A model generated the notes under the pieces. The model saw only the letters and a program-made list of their open reading frames with translations, searched no databases and was not told the DNA's origin. DNA of 64,000 nucleotides from an uncultured Desulfosoma sp. (GTDB taxonomy: Bacteria; Desulfobacterota; Syntrophobacteria; Syntrophobacterales; DSM-9756), in the NCBI GenBank assembly GCA_937960435.1, contig CALGPN010000016.1, positions 1-64,000 of the forward strand. The letters are read 5' to 3'. The position numbers and the translations under genes were made by a program. Below are positions 1 to 64,000 of the stretch, one piece after another. The first letter of the stretch is position 1, and the number at the start of each line of letters is the position of its first letter.

Positions 1-142
1 CAAGTGGGGCTTTGCCACGGATCCCTATGAGATGGCCCACATGATGATCGCCCATATCGACAAGAAGCGTGAAGCTTTGGGAATCATGGGCCCGCGCGAA
101 CGCAAGCTCTTCGATATGGCCGACCGCCGTGCCCTGGATTAA
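1..142 (+). CDS. acsA: CO dehydrogenase catalytic subunit, C-terminal end (partial)
   Basis: Only the last 46 codons lie in the window; the frame is open to the left edge and stops at TAA 140-142. The tail (KWGFATDP near the start, then MIAHIDKKREALGI) resembles the C-terminus of Ni-Fe-S carbon monoxide dehydrogenases of the CooS/AcsA family, which interconvert CO2 and CO and pass CO to acetyl-CoA synthase. The gene directly downstream encodes acetyl-CoA synthase, which supports the acsA identity. The fragment carries no cluster ligands, so the assignment rests on tail similarity and context. Confidence 0.6.
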   Translation, partial: KWGFATDPYEMAHMMIAHIDKKREALGIMGPRERKLFDMADRRALD

Positions 143-272
143 GTCTTTGGAGAGCCTCCCGGCGTGCTGCCTGTGTCGCAGCCGGGGGGTCTTTGTCGAA
201 TAGAGCCGGCCTGAGGCGGGCAGGGCTCGCGTTTGAGCAGACGACAGCTTCCTTAAGAAAAGGAGTTCTCCT

Positions 273-2486
273 ATGTCTCGGTTAGTGGCCTTTGCGGCGA
301 TTCAAGGCGCGTACAATATCGTGTCCAAGGTTGAGGGCAAGTTTAAAGAGGCCATGGACAAATACGGCCCGAACCAGCCCTTGGAATTTCCCAACACGGC
401 GTATTATCTGCCCATCATCTACTCCATCTTGGGGATCAAGGTTGAGAAATTGGCCGACGCGGAGCCGGTTTTGGAACGGTGCAAGAAGCTCCTTCCGCCG
501 CACATCAAGGGTCGGATTCACACACCGTACTTGGGCGGCACGTTGGATGCCGGGATGGCGGCCATCTTGGCCGAAGAGATTTTTGAAGCCATCCGCTACG
601 TGGAGGATCCCGACTTTTATCAACCGGTGGAAGATCCGGACGTGGAAGCTGGAAAGCTCTGGGTAGGTGCAGCGGACGATACGATCATGCGCAAACGCGG
701 GATCGAGTTCGTGGACGGCAGCGCCCCCGGTTTTGCCGCCATCGTCGGAGCCGCACCGGATCCCGAGACGGCGAAGATGATCGCCGAGGAGTATCAGAGG
801 AAGAATCTGTACGTCTTTATGTGTGCCAACCAAGCCGGAACGACCTTCACGCAGCAGCTCTTGGAAGCGGGGGTTCAGATCGGCTGGTCGACACGCCTTG
901 TGCCTTTCGGCCCGGACATCTCCGCGGCCGTTTTCGCTTTGGGCTTCGCCAACCGCGCGGCCATGGCCTTCGGCGGCGTGCAGCCCGGCGATTATCGCAA
1001 GATTTTGCTGTACAACAAGGACCGAATTTTTGCTTTCGTGAATGCTCTGGGCGAAGTGAACGCCGAATGGGCGGCCAACGCAGCGGGCGCCATCAACTGG
1101 GGCTTCCCGACCATCGCGGATACGGATATCCCCGAAATCTTGCCCACGGGTATTTGTACTTACGAACACGTGGTGTCCAGCGTGCCGCATAGCCAGATGT
1201 GCGCCAAGTCCATCGAAGTCCGCGGCCTGAAGGTGACCATCACGGAAGTTCCTGTGCCCGTTTCCTACGGTCCGGCTTTCGAAGGCGAGCGTGTGCGCAA
1301 AGAAGATGTGTACCTGGAATGCGGCGGCGGCAAAACCCCGTGTTTCGAATTGGTGCGCATTGCGGAAATGGATGCCGTGGAAGACGGCAAGGTGGAAGTC
1401 ATCGGGCCGGACATCAAGGACGTCCAGCCGGGGAGCCGCCTGCCTTTGGGTGTGATCGTGGAAGTGGCGGGCCGCAAGATGCAGGAGGACTACGAACCGA
1501 TCCTGGAGCGCCAGATCCACCATTTGGTCAATTACGCTCAGGGCGTCATGCACATCGGGCAGCGGGACATCGCCTGGTACCGCATCGGAAAGAGCGCGGT
1601 GGAAAAGGGCTTTACGTTGGAACATATCGGGAAGATTCTCCATGCCAAGTTCCATCAGGACTTTGGAGCGATTTTCGATAAATGCCAGGTCAAGATCTAT
1701 ACAGAAGAAGACAAAGTCAGAGAACTGATGCATGTGGCTCAGAATATGTACCGCACCCGTGACGAGCGCATCGAAGGCATGACCGACGAGACCACGGAAA
1801 TCTACTACTCCTGCACGCTGTGCCAGTCCTTCGCACCGACCCACGTGTGTGTGATCAGTCCGGAACGGACAGGCTTGTGCGGGGCCTACAACTGGCTCGA
1901 CTGCAAGGCCTCCTACGAAATCAACCCCACCGGACCGAATCAGCCCATTGCAAAGGGGGAAACCTTGGATGAGCGGTACGGGAACTGGAAAGGAGTGAAT
2001 GAATTCGTGGAGAGGGCCTCGCGCGGCGCCGTCAACAGCTACAATTTTTACAGTGTGGTCTACGACCCCATGACGACCTGCGGATGCTGTGAATGTATTG
2101 CCGCTGTTCTTCCCATGTGCAATGGTGTCATGACCGTGAACCGCGACTATCCGGGCATGACCCCCTGCGGGATGAAGTTCACCACGCTGGCCGGGACCAT
2201 CGGCGGCGGCAACGTGACCCCCGGCTTTGTGGGCCACAGCAAGTACAACATCACGCAGCGCAAATTTATTGCCGGCGACGGCGGCATCAAGCGCCTGGTG
2301 TGGATGCCCAAGATGCTCAAGGAGGAGATCCGGGAGCGATTGATCAAGCGCGGGGAAGAGATCGGCATTCCCAATTTCATCGACATGATCGCGACGGAAG
2401 AACAAGGCGTCACGGAAGATGAAATTCTGCCCTTTCTCCAAGAAGTGGGCCATCCGGCGCTGAGCATGGAGCCGATTCTTGGTTAA
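273..2486 (+). CDS. acsB: Acetyl-CoA synthase (CODH/ACS alpha subunit)
   Basis: 737-residue acetyl-CoA synthase, which joins CO, a methyl group from the corrinoid protein and CoA at the Ni-Ni-[4Fe4S] A-cluster. The ligands are complete: Cys514, Cys517, Cys526 and Cys536 (SCTLC...HVC...GLC) for the cubane, and the Cys603-Gly604-Cys605 motif for the distal nickel. Each is offset by +8 from the Moorella enzyme numbering as I recall it. The length matches the bacterial form (about 730 residues) with its N-terminal CODH-docking part, unlike the short archaeal CdhC. The start ATG follows AAGGAG at 259-264. It sits between the CODH end and acsC, so it is part of a Wood-Ljungdahl operon that could run in either direction. 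Confidence 0.96.
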   Translation: MSRLVAFAAIQGAYNIVSKVEGKFKEAMDKYGPNQPLEFPNTAYYLPIIYSILGIKVEKLADAEPVLERCKKLLPPHIKGRIHTPYLGGTLDAGMAAILAEEIFEAIRYVEDPDFYQPVEDPDVEAGKLWVGAADDTIMRKRGIEFVDGSAPGFAAIVGAAPDPETAKMIAEEYQRKNLYVFMCANQAGTTFTQQLLEAGVQIGWSTRLVPFGPDISAAVFALGFANRAAMAFGGVQPGDYRKILLYNKDRIFAFVNALGEVNAEWAANAAGAINWGFPTIADTDIPEILPTGICTYEHVVSSVPHSQMCAKSIEVRGLKVTITEVPVPVSYGPAFEGERVRKEDVYLECGGGKTPCFELVRIAEMDAVEDGKVEVIGPDIKDVQPGSRLPLGVIVEVAGRKMQEDYEPILERQIHHLVNYAQGVMHIGQRDIAWYRIGKSAVEKGFTLEHIGKILHAKFHQDFGAIFDKCQVKIYTEEDKVRELMHVAQNMYRTRDERIEGMTDETTEIYYSCTLCQSFAPTHVCVISPERTGLCGAYNWLDCKASYEINPTGPNQPIAKGETLDERYGNWKGVNEFVERASRGAVNSYNFYSVVYDPMTTCGCCECIAAVLPMCNGVMTVNRDYPGMTPCGMKFTTLAGTIGGGNVTPGFVGHSKYNITQRKFIAGDGGIKRLVWMPKMLKEEIRERLIKRGEEIGIPNFIDMIATEEQGVTEDEILPFLQEVGHPALSMEPILG

Positions 2487-2493
2487 GGACGTG

Positions 2494-2525
2494 GCTGGGG
2501 GCGAAGGAATTCGCCCCCGGCTTTC
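2494..2525 (+). terminator. Hairpin in acsB-acsC gap (attenuator or mRNA stabiliser)
   Basis: Twelve-base arms (2494-2505 and 2510-2521, one mismatch) around a GGAA loop, followed by only TTTCG. The weak T-tract and the continuing acs genes suggest partial termination or mRNA end protection rather than an operon end. Confidence 0.5.
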
Positions 2526-2566
2526 GTGCGTATTGACAACGTCAGAGGCGATGAGGAGAAAAACAC

Positions 2567-3919
2567 ATGGGCCTGACAGGAATTGAGATTTTCAAGCTTC
2601 TTCCCAAAACGAACTGTGGAGATTGCGGCGTTCCCACGTGTTTGGCTTTTGCCATGAACTTGGCGGCGGGCAAGGCTGAGTTGGATGCGTGCCCCCACGT
2701 TTCCGAAGCGGCAAAAGAGAAGCTGGCGGCGGATTCCGCACCGCCGGTGCGACCGCTGGCCGTGGGTTCCGGCGAATATACGGTGAAGGTCGGTGGCGAG
2801 ACAGTCCTGTTCCGTCACGAAAAGACTTTCGTCAATCAGCCGGGGCTGGCCACCCTGGTCACGACGTCGGAAGATGCCGCCTCGGTGGACGGCAAGATGG
2901 CCCGTTTCAAAGCGTGCCAGTTTGAGCGCGTGGGCCTGAACCTGCGTCCCGAGATGTTCGCCGTGAAAGATGCCACCGGGGACGCGGCGGCCTTTACCGC
3001 TCTGGCTAAAAAAATCTCCGACGGCACGGGCGCCGCTTTGATCCTCATATCGGACAAGGTGGATGTGCTGAAAGCGGCGGCGGCCGAACTGAAGGACAAG
3101 AAGCCGCTTCTTTATGCGGCGACGGCCGCTACGGCGGACGCCCTCGGCGCCCTGGCGAAGGAAACGGGATGCCCTCTGGCGGTCAAAGGCGAAGGCACGT
3201 TGGACAGCGTTATCGCCTTGACCGAGAAATTGGCCGCCATGGGCCTCAAAGACATTGTCATCGATACGGGAACCCGGGATTTGAAAAAGGCTTTCGAAGA
3301 GCAGATCCATATCCGGCGTGCGGCCATCAAGAACCGTTTCCGCCCGTTGGGCTATCCAACCATTATCTTCGCCAATGAAATGGCCGGAGACCTTCTCAAC
3401 GAAGCCATCGTCGCCGCCACGTTCATCGCCAAATACGGCGCCTTTATTGTCATGAGCGACGTCAAGCCGGAAGTGCACTTCCCGTTGCTCCTGGAACGCT
3501 TGAATATCTACACCGACCCGCAGCGGCCCATGACGGCCGAACAAGGCATCTATCCCATCAATAACCCGGATGAAAATTCACCGGTACTGGTCACCTGCAA
3601 CTTTTCGCTGACCTACTTCATCGTCAGCGGCGAAATCGAATCGAGCCGTGTCCCGTCTTGGTTGCTGGTCCAGGATACGGAAGGCCTTTCGGTCATGACG
3701 GCCTGGGCCGCCGGAAAGTTCAATGGCGAATCGGTGGGCACATTCGTGCGCAAATGCGGGATTATGGATAAGGTCAAGCACAAATCCATCGTCATCCCTG
3801 GCTATGCCGCGGCCATCAGCGGGGAGCTGGAAGAGGAAATTCCCGGTTGGAACGTGGTGGTGGGGCCGCGGGAAGCGAGCCACATTTCCAAGTTCCTCAA
3901 AGAGTTTAAGCCGCAATAA
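2567..3919 (+). CDS. acsC: Corrinoid iron-sulfur protein large subunit
   Basis: 450-residue gamma subunit of the corrinoid/iron-sulfur protein, which carries the methyl group between methyl-H4folate:corrinoid methyltransferase and acetyl-CoA synthase. The N-terminal [4Fe-4S] motif is seen as Cys17, Cys20, Cys25 and Cys42 (TNCGDCGVPTC then DAC). The rest is the expected TIM-barrel and C-terminal corrinoid-binding region. The start ATG follows a GAGGAG element. The partner small subunit (acsD) is not next to it and is not seen in this window, which is unusual because the two act as a heterodimer. It may lie left of the window. Confidence 0.93.
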   Translation: MGLTGIEIFKLLPKTNCGDCGVPTCLAFAMNLAAGKAELDACPHVSEAAKEKLAADSAPPVRPLAVGSGEYTVKVGGETVLFRHEKTFVNQPGLATLVTTSEDAASVDGKMARFKACQFERVGLNLRPEMFAVKDATGDAAAFTALAKKISDGTGAALILISDKVDVLKAAAAELKDKKPLLYAATAATADALGALAKETGCPLAVKGEGTLDSVIALTEKLAAMGLKDIVIDTGTRDLKKAFEEQIHIRRAAIKNRFRPLGYPTIIFANEMAGDLLNEAIVAATFIAKYGAFIVMSDVKPEVHFPLLLERLNIYTDPQRPMTAEQGIYPINNPDENSPVLVTCNFSLTYFIVSGEIESSRVPSWLLVQDTEGLSVMTAWAAGKFNGESVGTFVRKCGIMDKVKHKSIVIPGYAAAISGELEEEIPGWNVVVGPREASHISKFLKEFKPQ

Positions 3920-4023
3920 AGAAGAGAACGAGGAGGCCTGCCGACGGGACCGCCTCGCCGACAGGACAACCCCATCCCTTCTCTGCCCGCGTTTAAGGAA
4001 ACCCACAAGGAGGGTGCGATTCC

Positions 4024-4905
4024 ATGAAACTCATCGGAGAGAACCTCAATATTATGAGCAAGAAGTACGGCAAGGCGCTGAAAGAGCGCGATGCCAAGAC
4101 TCTTCAGGAGCTGGCCATTCAGGAGGCCCAGGCGGGGATGGATTACATCGACCTCAACATCGGCCCTGCGGGCAAGACCGGCGAAGAGCTTATGTCCTGG
4201 CTGGTTCCTGTTATCCATGAAGTCGTGGACCTGCCTCTCGCCTTGGATACTTCGAATATCAAAGCCATTGAGGCCGGTTTGAAAGCCCATAAGAAATGCC
4301 GAGCCATGATCAACTCCATCATGGTGCGGCCTGAGCGCATGGACGCGTTGCTGCCCTTGGCCAAGGAATATGACGCGGAATTCATCGGCCTCCTGTGGGG
4401 CCCCGAAGGGATGCCGAGGGATGAAAACGAACGCGGCGTGCTGTGCGCGGAAATCCTTTTCCGAGCCACCGAGATGGGCATTCCCCCGGAACGGATTTAC
4501 ATCGATCCCATTCAGACGCCCGTGAACGTTCAGCAGATTCAGATCATGAGCGCCCTGAATTTCATGAAGATGTTCCCGGACATGGCGCCGGGGTGCAACA
4601 GCACGATCGGCCTTTCCAACGTGTCCAACGGAGCGCCTGAACACTTGCGTCCCATTTTGAACCAGGTGATGCTCATCTTGTGGAAACGCTGGGGGATGAA
4701 ATCGGCCATCGTGGATACCTTCGACACCGAGCTGCACAAGATCGCCCGAGGCCAGCGGCCCGAGCTGGAAGCCTTGGTGGCCAAGGTGGAGGATGGCGAA
4801 GAAATCGACATGGCCTCCCTGACGAAAGAAGAAAAAGACTTTGTCAAGACGGCCCGCGTCATTTTGGGACACACGCTCTATTCCGATTCGTGGCTTGAAG
4901 TCTAG
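4024..4905 (+). CDS. acsE: Methyltetrahydrofolate:corrinoid iron-sulfur protein methyltransferase
   Basis: 293-residue pterin-binding TIM-barrel methyltransferase that moves the methyl group from methyl-H4folate to the cobalt of the corrinoid iron-sulfur protein. Family marks seen are the N-terminal IGEN segment, the pterin-site DLNIGP loop near residue 44, the LDTSNIKAIEAGL strand and the GLSNVSN loop containing the conserved Asn that contacts the folate. It is about 30 residues longer than the Moorella enzyme, mostly through an acidic linker near the C-terminus. The first codons follow AAGGAGG. It closes the acs operon; a strong terminator comes 40 bases later. AcsD, the related barrel protein, was considered, but the N-terminal motifs fit AcsE better. 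Confidence 0.9.
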   Translation: MKLIGENLNIMSKKYGKALKERDAKTLQELAIQEAQAGMDYIDLNIGPAGKTGEELMSWLVPVIHEVVDLPLALDTSNIKAIEAGLKAHKKCRAMINSIMVRPERMDALLPLAKEYDAEFIGLLWGPEGMPRDENERGVLCAEILFRATEMGIPPERIYIDPIQTPVNVQQIQIMSALNFMKMFPDMAPGCNSTIGLSNVSNGAPEHLRPILNQVMLILWKRWGMKSAIVDTFDTELHKIARGQRPELEALVAKVEDGEEIDMASLTKEEKDFVKTARVILGHTLYSDSWLEV

Positions 4906-4942
4906 TCCCTTCCCGAGCCTCGCCTGTTCCAGATCTTTTCAG

Positions 4943-4980
4943 CACAAAAACCCCATCCCTGCGAGGTGGGGTTTTTGTGT
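4943..4980 (+). terminator. Rho-independent terminator after acsE
   Basis: Perfect 13-base inverted repeat, 4943-4955 and 4967-4979, with an 11-base loop. The right arm itself ends in TTTTTGTG, and the left arm mirrors it with a run of A, so it can work in both directions. It separates the acs genes from ppdK. Confidence 0.88.
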
Positions 4981-5046
4981 CTCTGTCGCCCGGGAGAGCC
5001 GATAAGGATGGGAAACCGCTTGAGAACAAGGAGGGATCGAGACCTT

Positions 5047-7788
5047 ATGGCAACGCGCTATGTGTATTTTTTCGGGGAAGGCAAGGCGGACGGAAGCGCC
5101 GCCATGAAGCACCTTTTGGGGGGGAAAGGGGCCAATCTGGCGGAAATGACCAATTTGGGCATTCCCGTCCCGCCGGGCTTCACCATATCCACGGATGTGT
5201 GCACCTATTTCTACAAGAACAAAGGATCGTATCCCCCGGGGCTGGAGGCGGAGGTGGAGGAGGCTTTACGGCGGCTGGAAAATCTCATGGGGAGGCGTTT
5301 CGGGGATCCGGAAAAACCCCTTCTGGTCTCGGTGCGATCCGGGGCCGCCATCAGCATGCCCGGGATGATGGATACCGTGTTGAACCTGGGTCTCAACGAC
5401 CAAACGGTGGAAGGCTTGGCCCGGGAAACCAATGATCCGCGTTTCGCCTACGACTGCTACAGACGTTTTCTCAGCATGTACGGGGACGTGGTTTTGGGAC
5501 TCAAGGCGGAAAGCCCCGACGAGATCGATCCTTTTGAAGAAATCATTGACGAACTGAAAAAATCCCGCAACGTTCAGTACGACAACCAGCTGAAGGCCGA
5601 TGATCTCAGGGAATTGTGCGCGCGCTACAAAGAGCTGATTCGAAAAAGAATAGGTAAAGATTTTCCCCAGGATCCGAAAGCGCAACTCTGGGGGGCCATC
5701 GGGGCGGTCTTCGGGTCCTGGGACAATCCGAGGGCCATTGCGTACCGTCAGATCAACGGCATTCCCGACGATATGGGCACGGCAGTGAACGTCCAGTCCA
5801 TGGTTTTCGGGAACATGGGAGACGACTGCGCCACAGGGGTGGCCTTTACCCGCAATCCGGCGACGGGAGAAAATGTCCTCTACGGCGAATATCTGGTGAA
5901 TGCTCAAGGCGAAGACGTGGTCGCCGGCATTCGCACGCCGCAACCCATCAACATTCGTCAAAAGACGGATCCGGCGATGCTGTCCTTGGAAGAAGCCATG
6001 CCGGAAGCCTATGCCGAGCTGGAGCGCATTCGCAAGATCCTCGATCGGCACTACCGAGACATGCAGGACATCGAATTTACCATTCAGCGCCGCAAGCTCT
6101 GGATGTTGCAGACTCGAACGGGCAAGCGCACCGGCTTCGCCGCCTTCAAGATCGCGGTGGATATGGTCCGGGAAGGCATTTTGACGCCGAAAGAGGCCCT
6201 TCTTCGGGTGGAGCCCAACCAGCTGAACCAACTGTTGCGTCCCATCTTCGACGCCCAAGCCAAACAAAAGGCCATCGCCTCCAAAGCCCTTTTGGCCAAA
6301 GGCTTGAACGCCGGACCCGGGGCCGCCACAGGCCGGGTCGTCTTCAATGCCGTAGATGCCGAAGAATGGGCAGAAAGGGGGGAGAAAGTCATCCTTGTGC
6401 GGCTGGAGACGTCGCCTGATGATATCCGCGGCATGCACGCCGCCCAGGGCATTCTGACCTCGCGCGGCGGCATGACGTCCCATGCGGCTCTTGTGGCCCG
6501 GCAGATGGGCAAGGTCTGTGTCGTGGGATGCGGGGATTTGGAAATCGATTACAAGCACAGGCAGATGACGGTCAACGGCCGCGTGGTTAAAGAAGGCGAC
6601 TGGATCTCCGTGGACGGGTCCACAGGCGAAGTTTTCGTAGGGCAAATTCCGACGAAGCCTTCGGAAATCCTGCAGGTTCTCCTGGAAAAAACGCTTAAGC
6701 CCGAGGACTCGGCCATTTACCAAGACTACGTGGAACTCATGCAGTGGGCCGACGCCCATCGGCGTTTGGGGGTTCGCACCAACGCCGATCAACCGGATCA
6801 GGCGCAGACGGCCTTGCTCTTCGGCGCCGAAGGGATCGGGCTGTGCCGCACCGAGCACATGTTCTTCGAAGGGGAACGAATTCACGCCGTCCGCGAAATG
6901 ATCCTTGCGGACACGAGGGAAGGAAGAGAAAAGGCTCTGGCCAAGCTACTCCCCATGCAGCGTGAGGATTTCAAGGGCATCTTTCGGGTGATGAAGGGCC
7001 TTCCGGTGACCATTCGCACCCTGGACCCGCCGCTTCATGAGTTTCTGCCCACGAAAGAGGCGGATATCGAGACCGTGGCCGCCCAAATGGGGGTGCCTGT
7101 GGACCGAGTGCGGGCTAAAATGCAAGCCTTGCACGAAGCTAACCCCATGCTGGGCCATCGAGGGTGTCGACTCGGAGTCGTCTATCCCGAAATTACGGTC
7201 ATGCAGGCTCAAGCCATTCTGGAAGCGGCGTGTGAAGTCAAAAAAGAAGGCATTGACGTCCATCCGGAAATCATGATCCCATTGGTAGGCCATGTGCGAG
7301 AACTGGCCGATCAAAAACGGGTCGTGGACGACGTGGCGCGCCAGGTCATGGAACAGCACGGCGTGTCGTTGGACTACGTCGTCGGGACAATGATCGAGGT
7401 CCCGCGAGGGGCTCTTACGGCCGATGAGATCGCCAAGGAGGCCATGTTCTTTTCTTTCGGCACCAACGACCTCACCCAGACCGTTTACGGCATCAGCCGC
7501 GATGACGCCGCCAAATTCCTCCATGACTATCTGGACAAAAGGATTTGGGATTTTGACCCCTTTGAACGGATCGATCAGGACGGAGTCGGTCAACTCATGA
7601 AGATGGGAGTGGAGAAGGGGCGCGCTACTCGGCCTGATCTCAAGGTGGGGATTTGCGGCGAGCATGGCGGGGAACCGTCTTCCGTAGAGTTTTGCCATCG
7701 GATCGGGTTGGATTACGTCAGTTGCTCCCCGTACCGGGTTCCCATCGCCCGACTGGCCGCCGCCCGTGCCGCCATCCGGGATCAGTAG
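5047..7788 (+). CDS. ppdK: Pyruvate, phosphate dikinase
   Basis: 913-residue PPDK, which interconverts pyruvate, ATP and phosphate with PEP, AMP and diphosphate. Domains in order: ATP-grasp nucleotide-binding part ([10 protein letters not shown] near residue 25), swivelling phosphohistidine domain with the catalytic His479 in [13 protein letters not shown], and a PEP/pyruvate TIM barrel ending with GICGEHGG (Cys870) and the SCSPYRVP motif. An upstream in-frame extension exists, but ATG 5047 has AAGGAGGG 13 bases before it and matches the usual N-terminus. In an anaerobe fixing or releasing acetyl-CoA it links pyruvate to gluconeogenesis. It lies alone behind the acs terminator, 29 bases before the next gene, with which it may be cotranscribed. 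Confidence 0.96.
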
Positions 7789-7817
7789 AAAGCGTTCGGC
7801 ATGAAGAGGGGAAAGCC

Positions 7818-8765
7818 ATGGAGCGTCCTATCAGACTGCGGCGATCGATTCTTTCCGTGCCTGCCAACCGAGAGAAGATGGTCCGAAAAGCGTTGGGTCT
7901 TCCGGCGGATGTCATCATGCTGGACCTGGAAGACAGTGTGCCTGTGGACGAAAAGGAAAAGGCACGCCACGCCGTGGTGGAAGCGCTCACCGCTTCTGGG
8001 TGGGACGGCCGGGTGCGAGCCTATCGGATCAACGATATGGGAACACCTTTTGCCTATCGTGACCTCATCGATGTGGTGGAGAAAGCCGGTTCCCATGTGG
8101 ATGTCATTGTGGTGCCCAAGGTCAACGACGCGGCGGAAATCAAGGCCATTGATTATTGGCTGACCCAAATGGAGATGCGCTTGGGCATCCCGAAGAAAAT
8201 CGGCCTGGAAGCTTCCATTGAAACGGCCCAGGGGATGCTTCACGTGGGCGAGATTGCGGTGAGCTCGTCCAGGCTGGAAGCGCTGGTTTTCGGCATCGCC
8301 GATTACGGCGCCTCTGTGGGGATGCCCAGCGGTGGGATCAGCGGCCATGGGGACGCCGAAGAGGGCACGACCGGTTTTCGATGGCTTTTCCCGCTCAGCC
8401 GCATGGTCATGGCGGCGAAGGCCGCGGGCCTCGCCGCCGTGGATGCTCCCTACGGTGACTTTCGAGCCCCTCAGGGTTTGGCTCGATCGTGTGCCGTGAG
8501 CCGGGCTTTGGGCTATGATGGGAAGTGGGCGATTCATCCCGATCAGTTGGATGTGATCAACCGTGCCTTCACACCCTCGGAAGAGGATGTGACCCGAAGT
8601 CTGCGAATCGTCGAGGCTTACGAAGCGGCCCGGGCTCGCGGCGAAGGGTCTGTGGCCGTGGACGGCAAGATGGTGGACGCTGCCTCGGTACGGATCGCGC
8701 GCGTGACCGTAACGGTCGCGGAAGCGGCGCGCCGAAGCGGAGGTTCCGGCGAATCCACGGCCTGA
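7818..8765 (+). CDS. CitE/malyl-CoA lyase-like (HpcH/HpaI aldolase family) protein
   Basis: 315-residue TIM-barrel protein of the citrate lyase beta-subunit/malyl-CoA lyase family. Visible marks are the SVPANREKM N-terminus, the LDLEDSV strand with metal-site acids, the VPKV strand and an Arg/Glu-rich centre. Members cleave or form (3S)-malyl-CoA, citramalyl-CoA or citryl groups. The substrate cannot be read from the sequence. No citE-type companions (citD, citF) are adjacent, so a free-standing acyl-CoA lyase is more likely than citrate lyase. The start ATG at 7818 has GAGGGGA before it. It lies 29 bases after ppdK, which could place it in C4/C3 interconversion. Confidence 0.82.
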   Translation: MERPIRLRRSILSVPANREKMVRKALGLPADVIMLDLEDSVPVDEKEKARHAVVEALTASGWDGRVRAYRINDMGTPFAYRDLIDVVEKAGSHVDVIVVPKVNDAAEIKAIDYWLTQMEMRLGIPKKIGLEASIETAQGMLHVGEIAVSSSRLEALVFGIADYGASVGMPSGGISGHGDAEEGTTGFRWLFPLSRMVMAAKAAGLAAVDAPYGDFRAPQGLARSCAVSRALGYDGKWAIHPDQLDVINRAFTPSEEDVTRSLRIVEAYEAARARGEGSVAVDGKMVDAASVRIARVTVTVAEAARRSGGSGESTA

Positions 8766-8944
8766 GCTGTGTTTTTGTGCGACACGAGGTTATTGAGGGA
8801 GGCCATCGCCGTTCATTTGGAAAGTTCCCTTTTCCTGCGACATCCTTTTCCCCTGCCGCCGCTCGATGCCGTCACCCTTTGTTGGGGCTCCCTCTTGGGG
8901 ACAACCAAGTTTACCCAAAATGGGATGGGACCGATCAAGGCACA

Positions 8945-10633
8945 ATGAACAGGGTCATGTCGCCAGAATGGAAGGCTCCGGGGTGCCCTCCCCTCATGGA
9001 GGGCGTGGACTGCGAGACGCCGTCCGCACTCAAGGAAAGGATCATTCGGCAGAACAACGAGCTGCAGATTCTTTTTGATATTTCCTCGGCGATTCACAGC
9101 TCACCGCGCTTGGAAGACGTTCTCGAGCAGTCTCTGATCGCCATCCTGCGCACTCTGCAGCTCAAAATGGGAGCCATCTACCTCTTGAGATGTGAAGGCC
9201 GCGGCAACGGGACCATGGTGCTGGCGGCCCAACACGGGTTTTCCTCGACCCTGGTGGAAAACATCCGGTCGTTTTCTGTGGGGGACAGGTGGACGGCGGC
9301 CGGCCGACTGAAGAGCCCCGTCGCATGGCTCAAGAGGGAGCAGCTCTTTTTCCCGGCTCTTAGAGAAAGGATGGCCGCGGAGGACATCCAGGAAATCATC
9401 CGCATCGCCCTTTTCACCCAAAAAGGTGTCCTGGGCCTTCTTTACGTGGCCAACCATGGGGCCCTCCAAATCCGCCATGATCGTCGGGAATTCCTAACTA
9501 CCATCGGGCAACAGATCGGTGTGGCCATCGAGAACGCCCAGCTCTTTGAATCCGTTCAACAGGCAAAAACCGAGCTGGAGATCAGCTTCGATGCGATCCA
9601 ACACAGCATCTTCCTCTTGGACGCGTCCGGGCGTATTCTTCGGATCAACGAAACGACCGAAAAAACTTACGGCCCGAGAGACCGGGTGCTGGGCAAGACC
9701 TACTGGGAGATCCTTTACCAGAAGGTTGAACCTCCCAGCGGCTGCCCGATCCGCGATTGCCTTTTAAGCCGAAGGCCCGTGCAGAAAGAAGGCCCCCATC
9801 CTCGCTGGGGAGGCTTCTATCGCTTGTATGCCTTTCCGGTTCTCAACCTTTCTTCCCAGCTGGAACGCATCGTCTATTACGAAAAGGACGAAACGGAGGC
9901 GAGAAAGCTGGAACAGCGCCTGCAGCAGACCGAACGGCTTCAGTCCTTGGGCACGTTGGCGGCGGGGATCGCCCACGAAATTCGAAACCCCCTGGCGACG
10001 ATCAATTTCAATGCCCAGATGCTCCAACGGGAACTGCACCTGGACGAAAACCAGTCCCAAATGCTTTCGGACCTGATTCAGGAAGTTCGAAAGATCGACA
10101 ACATCGTCCGGGAGGTGCTCAGTTTCGCTCGACCTCGGGAACCTCAGTTTCTGCCGGCGAACCTCAACGACATTGTCCGCTACTGCCACAACCTGTCTAG
10201 GGTTCATATTCGGAAAGCCAAGATCGACCTTTCCTTGGATCTGGATTCGACCATGCCCGAGATGATCATGGACTCGGACCAAATCGGCCAAGTGGTCATG
10301 AATCTCATGATCAACGCCGTGGAAGCCATGCCCCACGGCGGTCGGATGGAGGTGAAAACCCGGGTGGACGACTCGGGCGGTCGGGTGATCTTGAGTGTCA
10401 AGGATACGGGCGAAGGGATCCTCCCTGAGGACGAAGGGAGGATTTTCGATCCTTTTTTTACGCGCAAAGCGGAAGGCACCGGGCTGGGTTTAAGCATCTG
10501 TCGGAGAATTTTGGAGCGGCACGGAGCCCATATCGAAGTAGAGAGCCAGGTGGGCAAAGGGAGCCTGTTTCGGGTGGTGTTTCCACTGACAACGAGAAAA
10601 AACTTGTCGCCCATGGAGGAGACCATCAACTAA
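8945..10633 (+). CDS. GAF-PAS sensor histidine kinase
   Basis: Sensor kinase of about 562 residues. An N-terminal GAF domain (roughly residues 40-185) is followed by a PAS domain (about 200-310), HisKA with the phospho-acceptor His344 in GIAHEIRNPL, and a HATPase domain with N, G1 and G2 boxes (NLMINAVEAM, DTGEGI, GTGLGL). No membrane segment is seen, so it is probably cytoplasmic. The start is uncertain: the frame is open far upstream into the previous gene, and no ATG has a strong ribosome site. ATG 8945 was chosen because it precedes all domains and follows the neighbour's stop. The NtrC-type regulator 80 bases downstream is its likely partner. Confidence 0.87.
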   Translation: MNRVMSPEWKAPGCPPLMEGVDCETPSALKERIIRQNNELQILFDISSAIHSSPRLEDVLEQSLIAILRTLQLKMGAIYLLRCEGRGNGTMVLAAQHGFSSTLVENIRSFSVGDRWTAAGRLKSPVAWLKREQLFFPALRERMAAEDIQEIIRIALFTQKGVLGLLYVANHGALQIRHDRREFLTTIGQQIGVAIENAQLFESVQQAKTELEISFDAIQHSIFLLDASGRILRINETTEKTYGPRDRVLGKTYWEILYQKVEPPSGCPIRDCLLSRRPVQKEGPHPRWGGFYRLYAFPVLNLSSQLERIVYYEKDETEARKLEQRLQQTERLQSLGTLAAGIAHEIRNPLATINFNAQMLQRELHLDENQSQMLSDLIQEVRKIDNIVREVLSFARPREPQFLPANLNDIVRYCHNLSRVHIRKAKIDLSLDLDSTMPEMIMDSDQIGQVVMNLMINAVEAMPHGGRMEVKTRVDDSGGRVILSVKDTGEGILPEDEGRIFDPFFTRKAEGTGLGLSICRRILERHGAHIEVESQVGKGSLFRVVFPLTTRKNLSPMEETIN

Positions 10634-10713
10634 AACCCTGGCCCATATAGCCGGCTCTTCGTCCTCGCTCGCTTTATGACGAAATTTCAGCTGTTGAGGT
10701 GGAATGCGGATTC

Positions 10714-12156
10714 ATGCGAACAGCGCCGATCATTCTCATTATCGACGATGAAACCGGTTTTCGAGGGGCGATCGGTCGGTATTTGAGCCGGAGTTATACC
10801 GTCCACGAAGCCGGCACCGCCGCCGAGGGCATGCGCCTGGCGGCTACGGTTGAGCCTGACGTGGTCTTGCTGGACATCGGCCTGCCCGATGGAAGCGGCT
10901 TGGATCTTCTCCCTCAGCTCAAAGAATTGAGGCCGTCCCCGACCGTCATCATGGTGACGGCCTACGAGCAGGTTCGGGATGTGGTCCAGGCCATGAAAAA
11001 GGGCGCTTTCGACTACCTCGTCAAGCCCGTCGACCTGGAAGAATTCGAGGTCTCCGTCAAGCAGGCTTTGGAATATGCCAGCCTCAGGAATGAGGTGGAG
11101 CGGTTGCGTCAAGAGATGCAGCGGCTCCATCAGGTCAAGACCCTCGTGGGCAGCAGCCCGGCGTTTTTGGAAGCCCAAAATCTTGCCATTCGCAGCGCTC
11201 AGAGCCCCGACGCTGGCGTGCTCCTTCAAGGAGAAAGCGGCGTGGGCAAAGAGCTGTTCGCCCGACTGATCCATGCCACAAGCCCTCGAGCGTCGTATCC
11301 TTTCGTGGCGCTCAACTGTGCCGTCTTCAGCCCGGAAATCATCGAAAGCGAACTCTTTGGGTATGAAAAAGGAGCCTTTACCGGAGCTCGCACCGAAGGC
11401 AAAAAAGGCCTCCTGGAAGCCGCCGACGGGGGCACTCTTTTTCTGGATGAAGTCATCGACTTGCCGGCGGAAGTGCAGGCGAAGCTTCTTCGCGTCCTGG
11501 AGGAGCACGAGTTTTATCCTCTCGGTTCGACTCGGAAAAGGACCGTAGACATTCGGGTTGTGGCTGCGTGCAACCGAGACCTATGGCAGGCTTGTGAAGA
11601 CGGGCTCTTCCGAAAGGATCTTTTTTTCCGTTTGGCCACCATTCAGATCGCTTTGCCCGCCCTTCGGGACCGGCGCGAGGATATCATTCCCTTGGCGCGG
11701 TTTTTTCTCGAGCAGTTCAACGATAAGTATCGCAAACGATTCCGAGATATTAGCGATGAAGCCAAAGAGGTGCTCTTGTGGCATCATTGGCCGGGAAACG
11801 TCCGGGAGCTGCGAAACACCATCGAACGCATCGTGCTTTTGGAAGATGACGATCTGATCCTCAAGAGGCATTTCGATTTTCTCAAACCCCAGCGTGCGCC
11901 CGAATCGGCCCAGAAGGAACCGGAACGAGGGCATTTTCTCCTGTGGGAAAACATGCCTGAAGAGGGCATATCCTTGGAGGAGTTGGAGCAGAAGATCATC
12001 CGAGAAGTTTATGAAAGATGCGGGCGAAATAAATCGAAGACAGCGCGGTTTCTGAGAATTCCTCGACACGTGCTCATTTACCGCATGAAAAAATTCGGCT
12101 TGGATTCGGCATCGCCGTCCTCGAAGGTTTTGAAAGGGATCAATGATGAACAATAA
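10714..12156 (+). CDS. NtrC-family sigma-54 response regulator
   Basis: 480-residue enhancer-binding activator. The receiver domain has acceptor Asp54 (VVLLDIGLPDG) and a conserved Thr and Lys. The AAA+ domain has Walker A GESGVGKE, the sigma-54-contacting GAFTGA loop at residues 220-225, and Walker B FLDE. The C-terminal Fis-type helix-turn-helix includes NKSKTARFLRIPRHVLIYRM. An in-frame GTG lies at 10699, but ATG 10714 is 11 bases after GAGGTGG and gives a standard receiver start. It follows the kinase gene and is itself followed by two palindromes and a sigma-54 promoter, so its own target may be the next gene. Confidence 0.94.
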   Translation: MRTAPIILIIDDETGFRGAIGRYLSRSYTVHEAGTAAEGMRLAATVEPDVVLLDIGLPDGSGLDLLPQLKELRPSPTVIMVTAYEQVRDVVQAMKKGAFDYLVKPVDLEEFEVSVKQALEYASLRNEVERLRQEMQRLHQVKTLVGSSPAFLEAQNLAIRSAQSPDAGVLLQGESGVGKELFARLIHATSPRASYPFVALNCAVFSPEIIESELFGYEKGAFTGARTEGKKGLLEAADGGTLFLDEVIDLPAEVQAKLLRVLEEHEFYPLGSTRKRTVDIRVVAACNRDLWQACEDGLFRKDLFFRLATIQIALPALRDRREDIIPLARFFLEQFNDKYRKRFRDISDEAKEVLLWHHWPGNVRELRNTIERIVLLEDDDLILKRHFDFLKPQRAPESAQKEPERGHFLLWENMPEEGISLEELEQKIIREVYERCGRNKSKTARFLRIPRHVLIYRMKKFGLDSASPSSKVLKGINDEQ

Positions 12157-12177
12157 TCTTCACTGCTTTAAAATGCC

Positions 12178-12191
12178 GGAGAATATTCTCC
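12178..12191. promoter_or_regulatory. Candidate enhancer (UAS) 1
   Basis: Perfect 14-base palindrome GGAGAATATTCTCC followed by ATG. It nearly repeats the sequence at 12268 and lies about 200 bases upstream of a sigma-54 promoter, right after the gene for an NtrC-type activator. A role as activator binding site is inferred. Confidence 0.6.
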
Positions 12192-12267
12192 ATGCCCCCT
12201 CGGGCCTTTAGCACGGCGGGAGAACAGAGGGGCGAGCGAAGGCCGGGGGCGCAAGCCTATGGGCGCT

Positions 12268-12281
12268 GGAGAAAATTCTTC
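12268..12281. promoter_or_regulatory. Candidate enhancer (UAS) 2
   Basis: GGAGAAAATTCTTC followed by ATG, a near copy of the palindrome at 12178 (12 of 14 bases the same, plus the trailing CATG context). Centre-to-centre distance is 90 bases. It lies about 100 bases upstream of the -24 element, a usual distance for enhancer-binding proteins. Confidence 0.6.
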
Positions 12282-12378
12282 ATGAATCGTGAAAGGAACG
12301 CGGGGGGCTGTGGCCGGTGGTCGCCGCAGGGGCTCTGCCCTTCGCGGATCATAAGATCTTTTCAAGGGGAGCTCCGTA

Positions 12379-12394
12379 TGGCACGAGAGTTGCT
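12379..12394 (+). promoter_or_regulatory. Sigma-54 promoter
   Basis: TGGCAC, five bases, then TTGCT: an exact match to the -24/-12 consensus. Transcription would begin near 12405, giving a short leader with GGAGGCG just before the ATG at 12422. Confidence 0.85.
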
Positions 12395-12421
12395 TTGTAA
12401 CTAATCTCGAGTGGAGGCGAT

Positions 12422-12889
12422 ATGCAGCGGGATTTCCTTTCGGGTGCGCGAATTCTCCTCGTGGAAAGTGATGCCCCATTCAGACGCTCTTTGGCAAATG
12501 GCGTGAAGAGGGCCGGTTATCTTTTCGACAGTTGTGGCACGTGTCGCGAAGCACGGCAGTTGGCGAAAATTCGGCACTACGACCTATGCGTGGTGGAATA
12601 TCATTTGACGGACGGTAACGGGGCTCGGCTTGTTGCGGAACTCAAAGCGGTGCATCGGGCACTTCGAGCGATTATCATTTCATTTTACGACTTCGAGTGG
12701 ATTTCTCGCGATGTGACTCCCGTGGCGGATGGGTTTCTCAAAAAACCTTTTGACTTGTTGGAATTCGAGCGAATGATCCATGGCATGGTGGCGGCGGTTC
12801 CTTCTCCAGCTCTTTTTTCCAGTCTCGCGAGTTCCGTGGAACAAGCTCCGGCCCTGACTCTTGCGGAAAGGGTCCTCCAAGCGGTATGA
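12422..12889 (+). CDS. Stand-alone pseudo-receiver protein (phospho-acceptor Asp replaced by Glu)
   Basis: 155-residue single receiver-like domain with a short C-terminal tail and no output domain. The strand order fits CheY-like folds: ILLVESD at residues 11-17, VVEYHLTDG at 57-65, then IIISFYD and GFLKKPFD with the conserved Lys. The acceptor Asp is Glu59 and the acidic pocket is altered (E15, S16, D17), so normal phosphorylation is unlikely and the Glu could mimic a phosphorylated state. The start has GGAGGCG at the right distance. A sigma-54 promoter lies 28 bases upstream, so expression probably depends on the adjacent NtrC-type activator. Confidence 0.85.
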   Translation: MQRDFLSGARILLVESDAPFRRSLANGVKRAGYLFDSCGTCREARQLAKIRHYDLCVVEYHLTDGNGARLVAELKAVHRALRAIIISFYDFEWISRDVTPVADGFLKKPFDLLEFERMIHGMVAAVPSPALFSSLASSVEQAPALTLAERVLQAV

Positions 12890-13071
12890 AACACTGTTGC
12901 GGAAAGCGGACAATTCGACTTAATTTCGAGCGGTGATCGTTGTCCATCGGAGATTCAGGCGGTTGATGCGACAAAGGATTTTCGATCTCGTGTTCCTCTT
13001 CTGATTCAATGGACTGTTGAGATTCCTCACCCCCTTTTCCCTACTCTTTATCAAAGAGGCCCTTTCCAATG

Positions 13072-13110
13072 AAAGGCCGCAGGCAAGAACCTGCGGCCTT
13101 TCGTATTTTT
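13072..13110 (+). terminator. Rho-independent terminator after pseudo-receiver gene
   Basis: Perfect 12-base arms AAAGGCCGCAGG (13072-13083) and its complement (13090-13101), six-base loop, then CGTATTTTT. Confidence 0.85.
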
Positions 13111-13182
13111 ATGGCCTTTTCTTTGCGTCGGGTCCGCAGACGCCGTTACTCTTCGAGGCAAAAACTTTGTGCACAATTTCCC

Positions 13183-13211
13183 TTGAAAGGGTGGTCGGTC
13201 GCGGATATAAA
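13183..13211 (+). promoter_or_regulatory. Sigma-70-type promoter for small gene at 13290
   Basis: TTGAAA at 13183-13188, 17-base spacer, TATAAA at 13206-13211. It lies about 70 bases upstream of the ribosome site of the small gene. Confidence 0.65.
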
Positions 13212-13289
13212 AACATCGTTTATCGGTCATGTCCGGAAAAGAAGGCTTTTCTGTTTCCGGCGCGGGACGGCCGGGGAAAGGAGGCGCAC

Positions 13290-13466
13290 ATGGTGGAGCT
13301 CAAGACCCAGCTTTTGGAAAAGTTGACGCAAAAAAGCATGGATGTTGAGGCTCTTGCCCGGGCCATGGAGTTCGACCCGGTGATCCTGAAACTCTATTTG
13401 GTCAGGGATGATTATCCCATTCCCAACCGAATTGTGAAGAAAATCGAAGAGGTTCTGGCCAACTAG
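13290..13466 (+). CDS. Small conserved-looking helical protein, unknown
   Basis: 58-residue acidic/basic helical protein starting MVELKTQLLEKL and ending KKIEEVLAN. AAAGGAGGCG precedes the ATG at ideal spacing, and a good promoter lies upstream, so this is very likely a real small gene. The middle (VEALARAMEFDPVILKLYL) has the rhythm of a short helix-turn-helix or a protein-binding helical hairpin; no cysteines, signal or membrane segment are present. I do not recognise the family. It lies ahead of the hydrogenase genes, but no functional link can be shown. Confidence 0.65.
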   Translation: MVELKTQLLEKLTQKSMDVEALARAMEFDPVILKLYLVRDDYPIPNRIVKKIEEVLAN

Positions 13467-13821
13467 GTTTGGTGGGCAGGCAGTGAGCTGACAAAAGGAG
13501 CTTTTTGTTCGGCCCCGAAACATGGGCTCCCGAAAACGGAATTATTCAGGCCAAAGACGGCGCGTAAGGCGGGCGTTGAGCACGGTTTTGGGGTATGGAA
13601 AGCGGCGTCGAAAACCACTGTTCATGCCTTCGTCCCATAAGTGCAACTTTCGCTGCACAAAAAATTTTTCGGGTTTTCCAGTGACGTCATCGGAGGATTT
13701 TTAGCCTGCATGCGGGAAACGGTGTGGGAACATCCCGTGCATCCGCGGGGGGATGGGGTTCCGGGGGGACATGGGAACTCCGCGGCGAGCAGCGAACTGC
13801 AAGAGCAACAGGAGGTCGTTG
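13467..13821. other. Upstream region of hydrogenase operon
   Basis: No gene supported. It contains an interrupted GTGCA/TGCAC repeat (13641-13658) and the 8-base palindrome TGACGTCA (13682-13689), which may be regulatory. I could not identify a convincing -35/-10 or -24/-12 pair for the hydrogenase genes. Confidence 0.4.
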
Positions 13822-14772
13822 ATGGAACTTGAAAGGAAGCTTCAGAAGGGCTTGGAACCCAAGGGTGTGACACGTCGTGATTTCATGAAGTTTTGCACCA
13901 TGGTGTCGGCGACCATGGGCTTGGCACCATCCTTTGCGCCGAAGATTGCCCAAGCGTTATCATCCGGCCCGAGGCCGCCCGTCGTGTATCTCCATTTCGC
14001 CGAGTGCACGGGCTGTACGGAAGCGGTTTTGCGCTCCACCTATCCCTGGATCGACGAGCTGCTTCTGGAAACCATTTCCGTCGATTATCACGAAACCATC
14101 ATGGCGGCGGCGGGTCACAGCGTGGAAGAAGTGCTGCACCAGACCGTCAAGAAATATGAAGGGAAATTCATTTGTGTCGTGGAAGGCGGCATTCCCACGG
14201 CCGACAACGGCATCTACGGCATGATCGGGGGAAAGACCATGCTGGAGATCGCCAAGGAAGTCTGCCCCAAATCCTTGGCCGTCCTGTGTATCGGCTCGTG
14301 CTCTTCGTTCGGCGGGGTGCAGGCGGCGGCTCCGAACCCCACAGGGGCCAAAGGGGTATCGGACGCCCTGGCCGATGTCTTGAAAGTTCCCGTGGTGAAC
14401 ATTCCCGGCTGTCCCCCCAACCCCATCAACTTCGTCGGCACCGTGGTCAATTACCTCCTGTTCGGCAAGCTCCCGGATCTGGACGACAAGAAGCGGCCTC
14501 TGTTCGCCTACGGCAAGACCGTCCATGATCAGTGCCCGCGGCGCTCCCATTTTGAAAACGGCGAATTCGTCAAGGAATGGGGATCCAAGGAAGCCCAAAT
14601 GGGTTACTGCCTTTATGAAATGGGCTGTAAGGGGCCGGAAACCTATAACAATTGTCCCTTGGTCAAATTCAACGACGGGACGAGTTGGCCGGTGGAAGCC
14701 GGGCACCCCTGCATCGGCTGCAGTGAGCCCAATTTCTGGGATGCCATGTCGCCGTTCTACCAAAAGCTTTAA
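13822..14772 (+). CDS. [NiFe] hydrogenase small subunit, Tat-exported
   Basis: 316-residue small subunit that holds the electron-transferring Fe-S clusters of a group 1 uptake-type hydrogenase. A twin-arginine signal (TRRDFMKF, then a hydrophobic stretch ending near PKIAQA) directs the folded dimer to the periplasm. The proximal cluster ligands start at ECTGCTE, and further Cys/His ligands lie in GCPPNP, the [10 protein letters not shown] segment and the C-terminal HPCIGCSEP. The frame is open further upstream, but ATG 13822 has AGGAGGT at the right distance and puts the Tat motif near the N-terminus. It is followed closely by the large subunit; no cytochrome partner is adjacent, so a soluble periplasmic enzyme reducing cytochrome c is likely. 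Confidence 0.94.
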
Positions 14773-14829
14773 ACTTGATCCCGGGGCTCAAGCCTGAACA
14801 AGGACACCAATCTCAAGGAGAGACGAAAT

Positions 14830-16470
14830 ATGGCACAACGAATTGTGGTCGATCCCATCACCCGAATCGAGGGACACCTGCGGATCGAAGTGGAAGTCGC
14901 CAACGGCAAAGTGACCAACGCGTGGAGCAGTTCCACGCTCTTTCGCGGCCTGGAAATTATTCTCAAGGGGCGCGATCCGCGGGATGCCTGGCTTTTCACC
15001 CAGCGTGCCTGCGGCGTGTGCACCTATGTGCACGGGTTGGCATCCATCCGCTGCGTAGACAATGCAGTGGGCGTCACCATTCCCGACAATGCGCGCCTTA
15101 TTCGAAACCTGCTTATGGGCGCGCAGTTTCTTCATGATCATATCGTCCATTTCTATCATCTCCATGCCTTGGACTGGGTGGATGTGGTCAGCGCGCTGAA
15201 GGCGGATCCCGTCAAAGCTTCAAAGATTGCCAACGATGTGTCCCCGGCGCCGAAGAACGGTCCGGGCGATTTCAAGGCCGTTCAGGCCCGTTTGAAGAAG
15301 TTTGTGGACAGCGGTCAGCTGGGCCTCTTCGCCAACGGCTATTGGGGACATCCGGCTTACAAGCTGCCGCCGGAAGTCAACCTGATCGCCGCGGCTCATT
15401 ATCTGGAAGCGCTCCGCCAGCAGGCGAGAACCGCCCGCATGCATGCGGTCTTCGGCGCTAAGAACCCGCACCTGCAAAGCCTTGTGGTGGGCGGGGTGAG
15501 CTGCGCCGCGGACCTCAATCCCGACCGAATTTCCGAATTCCTGTATCTGTGGAAAGAAACCATGGACTTCGTCAACAATGTCTACATTCCCGACTTGTTG
15601 GCGGTGGCCGGTTTCTACAAGGATTGGGGATCCATCGGTGGGACGACCAATTTCCTCTGCTACGGCGAATTTCCACAAAGCGCCAAGGAACCGGAAAGCC
15701 TATTCTTCCCGCGGGGGGCAATTTTCAAGCGCAACTTGGCCAAAGTGGAAAATGTGGATCCGGCGAAGATCACCGAACACGTCAAGCACAGTTGGTACGA
15801 AGGCGACGGCGCCCTCAACCCCGCTCAGGGCGAAACCAAGCCCAAGTTCACCAAACTCGACACCAACGGCGAGTACAGCTGGATGAAAGCGCCGCGTTAC
15901 AACGGCGAGCCCATGGAAGTGGGGCCGTTGGCTCGGGTGCTTGTGGCTTACGCCAAGGGGCACGAACCCACAAAGAAAGCGGTGGATGGCGTATTGAAGA
16001 AGCTGGCCGTTCCCAAGGAGGCGTTGTTCTCCACATTGGGGCGGACCGCCGCTCGCGCCATCGAAACCCAGATCATCGGCCAGGCCATGGAAGGCTGGAT
16101 CATGCAGTTGGTCGAAAACCTCAAGAAGGGCGACACCAAGACCTTCGAACCCTACCAAATGCCAGAAAGCGCTCAAGGCATGGGGCTGAACGATGTCCCT
16201 CGCGGGGCCCTGGGCCACTGGATCGAGATCAAAGAAAAAAAGATCGCCAATTATCAGTTGGTGGTGCCGTCCACCTGGAATTTAGGGCCGCGCTGTGCCG
16301 CCAACAAGCCGGGTCCGGTGGAAGAAGCTCTCATCGGGACTCCCGTGGCCGATCCGAAGCGGCCGGTGGAAATCCTTCGCACGGTCCATTCCTTCGATCC
16401 GTGCATCGCCTGCGGCGTTCATGTGATTGATCCTCACAGCAACCAAGTGTATAAGTTCAGGGTCGTGTAG
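14830..16470 (+). CDS. [NiFe] hydrogenase large (catalytic) subunit
   Basis: 546-residue catalytic subunit carrying the Ni-Fe site. The four nickel ligands are Cys61 and Cys64 (RACGVCTYVHG) and Cys525 and Cys528 (DPCIACGVH). All four are cysteines encoded by TGC or TGT, so this is an ordinary [NiFe] and not a selenocysteine [NiFeSe] enzyme. The last 15 residues after His531 form the tail normally removed by a maturation protease, and the gene for such a protease is next. The subunit has no Tat signal and should travel with the small subunit. RBS: AAGGAGAG. Gap to small subunit: 57 bases. Confidence 0.96.
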   Translation: MAQRIVVDPITRIEGHLRIEVEVANGKVTNAWSSSTLFRGLEIILKGRDPRDAWLFTQRACGVCTYVHGLASIRCVDNAVGVTIPDNARLIRNLLMGAQFLHDHIVHFYHLHALDWVDVVSALKADPVKASKIANDVSPAPKNGPGDFKAVQARLKKFVDSGQLGLFANGYWGHPAYKLPPEVNLIAAAHYLEALRQQARTARMHAVFGAKNPHLQSLVVGGVSCAADLNPDRISEFLYLWKETMDFVNNVYIPDLLAVAGFYKDWGSIGGTTNFLCYGEFPQSAKEPESLFFPRGAIFKRNLAKVENVDPAKITEHVKHSWYEGDGALNPAQGETKPKFTKLDTNGEYSWMKAPRYNGEPMEVGPLARVLVAYAKGHEPTKKAVDGVLKKLAVPKEALFSTLGRTAARAIETQIIGQAMEGWIMQLVENLKKGDTKTFEPYQMPESAQGMGLNDVPRGALGHWIEIKEKKIANYQLVVPSTWNLGPRCAANKPGPVEEALIGTPVADPKRPVEILRTVHSFDPCIACGVHVIDPHSNQVYKFRVV

Positions 16471-16501
16471 TTCGGTGACGTTCTGAACGGGAAATTCCCG
16501 A

Positions 16502-16535
16502 AGGGGACCCCGCCCTCTCCTGGGTGGGGTCCCCT
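16502..16535 (+). terminator. Hairpin between hydrogenase structural and maturation genes
   Basis: Fourteen-base arms (16502-16515 and 16522-16535, one mismatch) with a six-base loop and only a weak pyrimidine tail. It probably lowers expression of the protease and hypC relative to the structural genes, or protects the structural mRNA. Confidence 0.55.
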
Positions 16536-16564
16536 CTTCCATTTCCAAGGGATGGGCCGACGCT

Positions 16565-17122
16565 ATGAAGCCGCAGCGGATTTTGGTTTTGGGAGTGGGC
16601 AACGTGCTCTTGAAAGACGAAGGGCTCGGCGTGCATCTTGTGCACCGGCTTCAAGCGTCTTATGAATTTTCCGGTAATGTGGAGCTTCTGGACGGGGGAA
16701 CTTTGGGTCTTCGGCTCTTGGATCCCATCAGCCAAGCGGATTACGTGATCGTCATCGATGCCGTGCAAAACGGCGCAGAACCTGGGACAATCCATAAGAT
16801 CCCCGCAGAGGTCTTATCCAAAAAGGTGGCCTTCAAGAACTCCATCCATCAATTGGACCTCGTGGAAACCCTGGCTTATGCGGAAGTGCTGGGCCGGCGT
16901 CCCACGTGTGTGATCCTGGGCATCGAACCTTTGGATATCGGCCCATGGGGAACCTGGCTCACGCCTCCGGTGGCGGCCAAGGTTGAGGCCCTGGAAGCGT
17001 TGGTTCTCGAGGAAATCCATCATGCCGGAGGGTCCTGGACGTTCAGAGCGGACGGATCTTCCAAGGCGAGCGAGGAGACGGGTTATGTGTTTGGCGATTC
17101 CGGCGGAAATCATCGCCATTGA
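16565..17122 (+). CDS. Hydrogenase maturation endopeptidase
   Basis: 185-residue HyaD/HybD-type protease that trims the C-terminal tail of the large subunit after nickel insertion. The N-terminal GVGNVLLKDEGLGVH motif includes the nickel-sensing Glu, VIDAV holds the Asp and SIHQ the His of the metal site. The C-terminus is about 25 residues longer than usual and runs into hypC (38-base overlap). Its placement right after the large subunit points to that subunit as substrate. Confidence 0.93.
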   Translation: MKPQRILVLGVGNVLLKDEGLGVHLVHRLQASYEFSGNVELLDGGTLGLRLLDPISQADYVIVIDAVQNGAEPGTIHKIPAEVLSKKVAFKNSIHQLDLVETLAYAEVLGRRPTCVILGIEPLDIGPWGTWLTPPVAAKVEALEALVLEEIHHAGGSWTFRADGSSKASEETGYVFGDSGGNHRH

Positions 17123-17321
17123 AGACGAAATGGCCACGGTCAAAGTCGGGGGGGCGGTGCGCAAGGCGTCGTTGACGCTCCTTCCTGAGGCCGCTGCCAT
17201 CGGCGATTACGTGATCGTCCATGCAGGGTTTGCGTTGCACAAGGTCGATCCCCGGGAGGCTGAAGAGTCCTTGCGCCTGCTTCGGGAGTTGGCGTCCCAT
17301 GCGGCAGAGGTTCCCGAGTAA
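17085..17321 (+). CDS. hypC: Hydrogenase assembly chaperone HypC
   Basis: 78-residue HypC/HupF chaperone with the diagnostic MCLAIP N-terminus, whose Cys2 binds the Fe(CN)2CO unit and the large-subunit precursor. The start overlaps the end of the protease gene by 38 bases in another frame, so translation is probably coupled. hypA, B, D, E and F are not in this window and must lie elsewhere. Confidence 0.93.
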   Translation: MCLAIPAEIIAIEDEMATVKVGGAVRKASLTLLPEAAAIGDYVIVHAGFALHKVDPREAEESLRLLRELASHAAEVPE

Positions 17322-17344
17322 AGGGGCTTCCGCAGCGTCTTTGT

Positions 17345-18745
17345 TCAAAAATCGGCATGGCCAGGCGTGCGAGGGAACGGGATGACTTCCCGGATATTGC
17401 CCAGACCGGTTACAAACTGGACGAGCCGTTCCAGCCCCAAGCCGAAACCGCAATGGGGAGCCGATCCGAATTCGCGCAGCTCCACATACCACGCGTACGC
17501 TTCCGGGGAGATTCCCTTGCGGTGCATTTGTTCCACGAGCACATCCCGCCGCTCTTCCCTCTGAGACCCCCCGATGATTTCCCCCACCCTCGGAACCAAG
17601 ATGTCCATGGCGGCGACCGTCTTGCCGTCGTCGTTGACCCGCATGTAAAAAGGCTTGAGGTCGCGCGGAAAGTCGATGATGGCGACAGGCCTTTGCAGTT
17701 TTTTCTCCGTCAGATACCGTTCGTGTTCCGACTGCAGGTCCGCGCCCCACTCCACCGGAAAGGCGAAGGACACGTCGGCCCTTTTGAGGATCTCCACGGC
17801 TTCGGTGTAGGTGATGACCTCAAAGGGTTCTTGAACGACGGTCTTGAGGGAGTCCAGTAAAGAGGGTTCCACAAACCGAGCGAAAAATTGAAGGTCGTCC
17901 GCGGCGGTTTCCAGAAGGTCGGAAACCACATAGTGAAGGAGACGCTGGGCCAAGGCCAGGTCATCATTGAGGTCTGCAAAGGCCATTTCGGGTTCGATCA
18001 TCCAAAACTCCGCCAAGTGGCGGCTGGTGTTGGAGTTTTCCGCCCGGAAGGTCGGGCCGAAGGTGTAGACCTTTCCCAAAGCCAAAGCGTAGATTTCCGC
18101 TTGAAGCTGGCCGCTCACGGTAAGAAAGGTGGGTTTTTGGAAAAAATCTTCCTGGTAAGCCGATTCGCTTGATCCGAGCGAGGGCTTGGTGGGATCCAGC
18201 GTCGTCACGCGAAAGACATCGCCTGCGCCTTCGCAGTCACTTGTGGTGATGATGGGGGTGTGGATATAGAAGAAACCTTCCTTTTGAAAGAAGGTATGGA
18301 TGGCGTAGCTCAACCGGTTTCGAATGCGGGCGACGGCGCCGAGGGTGTTGGTGCGGGGGCGCAAGTGTGCGATGGTCCGCAAGAACTCGAAGCTGTGTCT
18401 CTTTTTCTGGAGTGGGTATCGTGCCGGGTCCGCCCAACCGAAAAGAACAATGTCCTGAGCGAGGAGTTCGATGCTTTGGCCTTTTCCCGGCGAGGGGGTG
18501 ATGGTCCCGCGGATTTGAACGGCGGATCCGGTCGTCAGCCGCTCCGCCATGGTCGCCGTCTCCGGTCGGTTTCTATCCAGAACGACCTGGAGATTTTTAA
18601 GGCACGAGCCGTCATTGAGTTCCACGAAACTGACCCCTGCCTTGGAATCCCGTCGAGTGCGCACCCAGCCGCGAACAATGACCTCTGTGCCCTGGAACGC
18701 CGATTCATCTTTGAAGATTTCGACAATCGCAATGGCCCTGTCCAT
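17345..18745 (-). CDS. asnS: Asparaginyl-tRNA synthetase
   Basis: 466-residue class IIb synthetase charging tRNA-Asn. An N-terminal OB-fold anticodon-binding domain ([14 protein letters not shown] near residue 25) is followed by the catalytic core with motif 2 ([21 protein letters not shown] region) and motif 3 ([11 protein letters not shown] near the C-terminus). Length and the TSRHLAEF block favour AsnRS over AspRS. Stops converge with hypC with only 23 bases between them. Confidence 0.95.
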
Positions 18746-18928
18746 TATGCGATAAACCTCCCCTTCTGGGATTCGCTCCGGTGGTCCATCCGAATCCTGC
18801 GGTTGCCTCCCCAGGGCGATTTTGGTAACGGTGCGGCCGGACCCTTGGGTGGCTTTTTCCCTCGAACGTAAGGGCGTACGATAAGTTCATAAAATAGAAG
18901 GCTTCGCCGGAGCAAGGAGATCGTCCCA

Positions 18929-20179
18929 ATGGCACAGGGCAAGCGAGATTTCTGGAGGTTCCGTCTCATCGCCGATCTTGCCCCGGCGCCTGTGTGCAGG
19001 GGGCCTCGTGTGTGGTTCCATGCCGCCTCCGTGGGGGAAGTGAACGGTTCTCTGGGAGTCGTTCGGCGCCTGCGCTCGGCTTGTCCCCACACGGACCTTT
19101 TTCTTTCCGTGGGGACGCCTCAGGGCTATCACTTCGCTAGATCCCACGTGCCCGACGGCGTGCGTGTCTTTGCCGCTCCGGTGGATGTCCCGTGGGCTGT
19201 GTGCCGAACCATATCCAACTTATCTCCTGACCTCTTCGTGGCTTTGGAAAGCGAATTCTGGCCCGTGCTCCATTGGTGCCTACGAAAACATCGCATTCCG
19301 GTTGTCCTCCTTAACGGCCATATATCAGAAAGGTCGTGGCGGCGCTATCGACGTCTGTCCTTTATCTTTGGGCACGTTTTTCGCGGAATCCAGTGGGCCG
19401 CGGTAAAGGGCGCGGAGGATAAGGATCGCTTGACGACTCTTGGAGTGCCGGCGGATCGCATCGTGGTGATGGGCTCGGCCAAGTACGACACTCTCGTGGA
19501 TCGAGCCGATTCCGCTGTGATCGCAACATGGAGACGGCGTCTGGGTCTTGCGGAGGGTGCACCCGTCGTAGTGGGGGGAAGCCTTCGTGGCGTCGAGTGC
19601 CTTACGCTTTTGGAGATTTTCAGGAGACTCAGGAACGATCAGCCCGGTCTTGTCGGAATTTTTGCCCCCCGGCATTTGGATCGGGTGCCTCAAATGGTGG
19701 AATGGCTTGAACGGAACCGACTTTCTTATGAATTCTTGTCTTCCTTCCTTTCGTCAACTCCGCGGTCCCGCCACGCCGATTGCCTTATCGTGGATGGTAT
19801 CGGGCATCTTTTTGAGCTCTACGGTTTGGCGGATCTTGTTTTTTGCGGAGGGACCCTGGTGCCCGTCGGGGGGCACAACATCGTGGAGCCTGTGGCGTGG
19901 GCGAAAACCGTGTATTACGGCCCGCACATCGAGAAGGTCTTGGACGAGCATCGGATTTTAAGCGGTTACGGTATTGGGGTCATGGTCTCCGATGCCGAGA
20001 GCCTTTACAAACGATGGCGTGACGCCCTTACAGCCGGTCGCTTGGCGGAATCAAGAGATGCGGCTGCTCGGAAAGCCCTTGATGAACTGGCCGGAGCGGC
20101 GGACCGACAGGTGGCCGTGCTTCAGCGTTTTTTGAATTGTTCTGGATCCTCGGCGTCGTGGAATCCGATGATGGAGTGA
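18929..20179 (+). CDS. waaA: 3-deoxy-D-manno-octulosonic acid (Kdo) transferase, without N-terminal anchor
   Basis: 416-residue GT30 transferase that adds Kdo to lipid A precursor at the inner face of the inner membrane. Family marks: HAASVGE with the catalytic Glu (about residue 40), ESEFWP, VMGSAKYD, FAPRH and the sugar-nucleotide site GGHNIVEP. The usual N-terminal membrane helix ahead of the HAASVGE block is absent: the protein starts MAQGKRDFWRF, and all three upstream frames are closed by stops within about 60 bases. The ATG has AAGGAG before it, so the short form seems real. Divergent from asnS. Confidence 0.88.
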   Translation: MAQGKRDFWRFRLIADLAPAPVCRGPRVWFHAASVGEVNGSLGVVRRLRSACPHTDLFLSVGTPQGYHFARSHVPDGVRVFAAPVDVPWAVCRTISNLSPDLFVALESEFWPVLHWCLRKHRIPVVLLNGHISERSWRRYRRLSFIFGHVFRGIQWAAVKGAEDKDRLTTLGVPADRIVVMGSAKYDTLVDRADSAVIATWRRRLGLAEGAPVVVGGSLRGVECLTLLEIFRRLRNDQPGLVGIFAPRHLDRVPQMVEWLERNRLSYEFLSSFLSSTPRSRHADCLIVDGIGHLFELYGLADLVFCGGTLVPVGGHNIVEPVAWAKTVYYGPHIEKVLDEHRILSGYGIGVMVSDAESLYKRWRDALTAGRLAESRDAAARKALDELAGAADRQVAVLQRFLNCSGSSASWNPMME

Positions 20180-20244
20180 GTGCAGGAAAAATCAACAACC
20201 CCGGGGCCGAAAATCCTCAGCCTCATTGTGACATTGGAGCGCCC

Positions 20245-21036
20245 ATGGAGCGACTTATCGGGCTTCTCACGGCCTACAAAGAGGGCACGGCGGACCTGGA
20301 CGAAGTTCTTGCGTTTTTGCGGCGTTTGCCTTTTGAAAATCTGGATTTCGCCCGGGTGGACCATCACCGAGCGTTGCGGCGAGGCTATCCCGAGGTGGTC
20401 TACGGTGAGAATAAAGAGGCCTCCCAGATTCTTAAAATTTTGCAGGCCATGGAGCGGACGGGGGGCCCGCTGCTGGTCACACGGATAGACCCGGAGAAGG
20501 CTGCTCAAGTCCGCCGAGTCATGGGGGACCTTCAGTACGACCCGACGGCGCGCGTGCTTTATAGAAAGGGACCCGTCCGGGAGACCTCGGAGGTGACGCG
20601 GCATCCGGTCCAAGTGTTGTCCGCGGGATCTTCAGACCTCGCCGTAGCCGAGGAGGCCGCCGTGACTGCGGAAGTGTTGGGTCAAAGAGTGCAGCGCTTT
20701 TACGACGTTGGGGTCGCCGGCCTTCATCGTCTGCTCCACCTTTTGGACGAAATGTCTCAGGCCGCCGTCTATGTGGTTGTTGCCGGCATGGAAGGGGCGC
20801 TTCCCAGTGTGGTGGCGGGCTTGGTGGCCCGACCCGTCATTGCCGTTCCCACCAGCATCGGCTATGGCGCATCCTTCAAAGGGATCGCGCCCCTTTTGGG
20901 TATGCTTAACAGTTGTGCTCCCGGGGTGGCCGTGGTAAACATCGACAACGGTTTCGGGGCGGGCTATCTCGCAAGCATGATTGCGGATATGGCCAATGCG
21001 CCGATCCTGGGCGGTTCCGGAAGTTCAGGAACGTGA
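20245..21036 (+). CDS. larB: LarB-like pyridinium-3,5-biscarboxylate mononucleotide synthase
   Basis: 263-residue protein with the N-terminal helical segment (ENLDFARVDHHRALRRGYPEVVYG) and C-terminal PurE-like AIR carboxylase fold typical of LarB, which carboxylates nicotinate adenine dinucleotide in making the nickel-pincer cofactor. Sequence marks are the GTADLAVAEEA-like AGSSDLAVAEEA loop, VVAGMEGALPSVVAGL and the PTSIGYG segment. larC and larE, needed to finish the cofactor, are not in this window. ATG 20245 was chosen over an upstream in-frame extension because it has a TTGGAGC site and matches the family start. Confidence 0.85.
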   Translation: MERLIGLLTAYKEGTADLDEVLAFLRRLPFENLDFARVDHHRALRRGYPEVVYGENKEASQILKILQAMERTGGPLLVTRIDPEKAAQVRRVMGDLQYDPTARVLYRKGPVRETSEVTRHPVQVLSAGSSDLAVAEEAAVTAEVLGQRVQRFYDVGVAGLHRLLHLLDEMSQAAVYVVVAGMEGALPSVVAGLVARPVIAVPTSIGYGASFKGIAPLLGMLNSCAPGVAVVNIDNGFGAGYLASMIADMANAPILGGSGSSGT

Positions 21037-21048
21037 CAAGGAGAGGGT

Positions 21049-21474
21049 ATGGCACGGGACTATCGACCCAATGTGCGGGAAATGTCCGTCATTTCCAAGC
21101 TCGACCAAGCTAAGGAGTTTCAGCGGGTTCGGGCTTTGCAGCTGCTTCGGGACCGCGTCGACGAACTGAGCGGCCGCATTGCCATAAAATTGATCGAAAA
21201 CAAACTTGTGGAAACAACCAGCAAGACGGAATTGGAAGAACAAATCCACCGTTGTCTCACCACGCTGCTCACCGCCGAGGACTTTGAAGTGCAGTATCAG
21301 GTGGCGAATATCCGAGACTTGGTGCCGCGTCCCCATTTTATCAGCCTGTATGTGACGGCCTACATCATTGAAAAATTGATCGATCACCGCTGTATTGTCG
21401 ATATCTACGGCACCAACGAAGAGATCTACCGGTGCGTCAACACCCAGGTGACGCGCCTGATCCCCTTGCAATAA
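21049..21474 (+). CDS. Conserved-looking hypothetical protein
   Basis: 141-residue soluble protein, MARDYRPNVRE at the start, rich in charged helices, with two cysteines-containing short segments (HRCLTTLL, DHRCIVDIYG). AAGGAGAGGGT precedes the ATG 12 bases after larB, so it is probably cotranscribed with larB. I do not recognise a domain. No signal, membrane segment or nucleotide-binding motif is visible. Confidence 0.7.
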   Translation: MARDYRPNVREMSVISKLDQAKEFQRVRALQLLRDRVDELSGRIAIKLIENKLVETTSKTELEEQIHRCLTTLLTAEDFEVQYQVANIRDLVPRPHFISLYVTAYIIEKLIDHRCIVDIYGTNEEIYRCVNTQVTRLIPLQ

Positions 21475-21482
21475 TCTTCCTT

Positions 21483-22034
21483 TCAAAAGCGCACCAAACG
21501 GTCACATCGGCGCATCAGTTCTTCCATGCCGAGTCGTTCTCGGGCCGAAAAGGCATCGGTTCCGAGGCTCAGTCCGTAATAGCCGTTCACCACGCGTGTC
21601 GAAAAGCGGTCGAGCCATTCCAAGAGTTTTTCAGCAGATCCCGCCTGAAGGTAAAGGGAGACGTCGTTGACGAACACGGTGAGGCATCTCGAAGCGGCCA
21701 CATGAACCCATAAGGACTCGATGCGTCGTGCATTTTCTCGCGCGAGCCGCCATCTTTCCTCGATGGATGCCGCTTGGAGCCGAGGGGCTGCCAAATCCAC
21801 GCAAAAGCGGTGCACGCGGAGGGATTCGGAAACGGCCAAACGCCCACCGATGCCGGGGTGGAAGGCCGGATGAGCGCTTTTATCAGGAAGACGCGGCGCG
21901 AGGTCCACAACGGCGACGGGTTCGGAAAACCGGAGAAGGTAGGCTTGAAGAAGCCGAGCCGTGTAGGCGGTCTTTCCCGAATTGACCTCTCCAACGATGA
22001 GGGTGAATCGGTTTCGACACTCTTCCGGCGCCAT
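21483..22034 (-). CDS. P-loop NTPase-like protein in thiamine-precursor ECF operon
   Basis: 183-residue protein with a Walker A motif (VGEVNSGKT) near the N-terminus and a hydrophobic strand ending VFVND that may be Walker B. No ABC signature (LSGGQ) is present, so it is not a third transporter ATPase. A TTG start at 22067 would overlap the EcfT gene by 22 bases; ATG 22034 starts 12 bases after it and is preferred, though its ribosome site is weak. It is the last gene of the minus-strand ECF operon. GTPase-like chaperone or cobinamide-kinase-like roles are possible, but nothing specific is supported. Confidence 0.7.
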   Translation of the reverse strand: MAPEECRNRFTLIVGEVNSGKTAYTARLLQAYLLRFSEPVAVVDLAPRLPDKSAHPAFHPGIGGRLAVSESLRVHRFCVDLAAPRLQAASIEERWRLARENARRIESLWVHVAASRCLTVFVNDVSLYLQAGSAEKLLEWLDRFSTRVVNGYYGLSLGTDAFSARERLGMEELMRRCDRLVRF

Positions 22035-22045
22035 TTCTTCTGAAT

Positions 22046-22750
22046 TCAAGGCCCTCTTCTCTCCCAAAACAAAAACCCGATAAACGCTGCAATCCCCAGC
22101 GCCACAAAAAGAATATCGCGAGAGCTGATCGGACCTAAACGAGGTCTCCCTTTCGCCTCACGGCTGAACCCTCTGGATTCCATGGCCATGGCCAGATTTT
22201 CCGCCAGCATGAAAGCCTGCACCAGCAAGGGCACCAAAAGCGCCAGCAGTCGGGGAGTGTTGGTCAATCGGAGGCGAACGTCGATGCCCCGGGCTGTTTG
22301 AGCGTCGTAAATATTCCGGAGGGTGCGCCCGAGCAGCGGCACATAGCGAAGCGCGGTCATCAAGATGAAAATCAAAGGGTCCGGGACTTTCAAGGATCGC
22401 AAAGCGCCGGCCAATTCCTCGGGGGCCAGGGTCTGGAAAAACAGAGCTGAGGCGGCAAAAAGGTTCACCAGCCGAATGGAGAGATCCGTTGCGGCCTCAA
22501 GACCGAAGGCAAGGAAGGAGATGGCAAAAACCGCGCTGACCATGGGCCAGATGAGATGAAGGGAAGACCGACGGACCTTCCCGCGACCGAAACCGAAGAT
22601 TCCTAAGGCGAGAAGAAGACTCTCCGCGATGAGGGCGGGTCTGGTGCGGGTGAGAATCACTGCGGTGATAAAAAGGCCTCCCACAAAGAGGCGCCCGCGG
22701 GGATCAAGCCGAAGCCTGTTTGCCGATTCCCAAAGAGGCACGGATTCCAT
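22046..22750 (-). CDS. Energy-coupling factor transporter transmembrane protein (EcfT/CbiQ family)
   Basis: 234-residue membrane protein with five or six hydrophobic segments. The cytoplasmic Ala-Arg-Gly coupling motifs that engage the ATPases are present as TARGIDVRL and MESRGFSRE. The ATG overlaps the stop of the ATPase gene by one base (TAATG), which indicates translational coupling. With the ATPase and ThiW it forms a complete ECF-type importer. Confidence 0.9.
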   Translation of the reverse strand: MESVPLWESANRLRLDPRGRLFVGGLFITAVILTRTRPALIAESLLLALGIFGFGRGKVRRSSLHLIWPMVSAVFAISFLAFGLEAATDLSIRLVNLFAASALFFQTLAPEELAGALRSLKVPDPLIFILMTALRYVPLLGRTLRNIYDAQTARGIDVRLRLTNTPRLLALLVPLLVQAFMLAENLAMAMESRGFSREAKGRPRLGPISSRDILFVALGIAAFIGFLFWERRGP

Positions 22751-24207
22751 TACACTTCCTCCGCCGACGGGACCATGGCACGATCCTCCACAAGGCGTCC
22801 CTTATCCAGTAAAAGTCGGCGAGCGCACACGGCGCGGGCGAAATCCTTGTCGTGGGTGACCACAACGACGGCGATCCCCAGGTCCTTGGACAGACACAAG
22901 AGGAGCTCTGCGAGCTCTCGGCGAAATCGACCGTCTTGGCCCGCCGTGGGCTCGTCCAGAACGAGAACCTGGGGTTTCATGGCAAGAACGGAGGCCAGGG
23001 CGACCCGTTTCTTTTCGCCTTCGCTCAGTCGGTAAGGGCTGTGTTCCTTGAGCGGGCGCACGCCGAAAAGGTTGCAGATATGCTCAATCCACTCGCGATC
23101 CGCGGGAAGGCCCTTTTTTCCCAGGATCTTGGGCCCCGCCCAAATTTCATCCTCCACTTGGACTTTGAAAAACTGATCGTTGGGGTTTTGAAAGCTCACC
23201 CCAACATGTCGGACCCGCATGGGCGGAGGGATTTTATGAATGTCTCGGCCGTTCCAGAGGGCGCATCCTTCGTGGGGTTTGAGCAACCCCCCAAGAATTT
23301 TCACCAGAGTTGTTTTGCCGGATCCGTTGGGGCCGGTGACGGCCACACTTTCTCCGGCCCTGAGCGTAAAGGACACCCTATCCAAGACCGGTCGGCCTTC
23401 CCGATAAAAGCTGACTTCGGAGACTTTCAAAAGGCTTTCCTGACCTAAGGGCGCCTGTTCCCCGGGAGGCTGAGGATATTGGGGCACAAGGCCCACCTCC
23501 ATCAGGTGCGGGAGTGTCTGCCTCGGTGTGCCGTCGAAACGCACACGGCCTTTTTCCATGACAAGACAGCGATCCACGTCGAGAAGGAAATCATCCACCA
23601 GGTGTTCCGCCACGATGACGGTTGTGCCCGCTCGGTTTACGGCGGCCAAGGCCTGTCTCAGACGACTTCGGTTGGGAGCATCCAAATGGGCGAAGGGTTC
23701 GTCCAGAATCATAATGTGAGGTTTCAAACACAGGGCCGAAGCAACAGCCGCCAGGTGCTTTTCTCCCCCGGAAAGCTCGTGGGGCGCACGGTGCCGAAGG
23801 TGCTCGATGTCGAGGAAGGCAAGAATCTCCTGGATTCTTTGGTCGTACTGATGAGCAGGGATCGGCGACCGTTCCAGGCCGAAAAGGAGCTCGGCTTCAA
23901 CGGTTGCGCAGAAGAGGTAGGCGTCCGTGTTTTGGAGCACCACGGCCACCTGTTCGCTCAAAACCGCCGGAGGCGTCTCGGGGACCGCATGGTTGCACAC
24001 CAGGGCTTCGCCGAAGAACTCGCCGCCGAAAAAATGGGGAACCAGCCCGTTCAACACAAAAGTCAACGTGGACTTTCCGGACCCGCTGGGCCCGAAGATC
24101 ACGACGTATTCCCCTTGGTGCACATTCAGATCGATGTGGTCCAGGGCCCATGGAGCGGTCCCTTGGCGGCTTGGATAGCGATAGGCCGCATTTTTCAAAT
24201 GGATCAC
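22750..24207 (-). CDS. ECF transporter fused double ATPase (EcfA-EcfA')
   Basis: 485-residue fusion of two ABC ATPase domains. First domain: Walker [10 protein letters not shown], signature LSGGEKH and Walker B MILDEP. Second domain: Walker A GPNGSGKTT, signature LSEGEKK and Walker B LVLDEP. The GTG start at 24207 overlaps the TGA of thiW (GTGA), so translation is coupled. The reading frame stays open upstream inside thiW, but that extension is not credible. It energises uptake of the ThiW substrate. Confidence 0.92.
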   Translation of the reverse strand: MIHLKNAAYRYPSRQGTAPWALDHIDLNVHQGEYVVIFGPSGSGKSTLTFVLNGLVPHFFGGEFFGEALVCNHAVPETPPAVLSEQVAVVLQNTDAYLFCATVEAELLFGLERSPIPAHQYDQRIQEILAFLDIEHLRHRAPHELSGGEKHLAAVASALCLKPHIMILDEPFAHLDAPNRSRLRQALAAVNRAGTTVIVAEHLVDDFLLDVDRCLVMEKGRVRFDGTPRQTLPHLMEVGLVPQYPQPPGEQAPLGQESLLKVSEVSFYREGRPVLDRVSFTLRAGESVAVTGPNGSGKTTLVKILGGLLKPHEGCALWNGRDIHKIPPPMRVRHVGVSFQNPNDQFFKVQVEDEIWAGPKILGKKGLPADREWIEHICNLFGVRPLKEHSPYRLSEGEKKRVALASVLAMKPQVLVLDEPTAGQDGRFRRELAELLLCLSKDLGIAVVVVTHDKDFARAVCARRLLLDKGRLVEDRAMVPSAEEV

Positions 24208-24686
24208 GGTTGCCAGAGGCCTCCCTTGCGCAGAAGATGCAAGGCGGCCACTCCTAAGGCCGTGCCCCCCAGGGTGCTGATGCTGAAGGCGGTCATGAGT
24301 GTCACCAGGGGAATGGTTTTCGCCATGAACACAGGCGCCACGACCCACACGCTGACGAGGGATCCCAGGACGCCCGTGCCCACAAGTTCCCCTGCGGCGG
24401 CTGCATAGATGTTTTTTGTGGCTTTGTAAGCGAGGCCGGCCAAAAGGGCTCCGATCATGCCTCCAGGGAAGGCCAACAGCGTGCCGAGGCCCAGGAGGTT
24501 GCGAATGATGGCGGCGAGGGCCGCGACCGTGACGGCATACCACGGCCCCAGCATGACGGCGCTCATCACATTGATCATGTGCTGGGCAGGAAAACATTTA
24601 GCGATCCCCACCGGGATGAAAATGGGGGACAAGGCCACGGCAAGGGCCACAAAAATGATCGCTCTGGCGATGTGACGGATGTGCAT
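24204..24686 (-). CDS. thiW: ThiW-type ECF substrate-binding membrane component
   Basis: 160-residue hydrophobic protein with about five membrane segments, beginning MHIRHIARAIIFVALAVALSP and containing the GLGTLLAFPGGMIGALLAGL segment typical of ThiW. Members bind a thiamine precursor, thought to be the hydroxyethylthiazole moiety. GAGGGGCG lies just before the ATG. First gene of the operon thiW, ATPase, EcfT, P-loop protein. I looked for a TPP riboswitch in the 270 bases upstream and saw no THI-box core. Confidence 0.87.
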   Translation of the reverse strand: MHIRHIARAIIFVALAVALSPIFIPVGIAKCFPAQHMINVMSAVMLGPWYAVTVAALAAIIRNLLGLGTLLAFPGGMIGALLAGLAYKATKNIYAAAAGELVGTGVLGSLVSVWVVAPVFMAKTIPLVTLMTAFSISTLGGTALGVAALHLLRKGGLWQP

Positions 24687-25036
24687 TTTCGCCCCTCAGA
24701 CCAAGAAAAAAGCCGGCAGAATGAACGCCGTCGCAATGTTCTTTGCCCGCTGCAGGTCGATTTTCATAGCACGGAGCTTTTTGGAGCGCAATGAAGCAGC
24801 GATGCTTTTTGCCCTCATGCCGGTTTGACACGCCTGTAAAAATGGGGTCTCTTTTCTTGCCGGGCAAGGCCTGGGGTCTTGTCGAGGCCACTTTTGATCA
24901 AGGCCCGGTTTGATTGACACGCAAGGCGACCGAAGGCTATGGTAGAGTCAATCTCTTTGGAATATGAAAAAAAAGGGGATACGGCCCTTTCGGGGGGGGG
25001 CAGAATCCCTCGCGTCAAGGATGCGGAGCTATACGA
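24687..25036. other. Divergent intergenic region, thiW and glycosyltransferase
   Basis: 350 bases between divergent genes. On the plus strand it holds a sigma-70-type promoter (24914-24943). On the minus strand a 40-codon frame (24818 to 24696) ends nine bases before thiW and encodes a basic then hydrophobic peptide; it lacks a clear ribosome site and is not called as a gene. No riboswitch was recognised. Confidence 0.5.
24914..24943 (+). promoter_or_regulatory. Sigma-70-type promoter for glycosyltransferase gene
   Basis: TTGACA at 24914-24919, 18-base spacer, TATGGT at 24938-24943, with about 90 bases to the start codon at 25037. Confidence 0.6.
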
Positions 25037-26299
25037 ATGGGAAAGAATATAGGTTTTGTGTCCACCAGATTCGCCGGAACAGACGGCGTTTCCTTGGAAG
25101 CCGCCAAGTGGGCGCAGATGCTTTGGGATCATCGCCACGTGTCCTACTGGTTTGCAGGGGTTTTGGATCGAAGTCCCGAAGTGAGCTTTTTGGTTCCGGA
25201 AGCTTTTTTTGATCATGAAGAAAATCAATGGATCAACCGTCGCGTCTTTGGCGTTCAAAAGCGCACTCCTTATATTACCGGCCGTATTCATGCCCTTCGG
25301 GAATATTTGAAAATCAAGCTTTACGAATTTATCGCCAAATTCAAGATTGATATTTTAATCGTGCAAAACGCCGTCACCATTCCCATGCACATTCCTTTGG
25401 GACTGGCGATCACGGAACTCGTGGCCGAATTGGGCATTCCGACGGTGGCGCACCATCATGATTTTTACTGGGAAAGAACGCGCTTTTCCGTGAACGCCAT
25501 TCAGGACTACCTCCAAATGGCCTTTCCCCCGAAGCTTCCCAACATTCAACATGTCGTCATCAACTCCATCGCTCAAGAAGCCTTGGCTCTGCGGACGGGG
25601 ATTTCCTCCATCGTCATTCCCAACGTCTTGGATTTCGAGAATGAACCTCAAGTGGACTGGGAATTCACCAAAAATTTCCGGTCGGAACTGGGGTTTAAAG
25701 AAGACGATATCTTGTTTCTTCAGCCGACGCGAGTGGTGCAGCGCAAAGGGATTGAACATGCCATCGACTTGGTTCACGCCATCGGGGATCCGCGCGTGAA
25801 ACTCATCATTTCCCATGCGGCGGGAGACGAAGGGTTGGATTATTATCAGTGGCTTCAGGGTTATGCGGCAGAGCATCACGTGGATATGCGGCTCATTGCT
25901 CATCACGTGGGCGACAGGCGAGGTGTCAATGAGGATGGCACCAAACGCTATGCCCTGTGGGATGTTTACCCCCACTGTGATTTTGTGACCTATCCGAGCA
26001 CATACGAGGGGTTCGGCAATGCTTTCTTGGAAGCTGTCTATTTTCGCAAACCCCTTTTGGTCAATCGCTACGATGTCTTTGTCCGGGATATTGAGCCTCA
26101 GGGTTTTGATGTGGTGGTCATGGACGGCTACGTTTCCGATCGCGTCGTTCGCGAAGTGCGCGAGATTCTGGATTCGCCCGAGCGGCGTCAACGCATGGTG
26201 GAACACAACTACGCCGTGGCGACGCGTCGTTATTCTTATTCCGTGTTGAGAAGGCGTCTGGGTTTTTTGATTTCGAACTTTTTCGGCATTGAAATCTAG
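25037..26299 (+). CDS. GT4-family glycosyltransferase
   Basis: 420-residue GT-B fold transferase. The N-terminal half has STRFAGTDGVSLEA for acceptor binding; the C-terminal half has the donor-site motif TYEGFGNAFLEA with the EX7E-type glutamates, after RVVQRKGIEHAI. No membrane segment is seen. The GDP-mannose-making gene manC lies 35 bases downstream, so a mannosyl donor is plausible, but donor and acceptor cannot be read from the sequence. Confidence 0.85.
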   Translation: MGKNIGFVSTRFAGTDGVSLEAAKWAQMLWDHRHVSYWFAGVLDRSPEVSFLVPEAFFDHEENQWINRRVFGVQKRTPYITGRIHALREYLKIKLYEFIAKFKIDILIVQNAVTIPMHIPLGLAITELVAELGIPTVAHHHDFYWERTRFSVNAIQDYLQMAFPPKLPNIQHVVINSIAQEALALRTGISSIVIPNVLDFENEPQVDWEFTKNFRSELGFKEDDILFLQPTRVVQRKGIEHAIDLVHAIGDPRVKLIISHAAGDEGLDYYQWLQGYAAEHHVDMRLIAHHVGDRRGVNEDGTKRYALWDVYPHCDFVTYPSTYEGFGNAFLEAVYFRKPLLVNRYDVFVRDIEPQGFDVVVMDGYVSDRVVREVREILDSPERRQRMVEHNYAVATRRYSYSVLRRRLGFLISNFFGIEI

Positions 26300-26334
26300 C
26301 AGGCCGGGCCCTGAGGAGGCAGGAGGGGAGCGAG

Positions 26335-27408
26335 ATGGTTGGGGTGGTCATGGCCGGAGGATCGGGAACGCGATTTTGGCCCTTGAGCAGGGCTTCGTAT
26401 CCCAAGCAGTTCTTGAAAATCATTGGAGACAAGCCCCTGCTTCGCGTGACCTACGAGCGGATTCGGCGGCTTTTCGCCGACGAGCGGATTCTTGTGGTGG
26501 TTGGGGCGGAGCATGAAGCGGAAACCCGTCGCATTCTCTCCGATACGCAGGTTCAGGTTTTGGTGGAGCCCTTCGGCCGAAACACGGCTCCGTGTGTCGG
26601 GTTAGCCGCTCGCTACGCAGCGTGGATGGGGGTTACAGAGCCGCTGGTGATTCTTCCTGCCGATCACTACATCGCCGATCCTCAGGCCTTTTGCCGTGCC
26701 ATTGAAACGGCCGGGGCCCTGTGCGGGGCCGGTGGCATCGGCACTTTGGGGATTGTTCCAACGAGGCCGGAAACGGGCTACGGCTACATTGAGGCTGCAG
26801 AGGGCAACCCGATGAGCGATGGGGTTTTCGCCGTGGCGCGGTTCGTGGAAAAGCCTCCGCCCCATGTGGCCGCCCAATATTTTCAAAGCGGTCGTCATTA
26901 CTGGAACGCGGGGGTTTTTGTGTCCACGCCCCAGACCCTATTGCAGGAATTTTCGACGCACATGCCGGGCTTCGCCCAGCGCCTCAAAGATTTGGACTCG
27001 GTTTTCGGCACCCCGCGGTTCGTCGATCATTTGGCCTCCATTTATCGCGAGGTGGAAAACATCTCTTTCGATTACGCCATCATGGAAAAGACCACCCAAC
27101 GGGTGTTTGTCGTTCCCGTAAACTGTGGCTGGAGCGATGTGGGTTCTTGGGCCAGTGTCTACGACGTGCGCCGAAAGGAACACGCCGATGCCGAAGGCAA
27201 CATCGTGCAAGGGGACGCCCGAGCGATCCGCTGCCGGGAATGCTTTGTCGTGGCTGAAGGGGGACGCTTTGCGGCGCTCCTTGGTTTGGATCGTGTTCTC
27301 GTGGTGGATACCGAAGACGCTCTGCTTGTGGCCGGTCTTGAAAGCAGCCAGGATGTGCGGGCGATCGTCGAGCATCTGAAAAGTCATGGCCGAAAAGAGC
27401 TTCTATAA
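26335..27408 (+). CDS. manC: Mannose-1-phosphate guanylyltransferase
   Basis: 357-residue single-domain GDP-mannose pyrophosphorylase. The N-terminal [12 protein letters not shown] loop and the YPKQFL segment are diagnostic; GRNTAPC and VEKP follow as expected. The isomerase domain of bifunctional ManC/AlgA is absent. GAGGAGGCAGGAGGGGAG precedes the ATG. It supplies GDP-mannose together with the phosphomannomutase gene at 30891. Confidence 0.93.
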
Positions 27409-27937
27409 ATACTGTCCGTACTGTGCCGCCCCGGTGACGCTCAACAATAAAAACCGGCTTTATTGTGCCGCCTGCGATGTGGTGTTCTACAGAAACCCGA
27501 CGGTAGGTGTGGCTGTGGTGGTTTTGGAAAATCAGAACCTGCTCATGGTGCGTCGCCGAGGCCGAGATTCGGGACGATGGTGCATTCCCTGCGGTCACGT
27601 GGAATGGGGTGAAGATGTGCGAGAAGCCGCGGCCCGGGAGCTTTGGGAAGAGACCGGCTTGCAGGTGGAGGTGGGGCCGGTGGTGGCGGTGCACTCCAAT
27701 TTTCACGATCCGGCACAGCTGACCGTAGGAGTCTGGTTTTACGGGCGTCGAATCGGGGGCACACTGCAGGCCGGATCCGATGCGGAAGCTGTGGGGTTCT
27801 TCCCCCTGCAGAGTTTGCCCGAGCCGTTGGCTTTTCCTACGGATGCTCGGGTTTGCGACCTCTTGCGCCGACATGCCCGGCATGGGACGCTGGAGTCTTG
27901 GATAGCGTGCCTAGACAATGGCCAGGGTGGGGGCTGA
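27386..27937 (+). CDS. NUDIX hydrolase with N-terminal zinc ribbon
   Basis: 183-residue protein. A zinc-ribbon (CPYCAAP ... YCAAC, residues about 9-31) precedes a NUDIX domain whose box [20 protein letters not shown] keeps all the metal-binding Glu and Arg residues. The layout resembles ADP-ribose/NADH pyrophosphatase-like NUDIX proteins. It overlaps manC by 23 bases in another frame, so translation is likely coupled. Substrate unknown; nucleotide-sugar or NDP-X clean-up would fit the location. Confidence 0.88.
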
Positions 27938-28049
27938 TGCAGTGAAGGGCCCTAAAGGCCGGAAATTTTGGGTTCAGTTGAAAAGTATGTATTGTACCGT
28001 GACACTCTGATTCTTCGCAAACGCTTGGAAGTGAAAGGGCGACAAACCC

Positions 28050-29126
28050 ATGGAAACATGGCTTGTGACGGGAGGGGCCGGTTTCATCGGGAGCAATTTT
28101 GTCCATCTGGTGCGCGGCCTTAAAAGGGCTCGAGTCGTGAACCTGGACAAATTGACCTATGCCGGTCACTTGGAATCTCTGGAGCCGCTTGCAAGGGATC
28201 CCGACCATATCTTCGTGCGGGGCGATATCGGCAATGTGGAATTGGTCCTCTACCTCTTGAGCACCTACGGCGTTTCCGTCGTGGTGAATTTCGCGGCGGA
28301 ATCCCATGTGGATCGATCCATCGACGGTCCTGGAGACTTCATCCAGACCAACATCGTGGGGACCTTTCGGCTTCTGGACGCGGCCCGCCACTACTGGAAC
28401 GGACTGAATGCCGACGCCAAGGCTCGGTTTCGGTTTCTGCACATTTCCACCGATGAAGTTTATGGATCTTTAGGGCCTGAGGGCTTTTTCACGGAATCCA
28501 CCCCCTATGCCCCCAATTCACCGTATTCCGCCTCCAAAGCGGCTTCGGATCACCTGGTGCGCGCCTATCATGAAACGTACGGACTGCCCACGCTGACCAC
28601 CAACTGCTCCAACAACTATGGCCCCTATCAGTACCCGGAAAAGTTGATTCCCTTAATGATCCTCAATGCTTTGGAGGGGAAACCCTTACCCATTTACGGC
28701 GATGGGCTGAATGTTCGGGACTGGCTCTACGTGGTGGACCATTGCGAAGCGATCTTGCGGGTGTTGGAGTCGGGCCGCGTGGGAGAGACGTACAACATCG
28801 GCGGTCATAACGAAAAAACCAACGTGGAAGTGGTCCGCACCCTGTGCGAGGTGTTGGAGGAACTGGCCCCCTCGGGGAAAAATCCGGCGATGCAGGCTAA
28901 AGGGGCGCGCTACGAGGACCTCATCACTTTTGTGACCGACCGGCCGGGCCACGATCGGCGCTATGCCATCGACGCGTCGAAAATCGCCCGGGAGCTGGGC
29001 TGGCGGCCTCGCGAGACATTTTCTTCCGGATTGCGCAAGACCGTCCAATGGTATTTGGAGAACAGGGAATGGTGCCGTCGGGTGACGGAAGGCGTTTATG
29101 ATCGAACCCGTTTAGGGACGGTCTGA
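28050..29126 (+). CDS. rfbB: dTDP-glucose 4,6-dehydratase
   Basis: 358-residue extended SDR enzyme that turns dTDP-glucose into dTDP-4-keto-6-deoxyglucose. TGGAGFIGS binds NAD; the catalytic Thr-Asp-Glu block is STDEVYG and the Tyr/Lys pair is [19 protein letters not shown] is typical of RmlB. It precedes the thymidylyltransferase gene. rmlC and rmlD were not seen in the window, so the end sugar need not be rhamnose. Confidence 0.94.
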
Positions 29127-29297
29127 TCCCCGGCTTCGTAAAGGCCTTCCGATAAAGGCCGGGCCGAGAGGCACGGAATCGGTCTCACTTTTGTGTGTAG
29201 CGGCCCGAGTCCTCCCCGCCGGGGAAGATTCGACCCTTGGATCGTTTTGGGCAAATCCCGAGCCACAGCCCGGGGCGTGGAATGATGGAGGGAAGCG

Positions 29298-30398
29298 ATG
29301 AGCGGCATGAAGCCTGAAGAAATGAAGGCTCTGGTTCTTAGCGGCGGTTCGGGGACCCGGCTTCGTCCTCTGACCTACACCGGGGCTAAGCAGCTGGTGC
29401 CGGTGGCCAACAAGCCCATCCTTTTCTATGTGTTGGAAAACATCGCCGCAGCGGGGATTCGAGATGTGGGCCTTGTGATTGCTCCGGAAACGGGCCAGGA
29501 GGTTATGGAAGCCGTGGGAAACGGCAGCAAATGGGGCCTCAACGCGGAATACATTCTCCAAGAGCGGCCCCTGGGGTTGGCCCACGCCGTGCTCACGGCC
29601 AAGGACTACCTCAAGACCTCCCCGTTTCTCATGTACCTCGGGGACAACCTGATCGGATGTCGGGTACGCGGGGAGGTGGAAAGTTTCCTTCAGGATCCGT
29701 CGATTTCCGCGGCGATTTTTCTCAAAACGGTGCAAAATCCTCGAGCCTTCGGGGTCGCGGTGGTCAACGGCGACGGGCAGGTGGTGGATCTTGTGGAAAA
29801 GCCGGCCGAGCCCCCGTCCAACCTCGCTTTGGTCGGCATCTACCTTTTTCGACCGGAAATTTTCGAAGCCATCGACAATATCCGCCCTTCGGCCCGAGGG
29901 GAGTTGGAGATCACCGATGCCATTTCCTGGCTCATTAAGAGCGGCCGTCGTGTCCACAGCCACATCATCCACACATGGTGGTTGGACACCGGCAAAAAGG
30001 ACGACCTCCTGTTGGCCAACGACACGGTCATGGACGATTGGCTCAAGACGCACATTGCGGGCATGGTGGATCCGCACAGTCAGGTGACGGGGCGAGTCCA
30101 CATCGAAGACGGCGCCCAGTTGATCCGGTCCGTGGTTCGAGGCCCCGTGATCATTGGAGCCGGAGCCAGACTGGTGGAAGCGACCGTCGGACCTTTTACG
30201 GCCATCGGCCCTGGCGTTCTTATTGAACGGTCCACCGTGGACCATTCCGTCATCATGGAGGGGTGCCATATCCGCGATATCGCGCGATTGGAAAATTCGG
30301 TTTTAGGGCGTCGAGTGAAAGTCTGCCCCACATCCACCCCCCACGGTGCCATCAGCCTCATGGTGGGCGATGATTGCGTCATTGAAGTGAAGCGGTAA
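29298..30398 (+). CDS. rfbA: Glucose-1-phosphate thymidylyltransferase, long form
   Basis: 366-residue nucleotidyltransferase. The LSGGSGTRLRPLT loop and KQLVPVANKPI are the dTTP/sugar-phosphate site, and a C-terminal left-handed beta-helix-like part (repeats around VTGRVHIEDGAQLIRS) makes it the long StrD-like form rather than the approximately 290-residue RmlA. GGAGGG lies five bases before the ATG at 29298; further in-frame ATGs follow at 29307 and 29322. It supplies dTDP-glucose for the rfbB product. Confidence 0.9.
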   Translation: MSGMKPEEMKALVLSGGSGTRLRPLTYTGAKQLVPVANKPILFYVLENIAAAGIRDVGLVIAPETGQEVMEAVGNGSKWGLNAEYILQERPLGLAHAVLTAKDYLKTSPFLMYLGDNLIGCRVRGEVESFLQDPSISAAIFLKTVQNPRAFGVAVVNGDGQVVDLVEKPAEPPSNLALVGIYLFRPEIFEAIDNIRPSARGELEITDAISWLIKSGRRVHSHIIHTWWLDTGKKDDLLLANDTVMDDWLKTHIAGMVDPHSQVTGRVHIEDGAQLIRSVVRGPVIIGAGARLVEATVGPFTAIGPGVLIERSTVDHSVIMEGCHIRDIARLENSVLGRRVKVCPTSTPHGAISLMVGDDCVIEVKR

Positions 30399-30524
30399 AA
30401 TTCCTCGGGCGGATATTCATTGACGAGAAGGCGGGGCCTTTGCTAGAAAAACCGCTAAATCTTCAAGATGGGAAGACATGAAGCGGCGGCGTGTCGACAA
30501 GCACCGTTTGGGAAGGAGGTCGTC

Positions 30525-30728
30525 ATGTGGGGAATAGACTTTTTGTGCGCGACGCTCAAACGCAGTTTGGCGAGTATGCTCCCGTGGGACATCCCATGGT
30601 ATGATCCCAGCCATACGGTGTTTTTTGCCGCGCTCTACGGCGCTTTGGGCGTCATCGGCCTTGGGGTGCTCATTGCTGTGCTCATGACCGTCAAACAGCT
30701 CAAAAAAGGCAACGACGCGCCCCACTAG
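30525..30728 (+). CDS. Small single-pass membrane protein, unknown
   Basis: 67-residue protein with one clear hydrophobic segment (FFAALYGALGVIGLGVLIAVLM) near the C-terminus and a short basic tail KQLKKG. A textbook AAGGAGGT precedes the ATG by four bases, which strongly supports expression. It lies between the nucleotide-sugar genes and is followed by its own terminator. I do not recognise the family. Confidence 0.7.
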   Translation: MWGIDFLCATLKRSLASMLPWDIPWYDPSHTVFFAALYGALGVIGLGVLIAVLMTVKQLKKGNDAPH

Positions 30729-30792
30729 AACCTCCGAACCATTTTTCAATGACGCTTATGGCCCCGAAAAGGGCTTTTCCGGCATTGCCTCG

Positions 30793-30818
30793 AAGGCGGT
30801 CCGCAGACCGCCTTTTTC
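30793..30818 (+). terminator. Rho-independent terminator
   Basis: AAGGCGGTC (30793-30801), CGCA loop, GACCGCCTT (30806-30814), then TTT. Nine-base perfect stem downstream of the small membrane protein gene. Confidence 0.8.
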
Positions 30819-30890
30819 GTCCCCAACACTTTGTCGATCCTATCCCCTCGACCGATTCTCAAAAACTGGATCTGAAAAGGAGGGCATTCC

Positions 30891-32249
30891 ATGGACCCGA
30901 AAGCGTTTCGCGAATACGACATTCGCGGCTTGGTGGATAAAGAAATCCACGATGAGGATGTGGTGCGTCTTGGGAAAGCTTTCGCCACTTACCTGGCTCC
31001 GTACGGAAGACGACGTGTGGTGGTGGGGCGGGACTGTCGACTGAGTTCCGATCGGTATCGGGATCTTTTGCTCCAAGGGATGCTTTCCTCGGGCCTCGAC
31101 GTGGTGGATGTGGGGGTGGTGCCCACGCCGCTGTTCTACTTTGCTGTTCGCCATTTGGACCGGGAAGGCGGCATCATGATCACGGCGAGCCATAACCCAC
31201 CGGAATATAATGGTTTCAAAGTCTGCAACGGCTACGACACCATTTCGGGTTCGGAGATTCAAAAACTGAGGGAGGTCATGGAGGCGGGCGATTTCGTGAG
31301 GGGATCGGGAGTCGTGAGCCAATATGACATCGTGACCCCGTATTGGGATTTTGTCTGCGGAAACATTGTGCTGGATCGGCCTTTGCGCGTCGGCATCGAT
31401 GCCGGCAACGCCGTGGGGGGGCCCGTGGCGGTGCCTCTTTTGGAACGGCTCGGCTGCCGCGTGTACCCCTTATACTGTGAGATGGACGGAACGTTCCCCA
31501 ATCATGAACCGGACCCCACGGTCATGGAAAATCTCAAGGACCTGATCGAGCTGGTTCGGCGTGAATCCCTAGACGTGGGCATTGCTTACGACGGCGACTG
31601 CGACCGCTTGGGCGTGGTGGATCACAATGGGAATGTGGTGTACGGCGACAAGCTCATGATCATCTTCGCCCGGGAAATTCTCAGCCGAAAGCCCGGGGCG
31701 GTTTTCATCTCCGAGGTCAAGTGTTCCAAGACGCTTTATGACGACATTCGCAAGCGCGGCGGCACGGCTATTATGTGGCGCACGGGACATTCCCTGATCA
31801 AGGCCAAGATGAAGGAAACCGGCGCTGACCTGGCGGGGGAGATGAGCGGGCACATGTTCTTTAAAGACCGGTACTTCGGTTTTGACGACGGGATCTACGC
31901 CTCGTGCCGTCTCCTGGAAATTTTGGCCAAGACGCGCAAAAGAATCCCGGAACTGTTGGAAGGGGTTCCGGAGACGGTGACGACGCCGGAAATCCGCGTC
32001 GAGTGCCCGGATGAGATCAAGTTCGCGGTTGTGGAGCGCGCCGTAGCGTATTTCAAAAAGGAAGGCTACGACGTCATCGACGTGGATGGGGCGCGCATCG
32101 TGTTTCCGGACGGCTGGGGCCTTGTGCGGGCTTCCAACACCCAGCCGGTTCTCGTCCTGCGCTATGAGGCGGAAACCGAGGCGAGGCTCAAGGAAATCCA
32201 GACCCTCATTGAAGGAACCATTGAAAAAATTCGATCGGGGGCTTTGTAG
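30891..32249 (+). CDS. Phosphomannomutase/phosphoglucomutase
   Basis: 452-residue alpha-D-phosphohexomutase of the ManB/AlgC type. The phosphoserine loop is TASHNPPEYNG near residue 103, the Mg loop is DGDCDRLG, the sugar loop is GEMSGH, and the C-terminal phosphate loop is RASNTQP. It likely makes mannose-1-phosphate for manC and glucose-1-phosphate for rfbA. AAAAGGAGG precedes the ATG. It converges with the dehydrogenase gene, 12 bases apart. Confidence 0.93.
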   Translation: MDPKAFREYDIRGLVDKEIHDEDVVRLGKAFATYLAPYGRRRVVVGRDCRLSSDRYRDLLLQGMLSSGLDVVDVGVVPTPLFYFAVRHLDREGGIMITASHNPPEYNGFKVCNGYDTISGSEIQKLREVMEAGDFVRGSGVVSQYDIVTPYWDFVCGNIVLDRPLRVGIDAGNAVGGPVAVPLLERLGCRVYPLYCEMDGTFPNHEPDPTVMENLKDLIELVRRESLDVGIAYDGDCDRLGVVDHNGNVVYGDKLMIIFAREILSRKPGAVFISEVKCSKTLYDDIRKRGGTAIMWRTGHSLIKAKMKETGADLAGEMSGHMFFKDRYFGFDDGIYASCRLLEILAKTRKRIPELLEGVPETVTTPEIRVECPDEIKFAVVERAVAYFKKEGYDVIDVDGARIVFPDGWGLVRASNTQPVLVLRYEAETEARLKEIQTLIEGTIEKIRSGAL

Positions 32250-32261
32250 GCCCCCCGAGAG

Positions 32262-33575
32262 TCAGGCTTTGACGATTTTTTCCCGGCCGTCCGTAACGCC
32301 CTTTGTGGCGTTTCGAGTGTCGATGACAAGGGGGGCGTGGCGCACAATCCACGAGTAGTCATAGGCGCTGTGATCCGTCAAGATGACCACGGCGTCCATG
32401 GATGCAAGGGTTTCTTCCGTCAGCGGCACGGATTCCTGGTCGAACCGATGCTTGCGGCCGGGTTTCAACTTGGGGATATGGGGATCGTTGTAAAAGACAA
32501 CGGCTCCCCTTTCCTGCAAAAGCTGCATGACCTCGTAGGACGGGGACTCTCGGTCGTCATCGATGTCTTTCTTGTAGGCCACACCCAGGATGAGGATGCG
32601 CGATCCCTTGAGGCACCGGCAGCGATCGTTGAGCGCCTCGGTGATCCGTTCCAGCACATAGTAAGGCATGGAGACGTTCACCTCGCCGGCCAGTTGAATG
32701 AACCGGGTGGCGAAATCATACTCCCGGGCTTTCCACGACAGGTAGAAAGGGTCGATGGGGATACAGTGCCCACCCAAGCCGGGCCCTGGGTAGAACGGCG
32801 TGAATCCGAAAGGCTTAGTGGCCGCGGCCTCGATGACTTCCCAAATGTCGATGCCCATGCGGAAAGCCAGCACTTTGAGCTCGTTGACCAGGGCGATATT
32901 GACGCTGCGGTAGATGTTTTCCAGGAGCTTGGTGAGTTCCGCCACACGGGTGCTGGAAACGGGCACCACGCGGCTGACGGCGTGGCTGTAAAGGCTTTTG
33001 GCGCATTCGAGGCAGGCCGGGGTGACTCCGCCCACCACCTTGGGAATGTTGCCCGTATGATAGTTCGGGTTGCCCGGATCCTCACGCTCGGGCGAGAAAG
33101 CGAGAAAGAAATCCCGCCCCACACGCAGCCCGGTCCGCTCCAGTTTGGGCAGCATGAGTTCTTCGGTTGTTCCGGGATAGGTGGTGCTTTCCAAAACCAC
33201 GAGATGCCCCGGGCGGAGGTGCTGCGCGATGGTTTCCGTGGTGCTTTCGATATAGCGAAGATCGGGTTCCATTTTGTCCGTGAGGGGCGTAGGCACGCAA
33301 ATGACGATGCAGTCGGCTTCCCGAAGCCGCTCGAAGCTGATGGTCACATCCAATTGCCCCGCTTCGAGGAACTTCTGGATCGGCTCGATGGGAATGTGGC
33401 GGATATAGCTCTTGCCGTGGAGCAATGCGTTGATTTTGGCGCTGTCCACATCGAAGCCGATCAGGGGAAACCCCGCTTCCCCGAAACGGATGAGCAGGGG
33501 CAGTCCCACGTAACCCAGCCCAATGACGCCGACCGTGGCTTTCCGATCTTTGATTTTTTGCAACAACGTTTCCAT
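32262..33575 (-). CDS. UDP-N-acetyl-hexosamine 6-dehydrogenase (WbpA/WecC-like)
   Basis: 437-residue nucleotide-sugar dehydrogenase making a UDP-uronic acid with two NAD+. GVIGLGYVGLP is the NAD site, the central domain has the conserved Lys/Asn region (KLLENIYRSVNIALVNEL), and the catalytic Cys is in GLGGHCIPIDPFY. The HCIPIDPFYLSWKA block is closer to UDP-GlcNAc dehydrogenases (WbpA) than to UDP-glucose dehydrogenase. The start at 33575 has GGAGG upstream; a longer frame is open but lacks support. Divergent from the epimerase gene with 89 bases between. Confidence 0.87.
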   Translation of the reverse strand: METLLQKIKDRKATVGVIGLGYVGLPLLIRFGEAGFPLIGFDVDSAKINALLHGKSYIRHIPIEPIQKFLEAGQLDVTISFERLREADCIVICVPTPLTDKMEPDLRYIESTTETIAQHLRPGHLVVLESTTYPGTTEELMLPKLERTGLRVGRDFFLAFSPEREDPGNPNYHTGNIPKVVGGVTPACLECAKSLYSHAVSRVVPVSSTRVAELTKLLENIYRSVNIALVNELKVLAFRMGIDIWEVIEAAATKPFGFTPFYPGPGLGGHCIPIDPFYLSWKAREYDFATRFIQLAGEVNVSMPYYVLERITEALNDRCRCLKGSRILILGVAYKKDIDDDRESPSYEVMQLLQERGAVVFYNDPHIPKLKPGRKHRFDQESVPLTEETLASMDAVVILTDHSAYDYSWIVRHAPLVIDTRNATKGVTDGREKIVKA

Positions 33576-33664
33576 GGGTGTGCAGCCTCCGTCGTTTATT
33601 GGCATGGCGAACGAGGAAAAGTCGATATTGACGCGCATTGTGCCGAAGGTGAGGTCAAAGAGCA

Positions 33665-34702
33665 ATGGAGAAAAGCGAAAGCGGTTCCAGATGCTGCGTC
33701 GTGACGGGCGCGGCCGGTTTTGTGGGCAGCCACCTCTGTGAAAGGCTTTTGGCTTTAGGATATATTGTTGTCGGCGTGGACAATTTCTTCTCCGGCCGTC
33801 GCGAGAACCTCCTTTCTTTCGCCGCCCATCCACGGTTCTTTTTCCACGAGAGGTCCGTGACGGAGTCGCGCTTGCTTCATGAGCTCTATGGCGCGCACGG
33901 TCCTTTCGAAACCGTGTTCCATTTGGCCGCCATTGTGAGTGTGCCGTATTCGATGGACCATCCGGAAGAAACTCTTGAGGTAAATTATGGAGCCACGGTG
34001 CGTCTTTTGAACGAAGCTGAAAAGCTCGGTGTCCGTTCTTTTGTGTTTGCAGGGTCCGCGGCGGAATACGGAACTCAGGACAGGATGCCTTTGCGTGAGA
34101 CCGACGCGGGCTCCTGGACGCGGTGGTTAAGCCCTTACGGAGAGGCCAAATACCGGGCGACGACAGCCGTGGCGTCCACCCGAAGCCCTCTGCGGGGAGT
34201 GTCCCTTCGGTGCTTCAACATCTATGGCCCCCGCCAGGACCCTTCCAGCCCTTACAGCGGCGTCATTTCTCGATTTGTGGACATGGCCGTGGCCGGAAGG
34301 CCTTTGACGATCTTTGGGGATGGGTTCCAGACACGGGATTTTGTATTCGTCGACGACGTGGTGGAGGCGTACTGTCGAGCGGGGATATCCGAGAAAGCGG
34401 ACGATAGCGGTTCGGGTGGGATCTACAATGTGGGTTCGGGGCGCCCCACGTCCATTTTGGACCTTGCCCGCTTGATTTGCCGCTTGACACGGCGTCCGGA
34501 ATCCATAACGTTTTGCTCAGAACGTCCCGGGGACATCCGACACAGCAGGGCAAGCATCGAGGCTATAGCGAGAGGCCTGGGTTGGAGGCCCCGAATCGCC
34601 TTGGAAGAGGGTTTGACAAAAACCATTCAATGGATGCACGGCGAAGCGCAATCCTTGGGGGCAAAAGACTTTCCCGATGGGGACCTCAGCGAAAAAAAGT
34701 GA
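33665..34702 (+). CDS. NAD-dependent nucleotide-sugar epimerase/dehydratase
   Basis: 345-residue extended SDR protein of the GalE/WbpP-like group. TGAAGFVGSH binds NAD, the catalytic centre is GSAAEYG with the YGEAK Tyr/Lys pair, and GDGFQTRDFVFVDDV and PGDIRHS are typical of UDP-sugar 4-epimerases. Divergent with a UDP-HexNAc dehydrogenase, an arrangement that would fit a UDP-HexNAcA pathway. Exact substrate not determinable. Confidence 0.86.
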   Translation: MEKSESGSRCCVVTGAAGFVGSHLCERLLALGYIVVGVDNFFSGRRENLLSFAAHPRFFFHERSVTESRLLHELYGAHGPFETVFHLAAIVSVPYSMDHPEETLEVNYGATVRLLNEAEKLGVRSFVFAGSAAEYGTQDRMPLRETDAGSWTRWLSPYGEAKYRATTAVASTRSPLRGVSLRCFNIYGPRQDPSSPYSGVISRFVDMAVAGRPLTIFGDGFQTRDFVFVDDVVEAYCRAGISEKADDSGSGGIYNVGSGRPTSILDLARLICRLTRRPESITFCSERPGDIRHSRASIEAIARGLGWRPRIALEEGLTKTIQWMHGEAQSLGAKDFPDGDLSEKK

Positions 34703-34713
34703 AGGAGTGAGCT

Positions 34714-35535
34714 GTGAGAAAAGCGATCGTCCTTGGTGTGGCGTGTATGGCGCTGGCGGTTCTGGCGGTCACCTGCAAACCTTCCGGTGATGGCGGGAAG
34801 CTGCCGGTGAGTCGGGCTCTTGAACCCTATCGGGCCATGGACTTTGGGCACCTTGTGGGCATGGAAGGTTTCAGCGATGCTCTTCTCAAGATGCATTTTA
34901 CCCTGTACCAAGGCTATGTCGCCAACACCAACGCTCTGTTGGAAAAGACTCGAGCCTTGGTCAAGGAAGGCAAGGCCGAGGGGCCCGAATACGCCGAATT
35001 GAAAAGACGGTTGGGATTCGAATTCAACGGCATGAAACTTCATGAATACTATTTCGGCAACTTGGGTGGCTCCGGCGTTTTGCCCAAGGACAACGCGTTG
35101 TCCTCGGCCATTGAGGAAAACTTCGGCAGCTTCGAAAATTGGAAGGCGGACTTCATCGCGACCGGACGAATGCGCGGCATCGGTTGGGTTGTCCTCTATC
35201 AGGATCCGGCTACGGGCCGCCTCGTGAACACCTGGATCAACGAACATGAAACCGGTCATCTTGTCGGCTGCGTGCCGCTTCTGGTCATGGATGTTTTCGA
35301 ACACGCGTACGTGACGGATTACGGATTGGACCGAAAGGCTTATATCGAGGCTTTTTTCAAAAATGTGAACTGGAAGGTAGTCCTCCAGCGTTTCGGTGTT
35401 GAAGTGAAAGAGGCCGATTTTCCACAACCCCCGCGATCGGTCCAACCCGGAGTGCCTAAGGGAGAGGAAGCTCGCCCGGCCAAAACCGAAAAACCTTCGA
35501 CCGAGACGGCAAAGTCCGCGGAACGCAAATCCTGA
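34714..35535 (+). CDS. Exported Fe/Mn superoxide dismutase
   Basis: 273-residue SOD with all four metal ligands: His61, His110, Asp193 and His197 (MHFTLYQGY, MKLHEYYFGN, MDVFEHAY). A hydrophobic N-terminal export signal ends AVLAVTCKP; Cys21 could be a lipoprotein cysteine, but Thr before it is an unusual lipobox residue, so either lipoprotein or Sec-secreted. The position that often tells Fe from Mn enzymes lies in the NEHETGH segment and does not decide the metal. A C-terminal tail of about 45 charged residues (PAKTEKPSTET) is extra. Starts with GTG after GAAGGAG, 11 bases behind the epimerase gene. Confidence 0.9.
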   Translation: MRKAIVLGVACMALAVLAVTCKPSGDGGKLPVSRALEPYRAMDFGHLVGMEGFSDALLKMHFTLYQGYVANTNALLEKTRALVKEGKAEGPEYAELKRRLGFEFNGMKLHEYYFGNLGGSGVLPKDNALSSAIEENFGSFENWKADFIATGRMRGIGWVVLYQDPATGRLVNTWINEHETGHLVGCVPLLVMDVFEHAYVTDYGLDRKAYIEAFFKNVNWKVVLQRFGVEVKEADFPQPPRSVQPGVPKGEEARPAKTEKPSTETAKSAERKS

Positions 35536-35707
35536 AGCCACGGCGCTGCCCGCGGGGCCGGCGTCGAGCCCGGCCCGGGAAAGGGGTTTGGCTTTTCTCC
35601 GCCCCGGCGCATTCCGCACGTTTGGAATGATCGCAGGGCAAAATGAGCGCGGGCCGATTGGATTCTGACTCGGATCCGTAGTTCGCGAAATTCTTTTTTG
35701 TCGACGA

Positions 35708-35749
35708 CCCGCTCGGCCTCGAGGAGTCGGCGCGAGCGGGATTTTTTTC
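35708..35749 (+). terminator. Rho-independent terminator after superoxide dismutase
   Basis: CCCGCTCG (35708-35715) pairs with CGAGCGGG (35733-35740), followed by ATTTTTTTC. It lies in the 248-base gap before the GlnD-like gene. Confidence 0.75.
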
Positions 35750-35783
35750 TCTGATGTGATGAAACTCCATAGGAGAGCGCGCT

Positions 35784-38387
35784 ATGGAAAGTATTGTGGA
35801 GTCCTTGAAAAGGCAGAGGGAGCAGGTGCTCCACAGTTCGGATGAAGAAGTTCTTCGGCGTCATATGAGCCTTTTGGAGATTGCCGTCATCAGCCTCCAC
35901 AATCGCTTGGTGAATCGCATGGCGTCGGCCTCGGAACGCTTCCGATCGAGCGGGGCCATTCTCGCCATGGGAAACTTGGGCCGTGGGGTGTTGGGGCCGC
36001 AAGATCCCGTGAGTCTCCTGTGGCTTCGGACGGAAACCTTCCCATGGGACGAAACGGCCCAGCAGGAAATCACCGCGCCGCTCATGGAGGCCGGCTGGCG
36101 GGTGAGCCTCCGGTGCGCCACCATCCCCGAACTGTTGGATGAGGTGGAATCCCGGCTGGCGTTCTTTTTTGAACTTTTGGATGCCCGGTACCTTTCCGGG
36201 AACCGTCAGTTGATAAGTGAGCTGGATCACGCCTTGGGTGATTTCATTGCGGGGCATCAGCAGGTGCTGTTTGACCATCTTTATGCGGGGATTCGAGGCC
36301 GGCATGCACGGTTTTCCAGAGCCGAAGACTGGCTGGAGCCCGATGTGTTGGAGAGCCCCGGAGCCCTCAAGGACATTGATTCCATTCGTTATGCCGCCCG
36401 CGTTTTGTTGGACGTGCGATGTTTCGACGACGCCATTTTTCAGGGGTACCTGACGCGAAAGGAAGTGGACCGACTGCAGAGCGCCGAAAAGAAACTTCTC
36501 AAATGGCTGAACCTGCTTCGAGCCGTCAAAGGGGATCGCCACAGCGTCCTCGATTTCCAGGTCCAGGCCGTCCTTGCGGAAAAATTGGGCTACAGTGGAA
36601 GGTCCGGTTTTTTGCCCGTCGAATCGTTCATGCAGGAAGTCCATGAGACGCTTCACGAGGTGTTTTGTGTCAGTTCGGAGTTTTGCGAACGTCTCCAAGA
36701 GACGGGAAAGATCGGCACCGTGCCGGCGACGTCGTCCGGGGAAAAAGTCCGGCTCGAAGAGGGCGTCACGCTGCTCGACGGCAGGCTCCACGTGGATCCG
36801 GCGCGTTATGAACCGACGGCGGCCAACGTGATTCGGCTCTACAGCCTGGCGGCTCGCCATCGGGCCGGTTTCTCCAGTGCCACACGGCGATGGTTGCACC
36901 ATCATCGCAGCGTGGTGGAAACCGCCGCCGGGGATCCGGACGTGCAGCAGGCTTTCCTTGACTTGTTGGACGCCGATGACCCTCATGTGGCCGTTATCCG
37001 AAGATTTTACAACGATGGTTTCCTTCGGGCTCTCGTTCCCGAAACGGCTTTGGTTCACGCCTTGGTGCAACACGACGCGTTCCATGTCTACCCCGTGCAT
37101 GAACACCATCTGCGGACCCTACGAGAAATCAAGCGGTTGCGGGCCGGCGAATATCGCGAAGAGGAGCCCGAGCTGACGGTTTTGGCCCAGGAGACGAGCG
37201 ACAGCCGATGGCTTTCCTTGGCGGCTCTGTTCCATGATATCGGCAAGCACGTGGGAAGCCGTCACGCCAAGCACGGGGCCGACATGTTCCCGCTCATCGC
37301 GCGGCGCCTCGGCCTGAGCCCTGAAGGCACCGATCTGGTGACGTTCCTCATCCGTCATCACCTCCTTTTGATGGATACTGCATCCATGCGGGACCTCGGG
37401 GACATGGAACTGCTCGTGCAGTGCGCCCGGAGCATCGGAGAACCGGAAAGACTCCATCTCCTGATGATTTTGAGCTTTGCCGACATGATGGCGACGGGGC
37501 CGCGTGCGGCGCAAAAGTGGAGGGAAACCCCCGTTTACGAACTGTATCGGCGTCTTGCCGATCTTCTGGAGAAGGGAGAACCTGGGGAAGACGTTTTGGC
37601 GGAACGCGTTCAGCGCTTAAAGGATGCCGTCTACGAAAAGGTGGCCGACGTGGTGGATCGGGCTCGTCTGGAAGAACACTTCCGCGACTTGGCGCCGCGA
37701 TATGTGCTCACCAGTTCGCCGGAAGCCGTCGCCCGCCATTTGAGGCTGGAGATGGAGCTTGGACCGGAAGCGGACGCTTTCGTATGGGCGGTGCACAAGG
37801 AAAACGGCGGCGTGGAAATCACGGTGCTGAGTCGCGAGATCCCCGGATTTCTGGCCAAAGTGGCCGGGATTCTCTCTTTGCACGAGTTGGATATCCGAGA
37901 CGCTCGGATCTTTACCAAGAAAAACGGGGTGATGATTCTCGTTTTTCGGTGTCGTTTCGTGTCCCCGGCATCGTCGGAACCCGATTGGGCTCTGGTGCGG
38001 ACCGATCTGCGGCGATTGCTTGAAGGCCGCTTGGCATTGGATTACAGGATCGCGTTCCATGCCGCGACCAAGGGAGTTGCTCGACCCCAGCCCTTGATTC
38101 CCAGCCCCAGTCGTGTTCTGGTGGATAACGACTCGGCCAAGGAATACACGATTGTGGAGGTCTATACCATGGACCGACCCGGCCTCCTCTACACCATCAC
38201 GCGGACCCTGCAGGATTTGCAGGTGCGGGTTCACGTGGCCAAAATCACCACCAAGGTGGATCAGGTTGCCGATATTTTCTACATCAAGAATCACCGTGGG
38301 GAAAAAGTGACCGACCGGGACCAGGTGGAAGAACTCCGGCGGGCTCTGCTCTTCTATTTGGACGGGCCCTCGCCGGTGGCATCCTAA
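35784..38387 (+). CDS. GlnD-like protein with degenerate nucleotidyltransferase domain
   Basis: 867-residue protein with the full GlnD layout: nucleotidyltransferase-like domain (about residues 30-250), HD phosphohydrolase (ALFHDIGK, His484-Asp485), and two C-terminal ACT domains (about 675-760 and 790-865). In active GlnD the transferase motif is GGYGRGEL..SDxD; here it reads GNLGRGVLGPQDPVSLL (residues 63-79), with Pro75 and Ser77 where the two metal-binding aspartates belong. The protein therefore probably cannot uridylylate PII, while the HD site for removal and the ligand-sensing ACT domains look intact. No glnB or glnA is adjacent. Not annotated as glnD for this reason. Confidence 0.85.
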   Translation: MESIVESLKRQREQVLHSSDEEVLRRHMSLLEIAVISLHNRLVNRMASASERFRSSGAILAMGNLGRGVLGPQDPVSLLWLRTETFPWDETAQQEITAPLMEAGWRVSLRCATIPELLDEVESRLAFFFELLDARYLSGNRQLISELDHALGDFIAGHQQVLFDHLYAGIRGRHARFSRAEDWLEPDVLESPGALKDIDSIRYAARVLLDVRCFDDAIFQGYLTRKEVDRLQSAEKKLLKWLNLLRAVKGDRHSVLDFQVQAVLAEKLGYSGRSGFLPVESFMQEVHETLHEVFCVSSEFCERLQETGKIGTVPATSSGEKVRLEEGVTLLDGRLHVDPARYEPTAANVIRLYSLAARHRAGFSSATRRWLHHHRSVVETAAGDPDVQQAFLDLLDADDPHVAVIRRFYNDGFLRALVPETALVHALVQHDAFHVYPVHEHHLRTLREIKRLRAGEYREEEPELTVLAQETSDSRWLSLAALFHDIGKHVGSRHAKHGADMFPLIARRLGLSPEGTDLVTFLIRHHLLLMDTASMRDLGDMELLVQCARSIGEPERLHLLMILSFADMMATGPRAAQKWRETPVYELYRRLADLLEKGEPGEDVLAERVQRLKDAVYEKVADVVDRARLEEHFRDLAPRYVLTSSPEAVARHLRLEMELGPEADAFVWAVHKENGGVEITVLSREIPGFLAKVAGILSLHELDIRDARIFTKKNGVMILVFRCRFVSPASSEPDWALVRTDLRRLLEGRLALDYRIAFHAATKGVARPQPLIPSPSRVLVDNDSAKEYTIVEVYTMDRPGLLYTITRTLQDLQVRVHVAKITTKVDQVADIFYIKNHRGEKVTDRDQVEELRRALLFYLDGPSPVAS

Positions 38388-38406
38388 AAAAACGGGGAGA
38401 AGCCCC

Positions 38407-39432
38407 ATGTCTCTGTACATCCGTCGCACGTGGGAAGGGCGTGAAACTCATTACATTCTGAGAGAATCCTATTGGAACGGGGCGTGTTTCGCGGCAAGAG
38501 ACATCCTGGATCTGGGCAGCGATCCGACGGCGCACATCGTCTACGCGGGCGGCAATGGTTTCTATTTCAGCGAAGCGGTGGAAGAGGCCTTCACACGAAT
38601 GGGGTTGGAGCGGGAAACCGAAGACTTGGAACACGCTTTCCTCAATTACCTGGACCCTCACATCCGCCGCATCATCGAAAATTTCACCACGGGCAGATCC
38701 CCCGCACATCCCTCATGGGATCTGGAACAAATGACCCATCGGCAGCGGTTCCTTCACCCGTTTGACAAGCGCCGCATGCATTTCCTCCGGTGCGGCCGGA
38801 TGGACATGGGCACCTTGGACGGCCGCACGTGGAAATTCTTGAACGTTCTGTGCGACAAATGCCGGGACGAAATCGAGCATGTCATCGAGGGCATGGAAAA
38901 GGATCTCAGGCCTCAGGAACGGCGCAATTACCTGTTTACGGCCCTTGAACTCCAAAGATATTTCCCGAGCCATCTTCTCAGAAACAATCCCGCCGCGCTG
39001 GATCCCCAAAAGGTGGACGCGTATTTCTTGGAAGAGATCTGTCGGCTGAACGAGGACCGAGCGTTTTTTGTCGGCGTGGAAGACCACAACCCCAAAAAAC
39101 TTCACCCGTTTCTCGTCAGATACGTCATCATGTATTTCGATCACACCTTTGCGCCTCAGTCCCTATGGGAGCGGATTTTCGACGATTTTGTGCGGCACCG
39201 GCATTTTCGTTTCCAGCCGGCTCCGCGCCCGAGTCTTTCGGAAGAGGAGGCGTGTGCGTGTCTGGGGCTGCATCCTAAAGAATACCGGGCCATGAGTGCT
39301 CAGGCTCTGGCCCGGCATTATCGAAGACGGGCAAAAAAGCATCACCCCGATGCGGGGGGTGATCACGAAACCTTCGTCAAGTTGTCCCAGGCTTACGAAT
39401 GCCTTTTACGGCGCAAGGGCCGAAAGCCTTAG
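38407..39432 (+). CDS. C-terminal J-domain protein
   Basis: 341-residue protein whose last 60 residues form a J domain with the HPD tripeptide (KKHHPDAGGDHETFVKLSQAY), which would stimulate a DnaK-type Hsp70. The first 280 residues match nothing I recognise; they are soluble and contain a Cys pair (NVLCDKCRDE) and several aromatic/basic segments. No zinc-finger or Gly/Phe region of classical DnaJ is present. It starts 19 bases after the GlnD-like gene, so the two are probably cotranscribed. Confidence 0.82.
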   Translation: MSLYIRRTWEGRETHYILRESYWNGACFAARDILDLGSDPTAHIVYAGGNGFYFSEAVEEAFTRMGLERETEDLEHAFLNYLDPHIRRIIENFTTGRSPAHPSWDLEQMTHRQRFLHPFDKRRMHFLRCGRMDMGTLDGRTWKFLNVLCDKCRDEIEHVIEGMEKDLRPQERRNYLFTALELQRYFPSHLLRNNPAALDPQKVDAYFLEEICRLNEDRAFFVGVEDHNPKKLHPFLVRYVIMYFDHTFAPQSLWERIFDDFVRHRHFRFQPAPRPSLSEEEACACLGLHPKEYRAMSAQALARHYRRRAKKHHPDAGGDHETFVKLSQAYECLLRRKGRKP

Positions 39433-39438
39433 AACGCC

Positions 39439-40395
39439 TCATTTGAGCTCACACTGCAGCAAATCTTGAACCACCGTGTAAGGGTCCGTCTCGCGGGCGG
39501 TAACCTTGCGAACCAAATCATCTAAACTCACCCCTCGGTTGGCCATGCGCCGGAGCAGTTCCGCCAAAGCCTCTTCCCGCAGGGTCTCCAGAAGCTGCGT
39601 TTTGGCCCGCTTTTGTGTCACCGCTTCCCATTGGCTGCGGTCGTTTTCCATGAGGTACTGGCGGTGCTTTTCGACGGCGTCCAGGAGTTCCGGGATGCCT
39701 CGCCCTTTCAGGGCTTCCGTTTCGATGATGGGCGGTTCCCAGTGCTGATCGCCGAGGCGGCGCAGCCCCAATTCGATGAGGTTGCGCAGTTCTCGCACCG
39801 TCTTGCGGGACCCTTCCCGATCGGCCTTATTCACGACGAAGATGTTGCCGATTTCCATGATACCCGCTTTGATGGCCTGGACTTCATCCCCCATGCCCGG
39901 GATGGTGACGAGCACCGTGGTGTGGGCGCAATTGGCGATGTCCACCTCGTCTTGCCCGACGCCGACCGTTTCCACGATGATGATATCCTTCCCCATGGCG
40001 TCCAGGACGGTGATCATGTCATTGGTGGATTTGGTGAGGCCCCCGAAATGGCCGCGGGTGGCCAGAGAACGGATAAAAACCCCGCTGTCTAGAAAGTGGC
40101 GCTGCATCCGAATGCGGTCCCCGAGGATGGCCCCGCCCGTGAAAGGGCTTGTGGGATCGATGGCCAGGATACCCACGGTGAGGCCTCTCTTTCGGTATTC
40201 CATGGCGATCTGATCCACAAGGGTGCTCTTGCCCACCCCGGGAGATCCCGTAAATCCAAGGATATAGGCCTTGCCCGTATGAGGGTAAAGTTCCTTCAGG
40301 ATTTCTCGGGCGGAAGGCATCTGGTCGTCGATGTCCCGCAGGAGGCGGGCTACCGCCCGCACATCTCCTGCGAGAATTTGATTCACGATGCTCAT
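39439..40395 (-). CDS. meaB: MeaB-type GTPase, B12 mutase chaperone
   Basis: 318-residue G3E P-loop GTPase of the MeaB/ArgK family, which guards loading and repair of adenosylcobalamin in acyl-CoA mutases. Walker A GSPGVGKST, DPTSPF switch region, ETVGVGQDEVD and NKADR are visible. It lies 15 bases after the B12-binding subunit gene on the same strand, so its client is very likely that mutase. Converges with the J-domain gene with only six bases between stops. Confidence 0.93.
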   Translation of the reverse strand: MSIVNQILAGDVRAVARLLRDIDDQMPSAREILKELYPHTGKAYILGFTGSPGVGKSTLVDQIAMEYRKRGLTVGILAIDPTSPFTGGAILGDRIRMQRHFLDSGVFIRSLATRGHFGGLTKSTNDMITVLDAMGKDIIIVETVGVGQDEVDIANCAHTTVLVTIPGMGDEVQAIKAGIMEIGNIFVVNKADREGSRKTVRELRNLIELGLRRLGDQHWEPPIIETEALKGRGIPELLDAVEKHRQYLMENDRSQWEAVTQKRAKTQLLETLREEALAELLRRMANRGVSLDDLVRKVTARETDPYTVVQDLLQCELK

Positions 40396-40410
40396 TGTCC
40401 GTGCCTCTTT

Positions 40411-40830
40411 TTAAGCGACCATGGCTTTACGGGGCTTCACGTTGGTGCGGACCCATTGCACGATATCGTCCAGCTTGGCGCCGGGTTCGAAGATTTCCTT
40501 GATCCCGATGGCCTTGAGTTTGGGGATGTCTTCGAGAGGAAAGATCCCGCCGCCGATGACGGTGATGTCTTCGGCGTTGTTTTCCTTCAGGAGTTCCATG
40601 ATTCTCGGGAAGGAATAACGATGGGCTCCGGATAAAATACTCAGGCCGATCAGGTCCACATCTTCCTGAATGGCCGTGCTCACAATCTGTTCGGGGGTCT
40701 GGTGGCACCCCGTGTAGACCACTTCGAATCCGGCGTCGCGAAAGGCTCGAGCGATGACGCGCGCGCCGCGGTCGTGTCCGTCCAATCCCGGTTTGGCGAT
40801 CAATATGCGAAGTTTCCTCTCTTCAGCCAT
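40411..40830 (-). CDS. icmB: Acyl-CoA mutase B12-binding small subunit
   Basis: 139-residue cobalamin-binding domain on a separate chain. The lower-ligand motif DGHDRG places His19 on cobalt; SxL and GG motifs follow ([16 protein letters not shown]). Length is close to IcmB/HcmB (about 136 residues), the small subunits of isobutyryl- and 2-hydroxyisobutyryl-CoA mutases. ATG 40830 is ten bases after AGGAGG; ATG 40839 is too close to it. The gene lies between the large subunit and meaB. The symbol is inferred from the large-subunit residues. Confidence 0.85.
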
Positions 40831-40956
40831 GGAAACCATCCCTCCTGTGTCGTCTTTCTGAGCTTGTCGAAAGTCCGGCGTTGATGGACTGTCCCTAAGC
40901 ACATTGCGCTCGGAGGCCGAAGGGAGAGGATCCCTTGGGCCTCTCGGAATCGCAGG

Positions 40957-42657
40957 CTAAAACGTCCCCGGATCGGAATAAGTGCCGAAAACTTCTCGAT
41001 ACAGATCGCAGCATTCCTGTTCCGTAGCCCCCGCTCGCACCGCATCGATGAGCGCAGGCATCACGTTGTTTTCCCAGCACGGCGGCCCCTCGCAGCGCCG
41101 GCGCAGTTCGTCCATGGCCTTCTGCAGCTTCACCTTGTCCCGTTTGGCCTTAAACTGCCGGGTCCGCTCGATCTGGAAATTTTCCAACTCATCGTCGATC
41201 TTCAGCACAAATTCCAGTTCAGGGCGGGCGCTGGGGAACTTGTTCACACCGATGATGATCTTTTCGCCCTTTTCCACCTGCTGCTGAAAGTGGTAGGCGG
41301 CGTCGGCGATTTCCATCTGCGGATAGTCCTTTTCGATGGCGGCCACCATCCCTCCCAGCTCATCGAGCTTTCGGATGTAGACCATGGCCTCTTCTTCCAT
41401 CTTGTCCGTCAAGGCTTCCACGAAGTAGGAACCCGCCAGGGGGTCGATCACGTTGGCCACGCCCGTTTCGTCGGCCAAGATCTGCTGGGTTCTCAGCGCG
41501 ATCCGCACGGCTTCTTCACTGGGGATCATGTACACTTCGTCCAGCGAATTGGTGTGCAGCGACTGGGTGCCGCCCAGAATGGCGGCCAGGGCTTCCGTAG
41601 TGGTGCGGATGATGTTGTTGTATGGTTCCTGGGCCGTGAGGGAGCATCCCGCCGTTTGCGTGTGGAAACGGCACATCATGGATCGCGGTTTCTGTGCCTT
41701 GAACCGATCTTTCATGAGGCGGGCCCAGAGGCGGCGCGCCGCGCGCATCTTGGCGATTTCTTCGAAGAAATCGATGTGGGAATTCCAGAAGAAAGACAAG
41801 CGGCCGGCGAAATCATCCACCTTGAGACCCCGCTTGATGCATTCTTCCACGTACGTGATCCCGTCGTAGATGGTAAAGGCCAGTTCCTGCACGGCCGTGG
41901 CGCCGGCTTCGCGAATGTGGTAGCCGCTGATGCTGATGGTGTTCCAGCGGGGCACTTCGTAGGTGCCGAATTCCACCGTGTCCACGACAAGCCGAAGGCT
42001 CGGTTCGGGCGGAAGCATCAAGGTCTTTTGGGCGATAAATTCCTTCAGGCAATCGTTTTGGATGGTGCCGCCCAGCTTCTTTCGGTCGTATCCCTCGTTT
42101 TCCGCATTGGCGATATACATGGCCCAGATGACCGAGGCCGGGGGGTTGATGGTCATGGAGGTGGTCACTTCTTCCAGGTTGATCCCGGCGAAGAGCCGTT
42201 GCATGTCGTCGACGGTGTCGATGGCCACCCCGCATTTGCCGCATTCGCCGCGTGCCAGAGGCGATTCCGTGTCATAGCCCATGAGAGTCGGGAAATCGAA
42301 AGCAGTGCTGAGCCCCGTTTCCCCGTGTTCGATGAGGTAATGAAAGCGCTTGTTGGTGTCTTCGGCGGTCCCAAGCCCGGCGAACATGCGCATGGTCCAA
42401 AGCCGGGCGCGGTACATGGTGGGCTGAACCCCTCGAGTGAAGGGGAACTGTCCCGGAAAGCCCAAGTCCTCGAAGTAATCCTTGTCCTTGATATCCAAAG
42501 GCGTGTAAAGGGCCTTGACCTCCATGTCGGATACCGTGGAAAATCGCTCCATCCGTTCCGGCATTTTCTGCAAAGCCTTTTGGTACTCCTGCAGCCAGTC
42601 TTTGTACTCCTTTTCCATGCGATCCAGTTGTGCTTCCGAGAACATCTTCCGGCCCAT
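40957..42657 (-). CDS. icmA: B12-dependent acyl-CoA mutase large subunit, isobutyryl-CoA mutase type
   Basis: 566-residue catalytic chain of an adenosylcobalamin acyl-CoA mutase. It would usually be annotated methylmalonyl-CoA mutase, but two residues that set substrate class differ: Phe92 (WTMRMFAG) stands where MCM has Tyr89, and Gln210 (EFIAQKTLMLPP) where MCM has the carboxylate-binding Arg207. Both are the isobutyryl-CoA mutase residues. Ala119 stands where 2-hydroxyisobutyryl-CoA mutase has Asp117, arguing against that enzyme. The catalytic His is kept in ISISGYH. Length equals known IcmA (about 566). GAGGAGGGAG precedes ATG 42657. It likely interconverts isobutyryl-CoA and butyryl-CoA. 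Confidence 0.83.
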   Translation of the reverse strand: MGRKMFSEAQLDRMEKEYKDWLQEYQKALQKMPERMERFSTVSDMEVKALYTPLDIKDKDYFEDLGFPGQFPFTRGVQPTMYRARLWTMRMFAGLGTAEDTNKRFHYLIEHGETGLSTAFDFPTLMGYDTESPLARGECGKCGVAIDTVDDMQRLFAGINLEEVTTSMTINPPASVIWAMYIANAENEGYDRKKLGGTIQNDCLKEFIAQKTLMLPPEPSLRLVVDTVEFGTYEVPRWNTISISGYHIREAGATAVQELAFTIYDGITYVEECIKRGLKVDDFAGRLSFFWNSHIDFFEEIAKMRAARRLWARLMKDRFKAQKPRSMMCRFHTQTAGCSLTAQEPYNNIIRTTTEALAAILGGTQSLHTNSLDEVYMIPSEEAVRIALRTQQILADETGVANVIDPLAGSYFVEALTDKMEEEAMVYIRKLDELGGMVAAIEKDYPQMEIADAAYHFQQQVEKGEKIIIGVNKFPSARPELEFVLKIDDELENFQIERTRQFKAKRDKVKLQKAMDELRRRCEGPPCWENNVMPALIDAVRAGATEQECCDLYREVFGTYSDPGTF

Positions 42658-43641
42658 AGCGCTCTCCCTCCTCAAACGATGAAAACCCTGTGGCTGCCAT
42701 GTGAATGCGGCGCTCGGACAAGCTCTTGAACGAAAGATCAGCAGCGTCTTCTTATCACACGAAAAAAACTACACAAAGCGTCACAACCGTCGCACCCTTG
42801 CGTGCCCATGCACAAGAGCAGCTTGCGGCTGTGCCGTCAAGAATTCTTTTGAGAAATGGTCTCATTTCGGAGATGTCCGAGGTTTCGGCCGCATGCGATT
42901 GAAGGTCTCGAAGTCGGGATGTCCCCGGCGCCTCTAGGCTGTCTCGTTTGTGATCGTGGCATGGAGCTTGGAGTGTAGCCGTTCGGTGCCGCAGGAATCG
43001 ACAGGGAAGCCCGAAATTTTCAAGGTGCGTCCCCCACCCGCAGGAACCTTAAAAGAGAGGGTTATGCATTGTCAAACAAATTTTTTTTCTCTTGACCACC
43101 CCGAAAATCCTGAGGTAGGAAGAAGCCGCACGGGTACCAATGACTGTCTCGAGCGCGTTGTTCCGCACTTTCCCGAGGGTTTCCGCTCTAGCGCCTCTGC
43201 AGCTTCCAAGCCAGCCCCTGCCTGAGCGTTGGTACCGCCAGCACAGAATGTTGTCCTTTTCTTCATAAGCCGTACCCTTGGCGGCCCCCCAAAAGCGGAG
43301 CCGCCCTTTTGGCGTATCGGTTTCTCGGTGGCGTGAATGTTGGCAACAAGAGTCCTGCTCCAATCAGTGCGCGTCAATCCTCTCGGAAGGTACGGTTTTC
43401 TCATGGCTACCTGACGTCGTTTGAGGCGCTTGAGCGCTCCGGCTTGTGGACCGGCGCCGCACGGGAAAGTTTCCCCCGAAAACGGATGGCGCTGTGTGAT
43501 GAAAAGAGGGTTTTCTTGTGCTTTTTTTCAGGAGCATTGCGAGGAAACGGCGTTTCGGAAAGGAGGTGATGCACGGACAGAGTGCGGTAAGGGAGTGTGG
43601 TGTCCATGGGGTTTTTCGAGGCGAATGCAGAGGAGGTCACA
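42658..43641. other. 984-base intergenic region between mutase and symporter genes
   Basis: No supported protein gene longer than a possible 26-codon leader (43569-43649). Seen are an inverted repeat GAAATG-GTCT-CATTTC (42853-42868), the palindrome GGGAAAGTTTCCC (43463-43475) and an imperfect hairpin near 43288-43313. The divergent genes on both sides make this the likely control region, but no single clear promoter was fixed. Confidence 0.5.
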
Positions 43642-43878
43642 ATGTTTAAAGGAATGCCGAAGATCTTTTGGGTAGGTATGGTCATACTTTATGGGTATTT
43701 TTTCCTGTTTTTGATCCTAGAGATTACGATACCGAAATTTCCCTTGTCGAAGTTTTTGGGCGTTCCGTTTTGCTATATTTATAATTGGATTATGGGCTTG
43801 TGGATCATCAACTTGATCGTCGCCGCGTTATTCTATCTCGCCGAGGAAGCCCGGGAAGCTCGGCTTTCGAAGAAATAA
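43642..43878 (+). CDS. Small membrane partner of sodium:solute symporter
   Basis: 78-residue protein with two hydrophobic segments (VGMVILYGYFFLFLILEI and IYNWIMGLWIINLIVAALF) and a charged C-terminus EEAREARLSKK. It lies ten bases before a sodium:solute symporter and has the size and layout of the small-subunit (DUF4212-like) proteins that pair with such symporters; I assign that by position and form. ATG 43642 follows GAGGAGGTCAC; a GTG start at 43597 is possible but weaker. Confidence 0.75.
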   Translation: MFKGMPKIFWVGMVILYGYFFLFLILEITIPKFPLSKFLGVPFCYIYNWIMGLWIINLIVAALFYLAEEAREARLSKK

Positions 43879-43888
43879 GGAGGCTAGA

Positions 43889-45484
43889 ATGGGTGCGAAT
43901 CCAATCGTCATTATCGGGGCACTAATCTATTTTGCCATCATGATCGCCATCGGGTATTTCACGCGAAAGGCGGCGCTCAACGCCTCCGATTACTATGTGG
44001 CCGGGCGCAAGGTGGGCTCCTTCATCAACGGGGCCGCCCTGGCGTCAACCTATTTGAGCCCGGCGAGCTTCCTCGGGCTGCCCGCCTTCATCTTTCTCTT
44101 GGGGTATCCGTTTTGGTGGGCTTTGGTGGGCGTCATCGGCGGCATGCCCATTGCCACACTCCTCACGGCGGCTCCTTTGCGGAAATACGCGCCGACCTCC
44201 TTTACCGACTACTATGCCGATCGCTACGACACCAAGTGGATGCGCCTCATTGCCGGTGTTCCCACCATCATCGCCGGCTTTGCCTATGTGACGTTGTCCA
44301 TTGTCGGCACCGCCCTTTTCATGCTCGCCATCTTAAAACTCAATTACAACATTTCCGTGGTGATCGGCGCCCTGGTGGTTTTCATCTATGTTTTCTACGG
44401 AGGCATGGTGGCCACCACCTGGTCGGCGGCCTTTCAGGGGGTGACCATGGCGGTGGCGGCCGTGGTGGGCGCCATTTACACCATCGCCCATTTCGGCGGC
44501 CTCAACCCCATGACCGACGCGATTTTGAGTGTGACACCGAACTTCTTCAACGCCCCCTACGTCAACGAAAAACCCTCCAGTGCTCTCATGGGCATGTGGA
44601 CGGGGATCGTCGGCTTCTACTACACATGGCATTTCGGTTTTGCGGCCATGCCTTACACGGTGGTGCGTTTCTTTACGGCGCAGGACATCAAGTCCGCACG
44701 CCGCAGCGTCTTCTGGGCTATTTTCTTCGGTGGTGCCATGTATCTTGGGTTGATCATCATCGGTTCCGCCGCCCGCGTGCTCATCGAAACGCTTCACCCC
44801 TACATGAGCGTTGAAGGGGTCAAGGATGCCATGGGTGTACTCAAGCACATGAAAGGCGTTTACGGAGTGGGTGGTGCGGCCGTGACCGACTACTCCATGA
44901 TCGCCGCCATGGAAGGCCTCAAGAGCCCGTTTCTTTTGGCGGTTATCGCCGCAGGCGGTCTGGCCATCGCCATGTCTACGGCAGCCGGCTGGACCATGGT
45001 GCTCAACGTTCTCCTGGGGCGCGACCTGATCGGTAAAGTGTTCGGAAGCAAGTGGCCTGAAGAAAAGCCCGTCCAGGTGACCCGAATCATGACGGTCATC
45101 GTCATCGTCATTTGCACCTTGGTGGCCTTTAGTCCGCCGGCGCTGGTTTTGGACATTTCCGGCGCCGCCTTTATCGTGATCCTCTGTTCCGTGGGGCCGC
45201 CTCTTGTCCTCGGCATCTGGTGGGATAAGGCCAACACCACGGCGGCGGTCACCAACATCGTCGTCATGACGGTTCTGTCCACCTTTTCGTGGATGTACGC
45301 CAACTCCAAGCTGGGGAGCGCCCACTGGTTCTTTCTTAGCAAAAAAGGCGGCCTTGTGACCCCTCACCAATTCTACTGGGTGTTCGTAGGGCTCATTTTC
45401 TTTATCCTTCTCAGCTTGGTGACGAAACCCAATCGGCCTGAGGTCATCAAAAAGTACTCCTATGACCTGAGACCTGAAAACTAA
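43889..45484 (+). CDS. Sodium:solute symporter (SSS family), likely short-chain carboxylate uptake
   Basis: 531-residue polytopic membrane protein. The N-terminal YYVAGRKVGSFINGAALASTYLSPASFLG block is the SSS-family sodium-site region, and it is closest in pattern to cation/acetate symporters of the ActP type. The small membrane protein just upstream supports the two-subunit subfamily. Substrate is not provable; acetate, propionate, butyrate or isobutyrate would fit the mutase and CoA transferase genes nearby. Confidence 0.9.
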   Translation: MGANPIVIIGALIYFAIMIAIGYFTRKAALNASDYYVAGRKVGSFINGAALASTYLSPASFLGLPAFIFLLGYPFWWALVGVIGGMPIATLLTAAPLRKYAPTSFTDYYADRYDTKWMRLIAGVPTIIAGFAYVTLSIVGTALFMLAILKLNYNISVVIGALVVFIYVFYGGMVATTWSAAFQGVTMAVAAVVGAIYTIAHFGGLNPMTDAILSVTPNFFNAPYVNEKPSSALMGMWTGIVGFYYTWHFGFAAMPYTVVRFFTAQDIKSARRSVFWAIFFGGAMYLGLIIIGSAARVLIETLHPYMSVEGVKDAMGVLKHMKGVYGVGGAAVTDYSMIAAMEGLKSPFLLAVIAAGGLAIAMSTAAGWTMVLNVLLGRDLIGKVFGSKWPEEKPVQVTRIMTVIVIVICTLVAFSPPALVLDISGAAFIVILCSVGPPLVLGIWWDKANTTAAVTNIVVMTVLSTFSWMYANSKLGSAHWFFLSKKGGLVTPHQFYWVFVGLIFFILLSLVTKPNRPEVIKKYSYDLRPEN

Positions 45485-45493
45485 AGACGACTT

Positions 45494-45525
45494 GAAGGAC
45501 CGAAAGGGAGACCTTTCGGTCCTTC
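45494..45525 (+). terminator. Strong hairpin after symporter gene
   Basis: Perfect 14-base arms GAAGGACCGAAAGG (45494-45507) and complement (45512-45525) with a GAGA loop. The tetraloop and stem are very stable, but the T-tract is missing, so it may be an mRNA end-protecting structure as much as a terminator. Confidence 0.65.
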
Positions 45526-45564
45526 ACAGGACGTTCGCGAAGCCGGGAGGTATCGAGGCGATCC

Positions 45565-45798
45565 ATGGCGGAACAAGGGATGAATGAAAAATTGGAACGC
45601 TGGGAGCGACATCGGCGAAGATGGTATCTTTTGTATTTTTATGTGGGTGTCGGCATAAATCTTTTACTTTATTTCTCAAAACCCTACGGGTTTGATCCCA
45701 GCGGAAGTCTGTTTTGGGGGTCCTTTTACGGCATCGGGATTCCCTTGTGCACCATGTTTCTTGGTGTGTCCATACATCGGAAGCTTTTAGGCGCTTAG
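45565..45798 (+). CDS. Small two-pass membrane protein, unknown
   Basis: 77-residue protein, basic N-terminus (ERHRRRW) followed by two hydrophobic segments (YLLYFYVGVGINLLLYF and GIGIPLCTMFLGVSI). It resembles the small symporter partner in size but not in sequence. Ribosome site GGAGG is 15 bases upstream and not ideal. It is followed eight bases later by a secreted-protein gene. Confidence 0.6.
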   Translation: MAEQGMNEKLERWERHRRRWYLLYFYVGVGINLLLYFSKPYGFDPSGSLFWGSFYGIGIPLCTMFLGVSIHRKLLGA

Positions 45799-45805
45799 AT
45801 TTTTC

Positions 45806-46711
45806 ATGAGAATAACTTTCTGTCTGAGCCGATTCCTTGTGGCGGTTTTCTGGGTGCTGTGTATCTCCGAGCTTCAGGCTCGAGGGGATGTGACGTTCGT
45901 TCACGAGGTGGAGGCGGAAGACCTATTCACGGGTAAAAAGACGCTCACCTTGACGACGAGCTATCGTGCCGACGGCATGTACATGGATCAGCAGCGGCGA
46001 TACACGGGTTCCTGGTGGCGTCTTCTTTTCGGAGGCGTTCGGGAGGATCGTCGAACGGTGATCCTTTCTCCGGTCTCTCACGATATTCGAGAGATCGACT
46101 GGGGTCGTGAGAAATGTCGCATCTTTTCTTTGGATCGCTTGAAGGATCCGGAATGGTTGCGCAGCCTGGAAAAGCCTCGGGAGGAGTTTGTGCCTTTGAT
46201 GGCGGACCGTTACGAGGTGCGGGCTCCCGAGGTGACCATTAGGGTTGAAGAGACGCTGGAGACCGTTGGAACCTACCCGTGTCGAAGAGTTTCGGCCCGG
46301 CTGCGCCAGGAGACGTATGACAGACTGCGGGATGCCCACAGCGTGACGGAGGTGGAGCAGAATCTTTGGGTTTCGGACGAGGTGCCGGGTCTGGGGGAGG
46401 CTTCTCGGGTCCAAAGGCAGCTGGCGTCGGTGCTCGGCATGGAAGCGGAGCGTCTCGGGCCTCTGTCCTCTCTATTGTCCTATTGGCAGGGGGCTTTGCA
46501 GCCCATCGCCGAAGATTTGGCGAAAGTGCGAGGCTATCCGGTAAAAAGCACGGTGCGCGTGACGGCGCACTACATTCCCAAGGAAGGGGAATCCAAGAAG
46601 GTGAGTCGTGTCGTCAACGAAGAAACCAGCTTCTTAAAGGAGGTGTTTCCGCAATTCGACGAAGATCGCTACAAGGTTCCACCTCACTTCACAACGGTTC
46701 GCGTTCCATAG
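45806..46711 (+). CDS. Secreted protein of unknown function
   Basis: 301-residue protein with an N-terminal signal peptide (MRITFCLSRFLVAVFWVLCISELQA, likely cut near A25-R26) and a mature part rich in beta-strand patterns. SWWRLLFGG and several REE/RVEET repeats stand out; no catalytic motif is seen. It looks like a periplasmic or outer-membrane-associated protein. It starts eight bases after the small membrane protein gene, probably the same transcript. Confidence 0.7.
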   Translation: MRITFCLSRFLVAVFWVLCISELQARGDVTFVHEVEAEDLFTGKKTLTLTTSYRADGMYMDQQRRYTGSWWRLLFGGVREDRRTVILSPVSHDIREIDWGREKCRIFSLDRLKDPEWLRSLEKPREEFVPLMADRYEVRAPEVTIRVEETLETVGTYPCRRVSARLRQETYDRLRDAHSVTEVEQNLWVSDEVPGLGEASRVQRQLASVLGMEAERLGPLSSLLSYWQGALQPIAEDLAKVRGYPVKSTVRVTAHYIPKEGESKKVSRVVNEETSFLKEVFPQFDEDRYKVPPHFTTVRVP

Positions 46712-46756
46712 GCGAGGGAGTTGTCCACACAAGGATTCAATGCAGGGGAGACGTTC

Positions 46757-48100
46757 ATGGCACGAGAAGACTATTTCAAATGGGCGGAAAGTGTTCTTGA
46801 TCCTTCCAAGACTTTTGAAAAGCCTGAGGCTCTGGCGGATATCAAGATCGTGGAGCTGTGCACGCTGATCTTGGGGCCATCTTTGCCGAGTTATCTTTCC
46901 GAGTTAGGAGCGACCGTCTTCAAGGTGGAATTGCCCGGCATGGGCGACACCATGCGGTCGCTGACGCCTTTCGCCAAGTTCTTCAACGGGGCGGCCCTCG
47001 GGTGGTTGAAGGAGGCCCGCAACAAGTACCATTTGGCCATCGACGTGCGCGTTCCGGAAGGAGTGGAGCTGTTCAAGGAGCTCGTCAAGCGCTCCGACGT
47101 CGTGGTGGAAAACCTCCGGGCCGGCACCATGGACAAATGGGGGATCGGTTACCGGCAGCTTCGCGAAATCAATCCCCGGATCATTTACATTGCCTTGAAC
47201 GGTTTCGGGCAGTGGGGGCCTTATTTGGAACGGCCGTCCTATGACGCCATCGCCCAGTCGGAATCGGGGGAAGCGTGGATCAGCGGTTTTCCGGACAAAC
47301 TGCCCATGAAGGCCGGGATTTGGTTGGCGGATTATTACGGCGGTCTTGTGGGCGCCATCGGAGTTTTGGCCGCCTTGGCGCATCGGGATCGCACGGGCCG
47401 CGGCCAATACATCGAATATTCCCAGGCGGAAAACTTGATGCGCGCCATGGACTGGACGTGGCTCTATCAGCATTTCACCGGCAAGTGCCGGGAACGTTAC
47501 GGAAACCGCGATGTCAGCATTTGCCCGGCGGACATCGTGCCCAGCAAGGACGGCGAAATGGTGGCCATCGGGGCGGCTACGGACAAGCAGTTCCAGGGGC
47601 TGTGCCAGGCCATGGGGAAACCGGAACTGGCCCAGGATCCCCGTTTTGCCACGCATTTGGAGCGGCTCAAGGAAGAAAATGCCGTGGAACTTTTGTCCCT
47701 GATTCGCAATTGGGTGGCGGGCAAGACCTACGCGGAAATCGACCAGTTGGCCGGGCAATACGGCTTCGGCGCCCAAAAGGTGTCCAACGGCAAGGATCAC
47801 TTTGAGGACGAACATCTCAGGAAGCGGAATTTCACCTATTACGTGGACGACCCCATTTACGGGGAATTGTACGAAGAGGGTATTGCGCCGAAACTTTCGG
47901 AAACGCCCGGTCGCATCAAATGGGCGGGCAAGCCTGTCGGCTTTGACAACGAGTACGTCCTCAAGCGGTTTCTCGGACTGAAGACCAAGAAAATTAAATA
48001 CCTCAAGGAAAAGAACATCATCGGCAAATGGGTGGACGTTCCTCCCGGTCGCAAGCCTCCGCAGAACTGGGACGGCAAGTCGGGCGTCCTTTTGGTCTAG
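46757..48100 (+). CDS. Class III (CaiB/BaiF) CoA transferase, first of tandem pair
   Basis: 447-residue CoA transferase of family III, which forms Asp-CoA mixed anhydride intermediates. The aligned catalytic Asp is Asp163 ([11 protein letters not shown]). The [27 protein letters not shown]-terminal core and [13 protein letters not shown] block are diagnostic. It is paired with a paralogue 57 bases downstream, like the two-subunit succinyl-CoA:benzylsuccinate CoA transferases. Substrate unknown; transfer of CoA to a carboxylic acid brought in by the nearby symporter is plausible. Confidence 0.88.
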
Positions 48101-48157
48101 CCTTTAGGTGGAAATTCATCAGCGGAAGTGAACTCTGTGCATGCAGGGAGGAGATCG

Positions 48158-49480
48158 ATGCATATGGAAAAGGAATTAAGCTGGGGCGATTGGATTCGGG
48201 AGTTGGACGATCCGGCAAAGAACCGCGAAAAGCCGGAAGCGCTGGATCATATCACGGTGTTGGACGTGAGCTACGCCAACATGGCTGGATGTTTCTGCAC
48301 GTCCACCTTGGCGGAATTCGGGGCCAACGTCATTCGCATCGAGCCGCCCGGGGGAGATCCGGCTCGGACCTTCAGTCCCTGGGGTTACATGCACAAAGGG
48401 ACGGGACTGGGGTATTTGAATGAGGGGCGCAACAAATTTCACGTGACCCTGAACTTGGAATGCGAAGAGGGGCAGGAAATTTTTAGAAAGCTGGCCAAAC
48501 GCGCCGATGTGGTGGTGGAGACATTTCTCCCCGGCACCATGGATGCCTGGGGTATCGGATACCGTCAGCTCAAGGAACTGAATCCGCGGCTCATCTATTG
48601 CGCCCTCTACACTTATGGTCAGTTCGGACCCAAGGCCGCCTGCGGCAAGGCCGATGTGGATGTGGTGGACCAGGCTTATTCGGGCGTGGTTTCGGTAAGC
48701 GGTGAGCCGCCCGAAGACCCCCAGAATCCCAAACCTTCGGAGGTCCCCACCAAGCAAGGAAACTGGATGGGATGGTACGCCGGCGGCGCCTGGGCCAGCG
48801 TGGCCATTTTAGCGGCCTTGCACTATCGGGTGCAATCCGGGAAAGGCCAATTTATCGATGTGTCTCCGGCGGAAGCTTATGGTCGGTGTATTAATTACGG
48901 GATCAACTATTACTACGGCTTTAAAGACACCATTCCCAGGGTGGGGAACTACGACGTGGGTGTTTTCCCCTACACTTATTTCAAATGCAAAGACGGTTTT
49001 GCCTTCTTATCCGGTTTTGCCGACCCCAACTGGAAGGCTTTGTGCACCATCATCAACCGGCCCGATCTCCAGCAACAATTCCCGACGATTTTCGAGCGCC
49101 TCAATGTGGACAACATGAAGATCATGTACAAGGAAATTGAGAAGTGGACCATGGAGCACACCTATGACGAGATCTTTGATGCCGTCATGGACTACAACAA
49201 AAATATCGGGCAAGGTGTCGTGGTCCCCGGCCGCATCAGCTCGCCCATGGACACCATGAAGGCGGAAAACTGGTGGGTTCGCATGGCCTTGGAAACCATC
49301 GACGATCCCCATTACGGCGAAGTGACCATCGCCAACCATGCCCACAAGATGACGGAAACTCCGCCGCGTGTGAAATGGATCTGCCGTCCCGTGGGCGCGG
49401 ACAACTATTACGTCTACGCCAAGATGCTGGGCTACGGTCCCAAACGGCTTGAGGAGCTGAAAGAAAAAGGTGTCGTGTGA
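48158..49480 (+). CDS. Class III (CaiB/BaiF) CoA transferase, second of tandem pair
   Basis: 440-residue paralogue of the preceding gene. Shared blocks include [19 protein letters not shown] and EEGQEIFRKLAKRADVVVE. The aligned acid is Asp168 in DVVDQAYSG, so both chains appear catalytically competent, although the surrounding residues differ. The best reading is a heteromeric transferase. ATG 48158 has AGGGAGGAG at good distance. A terminator follows. Confidence 0.88.
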   Translation: MHMEKELSWGDWIRELDDPAKNREKPEALDHITVLDVSYANMAGCFCTSTLAEFGANVIRIEPPGGDPARTFSPWGYMHKGTGLGYLNEGRNKFHVTLNLECEEGQEIFRKLAKRADVVVETFLPGTMDAWGIGYRQLKELNPRLIYCALYTYGQFGPKAACGKADVDVVDQAYSGVVSVSGEPPEDPQNPKPSEVPTKQGNWMGWYAGGAWASVAILAALHYRVQSGKGQFIDVSPAEAYGRCINYGINYYYGFKDTIPRVGNYDVGVFPYTYFKCKDGFAFLSGFADPNWKALCTIINRPDLQQQFPTIFERLNVDNMKIMYKEIEKWTMEHTYDEIFDAVMDYNKNIGQGVVVPGRISSPMDTMKAENWWVRMALETIDDPHYGEVTIANHAHKMTETPPRVKWICRPVGADNYYVYAKMLGYGPKRLEELKEKGVV

Positions 49481-49838
49481 CATTCGGCACTTGAGAGGGT
49501 TAAGGAAAAAGGCCACCTGGTGGCCTTTTTCTTTGCATGCGCGTGGCAGGGTGCACCCGCTTGGAGGTGGCAGAAGGAGCGCAGCGCCGCTGCCTGTTTG
49601 GCCCAGGCGCTCTGGAAGCCCAAAGTGTGGCGCATCACGTAGGGGCGCAGCGCTTCCCTACGTGCCCCACATGTGCGCGGATCGCCCTGACGGTGATCGG
49701 AAGTTGTTTTTAAATCTTTGCTGCTGGAGTCGTTCATAGATACGATGCGACGACTTCGATGTGTTCCATGCACCGGATGCGAACCCCCCACACCCGGTGG
49801 TCTGAAAAGGCGACGGGACTGCCCCGGCCCTCGACTCG
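49481..49838. other. 358-base intergenic region with structured element
   Basis: Besides the terminator, it contains the palindrome GGGTGCACCC (49549-49558) and a nine-base perfect stem CACGTAGGG/CCCTACGTG (49636-49644 and 49656-49664) closing over an inner GCGC/GCGC hairpin, without T-tract. No protein gene is supported. The stem could belong to a small RNA or leader. Confidence 0.45.
49505..49534 (+). terminator. Rho-independent terminator after CoA transferase pair
   Basis: AAAAAGGCCACC and GGTGGCCTTTTT form a near-perfect palindrome centred at 49518, followed by CTTT. It can act on both strands. Confidence 0.85.
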
Positions 49839-51659
49839 ATGAAAGGCCCCGTGATGATTCCACCCAAAGAATTTCTTCGCAGAATCAAACCGTTTTCCTT
49901 CCTTCGGGAGGAACATTTAAACGCGCTGACCGGCAGTCTGGATGTGGCCATGTACGGCGCGGGCGAGGTCCTTTTTTCCAAGGACGAGGTTTGTCCGTTC
50001 GTGTTTCTCGTTTTTTCGGGGCTTGTGGGCCTTTACGACGGCGATGAACTTGTCGATCTTGTTTCCAAGGGCGAAATTTTCGGGCTGCTTTCCGCATTGC
50101 ACCGTACTCCGTCCTATTACGAAGCTCGAGCCCTGGAAGACACCATCTGCTATCTGATTGACGCCGAAGCTTTTGAGAAAGTCTATCAAGCCCACAGTGC
50201 TTTTGCCTCTTTTTTCAGCACGTTCATCGAGAGGCGATTTCGTTCCTTTGCGCGATTGGCTCGCCAGGAAGAATCCATGCAGGATGGTGCCACCACGGTC
50301 CTGGTGGAAAGCTTGGTCGGCAAGGCGCCGGTGACGTGCGCTCCCGGCAATAGCGTGAGAGAAGCGGTGAGCATCATGGATGCGCACGGTGTCGGTTCCG
50401 TTGTGGTGGTGGAAGGCGAAAAGCCCGTGGGCATTCTGACCAACCGAGACATGCGGCGTGTCCTCGTTCACGGGAGTCCTGAGAGTTTCGTCAAGGATTT
50501 CATGTCCACCCCGGTCATCACCCTGGATCGTCAGGCTTCCGTGCTGGAGGCTTACACGACGCTTCTTCGCACCGGCATCGACCATTTGGTGGTGATGGAC
50601 CGAGATCGTGTCTACGGAGTCGTCACCAGCAAGGACGTTCTGGCCCAGATGGAGCCGTCTTCATCCATTCTGGCCATTTATCGAAAGGTTCTTAAGGCCG
50701 TGGATTTGGATGAGCTGAAGAGCGCGTTTCACGCCATACGCGTGGCCGTCTCTGAAATGGCTCTGAAGGGAGTTCACTTTTACCAGCTTTCCCAAATGAT
50801 CACTTCCGTCTACGATACCGTGGTGATTCGGGTCTTGCAAAAGCACACGGATCCTCATGAGGCAAAGAATTTTGTCTGGATTCACACGGGCAGTTCCGGC
50901 CGTAAGGAACAGATTCTCACAACGGATCAAGACAGTGCGATCATCTGCGGCACGGCCGGGCCATGTTTGGATGCTGCCGAAGCCGTCACGCACAGTCTCG
51001 AATCTGTCGGTATTCCACGATGCCCCGCGAACTACATGGCTTCCAACCCACGGTGGCATCTGAGCTTCGATCAATGGAAGGAAAACTTTCGTCAGTGGTT
51101 TCTGGAACCCACACCGGACCATGTGCGGTACCTCACGGTCTTTCTGGACATGAGGGCGGTTTACGGCAACGGCCAATTGTTGGGCAGACTCCTCAACGCC
51201 ATTCATGAATCCGTCACGAACCAGGCGGTGCGTTTTTTGGCCTATGATGCGGCCCTTCACGAACCCCCCATCGGCATTTTTGGGATCAAGCATCGAGACC
51301 GCGGTCTTGACTTGAAAAAATACGGCATATACCCCATTGCCAACGGGATTCGTGTGATGATCTTGGCCAATAGAATGCTCAGCGTTACTAACACCCGGGA
51401 ACGCATCGAGGCTTTGCGCGATGCCGGAGCTTTGGGCAAGGACACCGCGGGGGACCTTCTGGAAGCCTACGCGTTTCTGCAGGATCTTCGCCTCAGGCAA
51501 CAGGCTCGAGCCGTGAAACAAGGCCGCTCGGAAGCCAACCTCATCATGGCGGACCAATTGGACAAAATGGATCTGCTCGTCTTGAAGGAATCCCTCAAGG
51601 TAGTGGCTTCCTTTCAAAAGAACCTCAAAGCCCGCTACGGCGTGGATCGAGGGCTTTGA
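49839..51659 (+). CDS. cNMP-binding/CBS/DUF294 nucleotidyltransferase-like protein
   Basis: 606-residue cytoplasmic regulator-like protein. Domains in order: cyclic-nucleotide-binding fold (about 10-125), two CBS domains (about 150-290), DUF294 nucleotidyltransferase with GSSGRKE and TTDQDSAI (about 365-400), and the C-terminal DUF294 substrate-binding part. In other bacteria such proteins occur beside DnaQ-like exonuclease and symporter genes, as here. ATG 49839 lacks a clear ribosome site; ATG 49854, seven bases after GAAAGG, is a serious alternative. It overlaps the next gene by one base. Confidence 0.87.
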   Translation: MKGPVMIPPKEFLRRIKPFSFLREEHLNALTGSLDVAMYGAGEVLFSKDEVCPFVFLVFSGLVGLYDGDELVDLVSKGEIFGLLSALHRTPSYYEARALEDTICYLIDAEAFEKVYQAHSAFASFFSTFIERRFRSFARLARQEESMQDGATTVLVESLVGKAPVTCAPGNSVREAVSIMDAHGVGSVVVVEGEKPVGILTNRDMRRVLVHGSPESFVKDFMSTPVITLDRQASVLEAYTTLLRTGIDHLVVMDRDRVYGVVTSKDVLAQMEPSSSILAIYRKVLKAVDLDELKSAFHAIRVAVSEMALKGVHFYQLSQMITSVYDTVVIRVLQKHTDPHEAKNFVWIHTGSSGRKEQILTTDQDSAIICGTAGPCLDAAEAVTHSLESVGIPRCPANYMASNPRWHLSFDQWKENFRQWFLEPTPDHVRYLTVFLDMRAVYGNGQLLGRLLNAIHESVTNQAVRFLAYDAALHEPPIGIFGIKHRDRGLDLKKYGIYPIANGIRVMILANRMLSVTNTRERIEALRDAGALGKDTAGDLLEAYAFLQDLRLRQQARAVKQGRSEANLIMADQLDKMDLLVLKESLKVVASFQKNLKARYGVDRGL

Positions 51660-52261
51660 TGCTTCTGAGCGAAGCCAGTTTTGTGTCTGTGGATTTGGAG
51701 ACCACCGGGTTGGATGTGCGACGCGACGACATCATCGCCATCGCGTTGGTGCCGATGGACGGCTTAAAGATTCGTGTCCGCCATGCCTATTACACCTTGG
51801 TTAAACCGCGAAAGTATCGGCTGCAAACCATGAAGTACCACGGCATTGACCTGGAGTCCCTCCAGGAGGCTCCGCCTTTTGAAGAAATCGCTCAAGACCT
51901 TTTGGCCCGTTGCCAGGGCATTCTTTTGGGACATTGTGTGCATATCGACTATCAGTTTCTTCGACGTGCTTTTAAAGCGGCGGGGATACGTTTCGAGCGG
52001 GATTTGGTGGACATTGCGGAGGTGGAGAAATGGATCGGCCAGAAAACTTCCCATCGGCCCAACTGCGATGAGTTGAGTTTGGATGCTTTGATCCGCCGCT
52101 ATGGGCTCAAGGAACATTACCGGCATCATGCCCTGGCCGACGCTTTTTTCGCCGCTCAGATCTTTCAGATCCAGATGACACGACACGGCATTCCCGATGT
52201 CCATCATTTGCTCAACCAGCTCAGGAACCAGAAGGTGTGCGATACTCCGTTTCTTTTCTGA
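51659..52261 (+). CDS. DnaQ-like 3'-5' exonuclease
   Basis: 200-residue DEDDh exonuclease-like protein. Motif I VDLETTGL (metal Asp/Glu), a His/Asp-containing LGHCVHIDYQFL region, and the ALADAFFAA helix with its catalytic His/Asp (HHALAD) are present. The ATG overlaps the stop of the DUF294 gene (TGATG), so the two are translationally coupled. In such clusters it is generally not the replicative epsilon subunit. Its role with the DUF294 protein is unknown. Confidence 0.86.
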   Translation: MLLSEASFVSVDLETTGLDVRRDDIIAIALVPMDGLKIRVRHAYYTLVKPRKYRLQTMKYHGIDLESLQEAPPFEEIAQDLLARCQGILLGHCVHIDYQFLRRAFKAAGIRFERDLVDIAEVEKWIGQKTSHRPNCDELSLDALIRRYGLKEHYRHHALADAFFAAQIFQIQMTRHGIPDVHHLLNQLRNQKVCDTPFLF

Positions 52262-52452
52262 GGGTGTTTTAAAAAAGGTGAAGACGGATTTTTTTGGGAC
52301 GTGCCCCTCCCTGTCCTTTTGGAAGGAAAAGGCTTTGTGATCTCGGTTCTTTGTGTTAGTCAAAAAACATTGAAAGGAATGCGGTCGGCCTATCGCGTTT
52401 TATGCCATGAATTCAGAGCGGCTGAAGAAGAGGGAAACAAAGGAGGTTTATG

Positions 52453-53280
52453 ATGAAAAGATGGAAGATGGCTCTAGGGGTTGCCCTGGCGTTGGTGACG
52501 GCCGTGGCCGTGCACGGCTGGACAGCGGACATTGAGCTTGCCAAGAAATCTACGCTGGAGGAGATCCTCAAAAGAGGGGAGCTTCGCGTGGGGTTTGAAG
52601 CGGGCTATATGCCTTTTGAGATGACGGACAAGAAGGGCAATTTCGTCGGCTTTGACATCGACATGGCCAAGGAAATGGCCAAGGCCATGGGCGTGAAATT
52701 CGTCCCTGTGAACACGGCGTGGGACGGCATCATCCCGTCGCTCATCACCGGCAAGTTCGACATCATCATGAGCGGCATGACGGTCACGCAAGAACGGAAC
52801 CTGAAGGTCAACTTCGCCGACCCCTACATCATTGTGGGCCAGACCATCTTGCTCCACAAAAAGCATGACGGCGCCGTGAAGTCCTATAAAGACCTGAACG
52901 ACCCGAAATACATCGTCACGTCCAAGCTGGGCACTACGGGGGAACAGGCCGTCAAGCGCATGATTCCCAAATGTACCTATAAGTCTTTCGAAACGGAAAC
53001 CGAAGCGGCTCTGGAAGTGGTCAACGGCAAGGCGGACGCCTTCGTGTACGACCTTCCCTTCTGTGTCGTCTTCCTCGCCCAACAAGGCGCCGGAAACTTG
53101 GTCTTTCTCGACCAACCATTCACGTATGAGCCTCTGGCCTGGGCCGTGAACAAGGGTGACCCCGATTTCCTGAACTGGTTGAATAATTTTCTGCGCCAGG
53201 TGAAAAACGACGGTCGCTACGAACAAATCTACAACAAATGGATCAAGAGCACGGAATGGATCCAGGAAGTCGCCCAATAG
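52453..53280 (+). CDS. Amino-acid ABC transporter substrate-binding protein
   Basis: 275-residue periplasmic solute-binding protein with a Sec signal peptide (MKRWKMALGVALALVTAVAVHG). The family 3 signature GFDIDMAKEMAKAMG and the RVGFEAGYMPFEM opening are typical of polar amino-acid binders. AAAGGAGGT precedes it; ATG 52450 and 52453 are both possible and 52453 has the better spacing. First gene of a binding protein-permease-ATPase operon. Confidence 0.92.
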   Translation: MKRWKMALGVALALVTAVAVHGWTADIELAKKSTLEEILKRGELRVGFEAGYMPFEMTDKKGNFVGFDIDMAKEMAKAMGVKFVPVNTAWDGIIPSLITGKFDIIMSGMTVTQERNLKVNFADPYIIVGQTILLHKKHDGAVKSYKDLNDPKYIVTSKLGTTGEQAVKRMIPKCTYKSFETETEAALEVVNGKADAFVYDLPFCVVFLAQQGAGNLVFLDQPFTYEPLAWAVNKGDPDFLNWLNNFLRQVKNDGRYEQIYNKWIKSTEWIQEVAQ

Positions 53281-53327
53281 AGTCCCAGGGAGCCCTGACG
53301 ATCCGTGTGAATTCAGGATAGCGTCTC

Positions 53328-54329
53328 ATGGCGAGAGTGTCTCAGCAGATGACCCGAGGGGCCTACGCCCTTTGGGTCATGGTGTTCTTTTTGATTGTTT
53401 TTGGGGTTGTGGCCGCCTTGTACTACACGACCCGCAAGGTGGACTACGTCTGGCGATGGTACCGCGTGCCCCAGTACTTCCTTTACAAGGAAAAGGTTGA
53501 GGTCCGTGCGGAAATCCAGGGACGCGTCCAGGAGATTCTCCGGTCGGAGGAAAACGCCCTGATCCGCGTCCAAGGGGACGGGGAGACGGGCCAATACACG
53601 GTTCCCGCAAAGGATCTCCGCGTGGACGTGGGAGACGCCGTGTATCCCGGCGATGTTTTGGGAGTCTTTCAAAGGTGGAAGGTGGGCATCCTGATGCAGG
53701 GGCTGTGGCTCACCTTGAAAGTCAGCCTTATTTCCATTCTGCTCGGCATTGGCATCGGCCTCATCGCCGGCTTGGCCCGCATCTCTTCCAATCCCGCCCT
53801 GAAGTGGTCCGCCGTCACCTATGTGGAAATCATCCGCGGATCTCCGCTCCTCGTGCAGATCTTTATCTGGTATTTCGTCCTCGGTACGGTGATCAACACC
53901 CTTCTGGCCAAAAACGGCATGGAGCAGCTTCCGCCCATTTGGTATGGCGTGGCCTCTTTAGCCTTTTTCTGCGGGGCGTATGTGGCGGAAATCGTTCGAG
54001 CGGGAATTCAGTCCATCCACCGTGGGCAGATGGAGGCGGCCCGGTCTTTGGGGATGAGCTACCCTCAGGCCATGCGGCACGTGATTCTGCCGCAAGCGTT
54101 GCGGCGGATTTTGCCTCCTCTGGCCGGCCAGTTCATCAGCCTCATAAAGGACTCCTCCCTTCTGGGCATCATCGCCATCCGCGAACTCACCAAAGCGACC
54201 CGCGAAGTGGTCACGACGAGTCTGCAACCTTTCGAATTGTGGTTTATGTGTGCCCTCCTCTATTTGGTGCTCACCTTCGGGCTGTCCATGTTTGTACAGT
54301 ATTTGGAAAGGAGGACGGCGGTCTCGTGA
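53328..54329 (+). CDS. Amino-acid ABC transporter permease with extra soluble domain
   Basis: 333-residue HisM/GlnP-type permease. After the first membrane helix (about 12-33) there is an unusual soluble insert of about 80 residues (roughly 45-120) rich in beta-strand and ending in a lipoyl-like turn pattern [17 protein letters not shown]. The remainder ([15 protein letters not shown] onward) is the standard permease with the EAA loop [22 protein letters not shown]. Typical family members are about 220-240 residues. Confidence 0.9.
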
Positions 54330-55057
54330 TCACGGTGGACAACGTCTCCAAAACGTTCCATGCGCCCCATGAAGTCAAGGCGCTTCAGAACGTGTCCTGC
54401 CGGGTGGCCAAGGGTGAGGTGGTGGTCATCATCGGGCCCTCGGGCTCGGGAAAGAGCACGCTCCTGCGGTGCCTCAATCGTTTGGAACACGCCGACACAG
54501 GACACATCTACATTGACGGCGTGGACATTCTGGATCGAAAGACCAACATCAACAAGGTGCGCGCGGAAGTCGGCATGGTGTTTCAATCCTTCAACCTGTT
54601 CCCCCATAAAACCGTGCTGGAAAACGTGACCTTGGCCCAAAAGGTCGTCCGCAAACGGTCCGAAAAAGAGGCCGTGGCGAAGGCCATGGCCTTGTTACAA
54701 AAGGTCGGTATTCCGGACAAGGCGTCGGTGTATCCCGACCGCCTTTCCGGGGGGCAGCAGCAACGGGTGGCCATCGCCAGGGCTTTGGCCATGGACCCCA
54801 AGGTCATGCTCTTTGATGAACCCACCTCGGCCCTGGATCCCGAAATGATCGGGGAAGTGCTGGATGTGATGAAAGCCCTGGCCCGCGAGGGGATGACCAT
54901 GATCGTGGTCACGCACGAGATGGGCTTCGCTCGGGAAGTGGCCGATCGGGTGATCTTCATGGACCAGGGATGCATTGTGGAAGAAGGCACCCCGGAACAC
55001 TTCTTCACCAATCCCACCCACAGCCGGACAAAACTCTTTCTCAGCCAGATTCTCTAA
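54326..55057 (+). CDS. Amino-acid ABC transporter ATP-binding protein
   Basis: 243-residue GlnQ/HisP-type ATPase: Walker [11 protein letters not shown]-loop FQSFNLFPH, signature LSGGQQQR, Walker [14 protein letters not shown] and switch His in VTHEMGFA. The GTG start overlaps the permease stop by four bases (GTGA) behind AAAGGAGGA. It powers uptake with the two preceding genes. Confidence 0.94.
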
Positions 55058-55077
55058 GGGGCAGGGAGGACCGCGTG

Positions 55078-55938
55078 ATGGAAAAGAATCTGTTAATCAC
55101 CGTCAGCGATGAAATGTCCCACCTGTATGGGGTTCGCTTCGTGGCCCAATTTTTCCGAAAGAAAGACCCCTTCCGGTTGACGCTTCTCTATGTGGCGCCA
55201 ACCCAGATGACTGGCGGCTGGAAAGAAGAGAACAGACCCAGCGCAAAACCGAAGATTTCAGAGGATGCTCGGGCTCGAGGGGAACAGGCTCTAGAAAGGA
55301 GTGCAGAAATTCTTATAGAATCAGGTTTTCGAGAGTCTCAAATCCAATCCAAAATCATCCCGAAGGAAATGGAGACGGTCAAAGAGATCGTCATGGAGGC
55401 CCGACGCGGAAATTACGATGCTGTGGTTTTGGGCCGCCGCGGCTATGCGGCTTTTGCCGGCATGTTTTCCACGAGCATCAGCACGGAAGTGCTTCGCCAG
55501 CCCCTGCCGTGTCCTTTGTGGATTTGCCGAAATCCGGGATCGGAGCGGGAACGCATCCTCTTATGTGTGGATGAATCCCATGCCAGTGTGCGCATCGCCG
55601 ACCACGTGGGGTTTATGATCAGAGACGAAGACCACAGGATCTGCATCTTTTACGTGATTACCGACAAAGGGCGCCAGACTCGGGAAATTGTGGAAACCAC
55701 CAAAAAGGTGCTCATGGAAAACGGGGTGTCGGAAAACCGTATCGATTGGAAGGTCGCGGTCTCTCAAGACGTCCCGGAGGCCATCTTGGATGAGTGCCGC
55801 CAGGCGCCCGAGTCCGTCATTGCCATGGGCCATGAAAACGACGGCAGCAAGGGATTTTTCGGCGGGATTTTTTCGGGATCCGTCTGCTCCGGGGTGCTGA
55901 AGCGTTTCGAAAACGGCGCCTTGTGGATTTCCAAATAA
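55078..55938 (+). CDS. Tandem universal stress protein (UspA family)
   Basis: 286-residue protein with two Usp domains. The first ends with the nucleotide-loop pattern LGRRGYAAFAGMFSTSIS; the second has GHENDGSKGFFGGIFSGSV. ATG 55078 lies seven bases after AGGGAGGA; GTG 55075 is possible. It follows the amino-acid transporter by 20 bases and may be cotranscribed. Function is general stress or nucleotide sensing; no specific role is shown. Confidence 0.87.
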   Translation: MEKNLLITVSDEMSHLYGVRFVAQFFRKKDPFRLTLLYVAPTQMTGGWKEENRPSAKPKISEDARARGEQALERSAEILIESGFRESQIQSKIIPKEMETVKEIVMEARRGNYDAVVLGRRGYAAFAGMFSTSISTEVLRQPLPCPLWICRNPGSERERILLCVDESHASVRIADHVGFMIRDEDHRICIFYVITDKGRQTREIVETTKKVLMENGVSENRIDWKVAVSQDVPEAILDECRQAPESVIAMGHENDGSKGFFGGIFSGSVCSGVLKRFENGALWISK

Positions 55939-55973
55939 AATATCCGACGAGGACGGCAGGCCGTTGCCCCGGC

Positions 55974-56999
55974 TTAAACTAAACGAAAGCGCTCCCGAAG
56001 CCGCCGACTCAAAAGGCGGATGGCCTCGAAAGCCTTTTCCACCGTCACCGTGCCGTCAGGGTTGACCAAACAACAGGTGGCCGGAGACAGAAGACTTTGG
56101 GCCACCAGTTGTTTCGTGTCGATGCCTTTTCGGGCCAGAACGTCCCACAGATTCAGTAGACGGGTTTCCAAGGAGTCCACGGATTCCGCCTCGAAAGGTT
56201 CCACATTGGTGGGAACCATCCCCCAAATGAGTATCCCGCCGCGATCCAAAAAGCGCCGGATGGCTCCCGTGTAGGACACGAAAATTTCCCCATTGGAATA
56301 CATGTCCAGGGACAGGACGTCCAGGTCCAGACCGAGGAGAAAATCCCAGTCCGGGTTGCCGCACAGATGAATGCCTCGGGGCCTTTCGACCATGGCAAAA
56401 AAGGCTTCCATGTCGCTCCGGGCGGTGATGTGGTTGTAGCCGCTCAGGGCGCTGAAAATGAACTGAAGCCCCGGTTCGTCCACGAACATGAAGGCGTTGG
56501 GGTGGAGTCCCTTAAGGCGGCGCAGCTGGACGTTTACCTTCTGGGCCATGAATTCGAAAAGAAAGGGCCGCACTGAATCGTTGAAAAGAATAGGGCGGTC
56601 CGCTTCGTCCTGCACATTGAAACCGAAGCTCACGGGCCCTTCCAATTGGCCTCGGATAGCCGGGCGGTCGGAAAAATCCATGGTGAGAAACCGATGGTAC
56701 ACGGCGGAGTAATCCGGGCTGATATCGAACAATGCCGGGTCGTCCAATCGGTTCAACACCTCGGGCAGGTCGGCGATGAATTTTTCCGTGGAAAAGCGAA
56801 GCGTTCGGTTTGCCATATTCAGCACGATCCCCGGGAAATGCTCCGAAGCCTGGACATACATGTCCTCATAATAATTGAGCAGAGGCAACTGGGGCCAAAA
56901 GGGGATGTCCAAAGAAAGGGCGGTGCGCAGGGCGCGGTCCACATCCCGGTGCGGCATGACCGCCATGGCCGTGGTCAACAGGTTTCCCGGTATGGGCAT
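55974..56999 (-). CDS. Short MetE-like zinc methyltransferase (UROD/MetE fold)
   Basis: 341-residue protein resembling only the C-terminal half of cobalamin-independent methionine synthase. Candidate zinc ligands are His211 and Cys213 (GIHLCGNPDW) and Cys309 or Cys310 (SPATCCLVN). The N-terminal folate-binding half of MetE is absent, as in core-MetE proteins, which are thought to take the methyl group from a corrinoid donor. ATG 56999 has GGGAGAA; the longer upstream frame is not supported. If it is core-MetE it would make methionine using the corrinoid iron-sulfur protein. Other UROD/MetE-fold methyltransferases are possible. Confidence 0.72.
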   Translation of the reverse strand: MPIPGNLLTTAMAVMPHRDVDRALRTALSLDIPFWPQLPLLNYYEDMYVQASEHFPGIVLNMANRTLRFSTEKFIADLPEVLNRLDDPALFDISPDYSAVYHRFLTMDFSDRPAIRGQLEGPVSFGFNVQDEADRPILFNDSVRPFLFEFMAQKVNVQLRRLKGLHPNAFMFVDEPGLQFIFSALSGYNHITARSDMEAFFAMVERPRGIHLCGNPDWDFLLGLDLDVLSLDMYSNGEIFVSYTGAIRRFLDRGGILIWGMVPTNVEPFEAESVDSLETRLLNLWDVLARKGIDTKQLVAQSLLSPATCCLVNPDGTVTVEKAFEAIRLLSRRLRERFRLV

Positions 57000-57325
57000 A
57001 AAAGTTTCTCCCAGCTCAATGGTTTGGTGGATGAGGATCAGGCTGCCATGAATGAAAACGTTCAATGATCGACCAAAGCGCCTCGAGTTTTTTCCGGCTT
57101 CCCCGACGAGACGGACGGACGAAACCCAAGATGCTCGGGCGGTCGCCTTCAGGGCACGGGATGTGCCCTGAAGACGCCGAGTCTGCCGAGGCCGCACGCC
57201 GAACATTTCGCCCAGGCCTCCTGTCGAAGCGGCTCGGACCGCGAAAAGTCCTACACAGCCCCGCCCCGGCGCATGGGGCTAAAAGGTTATGATCTTTTCC
57301 CTCCACGGGATGCCCGGCCTTGGGG
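57000..57325. other. Intergenic region between hcp and MetE-like gene
   Basis: 326 bases. An AGCCCC/GGGGCT stem occurs at 57257-57280 without a T-tract. No gene or clear promoter is supported. Confidence 0.4.
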
Positions 57326-58957
57326 CTAGCCGCCCAAAATGGTCTTGAGGTCCTCTTCCGGCGTGCTGATGGGTTTGATGTCGAAATTCTGCACCAGCAC
57401 CTGAAGAACGTTGGGGCTGAGGAAAGCCGGCAAGGACGGCCCCAGCCGAATGTTCTTGATCCCGAGATGGAGCAAGCTCAGGAGGATAGCCACCGCCTTT
57501 TGTTCATACCACGAAAGCACCAGGGACAAGGGCAGCTCATTGACGCTCACGTTGAAGGCTTTGGACAAAGCCAAAGCGATCTGAACCGCCGAGTAGGCGT
57601 CGTTGCACTGGCCCACGTCCATCAAGCGCGGCAGACCGCCGATGGTCCCCAAGTCCTTGTCGAAAAATCGAAATTTCCCGCAGGCCAATGTGAGAACGAC
57701 GCAATCTTGGGGGACAAGTTCCACAAAACGGGTGTAGTAATTTCGCCCCGGTTTGGCTCCGTCACATCCGGCCACCAGGAAGAAATGCCTTATAGCGCCG
57801 CTCTTGACGGCTTCGATGACCTTATCCGCCACGCCTAAAACGGTGTTTCGAGCGAAACCGACCATCACATGCGCGCCGTTGCCGTCGTCGAGGAACCCGG
57901 GGAGTTCCAACGCCCTCTGAATGACCGGGGAAAAGTCTCGACGATCCACGTGGCGGACGCCCGGCCAACCCACCACGCCGCTGGTGAAAATGTTGTCCTT
58001 GTAGCTTTCCTGAGGCTTTTGGATGCAGTTGGTGGTCATGAGGATCGCGCCGGGAAAGGCGGCGAACTCCTTGGCCTGGTTCTGCCACGCCGTGCCGTAA
58101 TGGCCGTAAAGGTGCTCGTACTTTTTGAGTCCCGGGTAGCCGTGACACGGCAGCATTTCGCCATGGGTATAGACGGTGATCCCCTTCCCTTGAGTTTGTT
58201 TGAGAAGCTCTTCCAAATCCTTAAGGTCGTGGCCGGAGACGAGAATGGCTTTGCCTTTGCGATGTCCCAACGGGACCTTCGTAGGCACGGGATGCCCGTA
58301 GGCCCCGGTGTTGGCCGCGTCTAGGAGCTCCATAGCCCGAATGTTCACTTCACCCACGCGGAGGACCCGAGCGACCCAGTCGTTCAGGCCCAAGTCCAAG
58401 CGCACTGTGTCCGCAAGGATTTCTTGCAGGGCGGCGTAGACCGCGTCGTCTTCCTGCCCCAAAATCTGCGCGTGATCCGCATAGGCGGCGACACCGCGAA
58501 GCCCGAAAATGGCCGTGTGCTTGAGAGACCGGATGTCCGGGTTTGGCTCGGGATCTTTGTCGAAGGCCACGGCTTCACCCTGCCGGACCATTTCGCTCTG
58601 GGTCGTTCCCGGTTGGAAAGACGCCGGGCCGTCCGCGAAGTCGCCACGGCCGCCGGCCTCTTTGACTTTCGCCTTCAAGGCCTCGCGCCATTCCACCGTT
58701 TTTTGAATGAAACGCACAATGTCCTCGGGGTCGAAATTGACGTTGGTCAGCGTGGTGAAGAGGGCTTCGCACGTAAAGACATTGACGGCTCGCTCGTTCA
58801 CCCCAACCTTGCGACCTTCCACGGCCACCTGGCTGAGCCCCTTGAGGGCGTAGGTCAAAAGATCCTGCAGAGCCGCGACGTCGGGTTGCTTACCGCAGAC
58901 ACCGAGCTTCGTGCATCCTTGGTTCTTCGCCGTTTGTTCGCATTGATAACAAAACAT
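57326..58957 (-). CDS. hcp: Hybrid cluster protein (hydroxylamine/NO reductase)
   Basis: 543-residue Hcp. The N-terminal cluster ligands are Cys3, Cys6, Cys15 and Cys21 (MFCYQCEQT...GC...VCG); later segments such as GVVGWPG, ACGKFRF and DVGQCNDAYS carry hybrid-cluster ligands. Hcp reduces nitric oxide, or hydroxylamine in vitro, and takes part in nitrosative-stress defence in anaerobes. ATG 58957 has AAGGAGG upstream. A FNR/HcpR-like palindrome lies about 100 bases upstream. No hcr reductase gene is adjacent. Confidence 0.96.
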   Translation of the reverse strand: MFCYQCEQTAKNQGCTKLGVCGKQPDVAALQDLLTYALKGLSQVAVEGRKVGVNERAVNVFTCEALFTTLTNVNFDPEDIVRFIQKTVEWREALKAKVKEAGGRGDFADGPASFQPGTTQSEMVRQGEAVAFDKDPEPNPDIRSLKHTAIFGLRGVAAYADHAQILGQEDDAVYAALQEILADTVRLDLGLNDWVARVLRVGEVNIRAMELLDAANTGAYGHPVPTKVPLGHRKGKAILVSGHDLKDLEELLKQTQGKGITVYTHGEMLPCHGYPGLKKYEHLYGHYGTAWQNQAKEFAAFPGAILMTTNCIQKPQESYKDNIFTSGVVGWPGVRHVDRRDFSPVIQRALELPGFLDDGNGAHVMVGFARNTVLGVADKVIEAVKSGAIRHFFLVAGCDGAKPGRNYYTRFVELVPQDCVVLTLACGKFRFFDKDLGTIGGLPRLMDVGQCNDAYSAVQIALALSKAFNVSVNELPLSLVLSWYEQKAVAILLSLLHLGIKNIRLGPSLPAFLSPNVLQVLVQNFDIKPISTPEEDLKTILGG

Positions 58958-59059
58958 GGGTGCCTCCTTTTTCTCACAGGATTTGTGCTTCATGCGGCCC
59001 CTGAAGGCCGCTCTTCCTCAACCTTCAGGCACACCATAAGGCGAAGAGGCTCATGAATC

Positions 59060-59075
59060 CTTGACCTAGATCAAG
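59060..59075. promoter_or_regulatory. FNR/CRP-family-like operator upstream of hcp
   Basis: CTTGACCTAGATCAAG, a 16-base palindrome with one mismatch. It is close to the FNR consensus TTGAT-N4-ATCAA and to sites of HcpR-type regulators that control hcp in sulfate reducers. Position: about 105 bases upstream of the hcp start on the minus strand. Confidence 0.55.
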
Positions 59076-59089
59076 AGCTCGAAAGTTTT

Positions 59090-60229
59090 TCACAAATATT
59101 GTCCGCCCAGCTCGTCGATCAGGGCGTCGATGTCTTTTCCCGTTTCCTGCTCTAGTTCCTTTCGTGCCCTTTCCAAGCGGGGTCGAAAGGCCGGAAGATC
59201 GTCTACACAACGCAAAGCTCCCCCATAGCGCCCGAGGCGGTACAAGATGCGGTCGTCATCGGAAAGCGCGAGATACTGGTCGATGACGCCCAGCATCTTG
59301 GGCTTGTCGTCAGGGAAGGTTCCTTCCAGATTTTCTAGAAGATTTCTCATGTGGTCGGAGGTGAGCGTGCTGTGGATGTTTTCCAAGTTTTCGACGAGAA
59401 GCCGAATTTCGCGGACCGTGTCGTCATCGGAAAGGGTTTTGAAAGCGCCGGACTCCAGGTGATTCCAGAGCGGCGTCATCGGGGGGACACGCAGCGTGCG
59501 CAGGCGGATGAAATGAGGGTCAATGGCTTCCAAGACCCGAGCCGTTTCCAACGCGTGCTCACGGCTCCATTGCACGCCGCCGAGCCCCGGCATGACGTAT
59601 TCCGACAGGGTCATGCCCGCTTCTTTTACTTTGATGCCGGCCTCGATGTGTTGCGCGGCGGTTGCCCCTTTGTCCATAAACTTCAAGACGTTGTCGGATC
59701 CGCTTTCCAAGCCGATGTGGATGCGATCCAACCCGGCCTCCCGGATTTCTCGAAGCTCCTCCAAGCTCTTCCTTGCCAGCGTGGAACTTCGCCCGTAGGA
59801 CGTCACGCGCGTGATGCCGGGGACCCTTTCCCTGAGGTATCGCAGAGCCTCTACAAGATCGGCCGTCCGCATGATGGGGTTGTTGGCGTCCTGAAGAAAA
59901 ACCGTTCCATCGCCGTGGTAGAGCCACACCGCCACATGGCGATAACAGGCGGTTTTGGCCGGATCCGTAAGGATCCGATTGATGACCGGAGCGCTCACCG
60001 CTCCTCCTTCGCCCATGGACCAGGAAAGGGATTTGATATCGTCCGTCATGGCCCGCACAGTGTCAATATCGGTCTTGATTTCCGCCAAAGACCGGCGGCT
60101 GAACGGTCGGCCCTTGTAAACGGGGCAGAAGGCGCATCGATTCCACGGGCAATTTCTCGTAAACCGCAGAAGCAAACTGCGGGATTCACTCGGCGGGCGA
60201 ATCGGCCCCTGTTCAAAATGAAAACGCAT
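59090..60229 (-). CDS. Radical SAM protein, CX4CX2C subgroup
   Basis: 379-residue radical SAM enzyme. The [4Fe-4S] ligands are Cys27, Cys32 and Cys35 (NCPWNRCAFC), one residue longer in the first gap than the common CX3CX2C. A TIM-barrel core follows, including IHIGLESGSDNVLKFM. The last third is helical and charged. Family members with this CPWNRC motif are mostly uncharacterised. It is divergent from the resolvase-like gene. Confidence 0.85.
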   Translation of the reverse strand: MRFHFEQGPIRPPSESRSLLLRFTRNCPWNRCAFCPVYKGRPFSRRSLAEIKTDIDTVRAMTDDIKSLSWSMGEGGAVSAPVINRILTDPAKTACYRHVAVWLYHGDGTVFLQDANNPIMRTADLVEALRYLRERVPGITRVTSYGRSSTLARKSLEELREIREAGLDRIHIGLESGSDNVLKFMDKGATAAQHIEAGIKVKEAGMTLSEYVMPGLGGVQWSREHALETARVLEAIDPHFIRLRTLRVPPMTPLWNHLESGAFKTLSDDDTVREIRLLVENLENIHSTLTSDHMRNLLENLEGTFPDDKPKMLGVIDQYLALSDDDRILYRLGRYGGALRCVDDLPAFRPRLERARKELEQETGKDIDALIDELGGQYL

Positions 60230-60267
60230 GCCTTAGCCTCCACTGCGCTCCCACAATGTTCCTCGGG

Positions 60268-60296
60268 TTGAGTTTTTCTCACCACATCACTATATT
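60268..60296 (+). promoter_or_regulatory. Sigma-70-type promoter for resolvase-like gene
   Basis: TTGAGT at 60268-60273, 17-base spacer, TATATT at 60291-60296, about 55 bases before the start codon. Confidence 0.65.
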
Positions 60297-60351
60297 CCAA
60301 GCACGTTTCCATTTCATAATCATAAGTCATTAGAGGCAAGGAGTTCATCAC

Positions 60352-60675
60352 ATGACGGACGAAAAATTCACAGCCGTTTACCTTATGGTCAGACACGACG
60401 AGTTGCGCCCCGAAGACCACGGATCCTACGAAAAGCCCCTTGCCGACCAAAAGGAGGCTTGTCTGGCTTACATCAGGGAGAATTTGGCTCCCGAAGAACA
60501 AGAGGCCCTCAGCTTCTACACCAGCCGATCTCAACTCTTTATGGATATCGACCGGAAAAAGGTCAAACGCCTCGTCGTTTATGAATTGGATCGACTGGCT
60601 TCCAACCGGCAAGAACTCGAGGGAATTCTTTTCGAATGCCGTTCGGCCGGCGTGCCCGTCCTGGCGGTGCGATGA
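60352..60675 (+). CDS. Resolvase-like orphan domain protein without catalytic serine
   Basis: 107-residue protein resembling the N-terminal domain of serine recombinases. The segment RLVVYELDRLASNRQELEGI (residues 73-91, with Asp80-Arg81 and Arg86) and the following GVPVLAV strand match the resolvase core. The catalytic Ser region (YxRVS) is replaced by YLMVRHD, and there is no DNA-binding domain or inverted-repeat ends. It has its own promoter and a GCAAGGAG ribosome site, so it is probably a real, non-recombining protein. Confidence 0.7.
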   Translation: MTDEKFTAVYLMVRHDELRPEDHGSYEKPLADQKEACLAYIRENLAPEEQEALSFYTSRSQLFMDIDRKKVKRLVVYELDRLASNRQELEGILFECRSAGVPVLAVR

Positions 60676-60676
60676 A

Positions 60677-60710
60677 ACAAAAAAGGCCGGTGCGACGAGC
60701 ACCGGCCTTT
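60677..60710 (-). terminator. Rho-independent terminator of Hsp20 operon
   Basis: Twelve-base perfect arms (60682-60693 and 60699-60710) with a five-base loop. Read on the minus strand it ends in TTTTTT, so it serves the Hsp20 genes; it also lies just after the resolvase-like stop. Confidence 0.82.
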
Positions 60711-60725
60711 GAAGCCCATCGGGTC

Positions 60726-61124
60726 TTAGGCTGTTCGCACCTCGACCTTTCGCGGCTTGGCTTTGTCCACCTTGGGCAGGGTCAGAGTCAAAACGCCGTC
60801 CTTCATGGCCGCTTCGATCTTGGACTGATCGATGATGCGGCCCAGCGTGAATTGGCGGTAATAATCCCCGACGCCGTATTCGCGGAGCAACACCGTCTCC
60901 CCTTCGCCTTCCACGGTGATGGTCCCCCGGATCGTCAGCTGATCGTCCCGAAGGTCGATATCCACATTCTCCGGCGACACTCCCGGCATATCGGCTACCA
61001 GCGTCAGAGCGTCTTGGGTTTCGTAAATATCCACCGCCGGGATATACACAGGGATGTTGCGCGTGGTTTCCGCCTGGGTCTGCACTTCCTTTTTCTCCCT
61101 TACCTGAATGTCTTTCTCGGCCAT
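60726..61124 (-). CDS. Small heat shock protein (Hsp20/alpha-crystallin)
   Basis: 132-residue ATP-independent holdase. The alpha-crystallin domain (VYIPAVDIYETQDAL to VEVRTA) contains ADMPGVSPENVDI and the GVLTLTLPK strand. The N-terminal arm is short (MAEKDIQVREKKEVQTQAET) and there is no usual C-terminal IXI motif. ATG 61124 follows AAGGGGGTG. Second gene of the Hsp20 pair, 44 bases after the first. Confidence 0.92.
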   Translation of the reverse strand: MAEKDIQVREKKEVQTQAETTRNIPVYIPAVDIYETQDALTLVADMPGVSPENVDIDLRDDQLTIRGTITVEGEGETVLLREYGVGDYYRQFTLGRIIDQSKIEAAMKDGVLTLTLPKVDKAKPRKVEVRTA

Positions 61125-61168
61125 GATCGTCACCCCCTTTTCCGGTGAAAAGCTCACGTTCTCGGGTC

Positions 61169-61633
61169 TTATGCGGTCTTGACCGTGATCTGTTTCGGGC
61201 GCACTTCTTCCGCCTTGGGCAAAGTGATCTGGAGAATCCCGTTTTTGAACACCGCCTCAACTTTGTCGGCATCAATGCGCGTCGGCAAGGTCAAGCTGCG
61301 GCGGAACCGGCCGAATTCCCTCTCGCGGCGATGATAACTCACATTCTCCCCCACTTCCGGGCTCTTGCGCTCGCCGCGAAGCGTCAGCGTGTCGCCTTCC
61401 ACAGAAATTTCAATATCCTTGGGGTCGATCCCCGGCAATTCGGCACGCACATAGAGATTGTCTTTGTCCTCACTCACGTTCAGCAGCGGGAAGACACCGA
61501 CCCGAAACGGCCGAAAGCCCCGAAAGCCGCTGAACAGCCGATCCATTTCCCGACGGAGCCGTTCCATTTCCCGTTCCATTTCTTCGAAGGGGCGGAAAAG
61601 ATCTCTTTGATCGGACCAACGAATGAGCGCCAT
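61169..61633 (-). CDS. Small heat shock protein (Hsp20/alpha-crystallin)
   Basis: 154-residue holdase with an Arg/Glu-rich N-terminal arm (EEMEREMERLRREMDRLF) and the alpha-crystallin domain (VSEDKDNLYVRAELPGIDPKDIEI, NGILQITLPKAE). First gene of the pair, behind a strong sigma-70-type promoter. No CIRCE element is seen. Confidence 0.93.
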   Translation of the reverse strand: MALIRWSDQRDLFRPFEEMEREMERLRREMDRLFSGFRGFRPFRVGVFPLLNVSEDKDNLYVRAELPGIDPKDIEISVEGDTLTLRGERKSPEVGENVSYHRREREFGRFRRSLTLPTRIDADKVEAVFKNGILQITLPKAEEVRPKQITVKTA

Positions 61634-61693
61634 GGTTACGTCCTCCTTTCCTATTGAATTTATTGTAGATTTACTGGTTTTTGATCCGATCGA

Positions 61694-61722
61694 AAATTAA
61701 GTTCACCCGACAAACGTGTCAA
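61694..61722 (-). promoter_or_regulatory. Sigma-70-type promoter of Hsp20 operon
   Basis: On the minus strand: TTGACA (61722-61717), 17-base spacer, TAATTT (61699-61694). The -35 box is perfect. Confidence 0.75.
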
Positions 61723-61808
61723 GATGTCACCGGTGGGCGTTGACAATGCGATGGGAATCTTTTACGAGTCGGCGGTGCCGGAAGCGACGCGAAGGAGGGC
61801 GATGGCTG

Positions 61809-62633
61809 GTGAGAACTTTTGAAAAGGAAGATCAGCGCTTGGAAGGGATCGGGTGGGTGCCGGATTCGGGCCCGTGTTCCGGGGCGTATGTCTTAAACGA
61901 GGGGCGTCTTCTCATCGACACGGGCAATATGGTGGGGCTTGTGGATGAGATCCGGGAAGTGGCCCCTTTGGAAAAATTGGAACACATCGCGCTCACCCAT
62001 ACCCATTTCGACCATGTGGGCGGGATGGCGGAAATTTTTCAAACCGTCGCCCCTCATGTGCTCATGCATCCCATGGCCCGGGAATATGCGCGGCTTTTGC
62101 GATCGCCCTTTCCGGAATTTTTTCAAAGCCTGGAAGAAGCCGGCAAGGTTTGTTACGTCCAAGACGGCGCGAAAATTCCCGGCACGGAGGTGCAGGTTTT
62201 TCACCTTCCCGGGCATACGGCGGGCGATCTTTGCTTTTATCTGCCGGAAGCCCAGGCTCTTTTCAGCGGCGATACGGTCCTTCCCCACCACGTGCGGTTC
62301 GCGGCCATTCTTTCCAAGCCTGACGAAATCTGCGGGGGGCGCATGAAAGACAAGGTGGAAAGCCTCCGGCGGCTCCTTCGGGTACCCGTCAAGCATCTTT
62401 TTCCGGGGCACGGGGAACCCGTACTGCACAAAGGGGCCCACCAGATCAAAATCGCCCTGTTGACGCTGTACCAAGCCCTTTATGAAAACCCCCCGGAAAA
62501 AGCTTGGCTTCTCATGGCGGAAGACTTGCTCGCAGCGAACCAGCCCGAAGAAGCGCACGAATGCGTCAAAAAGGCGCGCACCTTGGCTCCGAATTCCGAG
62601 GCGGTGGCCCTTTTCGGCGAAAAATTCCGTTAG
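61809..62633 (+). CDS. Metallo-beta-lactamase-fold hydrolase
   Basis: 274-residue MBL-fold protein with the THTHFDHVGG metal motif and later zinc ligands in LPGHTAGD, FSGDTV and FPGHGEP. About 70 C-terminal residues after the fold are helical and tetratricopeptide-like (AEDLLAANQPEEAHECVKKAR). No signal peptide. A GTG start at 61809, behind GGAGGG, fits best. The substrate is unknown; glyoxalase II-like or hydrolytic clean-up roles are typical of the fold. Confidence 0.83.
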   Translation: MRTFEKEDQRLEGIGWVPDSGPCSGAYVLNEGRLLIDTGNMVGLVDEIREVAPLEKLEHIALTHTHFDHVGGMAEIFQTVAPHVLMHPMAREYARLLRSPFPEFFQSLEEAGKVCYVQDGAKIPGTEVQVFHLPGHTAGDLCFYLPEAQALFSGDTVLPHHVRFAAILSKPDEICGGRMKDKVESLRRLLRVPVKHLFPGHGEPVLHKGAHQIKIALLTLYQALYENPPEKAWLLMAEDLLAANQPEEAHECVKKARTLAPNSEAVALFGEKFR

Positions 62634-62786
62634 TCATTCGGCATCTCTCTGGGAAAATCTCTCGATCGGGTGTTTTCCAGCCGGGCGGGGCGGCTGCCCG
62701 CAACAACGTCAGGCGGGTTTTGATCTGGGCAAAAACCCCTCTTGGGGCGGCGGCCCCCGAGCTGCCGAGTCTGCCGGGAAGAACTC

Positions 62787-63155
62787 CTAGCTGGTTCCTA
62801 GGAGCAAAACGATCTGGGTCTTTTCTTGATCCTTCGTCACGACCACGTGGATCATCTTGTCTCCTTTTTTCCAGTGGCCTTGAAAACCTTCCGTGTGAGT
62901 CATTTCCATCTGCGTTTCCCAGCCGGCTTTGCCGAGGGCTTCCTTATAATAGGCATAGGCTTTCTGGGCCGGATCCGTCGTGGTCAAGACAACATGGGAG
63001 CCTTGGGGGGTTTTCATGGCCATTTCCACCTGTGCGCCGGGGTATTGGGCGATGACACCCTTGAGATCCTCCGGGTAATCCACCTGCGCCAAGGCGGGGA
63101 CGAACGCCATCAAAACGGACAGCACGAGAAATACGGCCATAAGACGAGGGTTCAT
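62787..63155 (-). CDS. Small secreted protein, unknown
   Basis: 122-residue protein with a signal peptide (MNPRLMAVFLVLSVLMAFVPALA, likely cut after ALA) and a 99-residue mature part with alternating beta and helix pattern (VEMAMKTPQGSHVVLTTTD, YYKEALGKAGW, DKMIHVVV). The pattern is like small periplasmic proteins of unknown function. GGAGG is correctly placed before ATG 63155. Confidence 0.72.
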   Translation of the reverse strand: MNPRLMAVFLVLSVLMAFVPALAQVDYPEDLKGVIAQYPGAQVEMAMKTPQGSHVVLTTTDPAQKAYAYYKEALGKAGWETQMEMTHTEGFQGHWKKGDKMIHVVVTKDQEKTQIVLLLGTS

Positions 63156-63354
63156 GGGAGCCTCCTGATCAAAAGGGGATCAACGCATCACAGGCTTTTC
63201 GAAAGCGGTCTTGCCGAGACGGCGTCATCTTAAGATGATGCCATAAGGCGGGCAACGAAAAATTGGGCCTGGAATAGCCGCGTCGTGAAAACTTGATGAG
63301 AAAAAAACGGAGAAGTTGCTGGTTTCAAAGCGAGAATACGAGAGTAAAAGAGAT

Positions 63355-63376
63355 CACGGGGGCCGAGGCCCCCGTG
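63355..63376 (-). terminator. Hairpin downstream of katG
   Basis: CACGGGGGCC/GGCCCCCGTG, ten-base arms with a two-base gap, followed on the minus strand by TCTCTTTTAC. A second small GTGCCG/CGGCAC stem lies next to it. Probably the katG terminator. Confidence 0.55.
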
Positions 63377-63447
63377 CCGAGGCGGCGGCACGGCCTTAAG
63401 TGTTTGTGCCACCGCCTTCCTGTGAGCAACCGGAGGGCCGTATGAGA

Positions 63448-64000
<553 letters not shown>

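Follow-up and report, generated by a model that had tools for sequence, protein, structure and literature searches.

What is controlled by a perfect sigma-54 promoter that lies directly behind an NtrC-type activator gene, and is it the only target of that activator? The question is raised by a locus of an uncultured Desulfosoma sp. within a stretch of 64,000 nt (contig CALGPN010000016.1, positions 1 to 64,000), hereafter the window. An earlier note on this DNA had read the activator gene, its DNA target and the promoter as one regulatory unit. RNA-based control has been little explored in sulfate-reducing and syntrophic bacteria, on which the fate of hydrogen and propionate in anoxic environments depends. 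The reading preferred here, to which as a whole we give an even chance, is that one regulator, three operators and one sigma-54 promoter would serve a single transcript carrying both a pseudo-receiver and a structured RNA. The features are listed in Table 1.

Table 1. Predicted features of the locus, in window coordinates.
Feature	Position	Strand	Remarks
Sensor histidine kinase	8807..10633	+	GAF-PAS-HisKA-HATPase (Pfam); start codon uncertain
NtrC-type sigma-54 response regulator	10714..12156	+	Pfam: receiver, AAA+ with GAFTGA, Fis HTH
Operator A	12147..12162		TGAACAATAATCTTCA; most upstream, 232 bp before the -24 element
Operator B	12177..12192		CGGAGAATATTCTCCA; includes the first palindrome of the earlier note
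Operator C	12267..12282		TGGAGAAAATTCTTCA; includes the second palindrome of the earlier note
Sigma-54 promoter	12379..12394	+	TGGCAC-N5-TTGCT, TGGCACGAGAGTTGCT; perfect consensus match
Stand-alone pseudo-receiver, 155 aa	12422..12889	+	Glu59 for the phosphosite Asp, Glu15 for Asp, Ser87 for Thr; Lys108 kept
Conserved non-coding RNA (predicted)	12865-13110	+	P1, interior and terminator
P1 5' arm	12865..12877	+	GGAAAGGGtCCTC; lies within the receiver gene, near its end
RNA interior	12878..13055	+	Hexamer-periodic and GYKSA-rich in relatives; weak here
P1 3' arm	13056..13067	+	GAGGCCCTTTCC; closing stem
Intrinsic terminator, conserved	13071..13110	+	13-bp stem 13071-13083 / 13090-13102, then GTATTTTT
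Sigma-70-type promoter	13183..13211	+	TTGAAA-N17-TATAAA; separate, for the next gene
XRE-like HTH-fold protein, 58 aa	13290..13466	+	Conserved neighbour, separate transcript

Activator and kinase

The activator gene (start codon at 10699 or 10714) ends at 12156, immediately in front of the promoter region as noted earlier, and Pfam domains confirmed its class. Pfam and the orthologues together gave a receiver with phospho-Asp, an AAA+ domain with GAFTGA and a Fis-type HTH, which are the domains of the NtrC class. GAFTGA is kept in 32 of the 32 orthologues examined, and the phospho-aspartate (LLDIGLPD) in all 31 in which the receiver domain was covered. The recognition helix PRH[VI]x-x-YR is near-identical in the same 32 proteins, with Q as the first residue in two of them.

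The histidine kinase is the probable partner of the activator. Its gene adjoins the activator gene in family f1 only; in those f3 genomes that were inspected, no kinase gene was found next to the activator. Genes for a pyruvate phosphate dikinase and an HpcH/CitE-like lyase (5047-8765) are syntenic with the kinase-activator pair in f1.

Operators and promoter

Orthologous loci were located with the 155-aa receiver gene behind the promoter, and the oriented upstream regions were compared. Both palindromes described earlier, at 12178 and 12268, were found: GGAGAATATTCTCC (12178-12191) is a perfect 14-base palindrome, and GGAGAAAATTCTTC (12268-12281), which starts 90 bases after it, is imperfect, with five of seven half-site pairs complementary. 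The consensus operator from 81 aligned sites is the 16-bp palindrome TGRASAATATTSTYCA with about 17 bits, a better consensus than the 14-base form. Operator A overlaps the stop codon of the activator gene.

A weight matrix was built from the operators of the relatives, with the genus of the window left out. The top three scores in the 64 kb were obtained at 12267 (23.7 bits), 12147 (23.3 bits) and 12177 (21.7 bits), followed by a next-best match of 15.6 bits. In 20 simulated 64-kb sequences the maxima ranged from 8.7 to 19.2 bits and none reached 20. The three operators are the only above-chance sites in the window.

The promoter motif TGGCAC-N5-TTGCT, reported earlier at 12379, is present and matches the consensus perfectly; transcription is predicted to start near 12405. 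Searching the window for TGGCAC-N5-TTGCW gave 12379 as the sole match, even with one mismatch allowed, and the whole 3.0-Mb genome holds five exact matches.

The layout of activator gene, three operators, -24/-12 promoter and small receiver gene was found at 28 of 29 loci (own genome and relatives). Relative to the first nucleotide of the -24 element, the operators of these loci lie at about -203 to -236, -173 to -204 and -89 to -115. In the exception, G028, the upper two operators are displaced. The operators belong to the promoter and not to the end of the activator gene, because in G021, where 1,483 bp separate the activator gene end from the receiver gene, the sites stay beside the promoter. 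The fixed geometry and the nearly invariant recognition helix argue for the proposed unit of activator, DNA target and promoter. The earlier description was incomplete in that it listed two operators and missed the third at 12147-12162, the pseudo-receiver nature of the next gene and the RNA. We infer that the regulator would bind the three palindromic operators that follow its gene, and that the direction of regulation would be activation of the one sigma-54 promoter.

A sigma-70-like match, TTGAAA-N16-AATAAT (12130-12157), overlaps both operator A and the 3' end of the activator gene. Judged by this position, it could give a basal transcript that is blocked by the activator.

Search for further targets

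The motif search reaches close matches only, and weak additional targets of the regulator could exist. The exact palindrome was not found elsewhere in the own genome. With up to one mismatch to the 16-mer, the own genome holds the three operators and one extra strong site, C12:24001, which falls within a CO dehydrogenase gene; no pairing of a one-mismatch match with a promoter was seen outside the locus. In ten relatives few extra one-mismatch sites were present, and none of those examined lay close to a good sigma-54 promoter. By these results the regulator appears to serve a single promoter. The earlier note had suggested searching the genome for the palindrome near other -24/-12 promoters; this search came out negative, which points to a single target rather than a regulon. 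A wider regulon was rejected, as no other strong site lies beside a sigma-54 promoter in the own genome.

One extra site, TGAACAATGTTCTTCA, is shared by two genera (L213, G015:C1:244580; and G009:C103:17333). In G015 it lies inside a long open frame without a nearby sigma-54 promoter.

Stand-alone pseudo-receiver

The protein encoded directly behind the promoter is predicted to have a normal receiver fold (pLDDT above 90 over 114 residues). Glu occupies the phosphosite in 21 of 21 aligned receiver proteins; in addition, Asp is changed to Glu in the acidic pocket and Thr to Ser, and the Lys is kept. The protein thus combines a receiver fold with the loss of the phosphorylatable Asp, as is characteristic of pseudo-receivers. 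Within the class sample, all f1 and f3 genomes have it as a single copy (at least 170 bits, the next receivers scoring about 82 or less), and it was absent from f2 and the other families.

Replacement of Asp by Glu is a common change in atypical response regulators; it can mimic phosphorylation in some regulators and has been disproved as a mimic in others, and the role of Asp-to-Glu pseudo-receivers was named an open question in a recent review (PMC12632262). The receiver fold with Asp changed to Glu is shared with known pseudo-receivers, whereas here the protein is stand-alone, its Glu is invariant (21/21), its promoter would be controlled by a canonical regulator and its transcript would be shared with an RNA. 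The module offers a natural setting in which to study the role of Asp-to-Glu pseudo-receivers. The protein would act on a protein partner without need of phosphorylation.

Closing stem and terminator

The 3' end of the presumed transcript carries a closing stem (P1), a variable interior and a terminator. Covariation was determined in an alignment of 26 sequences restricted to the arms of P1 and the terminator. In this alignment 94.0% of the cells are paired, compared with 40-61% in slid controls, and none of 500 shuffles was as high. Two-sided changes occur in 18 of the 24 pairs in at least one sequence (6 of 10 for P1). An independent duplex test agreed: the 5' arm pairs better with the 3' arm of its own genome than with the arms of other genomes (-22.9 vs -19.2 kcal/mol; 0 of 10,000 permutations), the interior controls giving -11.1 kcal/mol. 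For the window, the P1 duplex has -22.0 kcal/mol, a value reached by 0.05% of shuffled arms.

P1 and the terminator, which both lie outside the interior, thus covary beyond chance, as in a structured RNA. No family of Rfam 15 was hit at the gathering score, and the best weak match was unrelated. These data point to a new family of structured non-coding RNA, whose presence as a cellular RNA is predicted. The pseudo-receiver and the new RNA are conserved in two families of the order, f1 and f3. A 14-nt near-repeat, ACTCTTGCGGAAAG / ACTGTTGCGGAAAG (12857-12906), spans the stop codon of the receiver gene, close to where the RNA begins.

Interior of the RNA

Across the loci the interior is 160-290 nt long; its sequence identity is lost quickly and it cannot be aligned across genera. 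In the relatives, autocorrelation of the interior gave z values of 13.1 at lag 6, 7.7 at lag 12 and 7.8 at lag 18, and of 0.3 at lag 3 and 1.2 at lag 9. The word GYKSA was counted 201 times in the interiors, with 65 expected, a threefold enrichment. No lag-6 signal was found in neighbouring intergenic controls. In the receiver coding sequence GYKSA is enriched about twofold, and a weaker lag-6 signal (z = 4.3) stands alongside a dominant lag 3. The evidence for the repeat comes from the relatives, chiefly f3, because the copy in the window is short and shows the signal faintly (GYKSA 4 vs 1.4 expected; lag-6 z = 0.1).

Flat values at lags 3 and 9 argue against a coding interior, and no conserved reading frame was found in the stretch that separates the receiver gene from its downstream neighbour; on both grounds a hidden coding gene was rejected. 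A repetitive mobile element was also rejected, the interior being single-copy in the genome. PPR matches were set aside as short repeat matches.

It is possible, though we think it rather unlikely, that the unit makes only the pseudo-receiver; the 3' region would then be an mRNA tail for stability and clean termination, and the hexamer words would be without a separate function. The transcript encodes no conserved protein other than the receiver, which occurs once per genome throughout f1 and f3, and an interior that is unalignable across genera and little periodic in the window would suit such a tail. However, the 6-nt periodicity and the threefold word enrichment persist despite the lost sequence identity, and P1 shows covariation and persists even at loci whose receiver gene stops 35-87 nt upstream of it (L165, L169, L171). 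Under the preferred reading, of a pseudo-receiver and a structured RNA on one transcript, the operators, the promoter, the Asp-to-Glu change, the stem, the terminator and the periodicity are each supported by sequence comparison.

Downstream genes

Genes for the small and large subunits of a [NiFe] hydrogenase, a maturation protease and HypC follow at 13822-17321, 0.9 kb downstream of the receiver gene. This operon is syntenic with the module in most relatives, and a link of the module to hydrogen metabolism is plausible. At four loci (L161, L163, L170, L172) the module has no hydrogenase operon behind it.

The neighbourhood might suggest ordinary local regulation, with the regulator driving a hydrogenase-linked operon as HoxA or HupR do. 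Despite the short distance and the synteny in most relatives, this is very improbable: the strong conserved terminator and the sigma-70-type promoter intervene, no operator or close sigma-54 match was found upstream of the hydrogenase genes in the window, and the module persists where hydrogenase genes are not adjacent.

An attenuator is improbable as well. Here, P1 and the terminator would compete with an alternative pairing (13058-13078), and a protein bound there, or a ribosome at the end of the receiver gene, would control how much transcription continues into the HTH gene and on to the hydrogenase operon. The 3' arm of P1 can indeed pair with the 5' arm of the terminator in the window (GGCCCTTTCC with GAAAGGCC), and the hydrogenase operon follows in most genomes. 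In f3 genomes, however, the alternative pairing amounts by inspection to only about CCTT/AAGG, the HTH gene of the window is preceded by a separate promoter, the four loci named above keep the module without the operon behind it, and the long hexamer-rich interior would be left unexplained.

The 58-aa HTH protein gave no Pfam or NCBIfam match and is not clearly part of the RNA module. It is conserved in the order, including f2, and weakly in other families of the phylum. As a partner of the RNA it was rejected, because in f2 it occurs in another context without the RNA.

Proposed mechanism and known systems

In the preferred reading, the kinase encoded next door (in f1) would phosphorylate the dedicated NtrC-type regulator, and the transcript from the activated promoter (about 12405-13110) would encode a pseudo-receiver locked at Glu and end in the structured non-coding RNA, composed of closing stem, fast-evolving hexamer-rich interior and strong terminator. 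We infer that this RNA would be a functional product separate from the mRNA and would capture a protein. By analogy with CrcZ, it would most likely be a regulatory RNA that carries repeats and sequesters an RNA-binding protein. Rapid sequence change around a short repeat that is conserved would be expected of a titrating RNA, and fits the interior.

As is proposed for the module, an NtrC-type response regulator and sigma-54 drive a small RNA in the LuxO-Qrr system of Vibrio and the GlrR-GlmY system of enterobacteria. Qrr and GlmY come from genes that stand alone and act by base pairing or as mimics; to our knowledge, their transcripts have neither a receiver gene nor a hexamer-periodic interior, both of which are present in the module. 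CsrB/RsmZ (BarA-UvrY / GacS-GacA) share with it a repeat-bearing RNA, a strong terminator and two-component control. In contrast to CsrB/RsmZ, control here would be by sigma-54 rather than sigma-70, and ANGGA, the CsrA word, is not enriched in the RNA (19 observed vs 17.8 expected).

The closest parallel in layout is CbrAB-CrcZ of Pseudomonas and Azotobacter, in which the RNA CrcZ titrates Hfq/Crc (PMC8871633). Genes for a kinase and an NtrC-type regulator, followed directly by a sigma-54 promoter for a regulatory RNA, three upstream regulator subsites and family-wide synteny are common to both (PMC8871633, PMC6296734). The CbrB subsites, however, are non-palindromic and 20-25 bp apart, whereas here 16-bp palindromes are spaced by 30 and 90 bp; dozens of targets are served by CbrB, and here a single promoter would be the target. 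Unlike in CrcZ, the promoter and the RNA are separated by a pseudo-receiver gene, and no recognisable Hfq is present in most of the genomes. The RNA was not placed in the CrcZ family, with no Rfam match and with Hfq nearly absent from the genomes searched (11 of 12 gave no Hfq, and the remaining one a match below the cut-off). Nor was it placed with the CsrA-titrating RNAs, for which multiple ANGGA words and CsrA wherever the RNA occurs would be expected: CsrA was not found in the complete genome of Syntrophobacter fumaroxidans (taken as G031), which carries the module. The partner cannot be CsrA or Hfq throughout, because no CsrA was found in S. fumaroxidans and Hfq is nearly absent; together with the lack of ANGGA enrichment, this makes CsrA or Hfq titration unlikely.

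Tentatively, and with more doubt than confidence, the RNA may be the founder of a new class of titrating RNAs, with a degenerate 6-nt code (about GYKSAW) and a reader protein that is neither CsrA nor Hfq, acting jointly with a receiver that mimics phosphorylation and is encoded on the same sigma-54 transcript. A single-target two-component system with a pseudo-receiver and a hexamer-coded RNA is a defined place to seek an RNA-binding regulator. The operator motif and the RNA boundaries make the module testable in S. fumaroxidans, whose genome has 4,990,251 bp (PMC3570798). In that genome an operator-like sequence, TGAAGAAGATTCTTCA (G031:C1:3648993-3649008; L162 near 13994), is located some 90 bp in front of the activator gene; by its position, autoregulation of the activator through this site is possible.
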